Shown: piece by piece, positions 1 through 64,000 of the stretch
How the letters are laid out: each line of letters opens with the position of its first letter
Numbering within the stretch: position 1 is the stretch's first letter
Origin: Trileptium ribeirensis
Taxonomy: Eukaryota > Nematoda > Enoplea > Enoplida > Thoracostomopsidae
Direction of reading: 5' to 3'
Assembly: GCA_030248225.1 (NCBI GenBank)
Contig: JASANE010018609.1
Location: 1 to 64,000 of the forward strand
Length of the DNA stretch: 64,000 nt
Program-made: the position numbers and the translations under genes
The notes under the pieces: generated by a model
Seen by the model: only the letters and a program-made list of their open reading frames with translations
Databases searched by the model: none
What the model was told of the DNA's origin: nothing

Positions 1-372
1 TTTCTAGATAAGAACAGATACGTCTGTAGTTGTTTTTTTCAGAAACACTGGGGAATCACTTCCGTCGGAAGCTTCACGAATATGGTCTCGTGGTTTCAAA
101 GTATCCCGACAAGTCTCCTCTGGCATACGCTTGACCAGCGTCGCTAACGATTCCTTACAATCCTGTTTCGGGTTCGCAGCACCATATTCCCGCTGATGTT
201 AGTCGAGATTGGGATGGTTGTTGAAAAGCGTCTGTTCGACAGTCGACGGCTTCTCTTCAACTACACCGTGAGTTGTGTCTGTGCAGTAGCTGCCGACTTC
301 TCACGGAGCAACATAATGAAGCAAGCGGAATAGGCTACCTCTTCTTCAATATCCAAAAGCCTAGCAACCAAC
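1..372 (+). other. Probable 5' untranslated region or 5' flank of the RTE-type LINE
   Basis: This stretch precedes the first in-frame methionine of the LINE ORF. A 95-aa overlapping frame (273-560) runs into the ORF but resembles nothing I know, so I treat it as a shadow. I see no host exon here. The true 5' end of the element and any target-site duplication cannot be placed because the window starts inside or next to it. Confidence 0.4.
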
Positions 373-3300
373 ATGACATCACAACAAAATCACGCCTCAG
401 TACCTTGCAACGGGGCTTCACAATCTCAAGGGACCCCACCTTCTGTCTTCTTAGGTGGGACAGTTGGCGGCCGAGCTACACCTGTAAACTCAAAATCACT
501 TCTATCAAAAACTACATCTCGCATTGGATGCTGGAACACACGAACCCTAACTACGGATGAGGCTCAAATTGCTCTCGTAACTGAAGCCATTCGCCACGAT
601 TTAGACATCCTAATGTTGTCCGAAACTCGCTGGACTGGTTCCGGGTCTGTGTATATCGATAATGGGCACGGGCAAAGGAGACTCTTTCTTTACTCGGGTG
701 GTGGTAAACATTTTGCTGGTGTTGGTTTTTTGCTGAGTCCCAAAGCAACGAATGCTCTCATTGCTTTCCATCCCGTGAGCGACCGGATTGCATATGCAGA
801 GTTCCGCAACAAACCTTTTTCTGTATTCGCGGTTTCTGTGTACTGTCCGACTGATTCGTCCAGTAATGCAGAAAAAGATGCTTTCTATGACACTCTCGGT
901 TTAACGCTAGAATCCTTGCCAAAAGATTCACTTCTGCTAGTAGCTGGTGACTTTAACGCCCAATGCAATGCAGATCCATCGGCATGGCGAGGGACTATCG
1001 GTAAATATGCATGTGGCAAACTAACCGATAATGGGCTGCGTTTGATGAGTTTTTCGTCTTCACATAACCTCTGCGTCACCAACACATATTTCCGTCATCG
1101 AAAATGTCATCAACTAACCTGGCGCTCAAACGATGGACAAACGGCAAATCAGATTGATTACGTGTTGATAAACAAACGTTTTCGCAATGCCGTCCTCGAT
1201 ACACGAGTCTACAGGGGCGCTGATGTCTACAGTGACCACTATCTTGTTATCACCAAAGTCCGACTTCGCTTGAAAACGAAACGCCCATCCAGGCCCGACA
1301 ACAAAATAGACGTGTCTCGTCTACAAGACCCAACTCTAGCAGAGCGATTCGCCGTCAACATACAAAATCGTTTCGCCGCTCTTGACAGATCCGACAATGT
1401 CGAAGATAACTGGCGTGGCTTTTCAGAAACTGTCAACGATGCTGCAAAAGAAGTGATACCTACATCCAATCGCCGACGAGAGCCGTGGACTTCCGCAGAA
1501 ACGCTAAGTTTAATCGACGCAAAATTTCAAAAAGGGCCCGACTATAATCGTCTCAACCGAGCCGTTAAAGCTTCGATCATCAAAGACAAAGAAGCGTACT
1601 GGTCGAAATCTGCATCCGCTTTAGAAGCAGCTATGTATCACGGCGATTCACGGAAATTCTATTCTACACTGAATAAGCTGAGCAAGCGGAAAGCATCAAG
1701 CTGTTGCACGTTTATTCGAAACAGTTCCGGTACACTATGTCGCAACGACGAGGAAAACTTATCTTCATGGTCGCAGCATTTCGACAAGCTTCTAAACTGT
1801 CCTCCGCCACTAGCTACTGACAACGAACTGGAACGCCGCGTCCCTGCAGACGATCCCGAAATTAATACCGATCCTCCGACATTTGACGAAATTCGTACCA
1901 CAATAAAACGACTGAAATCCCATAAGTCGTCCGGTGGTGATGGTATAGCTCCTGAATATCTAAAGTACGGCGGAACTTCGATCGCCACTGAACTCCATAA
2001 CATCGTGTGCAACATATGGCAGCATGAATCAGCACCACAAGATTGGAAGGACTCAGTGATAATCCCACTTCATCAAAAGGGCGACAAAACACAGCCTTCG
2101 AATTACAGGGGAATATCTCTTCTTTCGATTCCGGGCAAAGTGTACACTGCCATCCTTCACAGTAGAATACAGGAGCACTACGAGCGTCAAATTCGTGACA
2201 ATCAGGGTGGATTTCGCAGGGGACGAGGCTGTTCGGAACAAATCTTTGTGGCCAGGCAGATAATCGAACACCGCCAGACTCACAACAAAGGTACGGTCCT
2301 TATGTTTGTAGACTTCAAAGCAGCTTTCGACTCGATTCACCGTGCGTCTATCTGGAAAATTCTTCTAGCCAGCGGCATACCCAAGAAGCTGGTACGGCTT
2401 ATCTCCGATCTCTACAGTGATGGCACCTGCTGCGTCCGTTCGGGTTCTCATACTTCGAACAAATTCACAGTAACAACAGGTGTGAGACAAGGTTGTATCC
2501 TGTCACCATCGCTATTCAACATGACAATTGATTGGGTAATGCGGCGAACTGTCCTAGATACAGACGGTGTTTTACTATCTGAGGAAGTAAAAATCAGCGA
2601 CGTCGATTATGCTGACGATCTTCTACTTCTTGCTGATTCTGAAAAGTCAGCACAAGACTTCATAACACGACTGGCACATCATGCTTCAATGGTGGGTCTA
2701 CGCATAAATACGGCGAAAACAAAAACAATGGCAGTCTGCCTCTCTGATGTGAACGTGTCTCTAGGCGGCGTTAACTTAGAACAAGTATCGCAATTCAAAT
2801 ATCTCGGAAGTACTCTCACTGAAACTGGAAAAGCCAGTGATGACATCAATAGTCGAATTGGCCGCGCATCCAGCGTCTTTCAAAACTTAATGCTACCTTT
2901 GTGGACAAGACCAGAGATCACCACAAAAACAAAGCTACGCGTGTATAACGCTGCTGTCAATTCAGTTATACTCTACGGCGCCGAATCCTGGCCGATGCTG
3001 GCAGCAGACGCCCACCGTCTGGAAGTGTTCCAAAACAGTTGTCTTCGGCGAATCCTCGGAATACGACTTATCGACAGGGTTCCCATCAACACACTACACC
3101 GGCTGGCCAACAACCAGTTATCAATTGAGTCAGAAATCCGTAAACGTCGATTGAAGCTCTTTGGTCACGTCGCTCGTATGCATCATTCGAGAAGCGCGCG
3201 AGCGTCGCTTTTTCCTAATCGCCCTTTGACGTGGCACAAACGACAAGGTGGTCAAATCAAAACTTGGACAAAAACAATCAACGACGATCTGTCCCGAGTA

Positions 3301-3426
3301 CATCCACGTTATTGTGTGCAATCCGCGATCGAAGATGCTCAAAATCGTCCGATGTGGCGTGGTCTGATTCGTGATGTCATGATGGCGCCGAAAGCGACGG
3401 GACGGTCGATTCCATTCCAACGCTGA
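373..3426 (+). CDS. RTE-type LINE polyprotein: AP endonuclease plus reverse transcriptase
   Basis: This 1017-residue ORF encodes the single large protein of an RTE-clade non-LTR retrotransposon, which nicks target DNA and copies its RNA there. The apurinic-like endonuclease spans about residues 49-297: IGCWNTRTL (N55), SETRW (E84), GDFNAQ (D193, N195), IDYVLI and the terminal SDHY (D288, H289). A linker follows. The reverse transcriptase spans about 505-880: RGISLL, FRRGRG, VDFKAAFDSIHR (D647), GVRQGCILSPSLFN and the catalytic YADD at 746-749. The C-terminal part has FKYLGST, LYGAESW and LFGHVARM, typical of RTE/BovB-like proteins. There is no stop or frameshift and the length is normal for RTE, so this copy may be young. 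The start is the first Met; translation could begin differently. It runs opposite to the YPEL gene, probably inside one of its introns. Confidence 0.93.
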   Translation: MTSQQNHASVPCNGASQSQGTPPSVFLGGTVGGRATPVNSKSLLSKTTSRIGCWNTRTLTTDEAQIALVTEAIRHDLDILMLSETRWTGSGSVYIDNGHGQRRLFLYSGGGKHFAGVGFLLSPKATNALIAFHPVSDRIAYAEFRNKPFSVFAVSVYCPTDSSSNAEKDAFYDTLGLTLESLPKDSLLLVAGDFNAQCNADPSAWRGTIGKYACGKLTDNGLRLMSFSSSHNLCVTNTYFRHRKCHQLTWRSNDGQTANQIDYVLINKRFRNAVLDTRVYRGADVYSDHYLVITKVRLRLKTKRPSRPDNKIDVSRLQDPTLAERFAVNIQNRFAALDRSDNVEDNWRGFSETVNDAAKEVIPTSNRRREPWTSAETLSLIDAKFQKGPDYNRLNRAVKASIIKDKEAYWSKSASALEAAMYHGDSRKFYSTLNKLSKRKASSCCTFIRNSSGTLCRNDEENLSSWSQHFDKLLNCPPPLATDNELERRVPADDPEINTDPPTFDEIRTTIKRLKSHKSSGGDGIAPEYLKYGGTSIATELHNIVCNIWQHESAPQDWKDSVIIPLHQKGDKTQPSNYRGISLLSIPGKVYTAILHSRIQEHYERQIRDNQGGFRRGRGCSEQIFVARQIIEHRQTHNKGTVLMFVDFKAAFDSIHRASIWKILLASGIPKKLVRLISDLYSDGTCCVRSGSHTSNKFTVTTGVRQGCILSPSLFNMTIDWVMRRTVLDTDGVLLSEEVKISDVDYADDLLLLADSEKSAQDFITRLAHHASMVGLRINTAKTKTMAVCLSDVNVSLGGVNLEQVSQFKYLGSTLTETGKASDDINSRIGRASSVFQNLMLPLWTRPEITTKTKLRVYNAAVNSVILYGAESWPMLAADAHRLEVFQNSCLRRILGIRLIDRVPINTLHRLANNQLSIESEIRKRRLKLFGHVARMHHSRSARASLFPNRPLTWHKRQGGQIKTWTKTINDDLSRVHPRYCVQSAIEDAQNRPMWRGLIRDVMMAPKATGRSIPFQR

Positions 3427-3471
3427 GCCGGCATAAGTCAAGTAAGTCAAATACTTCCAGATAAAAAAAAA
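3427..3471 (+). other. 3' tail of the RTE-type LINE
   Basis: Directly after the ORF stop come short direct repeats (taagtcaag, taagtcaaa) and a run of ten A. RTE elements characteristically have very short 3' UTRs ending in simple repeats, so this is the likely 3' end. The exact end is uncertain because I cannot identify a target-site duplication. Confidence 0.5.
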
Positions 3472-4572
3472 ACAAGTTAATTACTCTGATACCAAGTTGC
3501 ACCGGTTTAATACTAACATACCCCGCAGACTTCTGAATGTATAAAATAGCTGCTACAAGCATCAACTGGCTTAGTTTTGTTAATCTACTGCAGGTTAAGA
3601 TATAAAATTCCTACTGAAATTATGTGGCCTATTTACGTTTCACGCGGAAAATTGCTGAGTTTCTTTTGCTTGGTTGTATTGGAATTTGATCATTGTAGAT
3701 ATATATATTACATAATGTTTGGACCACGGATGAAGGAAAAATGTGGAAACCGGTATTCCAGTTCCGGTATGGTTTTTGCCCTTCGCCGGAACCGCAACCG
3801 GAACACGGTTTTCGTCGGAACCGGAACTGGAATTCCGGTTACTCCCTGCTTTCCAGATATACATTTCTAATCCGGGTGAGATTTGTCAGCGAGAAAGTCA
3901 GGTTTGGAGGATCTCTACCCTCACCCATTATGGATAATCCAGTGTAGATATCCTAAATTTTCGGCCATGATAAAAAGATGTAGTCATGGCCTCGTGGTAT
4001 ATATTTCACGTTGTGTTTGCATAATTGGCCTAATTGTGCAAACTGTGCCTCATACAAATTGTTTGGGCTTACTTCGGAGATTACGGGCTGCAGTGTAACA
4101 TATATAAATACTTAACTCTTGGCTGTACTCTAACCTGTTGTCGCCGGGATGGGTAACCCAAGGTTTTTCAATTTTTCGAAAATTAAACAGCTTGAAGTCT
4201 ACACAAACCAGCCGCAAATTTGGGATTATTTTCTTTGAAATTAATGGCCTCCGAAAAACAATTTTAAACCGATGCACTGTGGGTGCGACACCATCTTGTG
4301 TAAGTGTGGCTTAGAAGGGCCGACCATTAGAGGGATAACCTTAAGCTGCCCCTTGTTGAAACCTGTAGTATATATACTGTTCCCCAAACCGATCGGTGCG
4401 GGAACGAGGGTAGAGTGTTGAATTTTTTAAAGCTCATTAACTCCCCGAAACAATTTTGCTAAATTTTTTTTCATTTCTCCCATTGTTTACTAAAAATTTC
4501 AACCAAAATTGCGGCAGTGTTTGACAATTTTGCTGAAAAATTTTAGGAAATTTTGCTTTGGGAAGGGTTTTG
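3472..4572. other. Non-coding interval, presumed YPEL intron; no gene recognised
   Basis: No supported exon or RNA gene. At about 3740-3850 there is a degenerate GGAACCGG-type simple-sequence patch. Similar patches occur at about 34960-35100, 17120-17180 and 42190-42250. The rest is AT-rich. Confidence 0.5.
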
Positions 4573-5503
4573 CGGCCTCAGGCAGTACATACGACTTGGG
4601 TGTTCGACCCTCAATGGTAACCAGCTACCCCAATAGTGAGCCACAATTGACCCCTTATGAAATATAAATAAAGTTCTACGGCCTCAGGCAGTACATACTA
4701 CTTAGGTGCTCGACCCTCAATGGCAACCAGCTACCCCAATAGTGAGCCACAATTGACCCCTTATGAAATATAAATAAAGTTCTATGGCCTCAGGCAGTAC
4801 ATACGACTTAGGTATTTGACCCTCAATGGCAACCAGCTGCCCCAATAGTGAGCCACCACTGACCCCTTATGAAATATAAAGTTCTACGGCCTCAGGCAGT
4901 ACATACGACTTAGGTGCTCGACCCTCAATGGCAACCAGCTGCACCAACAGTGAGCCACAATTGACCCCTTATGAAATATAAATAAAGTTCTACGGCCTCA
5001 GGCAGTACATACGACTTAGGTGTTCGACCCTCAATGGCAACCAGCTGCCCCAATAGTGAGCCACCATTGACCCCTTATCAAATATTAAGTTCTACGGCCT
5101 CAGGCAGTACATACGACTTAGGTGCTCGACCCTCAATGGCAACCAGCTACCCCAATAGTGAGCCACAATTGACCCCTTATGAAATATAAATAAAGTTCTA
5201 TGGCCTCAGGCAGTACATACGACTTAGGTATTTGACCCTCAATGGCAACCAGCTGCCCCAATAGTGAGCCACCACTGACCCCTTATGAAATATAAAGTTC
5301 TACGGCCTCAGGCAGTACATACGACTTAGGTGCTCGACCCTCAATGGCAACCAGCTACCCCAATAGTGAGTCACAATTGACCCCATATGAAATATAAATA
5401 CAGTTCTATGGCCTCAGGCAGTACATACGACTTAGGTGTTCGACCCTCAATGGCAACCAGCTACCCCAATAGTGAGCCACAATTGACCCCTTATGAAATA
5501 TAG
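4573..5503. repeat. Minisatellite, nine units of 106 or 102 bp
   Basis: Units begin with (c/t)ggcctcaggcagtacatac at 4573, 4679, 4785, 4887, 4993, 5095, 5201, 5303 and 5409. The spacings are 106, 106, 102, 106, 102, 106, 102, 106. The 4-bp difference lies at the end of the unit, where ataaataaagt alternates with ataaagt. This regular alternation implies that the array grew partly by copying two-unit blocks. Confidence 0.95.
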
Positions 5504-6340
5504 ATATATAGATGAGCTGTTTTTGATATTTTACTAGTAACCGGAATATTTGTTCATGTTAAATGACAGCAATACCAATTTTGGAATTTTTTTCATATAT
5601 TAATTTTAGCGAGTTTGCTGTCATATTTTAAAGATATAATATAGCTAAATATACGATTACTCAAGCTTTAGCTTGGACGCCTTGGTTTTCTTAGGAAACC
5701 TGACTCCAGTGAACAATGACACCGACAAAAGTACAACTCCAAATTTAAGTGTGCCATGTGCATTTACACTAAGCCCCGCCTTAGCAGATCCCCAGTGCCC
5801 GGGTATGTTGTAAACGAAGCAGAAAATTACGGTCGCGCCCCGGTATCCATCCTTCTAACTGAGACGCTACAACATCACTACAAACTCCTACTTTCCAGAG
5901 CTGAAATACTAGCTGACAATTGAAACAAAAGCCGAAAAATTTACTACAGAACATATTTCCTTACACTGCTATAATTGATGTTTCTGTGCCAAAGTTTCCA
6001 TTGTTTTAAATATAAAGTCCCTGAAAATTTCGGTCAAATCTCGTTCGTCTACCAATCTGCACATCTAAGTGTGAAAGAAGACGAACCCCCCCCCCACCAC
6101 CAGGTAACCGAAGTATCACCACCACCCACCAAGGACTCTGAAATAACGATATATTAGTAACTCGCAAAACCAGGTGAGACGAAGCAACTATAACTCCTCT
6201 GCGCTTAGTGACCATTTGGTACTTCCAAACTGAGCTCCCTGATCCTCTGTCAAGGACAACGCTACGGTCATATTAATCCCATAATCGAAACAAAATACCA
6301 CTTTAATATCCCGCTTCGGATGACCACTTTTGAAATTTAT
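5504..6340. other. Non-coding interval, presumed YPEL intron; no gene recognised
   Basis: AT-rich sequence with no supported exon, RNA gene or transposon ends. From about 6250 it begins to resemble the left flank of the dispersed element described for 6340-8213. Confidence 0.5.
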
Positions 6341-8213
6341 AAATAACAAATTGAAGGAAAAATTTATAACGTAACAGTGATTTACGGACCCCAACATTTT
6401 GTCTTCGTCGATGTTTTTATCGTATTCAGCAACATCGAAAATCTATAGACACATCCTACTGATCTAGAGTGATTTACGGAGCCCAACATTTTGTCTTCTT
6501 CGATGTTTTTATCGTATTCAGTAACAACGAAAACCTATAGACACATCCTACTGATCTAGAGTGATTTACGGACCCCAACATTTTGTCTTCGTCGATGTTT
6601 TTATCGTATTCAGCAACAACGAAAACCTATAGACACATGCTCCTGATCTAAAGTGATTTACGGACCCCAACATTTTGTCTTCTTCGATGTTTTTATCGTA
6701 TTCAGCAACAACGAAAACCTATAGACACATCCTACTGATCTAGAGTGATTTACGGACCCCAACATTTTGTCTTCTTCGATGTTTTTATCGTATTCAGCAA
6801 CAACGAAAACCTATAGACACATCCTACTGATCTAGAGTGATTTCCGGACCCCAACATTTTGTCTTCGTCGATGTTTTTATCGTATTCAGCAACAACGAAA
6901 ACCTATAGACACATCCTACTGATCTAGAGTGATTTACGGACCCCAACATTTTGTCTTCTTCGATGTTTTTATCGTATTCAGCAACAACGAAAACCTATAG
7001 ACACATCCTACTGATCTAGAGTGATTTACGGACCCCAACATTTTGTCTTCTTCGATGTTTTTATCGTATTCAGCAACAACGAAAACCTATAGACACATCC
7101 TACTGATCTAGAGTGATTTACGGACCCCAACATTTTGTCTTCTTCGATGTTTTTATCGTATTCAGCAACAACGAAAACCTATAGACACATTCTACTGATC
7201 TAGAGTGATTTACGGACCCCAACATTTTGTCTTCGTCGATGTTTTTATCGTATTCAGCAACAACGAAAACCTATAGACACATGCTCCTGATCTAAAGTGA
7301 TTTACGGACCCCAACATTTTGTCTTCTTCGATGTTTTTATCGTATTCAGCAACAACGAAAACCTATAGACACATCCTACTGATCTAGAGTGATTTACGGA
7401 CCCCAACATTTTGTCTTCTTCGATGTTTTTATCGTATTCAGCAACAACGAAAACCTATAGACACATCCTACTGATCTAGAGTGATTTCCGGACCCCAACA
7501 TTTTGTCTTCTTCGATGTTCTCATCTATTCAGAAAAACAACGAAAACCTATAGACACATCCTACTGATCTAGAGTGATTTCCGGACCCCAACATTTTGTC
7601 TTCTTCGATGTTTTTATCGTATTCAGCAACAACGAAAACCTATAGACACATCCTACTGATCTAGATGCATGTATATTTAAAAAAGTGGCAAAATTTGACC
7701 AAGTTGGAGCCTAGATTATGCTCCGGTAGCGTTCCTCCGGGTAAATAACACAGTAAGATGAGGGTAAAAGAATCAAACAAACGTTCTAAATAAACCTATA
7801 CTCCTATCGTTCCCTCTCTCTCTCTATAAGCAAGAAATTACATTGTAAAAAGAAATTTTAAATTTTTAGTTTCGTGGCTAAACTTTGATTCATAGTTCGA
7901 GAATGGGTGCTCTGACACAGCAAAGTTGTATCACTCGATCAGAGGATCCTGGCGTTGTGGTTATTACTTATTATTATAATTGCCATCGAACTGGTCACCG
8001 TTTTACAATCCGATGTCTCTGGCAAATGTTATAATCGAAAACGTTGGGTGATCGTAAATATCAAAAACCAAAAAATCTTCAATTTATATCGGTTTGCTTA
8101 AAATTTAGGTAGGAAATCACGGGTGCAATGGAAATGCAAAGCTAGGTCCATTCCATTACTACATTCCATTACGCGTCGATTAAAAAATGTTAAAATCCAC
8201 TCTGGCGAAGAAC
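6340..8213. mobile_element. Unclassified dispersed repeat (copy A) with an internal expanded array
   Basis: The left part (atttataaat, an A-rich stretch, then aaggaaaaa) and the right part (ccattacgcg(t/c)(c/t)cgattaaa ... aaaatcca) both recur, diverged, at 22900-23960, and the right part recurs again at about 39940-39980. In this copy the middle is a 92-bp tandem array; in the 22.9-kb copy the same place holds roughly one diverged unit. I see no coding capacity, no LTR and no clear inverted termini, so the class is unknown. Boundaries are approximate. Confidence 0.5.
6377..7665. repeat. Minisatellite, fourteen units of 92 bp
   Basis: Units start at gtgatttacgga (6377, 6469, 6561, 6653 and so on to 7574) and end in tgatctaga. 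Identity between units is very high; recurring variants are cgtcg versus cttcg and tccta versus gctcc. The thirteenth unit carries a small rearrangement around ttctcatctattc, which shifts the last unit by one base. The array sits inside the dispersed element at 6340-8213. Confidence 0.96.
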
Positions 8214-8401
8214 ATACGGAGAAAATTTTTTTCTTAATTAGACATTATTTTTGAGGAAACCCCGCTTGTTATTAACTTGAACCACTGGCCCCGTTTCACA
8301 ACTTGAAGTCCACGTTTACGTGTCCAAAGTGCGTTTAAGCTGCCCCTCTCTCATTCAGTGCACCCTTTTGATGAAGAAGTTTCTGGTTACCCTCATGGTG
8401 A

Positions 8402-8602
8402 AATATCGAAGGCCGAACAAAATTCAATAAAAGATTCAACCCATCGGGCAACCTAGGTGCCAACTTAATAGCCGTCGACGCTGCGATGCCAAAGACGTCG
8501 CCAAAACAGCCGTACATGAACAATGGGATACGCAGGAGGGTACGGGATGAGGCCAAGCGGGAGTGGACAAACGGAGATGAAGCTTACTTCTGCGTTCGTG
8601 GA
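8402..8602 (+). other. Unrecognised open stretch in the presumed YPEL intron
   Basis: The frame is open from just after a TGA at 8399, with NPSGNLGANLIAVDAAMP then a basic run around RRRVRDEAKREW. The minus strand is also open (8335-8556). The composition is richer in GC than its flanks, so it may be a worn fragment of a transposon protein. I recognise no family and see no convincing splice sites. An (AT)n microsatellite follows at about 8640-8660. Confidence 0.2.
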
Positions 8603-9173
8603 AATATCATATGTGATCATACACACTGCTCAATTATAATATATATATATATATATATTATAATATGGGATTATAATATGTATATGATCCCAGTTGATTT
8701 TATATAACGAAAACTTTAGGCACATTTTGCCAAAACAATATTGTGATTGGAATTATTCTCAGTTATATGCATTATTACATACTGATATTTCTGGGCCAGA
8801 TTGAAAATATCATGCTATAAATACACCGCACGGTATGTCATATTTGTGAAACGTATTGTCTTTGCAATATCGTATGGTATGTCTTTAGCAAGCTCACAGC
8901 AATGCCATACATAATTATTCAATTTCGTTTCGAAGATATTAATATAAATGTATAATAATGGAATTATTATAGTTAAGGTTTATACAGATCATAGTTAAAA
9001 TTTTAAAATCAGCTAACTGCAGCAAAATTCTATTCTAGCGTCACAAAAGGGAAGAGCTTTACAACCACAGCCGTTGTACAAGAAGAACCAGTGCAGGCTA
9101 TCCAATTATTAGGACGATTTACATAGGTTCTAGGCAGGATCAGAAACGGTTCGACCATTACTACAACACTTAC

Positions 9174-9217
9174 ACAGAGTTGAAGAGATACGCTTTTCCC
9201 TGGCTTCCTTGAAATGA
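9174..9217 (-). CDS. YPEL-like: Yippee-like protein, second recognisable coding exon
   Basis: This 44-nt exon translates on the minus strand as SFQGSQGKAYLFNSV, with the last Val codon split by the next intron. It is preceded by a pyrimidine tract and CAG acceptor (9218-9220) and followed by a GTAAGT donor (9168-9173). In animal YPEL proteins the string SFQGSQGRAYLFNSV directly follows HDELISK, which is exactly how the exon at 12713 ends, and the reading phase fits. YPEL proteins are small nuclear or centrosomal proteins with one zinc-binding Yippee domain; here only the middle of the domain is seen. The remaining part (the VNVGCG and CENC regions with the second cysteine pair) was searched for by eye at lower coordinates and not found, so it probably lies beyond position 1. 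Confidence 0.93.
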
Positions 9218-9786
9218 CTGAAAGGAAAAATAAATTTAAACAAATTCAATTAGAATTATTCAAAAACAAAAAATTATTAAACAATCGATCGATGTAAGTA
9301 AATATTTTGGAGTTAAAAGCTAAAATTACATGGCTACTAGGAAAACCCTTGGTATAATATATATAGCTTTTATAGATAAATTAGTTAATATTTGCCAAAT
9401 TTGACTCTGCATTTGGGTGAATCAACAGTTAGGCTCTACGTCTGTAATAGCGCTTCATTTTTATATATTAGCCATAGGCATTCTTTATAGGAAAATGTCA
9501 TAACGCAACCCAAAACTCTCGTTCAAAAGTCGGGTTTTCACAAATTTTTCATATTTTTTCTCCGGCTGTCCAAGCACACATTTTTATAATTGTCTAGATA
9601 CGCCCCCCCCAATTAGATTTTTGTCTATAAACCCGTCCTATAAAATAATTCCGTTTGACTTTTAAGAGTTCCGCTTATGGCTAATTTCGGTTCCGACAAC
9701 TCAGCGGCAAGCATGTAGCCAAAAAAGAGTATGTATCCCCAAAACAGACATTTTATGGCTGAAAATTTTCGAGGAAAACGTAAAAA

Positions 9787-10306
9787 AACCTGAAAATCTT
9801 AGTGTTTTTTAAATCGAAAGAATACACTTTAGGCTTAAGATTTAACTTATGAACCTGAAAATCTTAGTATTTTTTAAATCGAAAGAATACACTTTAGGCT
9901 TAAGATTTAACTTATCAACCTGAAAATCTTAGTGTTTTTTAAATCGAAAGAATACACTTTAGGCTTAAGATTTAACTTATCAACCTGAAAATCTTAGTGT
10001 TTTTTAAATCGAAAGAATACACTTTAGGTTTAAGATTTAACTTATAAACCTGAAAATCTTAGTGTTTTTTAAATCGAAAGAATACACTTTAGGCTTAAGA
10101 TTTAACTTATCAACCTGAAAATCTTAGTGTTTTTTAAATCGAAAGAATACACTTTAGGTTTAAGATTTAACTTATCAACCTGAAAATCTTAGTGTTTTTT
10201 AAATCGAAAGAATACACTTTAGGCTTAAGATTTAACTTATCAACCTGAAAATCTTAGTGTTTTTTAAATCGAAAGAATACACTTTAGGTTTAAGATTTAA
10301 CTTATC
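9787..10306. repeat. Minisatellite, eight units of 65 bp
   Basis: Units start aacctgaaaatctt at 9787, 9852, 9917 and so on every 65 bp, ending in taagatttaacttat. The units differ by single bases (aggcttaag versus aggtttaag, tatc versus tatg or tata). The array lies in the YPEL intron. Confidence 0.95.
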
Positions 10307-10810
10307 CCGTAAATCCCGCGATCCAACGAAGTCATAAATTTTACTGAGCGAATGGTTTTGCAGAAGCAGTTTAGTGCTAATATGTTAGACTTTCTGTCTT
10401 AAATAAATTTGTTTGTGACAACCGAGCTTGCTAAAAGCAATTGCTCTAGCCAATCCCGATTTATTGCTGACTGGAAAAACTCACTGCCCACCGATCTACA
10501 AGGAAATATCAACTGTTAATTTCGGAGTCAAAACGAAGCATTACCCATACTAATTTTTTTTGAACAAACCACATAACACCGAGCGTTGAATCAAATCTTA
10601 TACACGGTCCGACAAGACCACGCCTATTTCCAAACCGGTAAACAGAATTTTTGGAAGCGTAAATTTACAAACACTCCGAAACAAAGTTGACATCAGGGTT
10701 GATACTTATATCCCATCCAGGGACGCAGTATACAATGCAGAAGTGGGTGCGGGCACTGCCGAAATATTGAGGAGGTCCCCTAAAAGTGTAAGGGAGCGGC
10801 TTCCCATACC

Positions 10811-10957
10811 AACACCCCTTTTGCTACCCACCTAAATTCTTACTCTGATCTCTCATACAGTTTAGTTTTATCAGAATCTATAACAACACCCCTTTTGCTA
10901 CCCAGCTGAATTCTTACTCCGATCATTCTTACAGTTTAGTTTTATCAGAATCTATAT
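10811..10957. repeat. Two-unit 74-bp direct repeat
   Basis: The segment starting aacacccctttt at 10811 is repeated at 10885 with a few substitutions and ends in tcagaatctata. It lies in the YPEL intron. No further copies were seen. Confidence 0.85.
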
Positions 10958-11833
10958 CGATGCAGGCTTGCTTACGTCATGAACCAAATATCACATCCAT
11001 TATTTTTATCATAATAGCAATATAGGCAACCGATCTGACCCGAATGATAACTTGTACGTAGTAGGAACCAAAGCTTGTTTGGGATACATACGATAGTAAA
11101 CAGCGATTAGTTGAGACATGGAAATGCTACTAAATTGATTTCAAAACTTGGCTTGAGTTGCATCCCCCGTGGATTTATGGCGGATTAACGCCACTGACTA
11201 GCGCAGTAACACCACCGTAACATGTGCTCCGTTTCGTCTCGCGGAGTCAGTTGCCCAGAATATCACACTGCGCCAGCAAACAGTGTCTCCACGACATTCA
11301 ACTTGTACAAGTCTTAGCGTCTGATAAACGCTAGAGAGTACACATAGAAATGGCACACTGGAAACTAGCTGGATCGTGGTCCAGTAACAATAAGGATGCC
11401 AAGGCATGAATAGGAAGATGTGGGTTAAAATCGCTGATAATATTCGTAACCCAATCATATTCTGACATTACCGAAATCCCAGAATAGTACAACATTAACT
11501 ACATATGGACTTAACCTACCTATGATTACGTACCGGTAGGCAAATAGGGCATTGCCTAGTGAAACCGATGAACAAAATATTTTTTCCTTTCGGCCTTTTT
11601 CCGGGTTTTTCCTAGAATCCCCCCAGTAAGATATAGCGAAATTTTGGTACCATTCCACCCAGCTCGAGTTTAGAAGATATCTATTTCGGCAGTATCAGTG
11701 GCATTTTTTCAATTTTTGGATTCCCTTGGTGTACAAAATTTCTGAAAAAAATTTTCTAACCATATATTTTATGTACCATTCGAATCGAACTTACGAGCTG
11801 AGTCCAAGACCAGAGGTGGTATAATCAACGGAT

Positions 11834-12323
11834 CTTTTCTTTTAGCCCAACCAGCCCGAATTTGGTAAATTTTGAAGATACAGAGCTGATTTTGGTATCA
11901 ATCGACTCAGCTCGATGAGGCGGTTCTGAAAATACTCATTTTACCCACATCCCTGGAAATTTTTTTTATTTTTTGAGGTCCCAATTGTTACCCTTGAGAA
12001 CCCAAAAACTTTTTTCTTCGGAATATGGTTATGTTGGGTACCGTTCGACTCGGTTTGATGAGAGAAATCTACTGGTGTGTATTTTATAGAAATCTACGCC
12101 ACCGTTAGAAAGTCATGAGGGCCCAAGTAACCCTGAAGGGCGGAAATTAAATACAGGCCATGCCGCTCACGATACGATCCATTGGGACTTCAAAAAATCG
12201 AAAAAAATTGTTTTCCAGGAATGCGGGTAAAATGAGTATTTTCTGAACCGCCATATCGTGCTGAATCCAAAATCTGCTCTGTATCTTCAAAATTGACCAA
12301 TTTCGGACGGCTAAAAGAAAAGA
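11834..12323. repeat. Long imperfect inverted repeat (arms about 150 bp) in the YPEL intron
   Basis: The arm at 11834-11987 is the reverse complement of 12180-12323, with shared blocks such as ttttgaagatacagagc, aaaatactcattttaccc and ggaaattttttttatttttt. The arms are about 80% identical by eye. The spacer (11988-12179) and the flanks carry further weak copies of the same motifs. In YPEL pre-mRNA this would fold into a long hairpin about 390 nt from the exon. Confidence 0.8.
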
Positions 12324-12712
12324 CCTAAATCAACTTCACGGTTTAATGAGTTATTACCGTATATTTGGACTCGTACGCTTAATTCCTTAGCCCGTTAACG
12401 ATTTCGCTGATTTTATCACCATTCCACTAAGCCCGTCAATGCGGTTTCACTTTTATATAAATTATACATTCATCGAAAATAATTTTCGAGAATCTTGGGC
12501 ACCAACGAGACACACATAAAAACGAAAAAATGCTGAAATGGGCATTTTCTCAAAGCGTCATTGAATCTGAGCCAAATGATACCAAAATTTGTGCTGTGCC
12601 TTTAATATTGATCAATTTGGAGCTGGGGAAATATTCTAGGAGAGAATGCCCCTCCCTCCTGGGCCTCGGCCATCTGCTCTAATCCTGGACCAGTTTGTAC
12701 GAGACAACTTAC

Positions 12713-12835
12713 CTTCGATATAAGCTCATCGTGATTTGCCAGATGAGCGCGGCAATGAATACACGAGTAGGTTCTTCGGTCGCTCGGCAAATACGCCTGA
12801 AACGTTTTCATCGTCATATTAACTGCGGCAAGCAT
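12713..12835 (-). CDS. YPEL-like: Yippee-like protein, first recognisable coding exon
   Basis: The minus strand encodes [19 protein letters not shown] followed by [13 protein letters not shown], nearly identical to the start of the Yippee domain of YPEL1-5. The first zinc-binding pair is CIHC. The exon ends at AAG before a perfect GTAAGT donor (12712 downward), phase 0, and joins the exon at 9217. The start is uncertain: in-frame methionines lie at 12835, 12817 and 12811, and the last two fit the usual YPEL length of about 120 residues. The frame stays open upstream to a Met at 13090, giving a possible extension of about 85 residues rich in Asn, Ser and Arg (with [10 protein letters not shown]), which known YPELs lack. 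I infer a conserved single-copy-type host gene, the only one in the window. Confidence 0.93.
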
Positions 12836-13090
12836 CGTTTCTCGTCTTCTCGAACGTCGTCGTCTTCTACGGCTGTCGTCTTGATTCAGTGCTAAACTGC
12901 TGTTGCTATCACTACTACTATCGTTATCGTCAAACCAATTATTGTTGTTATTGGCGGCGTTAACCAATGTACGATTTCGATAATACCGTCGGTATCGCCT
13001 TTGGTGGTTTGTTGAGCTATTATAGTTGCCACTACTCGTACAGCACGGCACCAACAGCTGTTGCCCGATCCAATGTACTATAACAAACAC
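12836..13090 (-). other. Open in-frame region upstream of the YPEL start: 5' UTR or N-terminal extension
   Basis: The frame is continuous with the YPEL exon from Met at 13090 and contains poly-Asn, an Asp/Ser-rich run and an Arg-rich run. Such low-complexity content is common in translated-looking 5' UTRs as well as in real disordered tails. No acceptor site is needed for either reading, so transcript data would decide. Confidence 0.4.
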
Positions 13091-13770
13091 CGTGATGAGC
13101 GTGGATTAGTTGTACTCTCCAAAATTGTTCTATCGGGTGTCGAGGACTCGAGGGTTCGTCACGCAAAGGCGGCTGGCGTATATTGTTCGTCGTGTCCGTA
13201 CTCGTGTTTATCCACAAAGCGGTTTTGTACCGTACACAACGGAGACAGCCAGCAGTTGGTTGCTTAAAAATCACAAACGACGCTGCCTAAGTAAACCAAA
13301 ATTCGTGGGCCAACACAACAAAAACTTCAAAAACCGCTATCTAAATCCGCAATGGACTATCGAAATTTAAGTTATTTTTATCGGGAGCCTAGCTATGTAA
13401 TTTTTAGTACAATTTTACAATTTACCATTACTAAACATCCATATGAAATTATATTATACAAATAATAATTATACTTATATTAATTATAAGGTGTGTGTAT
13501 GATTTATAAGCACATTATCCAATTTACTATAGCCGATACCAGATTGCTATTACGAATAAGCTTCATACAACGAAGCTAATAGCGTTATTATATTGATTAT
13601 TAACTGTATTATTGATTAATACGGTAAGTATATACGGATTATTACACTGGAAAAAGGGCATTCACCTTTTCCAAATTAATAGGCAAAATGGTTTTACATT
13701 CTAAAAAAACAATGTTTCACAGTTTGACGACTATATTCTTAATCGAATGAGACAATTTATTAACGGACTA
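13091..13770. other. Upstream region of YPEL; no gene recognised
   Basis: This is the expected place for the YPEL promoter or further 5' UTR. I see no TATA box or other element I would defend. The part beyond 13380 is strongly AT-rich. Confidence 0.4.
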
Positions 13771-14060
13771 CTTGTCTCATGACAGAAGGACAAGAACACT
13801 CAAGTTTAGGCTTAGCCCGACTATAAATTATCACGGGAACCAGTTGTTCAAAACAAGAGCTGTGCGGGGGCGAACACTGTTCACGGCCGGATGTGACTAC
13901 TTGTCGCCTGACAGAAGGACAAGAACACTCAAGTTTATGCTTAGCCCGGCTATAAATTATCACGGGAACCAGTTGTTCAAAACAAGAGCTGTGCGGGGGG
14001 CGAACACTGTTCACGGCCGGATGCGACTACTTGTGGCCTGACAGAAGGGCAAGAAGACTC
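13771..14060. repeat. Tandem repeat, 2.2 units of about 129 bp
   Basis: Units start at cttgtc/cttgtg at 13771, 13900 and 14030 and contain gacagaagg, a block ending cccgactataaattatc, and gttcacggccggatg. The open frames on both strands here come from the repeat and I do not regard them as genes. The third unit breaks off into the 45-bp array. Confidence 0.93.
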
Positions 14061-14063
14061 AAG

Positions 14064-14785
14064 TACTCACCTTAGCCACAGCCAAAAACTAAGGCTAAGC
14101 ATAGCCAGGACTCACCTTAGCCACAGCCAAAAACAAAGGCTAAACATAGCCAGGACTCACCTTAGCCACAGCCAAAAACTAAGGCTAAGCATAGCCAGGA
14201 CTCACCTTAGCCACAGCCAAAAACTAAGGCTAAGCATAGCCAGGACTCACCTTAGCCACAGCCAAAAACAAAGGCTAAACATAGCCAGGACTCACCTTAG
14301 CCACAGCCAAAAACTAAGGCTAAGCATAGCCAGGACTCACCTTAGCCACAGCCAAAAACTAAGGCTAAGCATAGCCAGGACTCACCTTAGCCACAGCCAA
14401 AAACAAAGGCTAAACATAGCCAGGACTCACCTTAGCCACAGCCAAAAACTAAGGCTAAGCATAGCCAGGACTCACCTTAGCCACAGCCAAAAACTAAGGC
14501 TAAGCATAGCCAGGACTCACCTTAGCCACAGCCAAAAACAAAGGCTAAACATAGCCAGGACTCACCTTAGCCACAGCCAAAAACAAAGGCTAAACATAGC
14601 CAGGACTCACCTTAGCCACAGCCAAAAACTAAGGCTAAGCATAGCCAGGACTCACCTTAGCCACAGCCAAAAACTAAGGCTAAGCATAGCCAGGACTCAC
14701 CTTAGCCACAGCCAAAAACTAAGGCTAAGCATAGCCAGGACTCACCTTAGCCACAGCCAAAAACTAAGGCTAAGCATAGCCAATA
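14064..14785. repeat. Minisatellite, sixteen units of 45 bp
   Basis: The unit contains ctcaccttagccacagcc and ctaaggctaagcatagcc. Two alleles alternate (aaactaaggctaagc and aaacaaaggctaaac). Each unit can pair CCTTAG with CTAAGG, so single strands could form a row of small hairpins. No coding potential is supported. Confidence 0.95.
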
Positions 14786-15379
14786 CTCATCTTTAAGATT
14801 TTTTTCGCATGGTACTCATACCACGGTTTCGCCGGGGACCGGACAACTAATCCCTAGACAGTTCGTCTCCAGCATAACTAAATCATAGAAACGAAGTTAG
14901 CGTGAAGTTGTTTTCCTTGAACTAAGCCGGACGGCCGATTTGGATAAAGGTCGCTGTCATTTTGTCATACAAAATTTGCCAACAAAAAATTAAAAACCCA
15001 AATTCGACGAATCCCAAATTTTCACAATAATTATATAATATAAATTTTGGAAATATATACACCAATCGGTTTTTTTGTAAACACTGAGAACCCGATTATT
15101 ATAACTTGGGCGGTGAACAATGAAAAGAACAAAAAGACGATGTTTTTCTTCTGAAGTGCTGAACAATGAAAACAGATTTATTTCGTTGTTGAACTAAACT
15201 AAAAAACCAAATAAAAATTTTCGATCCATCTTTAACGTCAATCAATCACAATTTCAAAAATAATCACACATGACTAAATTGAAATTTTGGCCGACAGTAA
15301 AGCAAAAAAGGAATAAAGCTCGTCATTGGATCCAACCCTTACGGTTTATACATTCTCTTCGTTTTTACAGCATTGTAAA
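14786..15379. other. Non-coding interval; nothing recognised
   Basis: Unique-looking AT-rich DNA between two arrays. No exon, RNA gene or transposon end was seen on either strand. Confidence 0.45.
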
Positions 15380-15757
15380 GCCAACGTATATATATGGGGG
15401 TAAGTGGGGAGGGGACCTATAGGGTCTAAATCTCTCTTTTCATTGCTTAACTAATGCCAACGTATATATATGGGGTAAGTGGGGAGGGGACCTATAGGGT
15501 CTAAATCTCTCTTTTCATTGCTTAACTAATGCCAACGTATATATATGGGGTAAGTGGGGAGGGGACCTATAGGGTCTAAATCTCTCTTTTCATTGCTTAA
15601 CTAATGCCAACGTATATATATGGGGGTAGGTGGGGAGGGGACCTATAGGGTCTAAATCTCTCTTTTCATTGCTTAACTAATGCCAACGTATATATATGGG
15701 GGTAAGTGGGAAGGGGACCTATAGGGTCTAAATCCCTCTTTTCATTGGTTAACTATT
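15380..15757. repeat. Minisatellite, five units of 75-76 bp
   Basis: Units start gccaacgtatatatatgggg at 15380, 15456, 15531, 15606 and 15682 and end in cattgcttaactaat. Length differences come from four or five G after the TA run. The array abuts the foldback element that follows. Confidence 0.95.
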
Positions 15758-15759
15758 TT

Positions 15760-16548
15760 TGCGTAATTGTTTATCATCGGATGAGACATTGAATTACGCT
15801 AGAAATGTTGTAATCTGAAAATAAGGAACTTCCACAAGAAATTCACCGCTTATATATATATATATACACCTAAATAAATATGCCTGAGTTTTGCAAGGTA
15901 GTTCATTTTCGGTTTTAGCAGGCAGCTGTGAATGTATTAAAATAGGAACATTTTTTCATATCCCCTGAGGCTCTGTTTTTCTGATATCAGTGGGACCGTC
16001 CATACCCTTGTGTCCGATGTAATGCCCGTTGTGTTACATATTTCGGCTTGATTTTTGAAGTCTTTGTGTGCTTTAATCATGTCTGGCAGTGCCGTATATA
16101 TGCCTTCGTGACAGGACGATCCGGTCTGGTCCACCCAGGATCGCAAACCGTTATACCTGTACCTCCGAGAAATGAAGCTGTATCACTAACATTCACAGAT
16201 GCACCATATTCCAGGCAACCGCGGAGCGAATCCGACCAGGACTTACCGGGCCGGTCCACCCAGGATCAGAACAACTGTTCCGGCCTTCTTGAAATAGAGC
16301 ATTATCACTAATATTCACAGTATATATATAAACAGAGCCTCAGGGGATATGAAAAATGTTCCTATTTTAATACATTCACAGCTGCCTGCTAAAACCGAAA
16401 ATGAACTACCTTGCAAAACTCAGGCATATTTATTTAGGTGTATATATATATATATATAAGCGGTGAATTTCTTGTGGAAATTCCTAATTTTCAGATTACA
16501 ACATTTCTAGCGTAATTCAATGTCTCATCCGATGATAAACAATTACGT
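15760..16548. mobile_element. Foldback element with near-identical 220-bp inverted arms
   Basis: The arm 15760-15979 is the reverse complement of 16331-16548. Differences seen are two substitutions near aaggaactt/taggaattt, a change in the length of a TA microsatellite and one T in a T-run, so identity is about 98%. The 350-bp centre holds two diverged copies of a block with ggtccacccaggatc and tatcactaa(c/t)attcacag. It encodes no protein I recognise. Such structure suits a foldback or long-TIR MITE. I could not define a target-site duplication. Confidence 0.8.
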
Positions 16549-18358
16549 AAATTAATTCCCAATGGTAAGCCAAATATAAATAATTCACGGGAACGTGAAC
16601 TATGATATATACATTCCAGATAAACATTTTACAACGTCGGCATTAGCTTAGACAAAAATCCTAAATCCAAATTTAGAATGAAATTAGAGAAAGAAAAGAC
16701 GCTTCTATCTTTGACGTTAGATCGAAGCCAAGACGGTTTTTGTATTGGTGATATGAGCGATGTAGGACAAAACCATGCCTGGCTATGCATCGTGTCACCA
16801 GAAAAAATTATTCAACATACATCAGAAACCTCATCGGGTTCAAAGATATCAACCCGACCTAACGAGACGAGACTGTAACCCGGATTCGACGCGATAACCG
16901 GCTATCAAAAATCGAAACTACTACTTGAAACTAACAACTAGGCTTCTATGTGCGGGTTTTCAACCAATTCTTATCGAACAACTGGCCCAGCTGCGCGAAG
17001 AGAATGTTACAACCGAATCGTTTGCAGGTGCTGCAGCTTCGAATATATGCTATTTAAATGTAGTTGGGACAGTTCATTATTCAGTGCGGTTAGCCTGAAG
17101 ATAAATATTAGGTACTCTTATCCGAACCCCCGAGCCTACCCGAAACCCAACAAATTTCATCCCAACCTGAACATGGCCCGAACCGATTACAAACATCCAA
17201 TATCCATACAGTGGTGTGTGTTTACAGTGAAATCTTTGTTTGACCCCAGCCGGATTGCTTACACTGAAACAAATGTAGATATAGCAAAAATGTCGAAATA
17301 GCAACTTTATTTAATTTTCATTCCTCAAAGCGATTTCGCTATAAACGTACTCTACGGTATATATTTAGCTTAAGTTACCGGATCCTGTGAATGCACAATA
17401 TACTGTACTCTGCGATAGAGAGTACACTGGACCCTGCGAATACACAGTACCACCTCCTGCCCCAAATTCTTCTGAACATTGGTTCGGTGCTGACCTACAA
17501 CTTGTGGTTTCCATGTTATAGGTGCGCGACCCAGACGACATGACCACTGACTCCGAGGCCTTCGATGCTGTCAGCGATCGCCGAGGCTATAAATATAGAG
17601 TGACGCAACCACCACGGCGGTTTGGAGCCCTTCGCAGGTTTTTATCCTGCAGGGCTCCGCCCGCTTAAAACTCCAACCTCAGTGTTTTGTTAGCCAGTTA
17701 TCAGGTCCCATTTGCACATTTATATTACACATCTCAAGCCAACCCCGCACACCCACTTTTCAGCTAATAGTCAGTTGATAAGTTCATTCTCAATCCTCCC
17801 TTGTCAGCTCATGATTACTAAGTTCATCTATATATTCAAAAGACTCAACCCTACAAGAGTTATCACCTCCGGCTCCGCTAGTCATGATATACCTACTGGT
17901 TCCGCTCGATCGTTAGGAACAAAAAACTAAACCCACAAAGACACCGTGTTTTCCGCGACCACATTAACAATCCCCAAATACGTATGCCGACTTGACTCGA
18001 GCCACAATAGTCGCAATTTCCTTCTCTTGTTCCCACAAAGTGTATACCAATAGTTGTCAAGGCAACAACGATTACTAGTTACAACGACACGATGACTAAT
18101 CAAATATGTACTGTATACCATTGTACGAAATATCCCATACGCACACGGAAAACAACCAAGCACCCCATATCTGAACTCTACATTCATTTGTTTTTCCTCA
18201 AACGTGGTCATTTTCTGATGTACTAGTTAGTTACTTGCCCAGTGAAAACGGACCGACTCCGGCTAATCTGCGGCGCTTTAATGACTATTAATTACAAGCT
18301 GGTTCTAAATTGGAATTTCGTGTGCCTTCTCCTTAAAAAACACCATAATAAAAATAAT
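16549..18358. other. Non-coding interval; no gene recognised
   Basis: Several short open frames (for example 16678-16878 and 16948-17301 on +) show no known family and no splice context. A region at 17100-17190 is rich in CCGAAC/CCCGAA motifs. A diverged short duplication around tgtactctgcgatagag lies near 17400. Confidence 0.45.
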
Positions 18359-21300
18359 ACGCCGGCAATGCTTTAATAAGCAACACAATGAGACACTTCC
18401 CTGCACTCACATAGAGATCCGTGTTTGATGACGCGAGCGTTTCCAGCCTGACCCTCCATTTTTTGGGGGGTGTGTGGAGGATCGAGATGCACAGACCCAT
18501 AGTTTCTTGGGGAAGGGTAGCTGGAGCCCCAACCCAAAAAACCAATCCATACGCCGGCAATGCTTTAATAAGCAACACAATGAGACACTTCCCTGCACTC
18601 ACATAGAGATCCGTGTTTGATGACGCGAGCGTTTTCAGCCTGACCCTCCATTTTTTGGGGGGTGTGTGGAGGATCGAGATGCACAAACCCATCGTTTCTT
18701 GGGGAAGGGTAGCTGGAGCCCCAACCCAAAAAAAAACAATCCATACGCCGGCAATGCTTTAATAAGCAACACAATGAGACACTTCCCTGCACTCACATAG
18801 AGATCCGTGTTTGATGACGCGAGCGTTTTCAGCCTGACCCTCCATTTTTTGGGGAGTGTGTGGAGGATCGAGATGCACAGACCCATAGTTTCTTGGGGAA
18901 GGGTAGCTGGAGCCCCAACCCAAAAAAACCAATCCATACGCCGGCAATGCTTTAATAAGCAACACAATGAGACACTTCCCTGCACTCACATAGAGATCCA
19001 TGTTTGATGACGCGAGCGTTTTCAGCCTGACCCTCCATTTTTTGGGGGGTGTGTGGAGGATCGAGATGCACAGACCCATAGTTTCTTGGGGAAGGGTAGC
19101 TGGAGCCCCAACCCAAAAAAACCAATCCATACGCCGGCAATGCTTTAATAAGCAATACAATGAGACACTTCCCTGCACTCACATAGAGATCCGTGTTTGA
19201 TGACGCGAGCGTTTTCAGCCTGACCCTCCATTTTTTGGGGGGTGTGTGGAGGATCGAGACGCACAGACCCATAGTTTCTTGGGGAAGGGTAGCTGGAGCC
19301 CCACCCCAAAAAAACCAATCCATACGCCGGCAATGCTTTAATAAGCAACACAATGAGACACTTCCCTGCACTCACATAGAGATCCGTGTTTGATGACGCG
19401 AGCGTTTTCAGCCTGACCCTCCATTTTTTGGGGGTGTGTGGAGGATCGAGATGCACAGACCCATAGTTTCTTGGGGAAGGGTAGCTGGAGCCCCAACCCA
19501 AAAAAACCAATCCATACGCCGGCAATGCTTTAATAAGCAACACAATGAGACACTTCCCTGCACTCACATAGAGATCCGTGTTTGACGACGCGAGCGTTTT
19601 CAGCCTGACCCTCCATTTTTTGGGGGGTGTGTGGAGGATCGAGATGCACAGACCCATAGTTTCTTGGGGAAGGGTAGCTGGAGCCCCAACCCAAAAAAAC
19701 CAATCCATATGCCGGCAATGCTTTAATAAGCAACACAATGAGACACTTCCCTGCACTCACATAGAGATCCGTGTTTGATGACGCGAGCGTTTTCAGCCTG
19801 ACCCTCCATTTTTTGGGGGGTGTGTGGAGGATCGAGATGCACATACCCATAGTTTCTTGGGGAAGGGTAGCTGGTGCCCCATCCCAAAAAAACCAATCCA
19901 TATGCCGGCAATGCTTTAATAAGCAACACAATGAGACACTTCCCTGCACTCACATAGAGATCCGTGTTTGATGACGCGAGCGTCTTCAGCCTGACCCTCC
20001 ATTTTTTGGGGGGTGTGTGGAGGATCGAGATGCACAGACCCATAGTTTCTTGGGGAAGGGTAGCGGGAGCCCCAATCCAAAAAAACCAATCCATACGCCG
20101 GCAATGCTTTAATAAGCAATACAATGAGACACTTCCCTGCACTCACATAGAGATCCGTGTTTGATGACGCGAGCGTTTTCAGCCTGACCCTCCATTTTTT
20201 GGGGGGTGTGTGGAGGATCGAGACGCACAGACCCATAGTTTCTTGGGGAAGGGTAGCTGGAGCCCCACCCCAAAAAAACCAATCCATACGCCGGCAATGC
20301 TTTAATAAGCAACACAATGAGACACTTCCCTGCACTCACATAGAGATCCGTGTTTGATGACGCGAGCGTTTTCAGCCTGACCCTCCATTTTTTGGGGGTG
20401 TGTGGAGGATCGAGATGCACAGACCCATAGTTTCTTGGGGAAGGGTAGCTGGAGCCCCAACCCAAAAAACCAATCCATACGCCGGCAATGCTTTAATAAG
20501 CAACACAATGAGACACTTCCCTGCACTCACATAGAGATCCGTGTTTGATGACGCGAGCGTTTTCAGCCTGACCCTCCATTTTTTGGGGGGTCTGTGGAGG
20601 ATCGAGATGCACAGACCCATAGTTTCTTGGGGAAGGGTAGCTGGAGCCCCAACCCAAAAAAACCAATCCATACGCCGGCAATGCTTTAATAAGCAACACA
20701 ATGAGACACTTCCCTGCACTGACATAGAGATCCGTGTTTGATGACGCGAGCGTGTTCAGCCTGACCCTCCATTTTTGGGGGATGTGTGGAGGATCGAGAT
20801 GCACAGACCCATAGTTTCTCGGGGAAGGGTAGCTGGAGCCCCAATCCAAAAAAAACCAATCCATACGCCGGCAATGCTTTAATAAGCAACACAATGAGAC
20901 ACTTCCCTGCACTCACATAGAGATCCGTGTTTGATGACGCGAGCGTTTTCAGCCTGACCCTCCATTTTTTGGGGGGTGTGTGGAGGATCGAGATGCACAG
21001 ACCCATAGTTTCTTGGGGAAGGGTAGCTGGAGCCCCACCCCAAAAAAACCAATCCATACGTCGGCAATGCTTTAATAAGCAACACAATGAGACACTTCCC
21101 TGCACTCACATAGAGATCCGTGTTTGATGACGCGAGCGTTTTCAGCCTGACCCTCCATTTTTTGGGGGGTGTGTGGAGGATCGAGATGCACAGACAGACC
21201 CATAGTTTCTTGGGGAAGGGTAGCTGGAGCCCCAACCCAAAAAAACCAATCCATACGCCGGCAATGCTTTAATAAGCAACACAATGAGACACTTCCCTGC

Positions 21301-22825
21301 ACTCACATAGAGATCCGTGTTTGATGACGCGAGCGTTTTCAGCCTGACCCTCCATTTTTTGGGGATGTGTGGAGGATCGAGATGCACAGACCCATAGTTT
21401 CTTGGGGAAGGGTAGCTGGAGCCCCACCCCAAAAAAACCAATCCATACGCCGGCAATGCTTTAATAAGCAACACAATGAGACACTTCCCTGCACTCACAT
21501 AGAGATCCGTGTTTGATGACGCGAGCGTTTTCAGCCTGACCCTCCATTTTTTGGGGGGTGTGTGGAGGATCGAGATGCACAGACCCATAGTTTCTTGGGG
21601 AAGGGTAGCTGGAGCCCCAACCCAAAAAAACCAATCCATACGCCGGCAATGCTTTAATAAGCAACACAATGAGACACTTCCCTGCACTCACATAGAGATC
21701 CGTGTTTGATGACGCGAGCGTTTCCAGCCTGACCCTCCATTTTTTGGGGGGTGTGTGGAGGATCGAGATGCACAGACCCATAGTTTCTTGGGGAAGGGTA
21801 GCTGGAGCCCCAACCCAAAAAAACCAATCCATACGCCGGCAATGCTTTAATAAGCAACACAATGAGACACTTCCCTGCACTCACATAGAGATCCGTGTTT
21901 GATGACGCGAGCGTTTTCAGCCTGACCCTCCATTTTTTGGGGGCTGTGTGGAGGATCGAGATGCACAGACCCATAGTTTCTTGGGGAAGGGTAGCTGGAG
22001 CCCCAACCCAAAAAAACCAATCCATACGCCGGCAATGCTTTAATAAGCAACACAATGAGACACTTCCCTGCACTCACATAGAGATCCGTGTTTGATGACG
22101 CGAGCGTTTCCAGCCTGACCCTCCATTTTTTGGGGGGTGTGTGGAGGATCGAGATGCACAGACCCATAGTTTCTTGGGGAAGGGTAGCTGGAGCCCCAAC
22201 CCAAAAAACCAATCCATACGCCGGCAATGCTTTAATAAGCAACACAATGAGACACTTCCCTGCACTCACATAGAGATCCGTGTTTGATGACGCGAGCGTT
22301 TCCAGCCTGACCCTCCATTTTTTGGGGGGTGTGTGGAGGATCGAGATGCACAGACCCATAGTTTCTTGGGGAAGGGTAGCTGGAGCCCCAACCCAAAAAA
22401 CCAATCCATACGCCGGCAATGCTTTAATAAGCAACACAATGAGACACTTCCCTGCACTCACATAGAGATCCGTGTTTGATGACGCGAGCGTTTCCAGCCT
22501 GACCCTCCATTTTTTGGGGGGTGTGTGGAAGATCGAGATGCACAGACCCATAGTTTCTTGGGGAAGGGTAGCTGGAGCCCCAACCCAAAAAAACCAATCC
22601 ATACGCCGGCAATGCTTTAATAAGCAACACAATGAGACACTTCCCTGCACTCACATAGAGATCCGTGTTTGATGACGCGAGCGTTTCCAGCCTGACCCTC
22701 CATTTTTTGGGGGGTGTGTGGAGGATCGAGATGCACAAACCCATAGTTTCTTGGGGAAGGGTAGCTGGAGCCCCAACCCAAAAAAAACAATCCATACGCC
22801 GGCAATGCTTTAATAAGCAATACAA
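18359..22825. repeat. Satellite array, about 23 units of 193 bp
   Basis: The unit starts gccggcaatgctttaataag and includes gacacttccctgcactcac, gtgtttgatgacgcgagcg, tttttggggggtgtgtgg, gatgcacagacccatag and ggtagctggagccccaaccc. The first units start at 18361, 18553 and 18747. Small length changes sit in the G-run, the A-run and one CAGA duplication near 21190. Open frames on both strands repeat every 193 bp and shift frame between units, so they are not genes. A diverged, once-only version of this unit occurs inside the element at 23173-23519. Confidence 0.97.
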
Positions 22826-23172
22826 CGGCTGGCTATTTTAGTCGCATATCGAAATTGTAGAACCCCTTATGTATTCTCTCCAAATTTTCGAGAACAAGAA
22901 AACTTTTCGACATTTATAAATCACAACTTTTTAAGGAAAAAATATAAACTGTACCGTCGTTTTGACGCGTTAGATGCCTCCTACGTGATGTAGAGTTCGC
23001 AAATACAATTGTTTTTACCGCATTTAGCAACCCCGAATACCTAATGGCACACTCTAATCCTAAATTAAATGTATATACATCTATATTTACAAACGTGACA
23101 AAATTTGAATATTTTTCGATACAACATTTAGAAAATTTGCCCAAGGCAAATTCCTGTTCAGTTAGTAATATC
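22826..23172. mobile_element. Unclassified dispersed repeat (copy B), left part
   Basis: The sequence from about 22900 resembles the left flank of the 92-bp array at 6340 (atttataaat, then aaggaaaaa), followed by one diverged 92-bp-like unit (around tagcaaccccgaatacctaa) and then a match to the right flank of that array (gacaaaatttga). The element is interrupted at 23173 by a hAT-like insertion and appears to resume after it, up to about 23960. Confidence 0.45.
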
Positions 23173-23519
23173 AAGCGTGCATTAGGGAAGACTATGACAC
23201 TTCCCTGTACTGACAAGTAAACCCGTGTTTGATGGCGGGGGCATTTTCGGCCTGAGCTCCCCACATTTTTTCGGGATGTGGGGGGTCGAGATGCACAGAC
23301 CCCCAGTTTCTGGAGAGGGGGGTAGCTGGAACCCCATGCCAAGAAACTGGAGGGGGGAATCGACCTACCCGCCCCCCCCCAAAAAAAAAACAATGGGGGA
23401 CGGGTCTGTGCATCTCGTCCCCCTTAAAGAAACTGGGGGGAATCAGGCCGAAAACGCCCGCGTCATCAATCACGGGTTTACATGTGAGTGCAGGGAACTC
23501 TTTCCTAATGCACTCTCTG
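23173..23519. mobile_element. hAT-like foldback MITE related to the 193-bp satellite
   Basis: Two arms of about 150 bp face each other, sharing gtgcattagg, gtaaacccgtg, a gatgacgcg-type block, ttttcggcctga and gagatgcacagaccc. It is flanked by the 8-bp direct repeat GTAATATC (23165-23172 and 23520-23527), the size expected for hAT. The right terminus begins CAGAGAG on the inverted strand; the left terminus is worn. Each arm matches the core of the satellite unit at 18359-22825. Poly-G, poly-C and poly-A runs occupy the centre. It has no coding capacity. Confidence 0.78.
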
Positions 23520-24980
23520 GTAATATCGATATACTTTTGGAGCGATACAACTAACATGTCTATGGGGTTAAACAATTCCATAATCCCAGCGTTGAAGCAT
23601 CAACAAAAAACAAATTTACTCCGTCAAAATTTAGAAAAAGTTTTCATTGTTTGGGCGTATTTTTTATTTTTTAGGCCATAGCTGGAAAACAGTTTCTCTG
23701 AAAAACAAATTGCATATAAAACTCAAATTGTAGCATCTGTGTAATAATCTCAACAATTTTTTCTCTAGCGTCTGACACGAATTAGCTCTTAAAATGCGGC
23801 TGGGAGATGCAAGACACCAGTTGATGCCGGTTTACTGAGAATTGGGTTATTAAACAAATTTAAAGCAGTGCAAATGCAAACCAATAATTGCATTACTAGC
23901 CATACTCTATTACGCGCCGATTAAAGAAAAATTGTGAAAATCCATCGATCCAGCGAAGAGTTATGACACAGACGGTGGAAATACCGCTCTTTCTCTGTTT
24001 CAGTGATACAACGCGTCACAAACAGCGACAAGTATGTATATATAACGCTTAATGCTGTCAGTAGTAAGTAGCAAGTATACATATACGTCGTAGGCGACAT
24101 TCAATGTACGCAACGCAGACTATATAACCTGACCCGAACTCTGAAATTTTTATTTTGCCGATGCCAGTCACAAAGAATTGACCACGGTTGCCCGGGGTCT
24201 TACTCCCATAGGGGACATTCAATGTAAGCAGATTGTATAAGTTGACCCAAACTCTGAAACTCAGACGTGTTCGCTGTGCTCTCCTTTTGTGTTGCCGTTG
24301 CCATCCACAAAGAATTGACTATGGTTGCACTGGCTCTGACTATACTGACTATGTAGCAACGAAGCTGCCAACAACTTATACCATTACCTGGTTCACCTAG
24401 GCAACATAGGGCCAAAAAACCATGCCATATATATATATTAGTAACGCACACAAATATAACTACTATATGTCGGAATACATTTGCTATATAACCAACCAAG
24501 TTTACAAGGTAATCATTGGCATATTGCAGCTGATGTAAGCATCACCAGGTATAGAGGGAATCCCACAAATGGATACATAAATGGAACCAGGCACCGTAAG
24601 CGAAAGCACCTCGACTCACCGTTGTATAGGTATTGTGCCTCGTGCAAAAGCACACAAAAGCTTTCCTACTCGTAAGCCATACATATATATTGTAGTTACA
24701 TTGTGTGTTTTGTGTATATACATATATGTATTAAGAAAAAACATATTAATCAGTGCTACTAAGTACCAGGCTACATACACAGAAAGTATTATATAAAAAC
24801 TGGTAAGATACAACAGAATGGTCTCAAAACACAACCCAAACACTAGGCATCTGGGCCGCGCAGAATTATACCAAACGATGGGGTGGTCAAAACAAGCTAA
24901 TATTTCTCTGGTTGTCACTTAGACCAGACAATACTAAAAGCAGGGGTTATAGATTAGACATGCTTAAATATCCGAAGTGA
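23520..24980. other. Non-coding interval with one diverged duplication
   Basis: Up to about 23960 it matches the right half of the dispersed repeat seen at 6340-8213. Two diverged copies of a block with gacattcaatgta, gaactctgaaa and cacaaagaattgac occur at about 24097-24200 and 24217-24330. A 99-codon minus frame (24200-24499) is unrecognised. Confidence 0.45.
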
Positions 24981-25180
24981 CAGGTGGTAGCCAGGGCATC
25001 AAAGGAATGGACGGGTCGAAATGGTGCCTTCGGTCTCCTGATGGGGTGGACAGCCGGTCGCCTAGGCGGGAGTTACGGTGTCGCCCAAGCGAGGGGGCGG
25101 GCAGGGGCCCACAACGGAAAGTTAGCTCGAAGACATGTGCATCTACGAATGACATGCCCTTCTTGACCCCACTTTCACAT

Positions 25181-25273
25181 TTCTGAGCGCGACTCCCCCG
25201 GACCACACCTCTTTTAGGCACCCACTGTGGACCGCGACCTCCCATTCAAAATAATTCCTGGCTACACCCTTGA
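25181..25273. mobile_element. Fragment of a hAT-like MITE
   Basis: The stretch with tgagcgcgac, cggaccacacctcttttagg and the terminal cctggctacacccttg matches the right half of the MITE at 29709-30133. A possible left end (caggtggtagccagg) lies at about 24981, but no target duplication supports it. Confidence 0.6.
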
Positions 25274-28161
25274 ACGCACTAGTTGCTGGCTCCAAGTAAC
25301 TCTGAGAGGAGCCAATAGCTTATACTCAGTCAAAACAGGCGACTTCAACGATTATAATGCTCATATACAAAACCAAAATTCTAGTAAGGAAAGATTTGGA
25401 TGTTTATTGAAGACAAAACAAAATGTAAATGTACAACTCTAAAAATATAAATAAAAATAGAAATGAAAATATAAACGTTTGTAATTTAAAAATGGAAATT
25501 TAAATAACAAATACGAATACAGACTTATTTCATAACGACTGTTTACCAGATTAAAATTTTAAACTTCCTATTTTTCCGAAATCACGAATGTGATTTCCCA
25601 AAAGGAGATTGAAATTTTCGCTTCCAAAATCAAACCTTTAACCTATTTTAAACGATTACACCGCTATTTATAGCTCAGTCGAATCTGTAGGAATATATTA
25701 AAACAAAAATGCAACCTATGATGGTACTGGCACATTTCAATGCCCTGATGATGGTACTGGCACATTTCAATGCAAGATGGCGGTACATCAGTCACTTTCA
25801 GGTTCCTCTCCCAGCTATCAATCCGAAATATTGATGATTTCGACTTTTTGACCGTTAACCTCGAATAATCCACGTTAGCACTGCATCAAATTCCATCGTT
25901 CAACACTTTGGTGCAACAATGTGGAACTCATTACCTCCGGAGTTACGGTTTCATGGATTGAATGTGTGAAGAAAAATCTGAAAACACCAGTTTCCTCCTG
26001 ACTAATATAAAATCCACACCGCGTTTGCTATGACTTTGACGAAAAAGCGCTTTATAAATCCTAACACTCATACTCATCAATTAAATGGCGATCCGTTCCT
26101 TAAATAGACATATCGAGCCGACAAATAGTATATATTTAGTATCGATATATTGACCAAGCGATGTCATTATTAAGCGTCATACTAAGCCTAAAAAAGTGCT
26201 GCCATCACCGACCCCTCCCGTACACAAAGAAATGCCAATAAGCGAAACAACGCATCAGACTGCAATATGCAGTTTTCTCAAAATAAGTCCTATTCCAAAA
26301 AACAGTGGCCTCACGAGACACTCCAGGACACAACAACCCATTTTGGAAGAATGAATTATTTTTCTTCCACAAAATATTGGTCGTTTTCAAAACGAAGCTC
26401 CGCCGCCATCAAAATAATAGCGTCGTAAAATCTTCGTCAGGTTTATATATCTGTATATATTTCACTATCACAAACCAAAGCGACAAGAAGCATCGATTTT
26501 TATAGCCAAAACGTCTGACCACGAAAACCACCAAAAAAGGCTGCGTTTAGACCGACCGACCAACCAACAATCAGCTCCCAGAAGGCGTCCTAAGATAGAT
26601 AAAGCAACGAGATAAATTCCAGTACTAAACGACGAGCACAAATGACGAGTCCATAGCCATCAACGAGAATGGTCTTCATAACAATCTATTCCTTGCCGCC
26701 TGTTGTGTTAATGGCCCACAAAAAACCGACCAGTCGTTCGAAAAATACTATATACTCATGTACACAAAAATACAATGCGAAGCAACAATATCAGAAGTCA
26801 TTAGAATATGGCCACAACTTGAGAATAAAACAATAATTCTGGATTTAAAATAGCCTCTTTTAGAAATTTTGAAATTAGAATTTAGAAATTTGGGTTAAAT
26901 ATTTGCACAAATTTCGATATATAACACTGGGCTCTCCATTCGCTGAAAATTGTGCCACGCGGGCCCTCTGGTTCCGAACCGGTAGGGGCGTCAGATTTTG
27001 CCAGGGGGATTTTTCCAAGAGAAGAACGGTTACAAATCGTGTCTAGAAACAGTGTCCAAAACGCTTTTAATAGAGAGAAAAAGCTATTTTGAAGCAATTT
27101 CGAAAAAATTTGGAAAATTTTTGGCTTTACAAAGGAATTTTAGTACAAATTTTATGTAACTTCGACCGATTGGAAACAAAAAAATTCCAAGAGGCGGTGA
27201 ACCGGTGGAGCTTAAAATTTTGCCACGGGTATGAACTGGGGGACACCTGTTCTGAACCAGGCGAAACCGAAAAATGCCAGCCTTCCACCTCAATTTGGAG
27301 TTCTTAATAATACTACTATATAAATCAGCATCGTAAGGCAACAAAGACGGTTGTAAACGAACCCGTTTAACCACCGGGAGGACTAAGCATCTTAATACCC
27401 AAAAAGTTTCGGACCATATCTAGTTCACCCCCTACCATTACAGATGACAGAAGAACTAGATATGATTACCATGGGACAAAAATTTAAAGTTTAATTGCTC
27501 TTAAACAGACAAAACGTTAACTGATTACTCGAAAAGAGGAGAAAGCTTGTGCAATGATGCAATGCCTGAGGCCGAAATACCGGACACGATACGAAATTCC
27601 TTGAACCCTAGTCGGGAGACACAGCCTGTCACGCGTTTATTGCTATAGTCGACTAAATAAATTCCGTAAGATATACATGACCCGACGGTGTTAGCAATTC
27701 AACTCACACCATTCGCAAAGCCAAGCGCCGTTTCTCAAGTTAAAACCAATCCATGCTAAAATGTAGAGTAGTAGTCAGTAACAAATGGCTGAGAAAAACA
27801 CAAAAGCGGGGTAAAACACTGGGGCGGTGAAAAAAGGAGCTACACGGGACTAAGACAAGAACTCGGAACAATCTAAAATCAACATCTCCCTATCATTGAA
27901 TCAAATTGCCCACATTTTGTTTTTTCCTAGAGACGAGTTTCAAAAAACAGACAAAATTCATCAAAAACCGCACCCATTACCATGATGGTTTGCTGTTCCA
28001 AAAAATTCTGTCCTGGGATGGTATAAAATAAATTCTAAAAGCTGAGATCGTCCGATGCATCCAATATCACATCCTTTTGAGTTCAAAACCATAAAGAAGC
28101 AAAAGGAAGTCCAGCCGTCTACTAAAACAGTGATCGTTCGTCAAACCCACTTAACCGTTAA
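25274..28161. other. Non-coding interval; no gene recognised
   Basis: AT-rich DNA. A 30-bp duplication around gatggtactggcacatttca occurs at 25720-25770. Two minus frames (26882-27097 and 27084-27374) look like diverged copies of one another but match no family I know. Confidence 0.45.
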
Positions 28162-28411
28162 AAGGGCGTTCACACGATAAAAAATTTTCGCTCAAATTTT
28201 GATAAAATGTGAAGGTGATTGTTAGAGGAAAAATACAACATTTGAGACAAAAATTTGAGCTCAAACTTTTTCAGTTCACACATCCCGTCGATGATTGGCT
28301 AAACGAATGTCATTCAAAGATTTAACCAGTGTTCACACATTCAAACTTACAAAAATTGCAAATAAGATGCTTTCAAATTTTGAGCAAAAAGCTTGATCGT
28401 GTGTACACGAC
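28162..28411. mobile_element. MITE with inverted ends, flanked by TTAA
   Basis: The left end reads aagggcgttcacacg and the right end, inverted, gtcgtgtacacacg. TTAA flanks both sides (28158-28161 and 28412-28415). Inside are inverted copies of (t)caaattttga and the block ttgagctcaaactttttcag. A second family member is at 63103-63414. The TTAA target suggests piggyBac-type mobilisation, but TTAA can occur by chance in such AT-rich DNA. It has no coding capacity. Confidence 0.7.
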
Positions 28412-28415
28412 TTAA

Positions 28416-28879
28416 AAAACCGACAAGATGGATCATCTCCGAAAATCGACAAGGATTCTATCCAAAAACCCACCAAATATTCTATCCTCACCCCCTTGTC
28501 GGCAAAATGTACTATCAATATATGCACAGGCAGCAGCGACGACCAAATTTTAATCAGTAGCAACTGCCGATGGTCCACGTAATAATAACGTTTCGACAAC
28601 TCAGAAAAAAACCAATCACCTCAAGAAAACATAGAATTTGATGCAGGTATTTGATTAAAAACAATGTGAAGCAGACGCAGCGGACGGAAAAATAAAACCC
28701 CAAACTAAAGCCACGTGTATTGATCACAACTACGAACGAGCAAAACAGAGCGACTATATACCAGCTATTTTATGTATCAAATTTAATTATTCATTCCCAG
28801 CTGCTCAGCAACCCGAAAACAGATCAAGTTTCGCTGTCTTTCCTTATTATTAGTTTTTTTTTTGAAAATTACTCAAAAG
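28416..28879. other. Non-coding interval; nothing recognised
   Basis: AT-rich sequence between the MITE and a possible exon. No RNA gene or repeat was identified. Confidence 0.4.
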
Positions 28880-29031
28880 ACCGCCCTGAATTAGAAGAAG
28901 ACGGCTTGTCGCGTGACATCTTCGCAGTAATGACATCGAGGCAGAAGAAGCAGCAAACGATGAACGCCCAACCGCTCGGAGATGACCCGGAGAAAGCAAC
29001 AACAGTGAAATGGGGGCAAGTCCCAACATCG
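28880..29031 (+). other. Possible isolated exon, unrecognised product
   Basis: A GC-richer open stretch follows a T-rich tract and AG, and ends just before gtgagc, a good donor. It would encode a hydrophilic segment with SRDIFAVMTSRQKKQQ and EKATTVKWGQVPTS. The frame also runs open upstream without the acceptor. I know no protein with this sequence, and the opposite strand is open too, so this may be chance. Confidence 0.22.
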
Positions 29032-29699
29032 TGAGCAGCATGCCTGAATCACATGGAAGGGGCGCGGTATGCTAGTCATAATGGAGTGAGGGAGGGGAGG
29101 GGGCGTTAGTAAATATTTGGGTTGCTTGAAAAAAAAACGGGTGGATGCCCGTGTTGCAACGCCCCTGATCACACGCCTTGTGACGCCGATTTCTCATTAT
29201 CATTATTATCAATAATAGATGTCATGAGTTGGAACAATGACATTGTTCCAACAAAATATATAATTAAAAACGCACACATTTATATAATCAGCCAAAATAA
29301 AACATGTTTTCCCCATTGTGGTTGTGTTTTAGAAATTAAAGCTATTATAATAATTATTTTTACATGATGCCAACCAGCAACCACTGAGGAAACATATACA
29401 TAATTTGCGGGACGCAGAACAAGCCAGTTTCGCTACTTGTTAGCTTACTACCCTGTAATCCATAGACTACAATCGCATATCGTGCTTACCCACGCCATTT
29501 TTGCCTGAAGGTCCTTTTTTCAATGTATCAAAAAACTTTTTTTTTGGTCAGAGTACTAACCACTAATTGCTTCTCTCCCCAAAAAAACTTAAGACTGCAA
29601 TCCGTATCGGACTCCGCCGCACGACAACTGCTGTTTAAGCTCCTATCCGATTCAAAATGACTCTCCGGATAGCCGAGGTGAAAGTGTAGCAAACATTTA
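29032..29699. other. Non-coding interval; nothing recognised
   Basis: Contains short runs of G and A and a palindromic gttggaacaatgacattgttccaac near 29230 that is too short to classify. No exon is supported. Confidence 0.4.
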
Positions 29700-29708
29700 G
29701 TCTCCTTG

Positions 29709-30133
29709 AAAGGGCGTAGCCAGGAGGGGTTTGCGGGGGTCGCCACCCCCCCCCCCCCTTTGGTTCAACCCCAAACAAAAATTTTTTTGAGTGATTCCTA
29801 TTGAAAATCATGTCGGAAATTGTGCTAAAACTAGCCTCTCTCGCACTAGAAAACAATTACTTTCAACCGTATTTTTGGCCAAACTTCACAATTTTGTATT
29901 AAAATTCGCTATTTTGGCAACAGTTGCATTTTTTACTTGTTTATGGCGTATATACTTAAAATACCGAATTCTGGAAACCGTTTTAACATTTCTGAGCGCG
30001 ACAGCCCGGGCCCCCTTTTAGGTACCCACAGTGGGCGGCGACCCCTCCTTTGTGAGCGCGACCCCCCGGACCCCCCTTTAGGTACCCACTGTGGGCCGCG
30101 ACCCCCCCCTTCAAAATTCCTGGCTACGCTCTT
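29709..30133. mobile_element. hAT-like MITE with 9-bp target duplication
   Basis: The left end aaagggcgtagccagg pairs with the right end, inverted aagagcgtagccagg. The direct repeat GTCTCCTTG flanks it exactly (29700-29708 and 30134-30142). hAT makes 8-bp duplications, and the ninth matching base may be chance. The right half has a short internal duplication around tgagcgcgacc and taggtacccac. No protein is encoded. The related element at 60354-60691 has an 8-bp duplication. Confidence 0.85.
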
Positions 30134-30142
30134 GTCTCCTTG

Positions 30143-30558
30143 GGTTCATCATCTCATCAGGCAATGCTTACTAACAAACAGCCCCAAAAATATACTCCTA
30201 TCCTTCAAAAATATAATTCGAGTTATAAAAAATGACATTTCGAAGATAAAAGTTAAATAATTACGGAAATATATATTTTGTTTAAAACTTATATATATTA
30301 GACCTCAATCACAATGGCTCCGCAACGTCTGTGATACTACATTATTAACTATTTTAGCGATTGACACTGAAGATTGAACAAATTTTACAATTATTCCTCA
30401 CAGTCCAGTGCCTGATTCTGAACCTGGCCATATCCAAACTAAATCCACAGCTATAATAATTTTCAGTTACTGAGAGCCAGTGTCTAATGAAGTTGAGCTC
30501 TATCCGGCGAAGCTAGTTATGGGGCCTATATCAATGTTACGTTGATACAGGTAGGTAG
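30143..30558. other. Non-coding interval; nothing recognised
   Basis: AT-rich unique-looking DNA between two MITEs. Confidence 0.4.
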
Positions 30559-30723
30559 CAGTCGCGGTTTTCACAGGGGGGGGCTCCTCCTCCATCAACA
30601 TTTCTATAAAAGTTGGCATACCAAAAATATTCCAATATAATATCACGAATCGTTCCTCAGTATGTATAATCGTTCACTCCACAGGGAGGCTCGAGCCCCC
30701 CACCACCTCTTAAACCGCCACTG
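30559..30723. mobile_element. Small hAT-like MITE
   Basis: Ends cagtcgcggttt and, inverted, cagtggcggttt, each followed by a G-run and GGGCTC. The flanking octamers gtaggtag and ataggtac agree at six of eight positions, consistent with an aged 8-bp duplication. The CAGTGGCGG-type terminus is typical of hAT-derived MITEs. Confidence 0.7.
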
Positions 30724-32708
30724 ATAGGTACGTACTAATAATGGTACTAATAATAATACCCAAATGCAGCCTCGTATGTCAACATCGTTCCGCGATCGCC
30801 ATTTCAAACCTATAATAACTCAACACGTGGTATTATAGATCAAAAAGACCACGGCTAAACGTCTGTAAAAACAGCACCCACCAGATGTGAAAACATGACT
30901 ACGTGCCTAACCAAACCCGAAAAGGCATATTCTGTCGTAGCCTAGGCAAGGTTTAAGAACCAGCCATGGCACCCGACACATGATTTTGCAAACAGACAGG
31001 CGCTATTTGCTAAAACGACGGCGGTAAAACATGAAATAGTCGCCGCATTTGCGTTCGAAACCAGCTATGTACACAACACGAAGCTGGAACGAATTGAAAC
31101 TCTACTGCAGCACAAATCCGAGTCATGACTATAATATCACCACATGAACCAATATGGAATACCGGGCCGCTCAACAGAATATCCCATCCCACGGCATTAC
31201 CTTCAAACGAGGCTTGAAAGAAGCCGGAACGAGTAATTAACTAAAATTTATGCCAAAAAATATAACTTCGCTCAGCCGTCCAGAGCCAAACCGAAGGTGA
31301 AGCTACCCATTGTATTTAAGAAGCGGTGTGATACGAGCCTAGATTTAGAAAGTGATACACCGAGCTAGCTCTATCTTCGGGTAGCCAACGTTTTTAACTA
31401 CCGCCCGTGAAAAATCGGAAACTATCATGTGCTAATCATCAAACTATAATCATAAAAAACACCTCTCTATTCAATCTACGAACAAGTGTATACTTGTATC
31501 ACGTGCTGATATCTATAGTAGGATAATGTCGAATAGTTACACATTCGTCAGGATTCCATGAAACTCAATTGAATTCCACAGAGTTATAAAGTAAAAGATG
31601 AGAAGGTTGGTTGGGTGTGACTGATTTGGCTCTCCGTTCTCTGCGTAGTCTAAGACGGAGGTTTTCAAATTGAAAAAACAAATTTTAATCAAAGACAACG
31701 TCCTACAATTGTTGCCGTTATTGAAACGAGGCGAGCGAGCGAATTTTCTTCCAAAAGTATTTCATTTGAGAACATTAATTCTATTTTTCCCTTTCACCTT
31801 AACCTTTCACCAGACTGATGGGTTTTCGCAAATTTTTTCTTATTCGACGCGTAATGGAATATAGTTTAGTTTAGTCTAGTTATATATTTGTGCCTCTCCT
31901 ATTGATTTTTGATTTTGACCATTTGGGGTCAGTCACACATTTTGAGCTATAACTCTTGTCCGAGGCATCGGATCCAAAAATGAAGACAACAATATCACCA
32001 GAGCAAAATCCACTCATCTTTCTGCTATGCATTTTTTATAAGAGCTGTCGTTTTCGAGCTATGAGCCGAAGTTAAACAACCAATAACATTGAAACTTTCG
32101 AAATTATTATTTAGAATACAATTTTTTGGTGAACGATAGAACTACAGGGTTATTTAACCCGTTAAATGCGTTGGTTTCATTGTTTTTAAACCCAGATCGG
32201 CTAAGATGGTACCGGAAGAAAATTTGGGTAAATTTTAATATCAACAGTAGTGAAATTTTGCCGTTTCTTCAATTTAGATGTCACTAGAATGTGTATCGGC
32301 TTTCGATGTTGTTGAATAAGATAGAAGACATTGTATTTAATATGCATCAAATGAAGCATGTGTTAGTGGCCTAAAACACATAAAAACCACACTTCAATAT
32401 ATAATTTTCCTTAAAATGTGAGATTTATATATAAATTTTACAAAAGTTTTGTCTGTTTAGCCACTGAAAAGAAAAATAAATAGTGCTTCGGTTTTGATAT
32501 ATAAGACTATAAAATGACAGTAGCGTTGCCACTGAAGTATTGCCGATGTATAAATTGCTATCGTTTTACTTTAGGCTTGCTCAGGAATATGAATTTGGAA
32601 CATTGACCTGATCGTGAACCGCAGAGTAGTCAGACTCACTCAGTTACCCTTCGCTTTGCGAGTTACTGCTGGTATTTCACAAATCGTAAATAATAACTAC
32701 ATTCAAAA
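30724..32708. other. Non-coding interval; no gene recognised
   Basis: Short open frames (31010-31192 minus, 31670-31864 plus) match no family. No RNA gene or tandem array is seen. Confidence 0.45.
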
Positions 32709-32978
32709 ACTTTTCATGAAATTTAAAACAAGTTTCTTTGAATTTTGCACAAGCAAATATTCCATTAAAATTCAAAAAATAATCCTTCAAATTTGAAAGA
32801 ATTACCTTTGAAATTTAAAAGATATGAAATTCTTTAAGAGGTAATTCTTTGAAATTTCAAAGAATATGTAATTCTTAAAAATAATTCTTTGAATTTCAAG
32901 GAATGTTTCTTTAAATTTTAAACGAATATCTGGTGGAGCAAAATTCAAAGAAACTTCTTTAAAATTTCATGGAAACCT
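32709..32978. repeat. AT-rich foldback repeat built of small palindromes
   Basis: A perfect 18-bp inverted pair (agtttctttgaattttgc at 32731-32748 and its complement at 32938-32955) extends with mismatches to about 40 bp on each side. Between them are several palindromes of the type ttctttgaaatttcaaagaa. It may be a small MITE; no target duplication was found. Confidence 0.6.
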
Positions 32979-33056
32979 ATTTTATGTGTCCCAACATACG
33001 TAATATGTATATATACCACAAAACATCAGATCATGTCAAGTACACCGTTTTGTCTC

Positions 33057-34090
33057 GCTAAGCCTAAAGTTAAGTCAACCATTGCTAAGCCTAAAGCTAC
33101 GTCAACCCTTGCTAAGCCTAAAGCTAAGTCAACCCTTGCTAAGCCTAAAGTTAAGTCAACCCTTGCTAAGCCTAAAGCTAAGTCAACCCTTGCTAAGCCT
33201 AAAGCTAAGTCAACCCTTGCTAAGCCTAAAGCTAAGTCAACCCTTGCTAAGCCTAAAGCTAAGTCAACCCTTGCTAAGCCTAAAGCTAAGTCAACCCTTG
33301 CTAAGCCTAAAGCTAAGTCAACCATTGCTAAGCCTAAAGCTAAGTCAACCCTTGCTAAGCCTAAAGCTAAGTCAACCCTTGCTAAGCCTAAAGCTAAGTC
33401 AACCCTTGCTAAGCCTAAAGTTAAGTCAACCATTGCTAAGCCTAAAGCTAAGTCAACCCTTGCTAAGCCTAAAGCTAAGTCAACCCTTGCTAAGCCTAAA
33501 GCTAAGTCAACCCTTGCTAAGCCTAAAGCTAAGTCAACCCTTGCTAAGCCTAAAGCTAAGTCAACCCTTGCTAAGCCTAAAGCTAAGTCAACCCTTGCTA
33601 AGCCTAAAGCTAAGTCAACCCTTGCTAAGCCTAAAGTTAAGTCAACCATTGCTAAGCCTAAAGCTAAGTCAACCCTTGCTAAGCCTAAAGCTAAGTCAAC
33701 CCTTGCTAAGCCTAAAGCTAAGTCAACCCTTGCTAAGCCTAAAGCTAAGTCAACCCTTGCTAAGCCTAAAGCTAAGTCAACCCTTGCTAAGCCTAAAGCT
33801 AAGTCAACCCTTGCTAAGCCTAAAGCTAAGTCAACCCTTGCTAAGCCTACAGCTAAGTCAACCCTTGCTAAGCCTAAAGCTAAGTCAACCCTTGCTAAGC
33901 CTAAAGCTAAGTCAACCCTTGCTAAGCCTAAAGCTAAGTCAACCCTTGCTAAGCCTAAAGCTAAGTCAACCCTTGCTAAGCCTAAAGCTAAGTCAACCCT
34001 TGCTAAGCCTAAAGCTAAGTCAACCCTTGCTAAGCTTAAAGCTAAGTCAACCATTGCTAAGCCAACCCTTGCTAAACCTAAAGCTAAGTG
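33057..34090. repeat. Minisatellite, about 38 units of 27 bp, open in several frames
   Basis: The unit is gctaagcctaaagctaag followed by tcaaccctt. Because 27 is a multiple of three, one frame reads KSTLAKPKA (33033-34091, from an ATG just before the array to a stop just after), another LLSLKLSQP (33082-34104), and the minus strand VDLALGLAR (33026-34054). Variant bases change amino acids in the first and third frames but are mostly silent in the second (cta/tta, ccc/cca). No known protein is recognised, and the open frames are expected from the period alone, so I call it a repeat rather than a gene. Confidence 0.95.
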
Positions 34091-34127
34091 AACCCTTAGT
34101 ATAAGCTCTGAGCGTCATGCGTCCCCT

Positions 34128-34400
34128 TTAGCAGGCGTAGTTGCTCCAAACGCGGAATTCCACCGGATATGGTTTTTTCCTCAGCGCACCAAGCTTCAGA
34201 AGCTTCAGATGAGGCAAGTTCAGTTTGTTTTCGGATAGGAAATCCAACAGAGGGTTTGCTAAGATATCACCAGTGGCACCGAACAAAAACTTTGCATGTA
34301 CAAATTGAGATCCAACTCGGTTGGACCATCAAGTAGCATGCATATCCATTTGCTTCTTGACCTGGGACGTTGTCGTTTCGTCAAAAAAAATGGAAAATCA
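34128..34400 (-). pseudogene. Decayed hAT-related transposase fragment
   Basis: On the minus strand one frame reads FFDETTTSQVKKQMDMH, then an in-frame TGA at about 34330, then an open run with FVHAKFLFGATGDIL and LPHLKLLKLGAL, ending in TAA at 34128. From memory this matches the conserved DET..Q.KKQ.D block and the following F-G-A segment of a widespread invertebrate transposase-like family related to hAT. The expected DGPNVNK-type motif after LGA is missing, so the fragment is truncated as well as stopped. It adjoins the 27-bp array. Confidence 0.5.
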
Positions 34401-36244
34401 TAGTTTGGACGCATGCACTTCATTTAGCACCACTGATTTGAGAAGTGCGGCGATTCCGAAGTTTATACTATACTATATGACACTTTATACTGGTGCATCT
34501 TGAAGTCAGGCGCTGTCTAAACATTCCGAATAATTTTGGTTTGCCTATGAATTTTAGGCCCGGCCCGAGCCGGCCAGTGAGAAAATAGGAATTTTTAGCG
34601 CAGTCCCAGGCTCTGATCCCAACATGTAATGTTACAGGATAAGTAATTTTTTAAATTTTGCCTAGTTTTGATCTGTTATGATTTTTTGGGTTCAAAGACA
34701 TTTTCTTTGTCATGCCGTCAAAAAAGAGTAAATAGAGGATATATCTATGCTCTGAGCTCAAATTAAGCCAACAACAAACCTTAAATTTTAGTCCTATCAA
34801 GTTTCCCTCACCGTTATGGGGAAGGAAATTTGGGATGGTCCAAAACGTTTTCAAGAACCGCTATAAATCGCCGCGAATTGTTTTCTTCGAACCAAAACAA
34901 AACATTAATTATATATAGCGTAAGTGCCCATAAGCATTAGAGTTGCAACTTTCCAAAATTAGTACCAGGACCCGGACCTTGTAAAATAAAATAATTTCGG
35001 ACCCGGTACCGGAATTTTTGAAAACGAATACCCGGACGCGGAATTTGTCTTTAGAAATACCCGGAATAATCGGAATATCCGGAGCCGGATACAGCTTTAA
35101 TAGGCATACACGCTCAAGCTCCGGGTGTGGGGGATTTCGGCGCTTTTGCATTTGCGCAGCATATACAGTTACATAAAAACATTAACTATATATCGCTCGC
35201 AATTAATGCATTCCTAAAAATAGAAACAAATAATAAAAAAACAAGCAAAATTTGATGCCAAAATTAAACCAAAAAATAGTCGAAACAGCGAGATCTCCCG
35301 TCTCTGCTTTTAAAAACCCAAACTCCGATCATTATAGCCCCAAAACTAGAAAGATCAAAAATTGTACGACGATTTTATTTTTATATGATTCGAAAAGAAA
35401 CACTTTCTTTGAGACTCGGGCGTTGCAAAAGGTTAAAAATACAGCAATAAATCGCCCAGAACTACATTCGATAACAACTATTCCTACCTACTTGCCATAC
35501 GCAAGAGAACGTTTTCAGCATTCCGAGCCTAATAAACAGCTTTGAAACGTTACCGTACGACTAGCGGCCAATTACTAAAAGTCATTCGCAACTATATGTC
35601 CAAAAATCATTTTGTACTCGCGGGACCTTTTGAAACAAAACTGGATAAATCGCCAAAAATATATAAAATACAATACATATAACTACTATATAAATACAAT
35701 ATCTATCATACACCTATTCTAATATATATATTTGACATATATATACATTTTTATATAATACAGCAACTCAAAAACCTCCAAAAACACTACCGCACAGAAA
35801 ACAAGCCCTTGCCATAAATATATCAGCTGCTGCACTAAGCCAGAACCGCCTGCGTCATATTGATTATGTATGATGTTTATAATCTTATCTAAAACCAACC
35901 ATAGTCTCATCAAAAAAACCAACCCGACAACCAAGAGTCATTCCGAGGCCAGATAGTAGTTCCTTACATTCGTAAAGTACACGCCGTTAATCATGTTCCG
36001 GTGAGATTAGGAGGCTGCTTTTTTAACTCCGCTGAAGCTAGGCTAACTTAACTCAAGCTAACAAATACGCAAGCTGAGTATCGAAAGCAGCAGCAGTAGC
36101 TTCAGCTATCTAAATCACATTAGGCCGTTCTCGTCTCGATACACCACAGTCGGCATGCATGCAACTCAGTGTGCGACGGCGTGTGCACACGCGCTATCAC
36201 AGCAGAAACTGTCAGGCTTTTGCACGCACGCAATGGACCCGTAA
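34401..36244. other. Non-coding interval; no gene recognised
   Basis: Contains a degenerate CCGGAA/ACCCGG simple-sequence patch at 34960-35100 and a very AT-rich stretch at 35640-35760. The 97-codon frame at 35252-35545 is unrecognised and has no splice context. Confidence 0.45.
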
Positions 36245-37457
36245 AGGTATGACATATTTCTCGCTGAACGAAGCTAAAAACTCTACCACGACCGGCTAAG
36301 TGCTGCACTTATCCTTCACGTCTACAGATAAGGTATGACATATTTTTCGCATGAACGAAAGCTAAAAACTCTACCACGACCGGCTAAGTGCTGCACTTAT
36401 CCTTCACGTCTACAGATCAGGTATGACATATTTCTCGCCGAACGAAGCTAAAAACTCTACCACGACCGGCTAAGTGCTGCACTTATCCTTCACGTCTACA
36501 GATCAGGTATGACATATTTTTCGCTGAACGAAAGCTAAAAACTCTACCACGACCGGCTAAGTGCTGCACTTATCCTTCACGTCTACAGATCAGGTATGAC
36601 ATATTTCTCGCCGAACGAAGCTAAAAACTCAACCACGACCGGCTAAGTGCTGCACTTATCCTTCACGTCTACAGATCAGGTATGACACATTTCTCGCTGA
36701 ACGAAAGCTAAAAACTATACCACGGCCGGCTAAGTACTGCACTTATCCTTCACGTCTACAGATCAGGTATGACATATTTCTCGCTGAACGAAAGCTAAAA
36801 ACTCTACCACGGCCGGCTAAGTGCTGCACTTATCCTTCACGTCTATAGATCAGGTATGACATATTTCTCACTGAACGAAAGCTAAAAACTCTACCACGAC
36901 CGGCTAAGTGCTGCACTTATCCTTCACGTCTACAGATCAGGTATGACATATTTCTCGCTGAACGAAAGCTAAAAACTCTACCACGACCGGCTAAGTGCTG
37001 CACTTATCCTTCACGTCTACAGATCAGGTATGACATATTTCTCGCCGAACGAAGCTAAAAACTCTACCACGACCGGCTAAGTGCTGCACTTATCCTTCAC
37101 GTCTACAGATCAGGTATGACATATTTCTCGCCGAACGAAGCTAAAAACTCTACCACGACCGGCTAAGTGATGCACTTATCCTTCACGTCTACAGATCAGG
37201 TATGACATATTTCTCGCCGAACGAAGCTAAAAACTCTACCACGACCGGCTAAGTGATGCACTTATCCTTCACGTCTACAGATCAGGTATGACATATTTCT
37301 CGCCGAACGAAGCTAAAAACTCTACCACGACCGGCTAAGTGCTGCACTTATCCTTCACGTCTACAGATCAGGTATGACATATTTCTCGCTGAACGAAAGC
37401 TAAAAACTCTACCACGACCGGCTAAGTGCTGCACTTATCCTTCACGTCTACAGATCA
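36245..37457. repeat. Minisatellite, fourteen units of about 87 bp
   Basis: Units start aggtatgacatatttctcgc and contain ccacgaccggctaagtgctg and ccttcacgtctacagatc. Starts at 36245, 36331, 36419 and 36505 give periods of 86-88; the difference is one or two A in cgaa(a)gct. Variants such as ggccgg and gtgatgc cluster in neighbouring units. Confidence 0.95.
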
Positions 37458-38340
37458 GCCGGGCTGAACAGCGCTGAATTCCGAATTCGTCAATCGATTG
37501 TGGTCATGTTCATATCATATTATCCTAGACAGCGGAGTTGGAACGATTCAATCCGGACGGTAAAGAGCGGCCCATTGCTTTCAATCGATTTTAACTGTGC
37601 TTCAAATAAGCTTTATTACCGCTACCGCCGTACACATTTACCAGAGATTGAGGCCGGTTACCGTTTTGTACCCGGTGATCTGGTTATGGTAGCGATCCAG
37701 TTACGAGATCATGTTCGAAAGCAGCCAATGTATTCCCGGCGCTTCGTAAATAAAAAAGTCTTGGAAACCAGTTGAGAACATCTGCCTTTGAAAACCGGTG
37801 ATACAGACGGATTAGGATTGCGTTTCATCCAGAGACATACAACGCTAGACAGAAGTAGGTGTTCAAGTAAAATGTTAACCACCGCGGTATGTCTTGGAAG
37901 CCGTTTTATCGTTCGGCGTTTCGTTCGTGACAATGCCCGAGTTGCACTGAGTTTGGAAGCATTGGCATATGAAATTGATGTGAAAAAGAATGCATACAGC
38001 AGAGTGTAGGGCCGCAAGTAAATCCTGTTCCCAAGCTGCATGCCATGAACGTGCCCTGCAACGGACAGCCCAACCGCATTCTTCATAGCAAGTGTCGCCG
38101 CAAAGGATGGTCAACGCGAGTGCTTTCAGCTTCTGAGCCAGACCGGGTTCCGACCAGATCCGATCACTCGAAATGACCCCATTCCATAACTGGCGCTAGT
38201 AACCGCTGATAAGCTTTCCCTTTCTACATAATTACCAATCAGTGGTAAAATTAAATTACATACGTATGACGCTTTCTGACAATCCAGCCAAATTTCATCC
38301 AAATTATTGTCTACACAGAGTATAAGAACAATCACCAACG
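37458..38340. other. Possible worn retroelement fragment; otherwise unrecognised
   Basis: In two + frames near 37525-37610 I see LDSGVGTIQ and NPDGKERPIAF, reminiscent of the RNase H region of Ty3/Gypsy pol but out of frame with each other. The following open stretches (37500-37775 and 37788-38009 on +, 37709-38086 on -) match nothing I know. Confidence 0.25.
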
Positions 38341-39420
38341 GCTGAAACTGAGCACCTCAACCGAATAGCATATACATATATACGTTAGCTAAATTTTTTA
38401 CCCTATCTAAAATCCGCTTTCCTCTCAGTCTTATCGCCGCTTCAAACCAATTTTTTCAAAGCTTCAGTTTTTAACCAAAAACACTCCTTATCATTAGAAC
38501 ACAAAGACTTATATTAGATATTCGAGAACAAATAGCCACGGCTGGCTCCTCTTAGAGAGAACAGTCTAGAATAAAACTACACTGCACGCGCAGACTATAC
38601 GCTCGCGTTTACACAGAAGTGAAGACTGAAGCCTATCTTGAACACATGGATGAGGGCGAAAGCCACGCACTAGCTCGTTGACTACCTCATGTGGGTTTAT
38701 CGAAACACACTAGACAGTAGGGCGCTGTTAAGCTGGCGGCTGGCGGCTGACGGAAAATCTTTTGTCGGCAAATATCAGATCTTATCCCCGTCCGATAGCT
38801 GTCGCTAACCGAAGTTTTAGCATTGGTTTTCGATTCAACAACGACTGCTCAACGTTTTTACACAACACCACATATGTAAGTTGATAACAGCAGCAGCAAC
38901 GTATAATAGCGAGATCGTTTGATAGAACTAAATTTGTGTTTAACATATCAATCAGAATGGTAACTGCACATGTAAATGGTTTTATTGCAACGCTTTCAAT
39001 TAAAAAGGGATTTATATTTAATGGGAGACCATTGTCTTACTATCCAGGCCACTTGTCATTAAGACACTTTTTTAACCTATTATATACAGAAACTTAATAT
39101 CTCGTGGCGAGGTAACTAAAAAGATAAACACCACCTGTCTGGTAGGTTTCACCCATTCAAATGTGTGATCCGCCCACCTGGAGCGACGCTTTGATGAATT
39201 GAGCCGTGGTATGCTCCGACCCAAAATTTTCTCCGCCAACATAGAGCCTGGTTCAGATGAGAACGCAGCGAATTTTTTCGGCCTAGGCCTTTCGATATCG
39301 ATGGCGCCCCGGGCCGAAAATACCGCCTCTCGCGCTTGGCTCCTTGTCGCTACTAAAACTGCCAAATCGTAGCTAGCTACACACAGAACCCGTCGGGTGT
39401 CCCGGTCCCACTCGATCCTA
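38341..39420. other. Non-coding interval; one unrecognised open frame
   Basis: The minus frame 39072-39365 (97 codons) and the + strand opposite it are both open and GC-richer than the flanks. They may belong to the decayed LINE that follows, but no motif proves it. Confidence 0.3.
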
Positions 39421-39426
39421 CCAATA

Positions 39427-39546
39427 CACTTGTGGTTTCGAAAAGTTTTTCAACACCGTGAATCATCCGTCAGCGCTTTTATTCCATTCTAGCGAAACGT
39501 GGCGTGTCACTGTTTGATCCGGCCCAGACCAACAATTACGTATTGT
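39427..39546 (+). pseudogene. Decayed LINE reverse transcriptase fragment
   Basis: One frame reads GFEKFFNTVNHPSALLFH, resembling the RT block DFEKAFDTVNH..LL of jockey/CR1-like elements. The continuation AKRGVSLFDPAQ is in another frame, so there is a frameshift, and both frames soon stop. It is different in sequence from the RTE at the left edge. Confidence 0.5.
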
Positions 39547-40984
39547 AGTCTGGTCTGTACAAAAGTAATCAGTCTGTCTGGGTTGCCCAAATTTCGCTGC
39601 ACCGGCTTCAGCTACGTACGTCCACCACGTCTGATCTCTCAGTTACTTTCCACATTCGTTTTTGAAATCACGATTCAAATACATCGTACAGCTACATGTA
39701 CGTACATATATACATATATATAGATATCATAACATCATATGGCGTGCAATCGGAACCAATGACAAACCAATTAATAAATATTCTTTGACAATTTGCGACA
39801 ACGCCAAATCCGATTATAGGACTGATAGCACATGACAAAAGCGACTTAGGCCAGCAGCTGCTTCTTGCATTTTGGCGACAACAACTAATGTATTCCATGA
39901 TCGAAAAATGAGAGCAATATTAGCTTCGATCTACATATTATTAGGCGTCGAATAATAAAAACAATTGCGAAAATCCATCAATCTTGTGTATAACGAAAAT
40001 CCAGCGATCCGTCCAAAAATTGGACGCTACAATAAATGATTTTTTGCACAATTATTTTAGGAAATTAAGCAAAGTTAATTGTTCGCTAAACGCTGCAAGT
40101 AAACGAAAACACATGTTGGTTTTCTCTATATATGTAGATCACGTAAATATATATACGTACAGGGGCGCTCCTCCTCATTTTTCTAGAAAAGGAAGCCATC
40201 TGCAAGGCCATCTGTCCAATTTTCCGGTAGCGGTCCCACCCACTTTTTAATGACGTACATATAGAGAATACATACGTCCCTGTATACATATTAATATAGA
40301 GAAGTGAATAATTCGCCCTTGGATAGCTCGCACCCGCCCAGAATGATATTCAGGATTAAGCCTAGGCTTTATTCTGGGAATGAATTGATTAGGAGGAGGG
40401 ACGAATTGTCTGGGTACAAATTTTGACGCTGCTCAGTTGCCCAATGCAGGAATTGGCCGATAATCACATAAAAATGATTTATATAATCAGGGCATAGCTG
40501 GAGCCGAAATAAGCAGGAACCCGAACGCGATATTATAAATTTATGTAGGAGTAAAATTAACGAAAAGAGAAGTAAGGGCACAGTCTTGACTTAGAACTGT
40601 GCTGAAAATGATCGTTTCGCTTCCCTTTAGACATCAGAGTCGTATTTTTATCTCACTGAGAGTTGGAAAAGATAAACGAAAAAACGTTTCCATTTCAGGA
40701 TTGACTTATTTTCCGATCCACACGGTGTTATCGCTCGGTCCGTATCAGAACTGGAAAAATGCCTTCGGCTATACATCCTTCCTGCAAATTACGTCCCACT
40801 GAATGTGCAATAGACTAAGCAGTTTTCCCCTGAAGCAAGTTAATAATAGAAAGTTTTCCATACAAATCCTGGAACTATTGTTTTTTATACAGTTCGAAAG
40901 AAAATTATTTTCAAGCTGCTATACTTGATACGGACTAATAATTTAGCAGTAAACGCATTTCCTTGCTTATAAAGCAGTACCAGG
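39547..40984. other. Non-coding interval; fragment of the dispersed repeat
   Basis: About 39940-39980 carries the right-end motif (ggcgtcgaataa, gcgaaaatccatc) of the repeat at 6340-8213. No exon or RNA gene is supported. Confidence 0.4.
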
Positions 40985-41155
40985 CACTAGTGGAGCCAAA
41001 CGGGCGTGGGGTCGGCTAGACCTCCCATGTCAGACCTAAGCCGGGTCATTAAAAAATTTTTAATCAAAAATATAAAGTCGGAAAAAATCTGTTGATCAAA
41101 GACGACCAAGTTCCGAGCCCCCTGTCCCCGTCAAAAATTACCGGATCCACCAGGG
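40985..41155. mobile_element. Small hAT-like MITE
   Basis: The ends cactagtggagcc and, inverted, ccctggtggatcc pair with a few mismatches. The flanking octamers gtaccagg (40977-40984) and ttcccagg (41156-41163) agree at six of eight positions. A truncated relative starts at 60926 (cactagcggatcc). Confidence 0.65.
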
Positions 41156-42952
41156 TTCCCAGGCTACGTTTTTGAACACCCTATATGTATTCATTCCCTA
41201 GCGGTGTTTTGTTAAAACACAGCATGTTTTAGGATGAAAAAATTGTAGAGCAAGCATTGTTTATTCTGGAACAATTCGCCTGAGTTAAAATCATATCATT
41301 CGGAAAAGCAAATTACTCACTGGTACACATCAAATGTATGAGTACGTTTGGACCACAGCCGGAGAAAAAAATAGATATTCTCTGAACACAATTCCGATCC
41401 CTGTAAGGTTTTAGTTTTCCGTTTTCCTGAATTCCAATTTTCGTCTCCGATTACTTCCTGACGCATAATAAGGCATTTTTTGTGGTGAAAAGGACATAAT
41501 CTGAGGAACCAAGTGGGAATCAAATACAGTTGTAGCTCACACACACGTAGACCTGAAGCGAGTCAAACGCCAATCGGGTTCTTGTTGCAGGAGAAACCAG
41601 CGGCTCACCACGAACGTTCATCTATGAGCCTTGGCTTGGCTGGCTCGGCTTTAGCTTAAAACTCGGCTAACTCACCAACCAGCTAAGCAAGCTGCTCCAT
41701 GATGCCATACCAACCATTATAATAGTCTCACTGCCTATATATTACATTATATGTATATATGTCTATATATTATTATTAGACATTGCTTTTGTAACGAAAA
41801 CAGTAAACACAGCCATGAAACGCCACAGCGAAACCATATACAGACAATATTCTAAAACCGAATGTGGTTTGTTCGGGCAAGCAAAGTATTATTTCAAGAT
41901 CCCAAAGCGAACATATTTCTCAAGCTTTCTTTTTAATGCCAAGCGCAACAACAGGGCAGCATCAATATATAAAATATATTCCATGTATCATGCACTGTTG
42001 GCTTTATATATGTATCACAGTTGGGAGGGGAGGGTACAGCGTAAATGGGCTTGGAATACGAATGGGTTTGCTAGGGTAGATCCCTACGTCGAAGCACTCG
42101 AAACTGATGCTTCAATCAAAAAAATATAAAATCAAAACAGCGTCCCGCTACTTCGATGCGTTGTATTTAGCTTTTTAAACCCTTTATATTAGAAACCGCA
42201 ACCGGGTCGGAGCGGGTGTTGTCGCATTCCCGACTCGGGTCGTCGGGTCAAATTCGGGACCAACAATGGATCCGAAATGTCGTCCAATCTCATGTTCTAC
42301 TTACCTGCGTGCGGGACAGAATTTTGCACAATCCCAACGCAAGCTTTAGTGGACCCAGCTATTATCAATGAGAGTGTTCGTGTAATACATAAGCACAATG
42401 CAAAATACACTGGAACGCGAAAACATATTTTTAAACATTTCTTACTGTTTCCATATCTCGAATTTTTTCATCTGCTCATGCATAATATGTATCTTGAGAG
42501 ACTGCACTCGGGTCTGCGAATTGTCAGGTGAGGTCTGATCGGGTCTGAAAATGTGGATCCGATGTGGCCTTTTGTAATTCTACCATCTACTAATCGATAT
42601 TTAAAACTTTAAAAATAGAAAACCATAGTATTATAGAGCTTTTGCTGCTCCGCCAGGATATCCGGCAAACTTTGCAGATCATGTTTGAGAAGAAGCATGA
42701 CAGATAAGGAGTTGCACGTTGCGTCCGATCATATCAGCCCTTATCCAATTTGTGGGCACTGGGCGCGCGCTATAGATGTTCGAGTAATTATATTTTGTAT
42801 CTGTCAATGCCTAGGGACGGACCAATATAAATGGTCCTATCAATACCCACTTCGTAATTTTTGGACGTCCGAAAAAATTTTGGTGGGGGAAGGGCCTAAT
42901 TCCCTCTAAATATTTCAGTGTATATACCCTCTACGAATTTGACTGTCTGTAA
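41156..42952. other. Non-coding interval; one unrecognised 104-codon frame
   Basis: The + frame 41815-42129 is the longest open stretch. It has KYYFKIPKRTYFSSF and ends DASIKKI, but I know no relative and see no transcription or splice context. The rest is AT-rich. Confidence 0.3.
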
Positions 42953-43264
42953 ATATTGCTATGCTGTTAACGCAACGTGTTTTTGATGGTCTGGGACAAA
43001 CTGTCATAAACATGAACACCGCTTCAAATACTAGTAACCTCGCGAGGTTTAAAAAGCGTGACCACATCCTACCGACGGGTTGTTATGGGTCGAAGTTCAC
43101 TTGTCAATATATTGCTATGCTCCTAATGAAACGTGTTTTTGATGGCCTGGCACAAACTGTCATAAACATGAACACCGCTTCAAATACTAGTACCCTCACG
43201 CGGTTTAAAAAACGTGACCATATCCTACCGACGGATTCTCATAAAAATTCCCGGCGAAGTTCAG
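42953..43264. repeat. Two-unit 156-bp direct repeat
   Basis: Units begin atattgctatgct at 42953 and 43109 and contain acgtgtttttgatgg and cttcaaatactagta. The 156-bp period keeps a + frame open (42961-43329), with FDGL(G/A)QTVINMNTASNTS repeated. There is no family match, so coding status is unsupported. Confidence 0.85.
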
Positions 43265-43670
43265 TTGTCAATCACTTGCGAGGCGAAATAAATATCTTTC
43301 TACCATTCAATAAATCGAATAGTTGTTAATACAAAATAACGCCCACCGAAACAGAACTAATTAGTCTCTTAAACATAAAATGTACACAAACAGTATTTTA
43401 AGCAACGCCCAATAATGGGAACTACGAAAGTTGGTACCGAAGGAACTCACCTTAGTAATTTCGACAGTGAATGCTAAGAAGAAGAGTCATGAAGCTTCCA
43501 AGACATCAATCAGCAAGCGGGACCACTGTAGCGCTAATTCGGAATCACCATCTCATTTCGATAATGGCGCTCAATGCAAAAACAAGTAGCATCGGCTGTT
43601 TACCCACTACCCGCGAGCTCCCATATTTGAGGTTTCATTCAGGTGGCACGGATACTCGACGCAGCTATGT
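43265..43670. other. Non-coding interval; nothing recognised
   Basis: Short unique-looking stretch leading into the 81-bp array. The 72-codon frame at 43471-43689 runs into the array and is not convincing. Confidence 0.4.
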
Positions 43671-46600
43671 GGGCTGTATTATTATCTAGTAACTCGCAGC
43701 GAGAAGAAACGAGGTGAAATTTATTAGTCTAGCGAAGTGGGAAGTGCGAGTGGGCTGTATTATTATCTAGTAACTCGCAGCGAGAAGAAACAATGTGAAA
43801 TTTATTAGTCTAGCGAAGTGGGAAGTACGAGTGGGCTGTATTATTAGCTAGTAACTCGCAGCGAGAAGAAACGAGGTGAAATTTATTAGTCTAGCGAGGT
43901 TGGAAGTGTATTATTAGCTAGTAACTCGCAGCGAGAAGAAACGAGGTGAAATTTGTTATTCTAGCGAAGTAGGAAGTACGAATGGGCTGTATTATTAGCT
44001 AGTAACTAGCAGCGATAAGAAACGAGGTGAAATTTATTAGTCTAGCGAAGTGGGAAGTAGGAGTGGGCTGTATTATTATCTAGTAACTCGCAGCGAGAAG
44101 AAACGATGTTCAATTTATTAGTCTAGCGAAGTGGGAAGTACGAGTGGGCTGCATTATTAGCTAGTAACTCGCAGCGAGAAGAAAAGAGGTGAAATTTATT
44201 AGTCTAGCGAAGTGGAAAGTACGAGTGGGCTGTATTATTATCTAGTAACTCGCAGCGAGAAGAAACGAGGTGAAATTTATTAGTCTAGCGAAGTGGAAAG
44301 TACGAGTGGGCTGTATTATTAGCTAGTAACTCGCAGCGAGAAGAAAGGAGATGAAATTTATTAGTCTAGCGAAGTGGAAAGTACGAGTGGGCTGTATATA
44401 TTATTAGCTAGTAACTCGCAGCGAGACGAAACGATGTGAAATTTATTAGTCTAGCGAAGTAGGAAATACGAGTGGGCTGTATTATTAGCTAGTAACTCGC
44501 AGCGAGAAGAAACGAGGTGAAATTTATTATTCTAGCGAAGTACGAGTGGGCTGTAGTATTATCTAGTAACTCGCAGCGAGAAGAAACGAGGTGAAATTTA
44601 TTAGTCTAGCGAAGTGGGAAGTACGAGTGGGCTGTATTATTATCTAGTAACTCGAGCGAGAAGAAACGATGTTCAATTTATTAGTCTAGCGAAATGGGAA
44701 GTACGAGTGGGCTGCATTATTAGCTAGTAACTCGCAGCGAGAAGAAAATAGGTGAAATTTATTAGTCTAGCGAAGCGGAAAGTACGAGTGGGCTATATTA
44801 TTAGCTAGTAACTCGCAGCGAGAAGAAAAGAGGTGAAATTTATTAGTCTAGCGAAGTGGGATGTACGAGTGGGCTGTATTATTAGCTAGTAACTCGCAGC
44901 GAGAAGAAACGAGGTGAAATTTATTAGTATAGCGAAGTGGGAAGTACGAGTGGGCTGCATTATTAGCTAGTAACTCGCAGCGAGAAGAAAAAAGGTGAAA
45001 TTTATTAGTCTAGCGAAGCGGAAAGTACGAGTGTGCTGTATTATAATGTAGTAACTCGCAGCGAGAAGAAACGAGGTGAAATTTATTAGTCTAGCGAAGT
45101 GGAAAGTACGAGTGGGCTGTATTATTAGCTAGTAACTCGCAGCGAGAAGAAAGGAGGTGAAATTTATTAGTCTAGCGAAGTGGGAAGTACGAGTGGGCTG
45201 TATTATTAGCTAGTAACTCGCAGCGAGAAGAAAAAAGGTGAAATTTATTAGTCTAGCGAAGCGGAAAGTACGAGTGGGCTGCATTATTAGCTAGTAACTC
45301 GCAGCGAGAAGAAAAGAGGTGAAATTTATTAGTCTAGCGAAGTGGGAAGTACGAGTGGGCTGTATTATTAGCTAGTAACTCGCAGCGAGAAGAAACGAGG
45401 TGAAATTTATTAGTATAGCGAAGTGGGAAGTACGAGTGGGCTGCATTATTAGCTAGTAACTCGCAGCGAGAAGAAAAGAGGTGAAATTTATTAGTCTAGC
45501 GAAGCGGAAAGTACGAGTGGGCTGTATTATAATGTAGTAACTCGCAGCGAGAAGAAACGAGGTGAAATTTATTAGTCTAGCGAAGTAGGAAATACGAGTG
45601 GGCTGTATTATTAGCTAGTAACTCGCAGCGAGAAGAAACGAGGTGAAATTTATTATTCTAGCGAAGTACGAGTGGGCTGTAGTATTATCTAGTAACTCGC
45701 AGCGAGAAGAAACGAGGTGAAATTTATTAGTCTAGCGAAGTGGGAAGTACGAGTGGGCTGTATTATTATCTAGTAACTCGAGCGAGAAGAAACGATGTTC
45801 AATTTATTAGTCTAGCGAAATGGGAAGTACGAGTGGGCTGTATTATTAGCTAGTAACTCGCAGCGAGAAGAAAATAGGTGAAATTTATTAGTCTAGCGAA
45901 GCGGAAAGTACGAGTGGGCTGCATTATTATCTAGTAACTCGCAGCGAGAAGAAAAGAGGTGAAATTTATTAGTCTAGCGAAGTGGGAAGTACGAGTGGGC
46001 TGTATTATTAGCTAGTAACTCGCAGCGAGAAGACAGGAGGTGAAAATTATTAGAAAAGCGAAGTGAGAGGTAAGAGGGGGCTGGATTATTAGATAGTAAC
46101 TCGCAGCGAGAAGAGAAAAGAGGTGAAATTTATTAGTCTAGCGAAGCTGGAAAGTACGAGTGTGCTGTATTATAATGTAGTAACTCGCAGCGAGAAGAAA
46201 CGAGGTGAAATTTATTAGTCTAGCGAAGTGGAAAGTACGAGTGGGCTGTAAAAAAATTATTAGCTAGTAACTCGCAGCGAGAAGAAAGGAAACACCGGTG
46301 AAATTTATTAGTCTAGCGAAGTGGGAAGTACGAGTGGGCTGTATTATTATCTAGTAACTCGCAGCGAGAAGAAACGAGGTGAAATTTATTAGTCTAGCGA
46401 AGTGGAAAGTACGAGTGGGCTGTATTATTAGCTAGTAACTCGCAGCGAGAAGAAAGGAGGTGAAATTTATTAGTCTAGCGAAGTGGGAAGTACGAGTGGG
46501 CTGTATTATTAGCTAGTAACTCGCAGCGAGAAGAAACGAGGTGAAATTTATTAGTCTAGCGAAGTGGGAAGTACGAGTGGGCTGCATTATTAGCTAGTAA

Positions 46601-47510
46601 CTCGCAGCGAGAAGAAAAGAGGTGAAATTTATTAGTCTAGCGAAGTGGGAAGTACGAGTGGGCTGCATTATTAGCTAGTAACTCGCAGCGAGAAGAAACG
46701 AGGTGAAATTTATTAGTCTAGCGAAGTGGGAAGTACGAGTGGGCTGTATTATTATCTAGTAACTCGCAGCGAGAAGAAACGAGGTGAAATTTATTAGTCT
46801 AGCGAAGTGGGAAGTACGAGTGGGCTGTATTATTATCTAGTAACTCGCAGCGAGAAGAAACGAGGTGAAATTTATTAGTCTAGCGAAGTGGGAAGTACGA
46901 GTGGGCTGTATTATTAGCTAGTAACTCGCAGCGAGAAGAAACGAGGTGAAATTTATTAGTCTAGCGAAGTAAAAAAAACAAAAAAAAAAACGGGAAGTAC
47001 GAGTGGGCTGTATTATTATATAGTAACTCGCAGCGAGAAGAAACGAGGTGAAATTTATTAGTCTAGCGAAGTGGGAAGTAGGAGTGGGCTGTATTATTAT
47101 CTAGTAACTCGCAGCGAGAAAAAAACGATGCAATTTATTAGTCTAGCGAAGTGGGAATACGAGTGGGCTACATTATTACTAGTAACTCGCAGCGAGAAGA
47201 AAAGAGGTGAAATTTATTAGTCTAGCGAAGCGGAAAGTACGAGTGGGCTGTATTATTATCTAGTGACTCGCAGCGAGAAGAAACGAGGTGAAATTTATTA
47301 GTCTAGCGAAGTGGGAAGTACGAGTGGGCTGTATTATTATCTAGTGACTCGCAGCGAGAAGAAACGAGGTGAATTTTATTAGTCTAGCGAAGTGGGAAGT
47401 ACGAGTGGGTTGTATTATTATCTAGTAACTCGCAGCGAGAAGAAACAGCAGGTGAGACAATTTAAAAAATTAGTATAGCGAACTGGGGAAGTACGAGTGG
47501 GCCCGCATTA
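43671..47510. repeat. Satellite-like array, about 46 units of 81 bp
   Basis: Units start gggctgtattattagctag and contain ctcgcagcgag (a small palindrome), gaagaaacgaggtgaaattt and attagtctagcgaagtggg. Starts at 43671, 43752 and 43833 give the 81-bp period. Blocks of variants recur together, for example the gatgttcaattt unit. Several units contain odd A-rich or other insertions (about 46246, 46290, 46969-46991), which look more like base-calling or polishing errors than evolution. The LTR element lies just beyond the array. Confidence 0.95.
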
Positions 47511-47564
47511 TCAGCTAGAAACCAGAAAACAAAAAAAAAAAAAAAAAAAAAACAAAACAGCATA

Positions 47565-47847
47565 TGTAATTAGTTTATAATCACTTATCATCAATTGTCA
47601 ATGATTTTACTTTCAATTACCTTCAGTCAGGCTTCTCTTCAATCGGCACGCTGTTGTGGTCGTTGAGTCTTTGGGCGTCGATTGAGGAATCATCTATCGT
47701 CACGACGTACGGCAGTTGATCTAGTGAACAATGACTGGTAGTCGAGATCACGAACGCCTTATATAGTCTATTGTCTTTGCTAACGTATATAATTTGCATA
47801 GGCAAATTGTTAGCATTAATTTGCATAAGCAAATTATTAGCATTACA
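47565..47847 (-). repeat. 3' LTR of the Gypsy element
   Basis: 283 bp, starting TGTAAT and ending ATTACA (6-bp inverted ends). It holds a minus-strand TATATAAG at about 47757-47765 and two ATGCAAAT octamers (complement at 47792-47799 and 47819-47826). A 69-codon open frame inside the LTR is present in both copies but has no known relative. Confidence 0.96.
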
Positions 47848-47858
47848 GAACCCCCATT
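47848..47858 (-). promoter_or_regulatory. Candidate polypurine tract
   Basis: Immediately before the 3' LTR the minus strand reads AATGGGGGTTC. The G-run is the likely primer for plus-strand synthesis. It is short and ends in pyrimidines, so the assignment rests on position. Confidence 0.45.
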
Positions 47859-47861
47859 GTT

Positions 47862-50800
47862 TTAAGCGGAGCGCCGACCGAGCACAACAGCCTGAGGTGC
47901 AAAACGAACTTTTTTACTGTTGGTGCAGGTGACGGCTGACCCCAGATGAGGCTTCAAATGCTGAGACGCTATGTCGAAGGCGCGCCGCAGGTCCGATCGC
48001 TTGACCGTTGGATTAGGTTCAAAATGACGAATCGATTGGAACTGGATGAAAGCAAGGCGTCCCGTACCGAAAAATTTTACCGCGAGTGAGTTATGTGGTT
48101 GTTTCAGAGACGATAGTTCCGTTTTTGCTGACGAGGTAACGAGTGCAGGCCACCATGGCCAATTCCGCATTTTCGCCAGAATCACCGTGCCTTCTTTTAT
48201 CTGTTCGTCGTGACCGATATTAATGTCGCTCTGCTCACGGAGAGTGTCGCTCGAAGAAGTTGAGGGTGCGGATGATGTGTTTGTGCCATCTTGATCAATT
48301 AGAAAGGCAGGTTTAATGCGGTCGAGGCTTACTCGATCATCACCGTTTTGACATTTGACGACAACGGTTTTATCATCCCGATCTAGTACCTCGTACGGAC
48401 CGTGATAACGCGGTTGTAGAGTGTTTTTAATGGAGTCGTCACGTATCCATACGTGTTTGGCGATTTTAATGTTCGTCGGCACGTAACATTGTTTGTTGTG
48501 GTGACGCTCAGGAGCATTAAGACGGCGGATGCCGGAAAATAGTCGTATTTTGAAATCGTGTTCTGACGCTAACTGTTTAGTCGACGTTGGCGTAAAATAA
48601 TGGTGTGGCAAATCAATACCGGATCCAAACACCATTTCACATGGAGCAAAACCTTTATCGTTGAGGCTCGTGCGAATTCCAAGCAAAACGAGAGGAAGTG
48701 AGGCTGTCCATGTAGCGGAAGAACAATGAGCACGCAATCCGTTTTTGAGCGTACGATGAAAACGTTCAACAGCGCCGTTGCATGCTGGATGATATGCTGT
48801 CGTTCGACGGCGTTCAATTCCTAGTTGCTCCATGAGGGATGACCATAACGCAGATTCGAACTGCGTGCCGCGATCGGATATCAGAACACGCGGAACGCCG
48901 AATCTGCTTATCCAACCGGAGATGAGCGCCTCTGCCACTGACTCAGTAGTAATGTCGGAGATGGGAATTGCTTCGGGCCATCTAGTAAATCGATCGATAA
49001 TGGTTACCAAGTAACGCTTGTCATTCGAAGACGGCAACGGACCAACAATGTCAATGTGCACCGTGTGGAAACGTCCAGTTGTTGGGATTGTTCCGACTGC
49101 AGCCTTTGTGTGTCGTACCACTTTGCTCCGTTGGCATTCGATACACTCACGGCACCATGTCTTGACGTCACGATTCATGTTTGGCCAAATGTAGCTGTGG
49201 GAGATGCTGCTGAGAGTTGCGCGCGAACCAAGATGGGCGAGGTTGTGCACCGATTTGAAAATGTTGAACCGCATTTCCGTGGGAACGTACGGGCGCAGTT
49301 GCGAAGTGGAAGCATCACAGTAAACCGTCTTGCCGTCGATAACGAAACGCTTGATTGGCAAATTGGTTGCTTGTATAAACCGTATGAGGGTAGAATCAGC
49401 GGCTTGAGCATCAGCCAGTTGACTGTCGAACGCAATTGAAATAGTGCACACAGGACGAGAGAGAGCGTCAGCCACGACATTGTCGGCGCCTGCAACGTGC
49501 TCGATGTTGCAACCGAACTCTGAGATGAAGGACAACCATCGAGACTGCTGTGCGGAAGGATTCGCCATCGAGAGAGCGTTCACGAGTGGCTTGTGGTCGG
49601 TGCGCACGGTGAAATCGGAGCCGAGAAGCCACGGGAAGTGCTTTAGGGCTTTGTAGATTGCCAGAAGCTCCCGGTCGAATGCGGATTTGCGGGATTCCAG
49701 CGGTGTTAGCTTCTCCGAGTAAAATGCTAACGGCTCTGCGTTGCCATCGACCACTTGGTTGAGGACAGCGCCCACGGCGGCGCCGGACGCATCAGTAACC
49801 AGTTGAAGTCGACCTGCGGGGTTGGGGAACGAGAGCTTCACCGCGGCAGCAACGGCCGATTTGAGTGCTTCGAATGCCTGGCGGCTGTCGTCCGACCAGG
49901 TTAAACTAAAGTTGCCTTTACCAGCTTTACCCCGTATCAGGTCGGTGAGAGGAGCGGCGATCCTTGAAAATCCCGGAATGAATCGGTGGTAGAAGCCGGC
50001 CATGCCCAGGAAACCGCGCAGGAGCTTCGTTGTTTCCGGGCACGGATAGTCGAGGATGACCTTGACCTTGGACGGTATAGGCCGGACGCCGTTTGTATCG
50101 ACCTCTACCCCGACGAAGTTGACTTTGGGGCTGAACAAAACGCACTTGTCCGGGCGAAGGCGGAGACCGTGGTTGTTGAGGCGGGTGAGGAGCGTTTTGA
50201 GGTGCTGCAGATGCTCGTCGTTTGAGCGGCTGGCCACCAGGATGTCGTCCAGATAGACCTTGACAAACGGTAAATCACCCAGGACCGAGTCCATAAGCCG
50301 CTGGAAGGTTTGAGCGGCGTTGCGAAAACCGAAAAACATCCGCCTGAACAGGAACAGGCCGAACGGAGTTGTGACGGCCGTCTTAGGTTGGTCCTGAACC
50401 GCCACAGGAATCTGCGTATAGGCGCAGACGAGGTCCAGCTTCGAGAAGACAGTCGCCCCGTGAAAATCGCCGGAGAGGTCCGTGAGGTTTGGCATCGGAT
50501 AACGATCGGGAACCGTTTGACGATTGAGCTTTCGGTAGTCACCAGTCGGGCGGTAGGGAGTTTTGGGATCCGCCTTTGGGGCCATGTGTAAAGGTGACGC
50601 GTAAGGGGATTCACCACGATAAACGATGCCTTGCTGCTCCCACTCGGAGAAAACCCGCTTTGCGATCGCCAGCTTTTGTCCATCAAGGCGACGTGGGCGG
50701 TCGAAGCACGGCGGTCCCGTGGTAACGATGTGGTGTTCGATGCCGTGGAGAGCCGGCGAGAAGGCATCGATCGGCTCGAAGATGCTCGGGAATCCGCGGA

Positions 50801-51356
50801 GGAGCTGCTTGATCCTGGTTGTCTCAGCAGGTATGTCGACTCGAACGCCCGATGGTATCGATTCGGGCTTCGTGGTTGTCGCGCAACAGGCCGCAGGAGG
50901 CTTTGCGGTTGCTGCCGGGACCAGGCGGTTGTTGACGCAGTCGACCGCGAACCCGTAGTGCCGGAGGAAATCCTGGCCGAGGATCGGATGGGCGACGTTT
51001 GCGACGTAGAAAGTCCAGCTGAATTGCTGATCAAAGCCCGCAAGCCGGAAAGTTAAGTTGCACGTACCTTTGATCTCGACCGGCGTACCGTTGACTGCGG
51101 TGGCGTCGACCGGGTGTTTGTGGAAGGTAGTGGTGTTCGGCGCTTGTAAGGGGTGCAGGAACGAAAGCGAACTCCCGCTATCGGCAATGAAGCGCCCGAC
51201 CGAAGTTGCATCGATGAACACAGCGTTGACAGCCCCACCGCTTGCTGGCACGGCGGTGGGGGCTACTCGTTTCCCGGACCGCTGGCGGGGCCGGACTCCG
51301 CGTTGAATGTGCAGAATTGGGGCCCTTGACATCGTTGTGCATTGGCCCCGAACTTC
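47862..51356 (-). CDS. pol: Gypsy Pol: protease, reverse transcriptase, RNase H, integrase and C-terminal PWWP
   Basis: Numbering is from the first Met (51332; 1156 residues); the frame opens at 51356. Protease: DSGSS at 51-55 and HPILGQDFL. Reverse transcriptase: about 225-400, with catalytic YLDD at 360-363. RNase H: TDAS at 513-516, the E in DREL, TDHKPL and VVADALSR. Integrase: zinc finger H696, H700, C730, C733; catalytic D761, D820 and E856 with 35 residues between the last two; GPY/F module at about 972-1010 ([10 protein letters not shown]). After a Ser/Thr-rich linker, residues 1046-1107 form a PWWP domain: [18 protein letters not shown] then [12 protein letters not shown]. By comparison with LEDGF, the three methyl-lysine cage positions are filled (M1055, W1061, F1087). 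Integrase thus carries its own probable chromatin reader. Pol is in the -1 frame relative to gag. Confidence 0.96.
51263..51356 (-). promoter_or_regulatory. gag-pol overlap (-1 frame)
   Basis: Gag ends at TAG (51263-51265). The pol frame is open from after a TGA at 51357-51359, giving about 94 nt of overlap. Pol is one base back relative to gag, as in -1 frameshifting elements. I find no classical X-XXY-YYZ heptamer in register; the nearest are G/C-runs around CAAGGGCCCCAA. The first pol ATG (51332) lies inside the overlap, so internal initiation is another option. Confidence 0.75.
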
Positions 51357-52672
51357 TCATGATACCAGCACACCCCCGGCGTTCGTTGACGTGATTGAGA
51401 CCGTGGCCGGCGTCGTTGATCACCGTGGCGGCCACCGCGATAGTTGTTGTTCGCTCGTTCTGGCGACCTCCGATTGCTTGAGCCGCTGCGGTAGGACAGC
51501 CTGCGGACAGCTGCTGCCAGGTCGCTGATTTGCTGCTGGATCGAGGCCTGCCAGGGATCTGTCGTCGTCGGTGTTGAGCCTGAACGAGGAGCTCGATTGA
51601 CCTGGCTGACCAACGCCGGATCGGCCATCTCCATCATGGTGTCGGCGATGCGAGCCAACTGCTCGAGGGAGACGTTGTCCATTGAAACCAGCGTCAGCCG
51701 GATTTGCTCGGGGAGGATCTCGAGGAAGCGCAGGCGGACGAGATCCTGACTATTCGGAGCCAGCTCGAGGAGTTCGCGGAGGGCGCTCGATGGTTTGCGT
51801 CCCTTGAGGTCCTTCTCGGCGAGGAGCTTGCGGAGCCGCCGGTTGTCGCTGTCGGCGTAGTAGTTGATCAGCGTCCGCTTGAGTTCGCCATAGCCCGCGT
51901 TGAGGTCGACCCCCGACTCGTGGACGAGCGCGTTGTCGATCACCCGAAGGACGTTTCGCTTCTTGAGGTCGTCGTCGATTGAACCGAGGATTTGTTCGAC
52001 CTGGTTGAACCACGACTGCGGTGTCTTCGGGTTGAACTGCGGCAACTGATAGAATTGACCTGCGGTAGCGCTCGGCTGTGGTCGTTCGATTTGACTTGGT
52101 CCAGCGTTGTTTTGAAACTGAACTATGGCCAGCTGACTGTGTGCCAATTGCAGGACATCAGGCCCGAATGGAGTGAGCTCCGTGATCATCTCGTCCCGCG
52201 TCGGTGGCATAACGAACGCCTTGTCACTTGCCTTGAGGAGTTGTAGCATCCCGGCCAGCGTGTCCTTGGTTTGTTGCGACAGATTGACCGGCCCTGGATT
52301 ACGCTCGACGCCGCCGATGACCAGCAGGACCCGTAGGCAGGTTGCCTGTCGTCGACCGAGACCTTGACCCGAGCAACCAGGGAGATGAAAACCGATGAAA
52401 CTGAGGAACCCCGGATTGACTGTACCTGTGACCAGCATTCTCGACCGTCGCCACTTGCTTTGACCGGAGCCCTTGAATCGACCATTTGATCCGGAAACAA
52501 CAGCGACCGTTGACCAGGGGGCTTCGACTTGAGGAACCTCGGGTACCGCGACCGTGTCCAGGACCGTCGAGGTCCGGACCATAGGAGACCTGAGAACCGC
52601 CAGTGCCAGCGCGAAAAGGACCGGCAGGACCCGAAAGAGGGAAGGCCGGCGTGCCCGCGTCGGGTTCACCAT
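51263..52672 (-). CDS. gag: Gypsy Gag with N-terminal hydrophobic leader and 2A-like motif
   Basis: I choose the ATG at 52672, the first codon after the 5' LTR (469 residues); in-frame Mets at 52702 and 52699 lie inside the LTR. Numbering from 52702: an Arg-rich start is followed by a hydrophobic stretch at about 22-38 ([13 protein letters not shown]), like a signal peptide or anchor. At 123-138 comes [16 protein letters not shown], matching the 2A ribosome-skipping consensus except for Gly in place of Asp. The Gag core follows (WFNQVEQIL, then [12 protein letters not shown] and [14 protein letters not shown]), as in CsRn1-type Gags. An Arg-rich region and a finger C445-x2-H448-x9-C458-x5-C464 end the protein. 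The last spacing is wider than I remember for CsRn1. If the 2A motif works, core Gag would start with Pro138. Confidence 0.94.
52656..52671 (-). promoter_or_regulatory. Primer binding site, tRNA-Trp type
   Basis: One base inside the 5' LTR boundary the minus strand reads TGGTGAACCCGACGCG. Eukaryotic tRNA-Trp 3' ends predict TGGTGACCCCGACGTG, so 14 of 16 positions match. The CsRn1 clade is reported to use tRNA-Trp. The site overlaps the gag start codon (A-TGG). Confidence 0.8.
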
Positions 52673-52954
52673 TGTAATTAGTTTATAATCACTTATCATC
52701 AATTGTCAATGATTTTACTTTCAATTACCTTCAGTCAGGCTTCTCTTCAATCGGCACGCTGTTGTGGTCGTTGAGTCTTTGGGCGTCGATTGAGGAATCA
52801 TCTATCGTCACGACGTACGGCAGTTGATCAAGTGAATAATGACTGGTAGTCGAGATCACGAACGCCTTATATAGTCTATTGTCTTTGCTAACGTATATAA
52901 TTTGCATAGGCAAATTGTTAGCATTAATTTGCATATCAAATTATTAGCATTACA
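52673..52954 (-). repeat. 5' LTR of the Gypsy element
   Basis: 282 bp. On the minus strand U3 begins TGTAATGCTAATAATTTG and carries a direct duplication with the POU-type octamer ATGCAAAT twice (52927-52934 and 52900-52907). These are followed by a TATATAAG box at about 52865-52873. Transcription would start roughly 30 bp later. It differs from the 3' LTR at about 52798, 52808 and 52936. Confidence 0.95.
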
Positions 52955-53087
52955 CATATTATCCAGGAGGTGATAAGTTATAACATTTTATTTAAAAAAA
53001 AAAAACAAATAACAAAAAACCGACAAAAAAACCCTCACCAAAAAAACCCCCAAAACGAGGCGGGCGGGGAGCAACCATGACAAAATT

Positions 53088-53190
53088 CTTTTTTTGGTTG
53101 TTCCCACTGCAGCCCCAGTCGAAGAATATCAAAATCAGCGGGATCCCTTCATGGACTAGCAAGTCACACTTAGAGATAAGCATTCGTTTC
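53088..53190 (-). pseudogene. Possible second fragment of the WHEG-type transposase family
   Basis: On the minus strand one frame reads LLVHEGIP and, soon after, FFDWGCSGNNQKKNFVM. This resembles the WHEG(I) and D-N-C-x-x-Q-N-K-N segments of the family seen at 63420-64000, with a deletion between them. An A/C-rich stretch at 52990-53060, possibly error-prone, adjoins it. The match is short. Confidence 0.3.
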
Positions 53191-53202
53191 ACATCGAAGA
53201 GA

Positions 53203-53954
53203 ATCAGCCAGTTCCGGCCCTAATGGCATATAAAATTATTTAATAGGAATTTTTGAAAATTTTAGGTCCCATAAGCTCAAGATCGATAAAAATGTCACAA
53301 ATATGACCCTAATGCATATTTCCTACACCGATACGAAGTCCTGAAGTGAACTAGAATTAAAATTAGAGGTATATATTTAAAATTGACAATTTTCAAGCTA
53401 GTGGGTCATAACCAAAAAGATCCATGGCAAATGAAATCTTGTTCATAGGCAAGCGGAGACTCAATCTGTAAATATATATAAATCACCAACCAAGATAAGC
53501 GAACCAAAGAATACCATCATAAATGATTAGGAAAGTTTAAATTCGGTTCACATGCCACAGTTTGTGTCCGGGAACTGATAGAACATGTTCATCAGCGTCG
53601 GCACAAAATTTTGGCGGGGTGGCACCCACGGATTACGGGCATCGACCCGGCTGATGGATGTGACTGCTGCCAGTTAAAAAAATTTTTTTACATCTATGAA
53701 TTAGAGTACACATTTTCACATATATTTTAATATTTATTTAATATATATTGTACGGCTTTTGCAGAACTTGTCATAGGATACCCAAAACAGGCGGCATCGC
53801 TTCTGGTACTAAATAGGACGTCTTACCAGCAAAGGGCGAGCTTTGACCCCAACACTTTACAAACTCCTTTCTCGCAATGACACGACGGATGCATCCATCC
53901 GACTGTGGGCATATTCCCACATTTATCACGCTCAAATAACCAAGGTCCCTTTAC
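53203..53954. other. Non-coding interval; nothing recognised
   Basis: AT-rich DNA with no exon, RNA gene or repeat I can support. Confidence 0.4.
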
Positions 53955-53960
53955 CATGAT

Positions 53961-54060
53961 AGCCCGTATTCTTAAGTGAGAATAGGATAAATTTCCTCGT
54001 AGATAGGTCATACATATATCACCTGTGGGAAACGGTTACCCTCGTTTAGGAATACGAGCC
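53961..54060. mobile_element. Tiny MITE, 100 bp
   Basis: The left end agcccgtattcttaagtgag pairs with the inverted right end ggctcgtattcctaaacgag. Direct repeats catgat and catgac flank it (53955-53960 and 54061-54066), a worn duplication of 5 or 6 bp. The superfamily is not clear. Confidence 0.6.
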
Positions 54061-54066
54061 CATGAC

Positions 54067-54636
54067 GTAAGGTTCGCTCTTACTCATTCGATCAACATAT
54101 TACAGCCATTATGCATGAATCGGAGAAGCAGTGAGGCGTCAGAGCGAAGCAGCAACGACGCGTGATGCTAGCCGGAGTAGGGCAGCGTTCTTAGCACCGT
54201 GCTGCTTCTTGGCTTTTCAAGAACCGGTGCGATGGTTCGCTAAGCTACGTAGATTCTTTCAAACCCACTGAAACGAAAACAAAACGCTATTCTTTTCTAA
54301 ATCAATATTATATCGTTTAATCCAGAGCTCTTAATTCTCGCCTGTACGGCACTACCGTTCACACTCTACCTCGACGTCAAAAATATACAGCTACCGGTGG
54401 ACCTTTGTTGCCTCTCCTGGAGCCTCAAAAATGCATAATAATAAAATAGATTCGAACATAAAAATAACGCACCGCCCTGTAACTTGATCCCACACCGTAA
54501 AAGATAAACAACAATATATACAGCGTATTGGGCGAGGCTTTCCGAGCTGCCGAAAACCCGATTTGCCACCATGCCAGCCACCGACAATCGCCACGACAAA
54601 AACATAGAGAAGCTCTTAAATAACAATTCAGACTGG
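54067..54636. other. Non-coding interval; no gene recognised
   Basis: A 142-codon minus frame (54366-54794) overlaps the start of the 142-bp array and resembles no protein family. It contains several hydrophobic runs but no context to support it. Confidence 0.35.
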
Positions 54637-56343
54637 TTATTATAAATACATTCATCCAAAGGTTGGCAACGCCGCCCTCTAACCTCGTAAAGCCGTCGGC
54701 GTACACCTACCCGGAGAGCGCGAATAATTTTAACCATTACAACAAAATTACAAAGTCCTAAACAAAAATTGGGTCCGAGGAATAATACATTCATCCAAGG
54801 ATTGGCAACCCCGCCCCCTAACCCCTAAAGCCGTCGGCGTACACCTACCCCAAGAGCGTGAATAATTTTAACTATTATGTACAACAAAATTACAAAGTCC
54901 TAGACAAAAATTGGGTCCGAGGAATAATACATTCATCCAAGGATTGGCAACCCCGCCCCCTAACCCCTAAAGCCATCGGCGTACACCTACCCCAAGAGCG
55001 TGAATAATTTTAACTATTATGTACAACAAAATTACAAAGTCCTAAACAAAAATTGGGTCCGAGGAATAATACATTCATCCAAAGGTTGGCAACCCCGCCC
55101 CCTAACCCCCTAAGGCCGTCGGGGCGCACCTACCCCAAAAGCGTGAATAATTTTAACCATTATGTACAACAAAATTACAAAGTCCTAGACAAAAATTGGG
55201 TCCGAGGAATAATACATTCATCCAAGGATTGGCAACCCCGCCCCCTAACCCCTAAAGCCGTCGGCGTACACCTACCCCAAGAGCGTGAATAATTTTAACC
55301 ATTATGTACAACAAAATTACAAAGTCCTAGACAAAAATTGGGTCCGAGGAATAATACATTCATCCAAGGATTGGCAGCCCCGCCCCCTAACCCCTAAAGC
55401 CGTCGGCGTACACCTAACCCAAGAGCGTGAATAATTTTAACTATTATGTACAACAAAATTACAAAGTCCTAAACAAAACTTGGGTCCGAGGAATAATACA
55501 TTCATCCAAGGATTGGCAACCCCGCCCCCTAACCCCTAAAGCCGTCGGCGTACACCTACCCCAAAAGCGTGAATAATTTTAACCATTATGTACAACAAAA
55601 TTACAAAGTCCTAAACAAAAATTGGATCCGAGGAATAATACATTCATCCAAAGGTTGGCAACCCCGCCCCCTAACCCCCTAAGGCCGTCGGGGCGCACCT
55701 ACCCCAAAAGCGTGAATAATTTTAACCATTATGTACAACAAAATTACAAAGTCCTAGACAAAAATTGGGTCCGAGGAATAATACATTCATCCAAGGATTG
55801 GCAACCCCGCCCCCTAACCCCTAAAGCCGTCGGCGTACACCTACCCCAAGAGCGTGAATAATTTTAACCATTATGTACAACAAAATTACAAAGTCCTAGA
55901 CAAAAATTGGGTCCGAGGAATAATACATTCATCCAAGGATTGGCAGCCCCGCCCCCTAACCCCTAAAGCCGTCGGCGTACACCTAACCCAAGAGCGTGAA
56001 TAATTTTAACTATTATGTACAACAAAATTACAAAGTCCTAAACAAAACTTGGGTCCGAGGAATAATACATTCATCCAAGGATTGGCAACCCCGCCCCCTA
56101 ACCCCTAAAGCCGTCGGCGTACACCTACCCCAAAAGCGTGAATAATTTTAACCATTATGTACAACAAAATTACAAAGTCCTAAACAAAAATTGCATCCGA
56201 GGAATAATACATTCATCCAAAGGTTGGCAACCCCGCCCCCTAACCCCCTAAGGCCGTCGGGGCGCACCTACCCTGTGAGCGCGAATAATTTTAACCATTA
56301 CAACAAAATTACAAAGTCCTAAACAAAAATTGGGTCCGAGGCA
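54637..56343. repeat. Minisatellite, twelve units of 142 bp with a four-unit higher-order repeat
   Basis: Units carry aataatacattcatccaa, ggcaaccccgccccctaa, agccgtcggcgtacacctac and attacaaagtccta; starts at gggtccgagg are spaced 142-143 bp. The block from 55053 is repeated almost unchanged 569 bp later (from 55622), that is, four units. The first and last units share a private variant (gagcgcg with ccattacaac, lacking the tatgt of inner units). Confidence 0.95.
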
Positions 56344-59300
56344 TAATTACGGTCAATGGGGCTAATTTTTGGTTACTCCCGGCCGGAATCATCTATCCTT
56401 GAATCATGTACATCATTACGGACTGGGTAAACGTAACGGTGATCAGTTGGACACTTTGATAAATTATATATCAGGAGGTCGCGCCGGAACCCTGTTTTGC
56501 AAAGACATTTAGGAACATGTTTGTTCATAAAATATATATCTGTAAAATAAGTTTATATAACATATGTATAAAGCATACATATAGTAATAAATGCACTTAA
56601 ATACATATAGTAATAACACGTAAATATATAGTTATTTTATAAATATTAATATATATCGTAAATATTTTATATATCATCCATCAGCTATTCTAAACCAGAT
56701 TTAGATATATATACTCGCTTAATACGTGTAGCAATTGCATGTACAAAAACAAACACCATCAAAACATATCTATTATCATAATTTGAAATTATATTATCAT
56801 AATTGAAGGTTTTCAAACAGATTTCATAAAAACTAGCAGAAACAAAAAATTAATTCCCCCAGTACAAAGAACTAGAAGCAGTCCCATAGAGTCGAAGCGA
56901 CAAAAATCGAATCAACAGCTCCAATGCGGCGCGATGTAAACGTGGAAATATTTATTTTCGGAATTGTCAAAACATCAAAAACGCTATTTTTCTAGAAAAA
57001 AACAAAACGAACCAGATGTTTTCAAATCCAAAAATAGAATCAGCAGATCCAATGCGGCGCGACGTAAACGTGGAAATATGTTTTTTTTTTCACAAATAGC
57101 TTTCCAATAATGATCACAAAATCCAAACTCTATTTGTCAAATTATTAAACGAACCAGATGTTTTCAAACCAAAAATTTAAAAAGAAAAAATATTAAACTT
57201 AGGTTTAAAATGGTATTGGCTTCCCCTTTTTTTCTCAAATAACAATGCTTAAATCACAAAAAACGATATAAATCCCAATAAAGGACGGAGAGATGGGGGA
57301 TGCTCCTTCTCCCACCAGGAAATTTTCGTCAATGGTACCCCCTGCCGATGGTACCAAAATATGTTCCGCGCCCTTTTCTTAGAACTATGCTCAATAACCG
57401 CTAGCGACATATAATCATGCATGGTTATAGGGGCTAAGGGGGGTTATGCCCAAGACACTCGGACCCCCTTGGCTCCCCGTCACCTGGCTGACCCCACTCC
57501 CCGGAATCCTAAAGATATGCCCCTCGAACCTCGCACACGTATGGATACATAATATCATACCCCATACAAGCAAATTTTGGGCGCATCGTTGATCCCAGTT
57601 GAGGAACTTTCCAAGAACCAGATCAGCAACGACGGCTTACGTACCGGTTTAACTACTTCCGACCCTCGCTCGCCTTACCGTATCGCTATACTACCCACTG
57701 CTCTTCTGTATTCCATCTCGCTCAGACGAAATATGGGAATGGCAATGTACCGTAAATTACCTGCCAAAAAATCGAGTATATACAAATATTTTAGATCATG
57801 ATCATACGGATGTAGTATCGGTTAAGGCGTCTTTGGTTCTTCCTCAGTGCTTTGAGAGTGCCAATCATACATTATAACGATTTTTTATTAAACACAACCG
57901 TAGTGACGCATACCCAAACAGACCAACCACGATAAAAACGTTACCCTCAGCTTGGATGCCACAGATCGTTGGTTTTGATTTGGCTGCACGAAACGCCTGC
58001 TACTATGATTGAAGCGGTGTAGGCAACTAAGGCGCTGCTAGTTCTGGGGCAGTGTCTCTATACTGAACCGCACCACGACGGTGCTACTTCTATTTCGATT
58101 CAATTTCACTTCACCTAGCTTCGAACCGTGGAATTGTTTAGTTTCACTCGGGACATCTACACACCTACGACTAACACAATATCTCCTACATTTGAACCCG
58201 GTGGTGCAGTGTCTCAGGAGGGTAGTGTGGTATCCTCAGAGGAGACCAGGGCCTCGGGCGTGTAGGGGGTGCAAGCCCTCAGGGGGTAGCCCCCCGAACC
58301 CCTGCTTCGGAATGTATAATTTGAACAAACCGTCTATATTCTGCGAACATCGACAGCAAACTGGGGTTCTGGAATTGGCACTCTGGTTCAGGTATTTTTC
58401 AAAAAAGAAAGATCGCACCTATTATGCAACCTTTTAAAGACAATTGTGACGTGCTAATATGAAAATTTTGCATGATCATAGCTGGATTGTTCTTCTGTCA
58501 AGTCAGTTCGGGAACTTCAAAATGGCACCAGGGCACTAAGTCACGCTTTTCCTTTATGAATAGGTCCGAAATCGGCAAATGTACGCGTACTCATCAATTC
58601 TAGCCCCAGAAATACCGCCGGCTGTGGTGTGCCTCAAACATGAAATGGCGGGGCATGCCGTTTTGCTCCTGTCCACCCCCGCTTCTACGCTCCTGGGTTC
58701 TCCCAACATTAGGCCTCGGCAGGAATTGCTTCAACAACCCTTCAGGATGACCCAAGACTCCAAGCCCAATAGCTACAGCCGCAGCAGCAACAACATAGCA
58801 TTGTCACCACGACAGGTTTTCATCGGAAAACTAGCCTTCATTTCCTTCGATCGCCCACCTGCTTCTAAAACCCACAGAATAACTATACACTACACGAACT
58901 ACAACCGTACCTGACTGCCATCATTTAAGCTATATATAACTACCTCACCGTTCACTTATAGCAACTTGAGTGTTATTACAGCAACCGCCTTTACACCTGA
59001 TCGAGTTTCGCTAGAACACAAATACAAAAGGAGAATCTCGGACGGCGGGTTTTTCTTTTGAGAAACAACATTTCTAAACAATTTTGAAAATAGGAGACGA
59101 AAACGAAAATCAAAAAACACAGTAATGTTTAGAAAACGGCTGTGTTATTTTACAATAAACTTTCTTTTTTCTCTATCGATCTGTAGTGATAAAATAAAAA
59201 TAATTCTCACTATTAACGCTTATTATCACAAAAATCCGTAGAGCTGTTAACGAAGAACGTTACATTAATTTTGCACAGCAAGAGATTAATAAATCATAGG

Positions 59301-60345
59301 AGTCCAAGGTCCGTCGGCGTAGCGGGGCAGGGACATGGTTCAGCGGGGCCGGTGGGACAGAATCAATGCAACCGATAATTTTCTCCATTCTTCCCCAATT
59401 TTCCTCATAAATTTCCCTAATTTTAGTTGAATTTTGTGATTTTGTTCATAATCGCTAAACTTTTCCGCACGGCCTCGGTACACGGGTTGGTATGGTCAGG
59501 CGTTGAATATGGCTTATATAAATCCTTTTATGGACACTTATGGACATAAAGTGAGCACGCGGTTTGGTGCGGTGGCTTGGGCGATGAATATGGCTTAGGA
59601 AAGTTCCTCACTGATGGACACTCACTGATTTTAAGTAGGTTTCCGCTAAATAAGTAATCGACCACCAAAATATAAAAGTCTACAGCAAACAGTTTTTAGG
59701 ACCAAGATCCTTCATGATTTACTTGCACAGAGCGTCAGTTGAAATTTCAAACTGAAGCATGGCCTCAAGGACAACTCAACCATCTATATAAGCAATGCAC
59801 CAGCAAAGAAGCTACAGCAACAGTCTCAAATTTCCAAATAAGTTTCAGACCCGCGAAAGAAGTTTCGAGTTCCCAGCATCGTCCCTTCTTTTGGGCAAGC
59901 ATCCTGGGTTTCATAGTAGAAAAAAGTTGTGCAAATCGAGCCACTACTTTGAGCTATCTTCTTATCCCTAGAACCCAATTCCATCACCATTTAATTTGTA
60001 AACGTTTCAAAGTCAACGATTATGATAAGTTGAATGTGCGAAGCCATCTATAATACTTATCCATGAGCAGTGATGCCGCAGAGGTACCGTATGAATAGTT
60101 AACCCTTTTCTTCGCACAATGTCAAACCACATTAACTCTAAAATCAAATATAATCGTCTAACCTAAGTAACTACGAACACCAATCCTTTCAATGCAGTAC
60201 ATACCGCTAAACCTGTTACATCGCCAAGGAGCCAGATGATGGTAACAGAGGGGTAAAAAAAACCCAGTTTTTAAACATGGCGCGACTGCTCCCCTGTAAT
60301 CTGAAATCCAAATCCCACACATTTTAGTATTTTCTAACCAAAGAG
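56344..60345. other. Long non-coding interval; one small duplication, no gene recognised
   Basis: Very AT-rich to about 57200. A 127-bp duplication occurs at about 56910 and 57037 (ccaatgcggcgcga(t/c)gtaaac), with repeated flanks aacgaaccagatgttttcaaa. Open frames at 57577-57801, 58081-58437, 58579-58914 and 59739-60053 match no family and lack splice context. Confidence 0.45.
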
Positions 60346-60353
60346 CTTATAAC

Positions 60354-60691
60354 CAAGGGCGTAACTAGGGGAAGTCTGGAGGGTCTAGACCTCCCTTTTC
60401 GTATTATTTTTCTTTTTTATAATAAACATGAGATAGCCCGAACAGAAGCGAAAATCAGAAAATTATATCTTACTTACCAGTCACTGGAGAGAAAGTAAAT
60501 TTCTTCGCTCTGTATCAGCTTAGAATTGTTTCGAAATTTCTTCAGTCCGGAGGTCTATTTCCTGATGCAAGTTCTTGTGTGTATATTTTTGTGCTCGACA
60601 GTAGGCAAACAGTATATACCCAGACCTCCTCCTTTTTGCCATTTATTATAGAACTAGACCCCTCTTTTTCTAAATTCTAGCTACGCCCCTG
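60354..60691. mobile_element. hAT-like MITE with perfect 8-bp target duplication
   Basis: The ends caagggcgtaactag and, inverted, caggggcgtagctag are flanked by CTTATAAC on both sides (60346-60353 and 60692-60699). Subterminal blocks (gtctagacctcc and its near complement) extend the inverted repeat. It belongs to the same broad group as 29709-30133. It has no coding capacity. Confidence 0.88.
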
Positions 60692-60699
60692 CTTATAAC

Positions 60700-62445
60700 A
60701 ATGCCAATCTTAGGATGTGCTGCCACAGTACTAGAGGCGCTGCACGCTATTCGAAAGAATGGGTATAAGGAAAACCTTTTTTGAAGATTTTTGCCGAAAA
60801 CTGAGGCCCATCCCTATTATCAATTGTTACGTGACGGTATCGCTAACAGCCAAAAGATCAATGGAAATACAAAACACCGACCTTGGTGAACGTCACTCAT
60901 GGTATCGTTTATTCCTGCTCACAATCACTAGCGGATCCAGATAGGAGAGGCGAGTTCCCCATGTCAAAACTAAGTCGGATCTTCTCAAATTTGAAAAAAA
61001 TAAACATCGGTTACAACGAGAGAACTAAGCAGAGCGGAGCCCCCCCCGTCTAATATTTTCGGATAAGCCAATGTTTACACTCGCCTACGCTTGCCGCCCT
61101 TGTTCCTTATCTATCACACCCGGACAAGAGACCTCCATGGGAAAGCACAGAGCATGCGTCACCTAATCTGACACAATTGTACTGCCACGCGACAAATGAA
61201 TGTACCAACTGGTGCTGGGCAAGCTCTGCTGTAGCGCAAAAAAAATTCTCGGCAACGACACAAGAATGACCTGTCACTGTCATTCATTATAAACCAGTTT
61301 GAGAACATCACGTTTCGACTACTACAATACAACTCCGGCAACGTTCGCTTCGTTCTTTCAATCTGTCTAACGTTTCCGAAATCCGACTATATATACAAAC
61401 TATCGTACGTATCGGATCTGAAAGAAAACACAAAGAAGAGTACGTATATCTTTCGAAAACACAAAGCCAAGTTATATACGCGTATACATACGTTACATCG
61501 ATCACAAATCGTTTCTCGTCTTCTCTCCGTTACCGATAAGTATGTTTAAAATGTGCATCGCACCGCCGAATCTCTTTTTTCTTTCCTTCCTTTTCAAATA
61601 GATGTCTTCATCCACCGCACAATGTGTTTTTTCGAAACTTCATTTAATTTTTATTGTAAAACTTCAAAAAGGCTTTAATAAAACTGTATTATCGATAGTG
61701 TATCGCAAAGCACGAGAGACTAATAGATAACAAGCGTTACATCGGTTGCGTAAAACTCTAAAATTTCATCCAAGTTCCACCGGAGCAAAAAACCATTAGG
61801 ACACTACGATACACACACGGCAATTTCAGTCAGACTGGGATAGCTGTGGGTAATCTAGGAGCCATGGCAATAGCAGGACACAACTTGGGGATCTTACAAG
61901 ACTCGTCCTGTTTAGCTACGTGCCCACACGCCCGTGTCTAAGAACCCACCGCTAATGGTGACTGATCGGCCCGTGTATTTTTTCAGCAGATTTGGTCATC
62001 AAACATACCCACTATTCCACGGCCTTCCAAACACGAGAACAATACCCAAATCCTGCTTTCGTTCCAAGCTTACTACGTTTCGGCAACTGCCGCACTTTCG
62101 ACGAAAGTTGTATCGTCACATACGTTTTTAGTTGAGCTTTTAAACGCGATAAATTCTACGTCGGTAACAGAAAGTCGTATCTTTAATTTGGGTCGTTTTA
62201 AAGATTGGTATAAAGTCTTAGACATGACAAGTTTCAAACCACTGCTCACGCAAAAAGACCTATCTCTAACGACACGAATTTTTGTAAAGTAACAGCGTGT
62301 CACTGCGACACACAGTCGGAGCGATGCATCTTTCTGCCTAAGCGGTGGTTAACAGCTGATACTGATACGACTTTGTGTCCAAAAGCTATATAATTTTATC
62401 AATAATAGTTTCAGGCTATTAACTAACAACTTGCTTATCATAAGA
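60700..62445. other. Non-coding interval with a truncated MITE at 60926
   Basis: From 60926 the sequence cactagcggatcc and following ccccatgtcaaaactaagtc resemble the left half of the MITE at 40985; its right end is not found. No exon or RNA gene is supported in the rest. Confidence 0.4.
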
Positions 62446-62584
62446 ATGAGGTAACACAAATTCCTGGTACTAAAAATTGGTTTTTATAAACTGTACGCGA
62501 GAAAAATGGGACGAGAATGAGTAACACAAATTCGTGGTACTAAAAATTGGTTTTTATAAACTGTACGCGAGACAAATGGGACGA
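62446..62584. repeat. Two-unit direct repeat of about 70 bp
   Basis: The segment gtaacacaaattc(c/g)tgg followed by ataaactgtacgcgaga appears at about 62451 and 62521 with two or three differences. No more copies were seen. Confidence 0.88.
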
Positions 62585-63102
62585 TGAATATGCAAGTTAT
62601 GTTCCAATTACAATTACGATTTTTAAAGTCAACTAATACAATCAAAGCACTTCCTGGCAGTACGAAGACCGGATGGTGTAACACAATCGACATATTTGGC
62701 CTGTGGAAGCGATTGATTTTGGTGAATCTGACAACGGCGATATGCAATTGATATTCGCTGAGAGTCTCCGTGTGTAGCAATTATTACATATAATTAAATG
62801 CATATTCTGCGAAGAATGAACATCAAACTCATATTCGGAGAAAGAATTACCGGGTGGATGCACAAAAGGATTCGGATAACGACACAACGTTTTCGTTTCG
62901 GCGGCCCTACGAATACCAAGGTTGTCAGGTGTAAAGTCGTTCGTGTTTACCCAGCGAGTAATCGTATTCAACGACATCTTTGCTTTGTTGGGAGAGCAGA
63001 ATAAAATGGCACATGGCATATGAAGATGGCACACACGTTGAATAAGAATAAGCAAGATGATGCGTCGGCTGATGGTGGTACAACTGACAGAGGGTCGGAA
63101 AC
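62585..63102. other. Unrecognised open region
   Basis: A 137-codon minus frame (62642-63055) is the longest here. It contains GQICRLCY but nothing else that would make a zinc-finger or RING-CH domain. Both strands are partly open. I do not assign a function. Confidence 0.25.
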
Positions 63103-63414
63103 TAAAGGCGTGTTCACACGCTCAAACTTTATGCTAAAAATTTGAACAAATTTTGATCAAAATTTGACTGTAATTTTTAAAGAAAAATGGCAATATTTCA
63201 AAATTTACGATCAAAATTTGAGCTCAAACTTTTTCAGGCAATACCTCTCGTCTATAATTGCTTACATGAATAGTCTATAATTGGTTACATCAATATTCTT
63301 GAAAAGTTTGAACAGTGTTTACACGTTCAAACTTACCAAAAATGCAAAAAAGATGCTTTCAAATTTTGATCAAAATTTGAGCAAAAAGTTTGAGCGTGTG
63401 AAGACGAGAATAAA
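63103..63414. mobile_element. MITE related to 28162-28411
   Basis: The left end ggcgtgttcacacgctcaaa pairs with the inverted right end ctcgtcttcacacgctcaaa. Internal blocks (gagctcaaactttttcag, agatgctttcaaattttga) are shared with the 28-kb copy. It sits directly upstream of the decayed transposase. The target duplication is unclear (TAAA on both sides is possible). Confidence 0.7.
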
Positions 63415-64000
63415 CGAGGTGTCCGGGGATGTTCATCTCCGCTCTGTCCCCACTATTTGGCATGAGGGAATAGCCGAACGCGGGGTATCCGAAATAGCTA
63501 GCTGTTTTTAGAAATTTTTGTGCACTTATGCTGGTGCTTCTACGATTACAATTTGGGTGGATAATTATGCCGCCCGGAATAATAAAAAATGGAAACCTTA
63601 AAGCATGTTAATAATAGCGCTGAATTCCGTCCACCTGGAAACGAAAATCATTACCATCAAGTATTTGGAGAAGGATCATAAGTTTATGTCCACCGTCGCT
63701 GTCCATCATGGCGTCGACTTCTCCAGAAGAAGAAGAAACGGGTTGAAGACTTCATTGATGTAAAAATCGCGGTTAAGAATGCGGTAAGCGCTGTCATATT
63801 GGTTCACAAAATGCAAGTCAACGACTTTCGGCAATAGTCTGACGCTGTTTCAAAGAGGCCTATTAGGCTAATTAAAGATTTTGCTGTTGTGGAGTTCCGC
63901 AAGTCATTCGAAAGTCATTTATTGAAAATTGGTTTTTCACGACGAAGAATTTACAGCACTTGACCTACTAAACGTCGATTCTATCGTGGTGCGATACATC
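63415..64000 (+). pseudogene. Decayed transposase-like gene, cut by the window edge
   Basis: Successive + segments read PTIWHEGIAERG, EIASCF (then a stop), ITIWVDNYAARNNKKW, ITIKYLEKDHKFMS with HHGVD, RVEDFIDV, VNDFRQ (then a stop), KRPIRLI, FAVVEFRK and, in another frame, EEFTALDLLN. From memory this order matches a widespread but poorly named invertebrate family with WHEG, D-N-C-x-x-Q-N-K-N-W and Y-x-E-x-G-H-T-F-M hallmarks, probably an RNase H-fold transposase. At least three stops and two frameshifts show that it is dead. The C-terminus lies beyond 64000. Confidence 0.6.

Follow-up and report, generated by a model that had tools for sequence, protein, structure and literature searches.

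Introduction

Chromoviruses are Gypsy elements that carry a chromodomain after the GPY/F module of the integrase, and reader-guided integration is known from such chromodomain integrases. In the case of HIV-1, a PWWP domain sits on a host protein, LEDGF/p75 (PSIP1), which binds integrase through a separate IBD; in engineered fusions of readers with the LEDGF IBD, the chosen reader redirects integration (PMC8149907). For CsRn1-like elements, the Gag motif has been described as CX2HX9CX3C, imperfect in three of the authors' own elements, and the authors report having detected no chromodomain in their CsRn1-like elements (PMC2582038).

In a review of retrotransposon accessory domains, a chromodomain and a DnaQ-like exonuclease are mentioned, and the word PWWP is absent from the main text (PMC6338049). 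Our own literature search, which covered titles and abstract openings and had most subscription journals and bioRxiv outside its scope, found no apparent description of a PWWP domain in an LTR retrotransposon among the papers listed. Here we describe a Ty3/Gypsy element, located in a 64-kb stretch of DNA (the window, meaning the whole stretch analysed), whose integrase ends in a PWWP domain.

Results

An apparently young Ty3/Gypsy element

The element occupies positions 47565-52954 of the window and reads entirely on the minus strand. Its 3' LTR (47565..47847, 283 bp) and 5' LTR (52673..52954, 282 bp) differ by three mismatches and one indel (98.6% identity, blastn), and TATG directly adjoins the outer side of each, forming a 4-bp target-site duplication. 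The LTRs, the duplication and the order of reverse transcriptase, RNase H and integrase (RT-RH-IN) identify a Ty3/Gypsy LTR retrotransposon, which is apparently young and looks intact. A putative primer-binding site (PBS), TGGTGAACCCGACGCGG..., lies at 52652..52671 on the minus strand and starts one base past the 5' LTR; it was named from its position beside the LTR and its TGG start, and it resembles a tRNA-Trp primer-binding site. The 3' LTR is immediately preceded by AATGGGGGTTC. Blastn with the LTR, with gag and with the 3' portion of pol found no further copy of the element within the 64-kb window.

The G+C content of the element is 53.9%, against 42.6% for the window, which may stem from codon use or from recent arrival from another genome; the CpG observed/expected ratio of 1.03 in the window indicates no CpG depletion. 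The 3' end of the element is flanked directly by a tandem array (43669-47522) in which an 81-bp unit is repeated about 47 times. Several more large arrays occur elsewhere in the window, one of them with 23 copies of a 193-bp unit at 18357-22825. Also in the window is a non-LTR retrotransposon ORF (373-3426, plus strand, 1017 aa) that encodes an endonuclease and a reverse transcriptase domain. Rfam (gathering scores) and ARAGORN returned no match across the 64 kb.

The gag ORF (51263..52672, minus strand) opens with an ATG (52670-52672) that is the first codon past the 5' LTR. Because this ATG directly abuts the LTR, it overlaps the putative PBS. Gag contains the motif CX2HX9CX5C and matches DUF7041 weakly (25.2 bits, under the Pfam cutoff of 28). 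The gag ORF also encodes a 2A-like peptide, GGVERNPGP (52286-52363, minus strand; NPGP at residue 135), past a hydrophobic N-terminal stretch; relative to the 2A consensus, DxExNPGP, the D is replaced by G. This peptide could release an N-terminal Gag product through ribosome skipping.

The element resembles CsRn1-like elements (CsRn1, PwRn1, AgCR) in its PR-RT-RH-IN order, GPY/F module, 4-bp target-site duplication, Gag CX2HX9C and TGG-starting putative PBS beside the LTR, whereas the last Gag spacing is X3 in those elements and X5 here. A further difference is that the CsRn1-like relatives sampled here lack a PWWP domain. The element likely belongs to the CsRn1-like clade, with the relatives labelled by inference and the trees described below holding no named CsRn1 reference.

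The integrase ends in a PWWP domain

The pol ORF (47862..51332, minus strand) encodes 1156 aa without an internal stop, in the -1 frame relative to gag, and the open frames of the two genes share 94 nt. Along Pol, Pfam placed in order, all on the minus strand, the reverse transcriptase (50100..50579, residues 252-411; RVT_1, 8.5e-29), the RNase H region (49515..49898, residues 479-606; RT_RNaseH_2 and RT_RNaseH), the integrase zinc-binding domain (49122..49286, residues 683-737; Integrase_H2C2, 8.5e-18) and the integrase catalytic core (48786..49067, residues 756-849; rve, 1.1e-14). These are followed by the GPY/F module (48303..48431, about residues 968-1010, GPY at 978), which AlphaFold2 modelled as a small barrel (block means of pLDDT 84-90), and by the PWWP domain with its C-terminal helix (47952..48197, about residues 1046-1127). 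Evidence for the latter comes from Pfam (core 1048-1110), the AlphaFold2 model, fold matches and the family alignment, and the PWWP motif itself starts at residue 1059. The original prediction had located a PWWP reader in frame at the end of the integrase, before the pol stop and between the LTRs, which agrees with this arrangement, and the two peptide stretches that it quoted are present in Pol; the span that it assigned, 47862-48200 (about residues 1045-1156), comprises the PWWP domain, the helix and a low-confidence tail.

Pfam PF00855 matched the whole Pol with an E value of 6.6e-11 (43.0 bits) and its last 159 residues with 3.1e-12 (47.3 bits), against a cutoff of 25.6 bits, confirming the domain call; the motif is far beyond chance and is real. 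The modelled C-terminus showed the predicted PWWP fold, with beta strands and a C-terminal helix at residues 1113-1126, and its top structural matches were PWWP structures, so that the expected beta-barrel was recovered. Of 49 PDB entries matched by sequence at E up to 1, almost every one is a PWWP-bearing protein, with LEDGF best at 2e-6; two interferon gamma entries (0.35 and 0.38) were also among them.

A single-sequence search found LEDGF/HDGF most similar to the Pol PWWP, whereas a profile of the PWWP family in these Pols scored NSD2, DNMT3B and NSD3 highest and matched many PWWP families about equally, MSH6 and NSD included. The two kinds of search thus put different PWWP families first as candidate host sources.

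Chromodomain families were absent from the 12 Pfam matches on Pol (E up to 1), and a chromodomain identity for the integrase end was rejected on this basis. By this search, the element lacks the chromodomain at the integrase C-terminus that marks chromoviruses. It resembles them in presumed function, with a Royal-family reader that follows the GPY/F module in a Gypsy integrase, but the reader is a chromodomain there and PWWP here, and the predicted mark differs.

Ten relatives share the architecture

A protein search with Pol scored about 8000 candidates, and we considered the best 120 of 2606 matches. Eight of the first eleven (P0001-P0005, P0007, P0008 and P0011) carry PWWP, while P0006, P0009, P0010 and the other 109 of these best 120 do not. 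A second search, with scoring restricted to residues 640-1129 of P0005 (about 8000 candidates, best 120 of 2390 matches), added the PWWP-bearing P0122 and P0125, giving 10 of 213 distinct proteins among the matches listed. The Pfam scores of the ten, from 26.9 to 53.6 bits, are all above the cutoff of 25.6, that of P0122 narrowly so. A profile of the eleven PWWP domains recovered exactly these ten among the 213 listed proteins, with the next best at E 0.62. As these counts cover only the best 120 of each search, there may be more relatives with PWWP, and other Gypsy lineages may have captured the domain independently.

These results bear on whether the domain is private to one copy, as it would be if it came from a chance fusion, from read-through into a host exon or from misassembly. 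The domain varies much among members (mean pairwise identity 31% over eleven sequences) and most relatives come from short contigs, as such an origin might lead one to expect. Nevertheless, each of the ten relatives was still found by a profile built without itself (2.6e-15 or better), the frame is open and the LTRs and target-site duplication are intact, and the relatives form one clade with the window element. We consider a private fusion extremely improbable and reject it because ten relatives share the architecture. None of the three outcomes that the original prediction named as grounds for its refutation was observed: Pfam matches PWWP, the model has the fold, and relatives carry the domain.

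When a protein search was scored only on residues 1020-1156, it retrieved none of 381 candidates at E 0.01; PWWP relatives nonetheless exist, so this result is no evidence of absence. At the DNA level, no relatives were found in the first genome-contig scan or in either of the two viral-contig scans, and phage records gave a single match covering just 8% of the query. A second genome-contig scan, with an integrase alignment, yielded six loci in bacterial bins (L001-L006), which are probably contamination from animal hosts; the PWWP family profile matched none of the 79 ORF pieces, each 80 residues or longer, taken from them (best E 1.6). The Pol of P0011 additionally holds a UPF0029 domain (PF01205, 89.5 bits) at residues 112-216, upstream of the reverse transcriptase. 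Databases already annotate PF00855 automatically on these proteins; the domain is therefore visible already, yet undescribed as far as the literature searched shows.

A single lineage with one probable loss

To place the PWWP proteins among their relatives, two trees were compared. Tree 1 covered the reverse transcriptase through the GPY/F module, with the tail excluded (25 rows, among them 15 hand-picked CsRn1-like rows without PWWP), and separated nine PWWP proteins and P0006 from the rest by a 100/100 branch. Tree 2 was built on the integrase (32 rows, 20 of them hand-picked rows without PWWP besides P0006), and a 100/100 branch grouped eleven PWWP proteins with P0006. Both trees require two changes of the PWWP trait. 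P0006 is sister to P0003 (99/99 in tree 1, 96/89 in tree 2) and is nested deeper in tree 2 (86/83, 90/91), which makes one gain and one loss the simplest history and two separate gains a less probable one; the root was placed at the midpoint. End branches within the clade (0.28-1.04 in tree 1) are comparable with those of the sampled relatives outside it, so the PWWP capture seems old.

P0006 (1002 aa) lacks the PWWP domain within the PWWP clade and yet ends in KRVTF, indicating that the domain is dispensable at least there. That P0006 manages without PWWP would suit a role in some other step, such as nuclear retention, silencing evasion or protein contact, with no effect on the insertion site; as part of a polyprotein, the domain might in principle work at stages earlier or later than integration. 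However, PWWP is joined to the integrase end, the place where other integrases carry target-choosing domains such as chromodomains, and we regard a role of this kind as improbable.

Comparison of the C-terminal tails suggested where the domain sits. Relatives without PWWP mostly end 60-110 residues past GPY, many in tails like TRSGRRVHFP, with some longer or truncated, whereas the nine PWWP proteins measured extend 165-248 residues past GPY. The window Pol has a KKVRF motif (47901..47915, minus strand, residues 1140-1144), like the [KR]xVxF that ends many relatives. Within their last 80 residues, 8 of 10 PWWP relatives and 149 of all 213 listed proteins match a loose RVx[FW] pattern; a loose SGR-like pattern is found in 1 of 10 versus 151 of 213. 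From these lengths and shared patterns, PWWP seems to follow the GPY/F module and to precede what is left of the old tail, and the tails of PWWP and non-PWWP relatives would then be homologous. The RVx[FW] ends also resemble RVxF, a docking motif for protein phosphatase 1.

The aromatic cage is kept in most members

The methyl-lysine cage of LEDGF consists of M15, Y18, W21 and F44; M15A and Y18A reduce specificity, while W21A and F44A abolish binding, perhaps via folding (PMC3663649). In our alignment, the three counterparts claimed in the original prediction (M1055, W1061 and F1087) were found at these positions, and the fourth, Y18, is matched by W1058, so that Pol has a predicted methyl-lysine cage. 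Over the eleven sequences, position 1 is F in eight and M, Q and H in one each; position 2 is W in four, Y in three and F, M, Q and H in one each; position 3 is W in all eleven; and position 4 is F in nine and L in two. An aromatic residue or Met thus occupies all four positions in 8 of 11 (the window element and seven relatives). The remaining three, P0003 (Q, Q), P0122 (H, H, L) and P0125 (L), have altered cages, an indication that some branches have relaxed or changed their specificity.

For the LEDGF PWWP, binding to an isolated H3K36me3 peptide has a KD of 17 mM, and the domain relies on the DNA of the nucleosome (PMC3663649). Given this weak binding to bare peptide and dependence on DNA, the methyl mark is not readable from the cage alone. 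The main alternative is that PWWP serves as a nucleosome or DNA anchor through a basic surface, with another mark or none and no aim at transcribed genes. Most of the nucleosome affinity of the LEDGF PWWP comes from DNA contact, and another PWWP binds H4K20me (PMC3663649); the cage changes in three of the eleven members and the near-equal match of the family profile to many PWWP families point the same way. On the other side, the plausible full cage of the window element and seven relatives has been kept over long branches. We hold a pure anchor to be possible but somewhat doubtful.

Discussion

We propose that an ancestor of a CsRn1-like Ty3/Gypsy lineage acquired a PWWP domain whose source was presumably a chromatin protein of the cell; a flexible linker would join it to the integrase past the GPY/F module. 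The domain would bind nucleosomes by its methyl-lysine cage and nucleosomal DNA, and the integrase would thereby need no host adaptor like LEDGF to tether itself to transcribed chromatin with H3K36 methylation. PWWP would then act as the chromodomain does in chromoviruses, aimed at a different chromatin state. We give this self-tethering reading a probability of roughly 0.55. Its step from PWWP to the H3K36-methyl mark draws on homology, and that from mark to insertion site on analogy with the LEDGF/HIV-1 reader swaps and chromodomain integrases; the altered cages, the missing domain of P0006 and the weak binding of the LEDGF PWWP to bare peptide count against it. The original prediction of a captured reader comparable to the chromovirus chromodomain is borne out in its structural part, by the PWWP fold after the GPY/F module, the intact-looking element and the well-supported lineage, while binding to methylated H3K36 or to nucleosomes, and steering, are argued from homology.

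The element resembles the LEDGF/p75 and HIV-1 integrase pair in linking a PWWP domain with the same cage positions to integrase, but the domain is on a host protein there and part of Pol here. Engineered reader tethers are artificial and act in trans, whereas the window element is a natural fusion in cis. We see about even odds for the broader view that a whole LTR lineage has internalised the LEDGF principle, with its own H3K36-methyl reader and unaided insertion into transcribed chromatin, the opposite aim to that of heterochromatin-seeking chromoviruses.

Chromodomain integrases and retroviruses with borrowed host readers are two cases of reader-guided integration; a lineage with a built-in PWWP domain, whose predicted mark differs, would add a natural third. 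It would also be nature's parallel to the engineered tethers. With members that have an intact cage, an altered cage or no domain, the clade supplies a natural comparison for how a reader sets the landing of mobile elements. Our results suggest that, where HIV relies on a host protein as a tether in choosing insertion sites, this lineage has a tether of that kind built into its own Pol.
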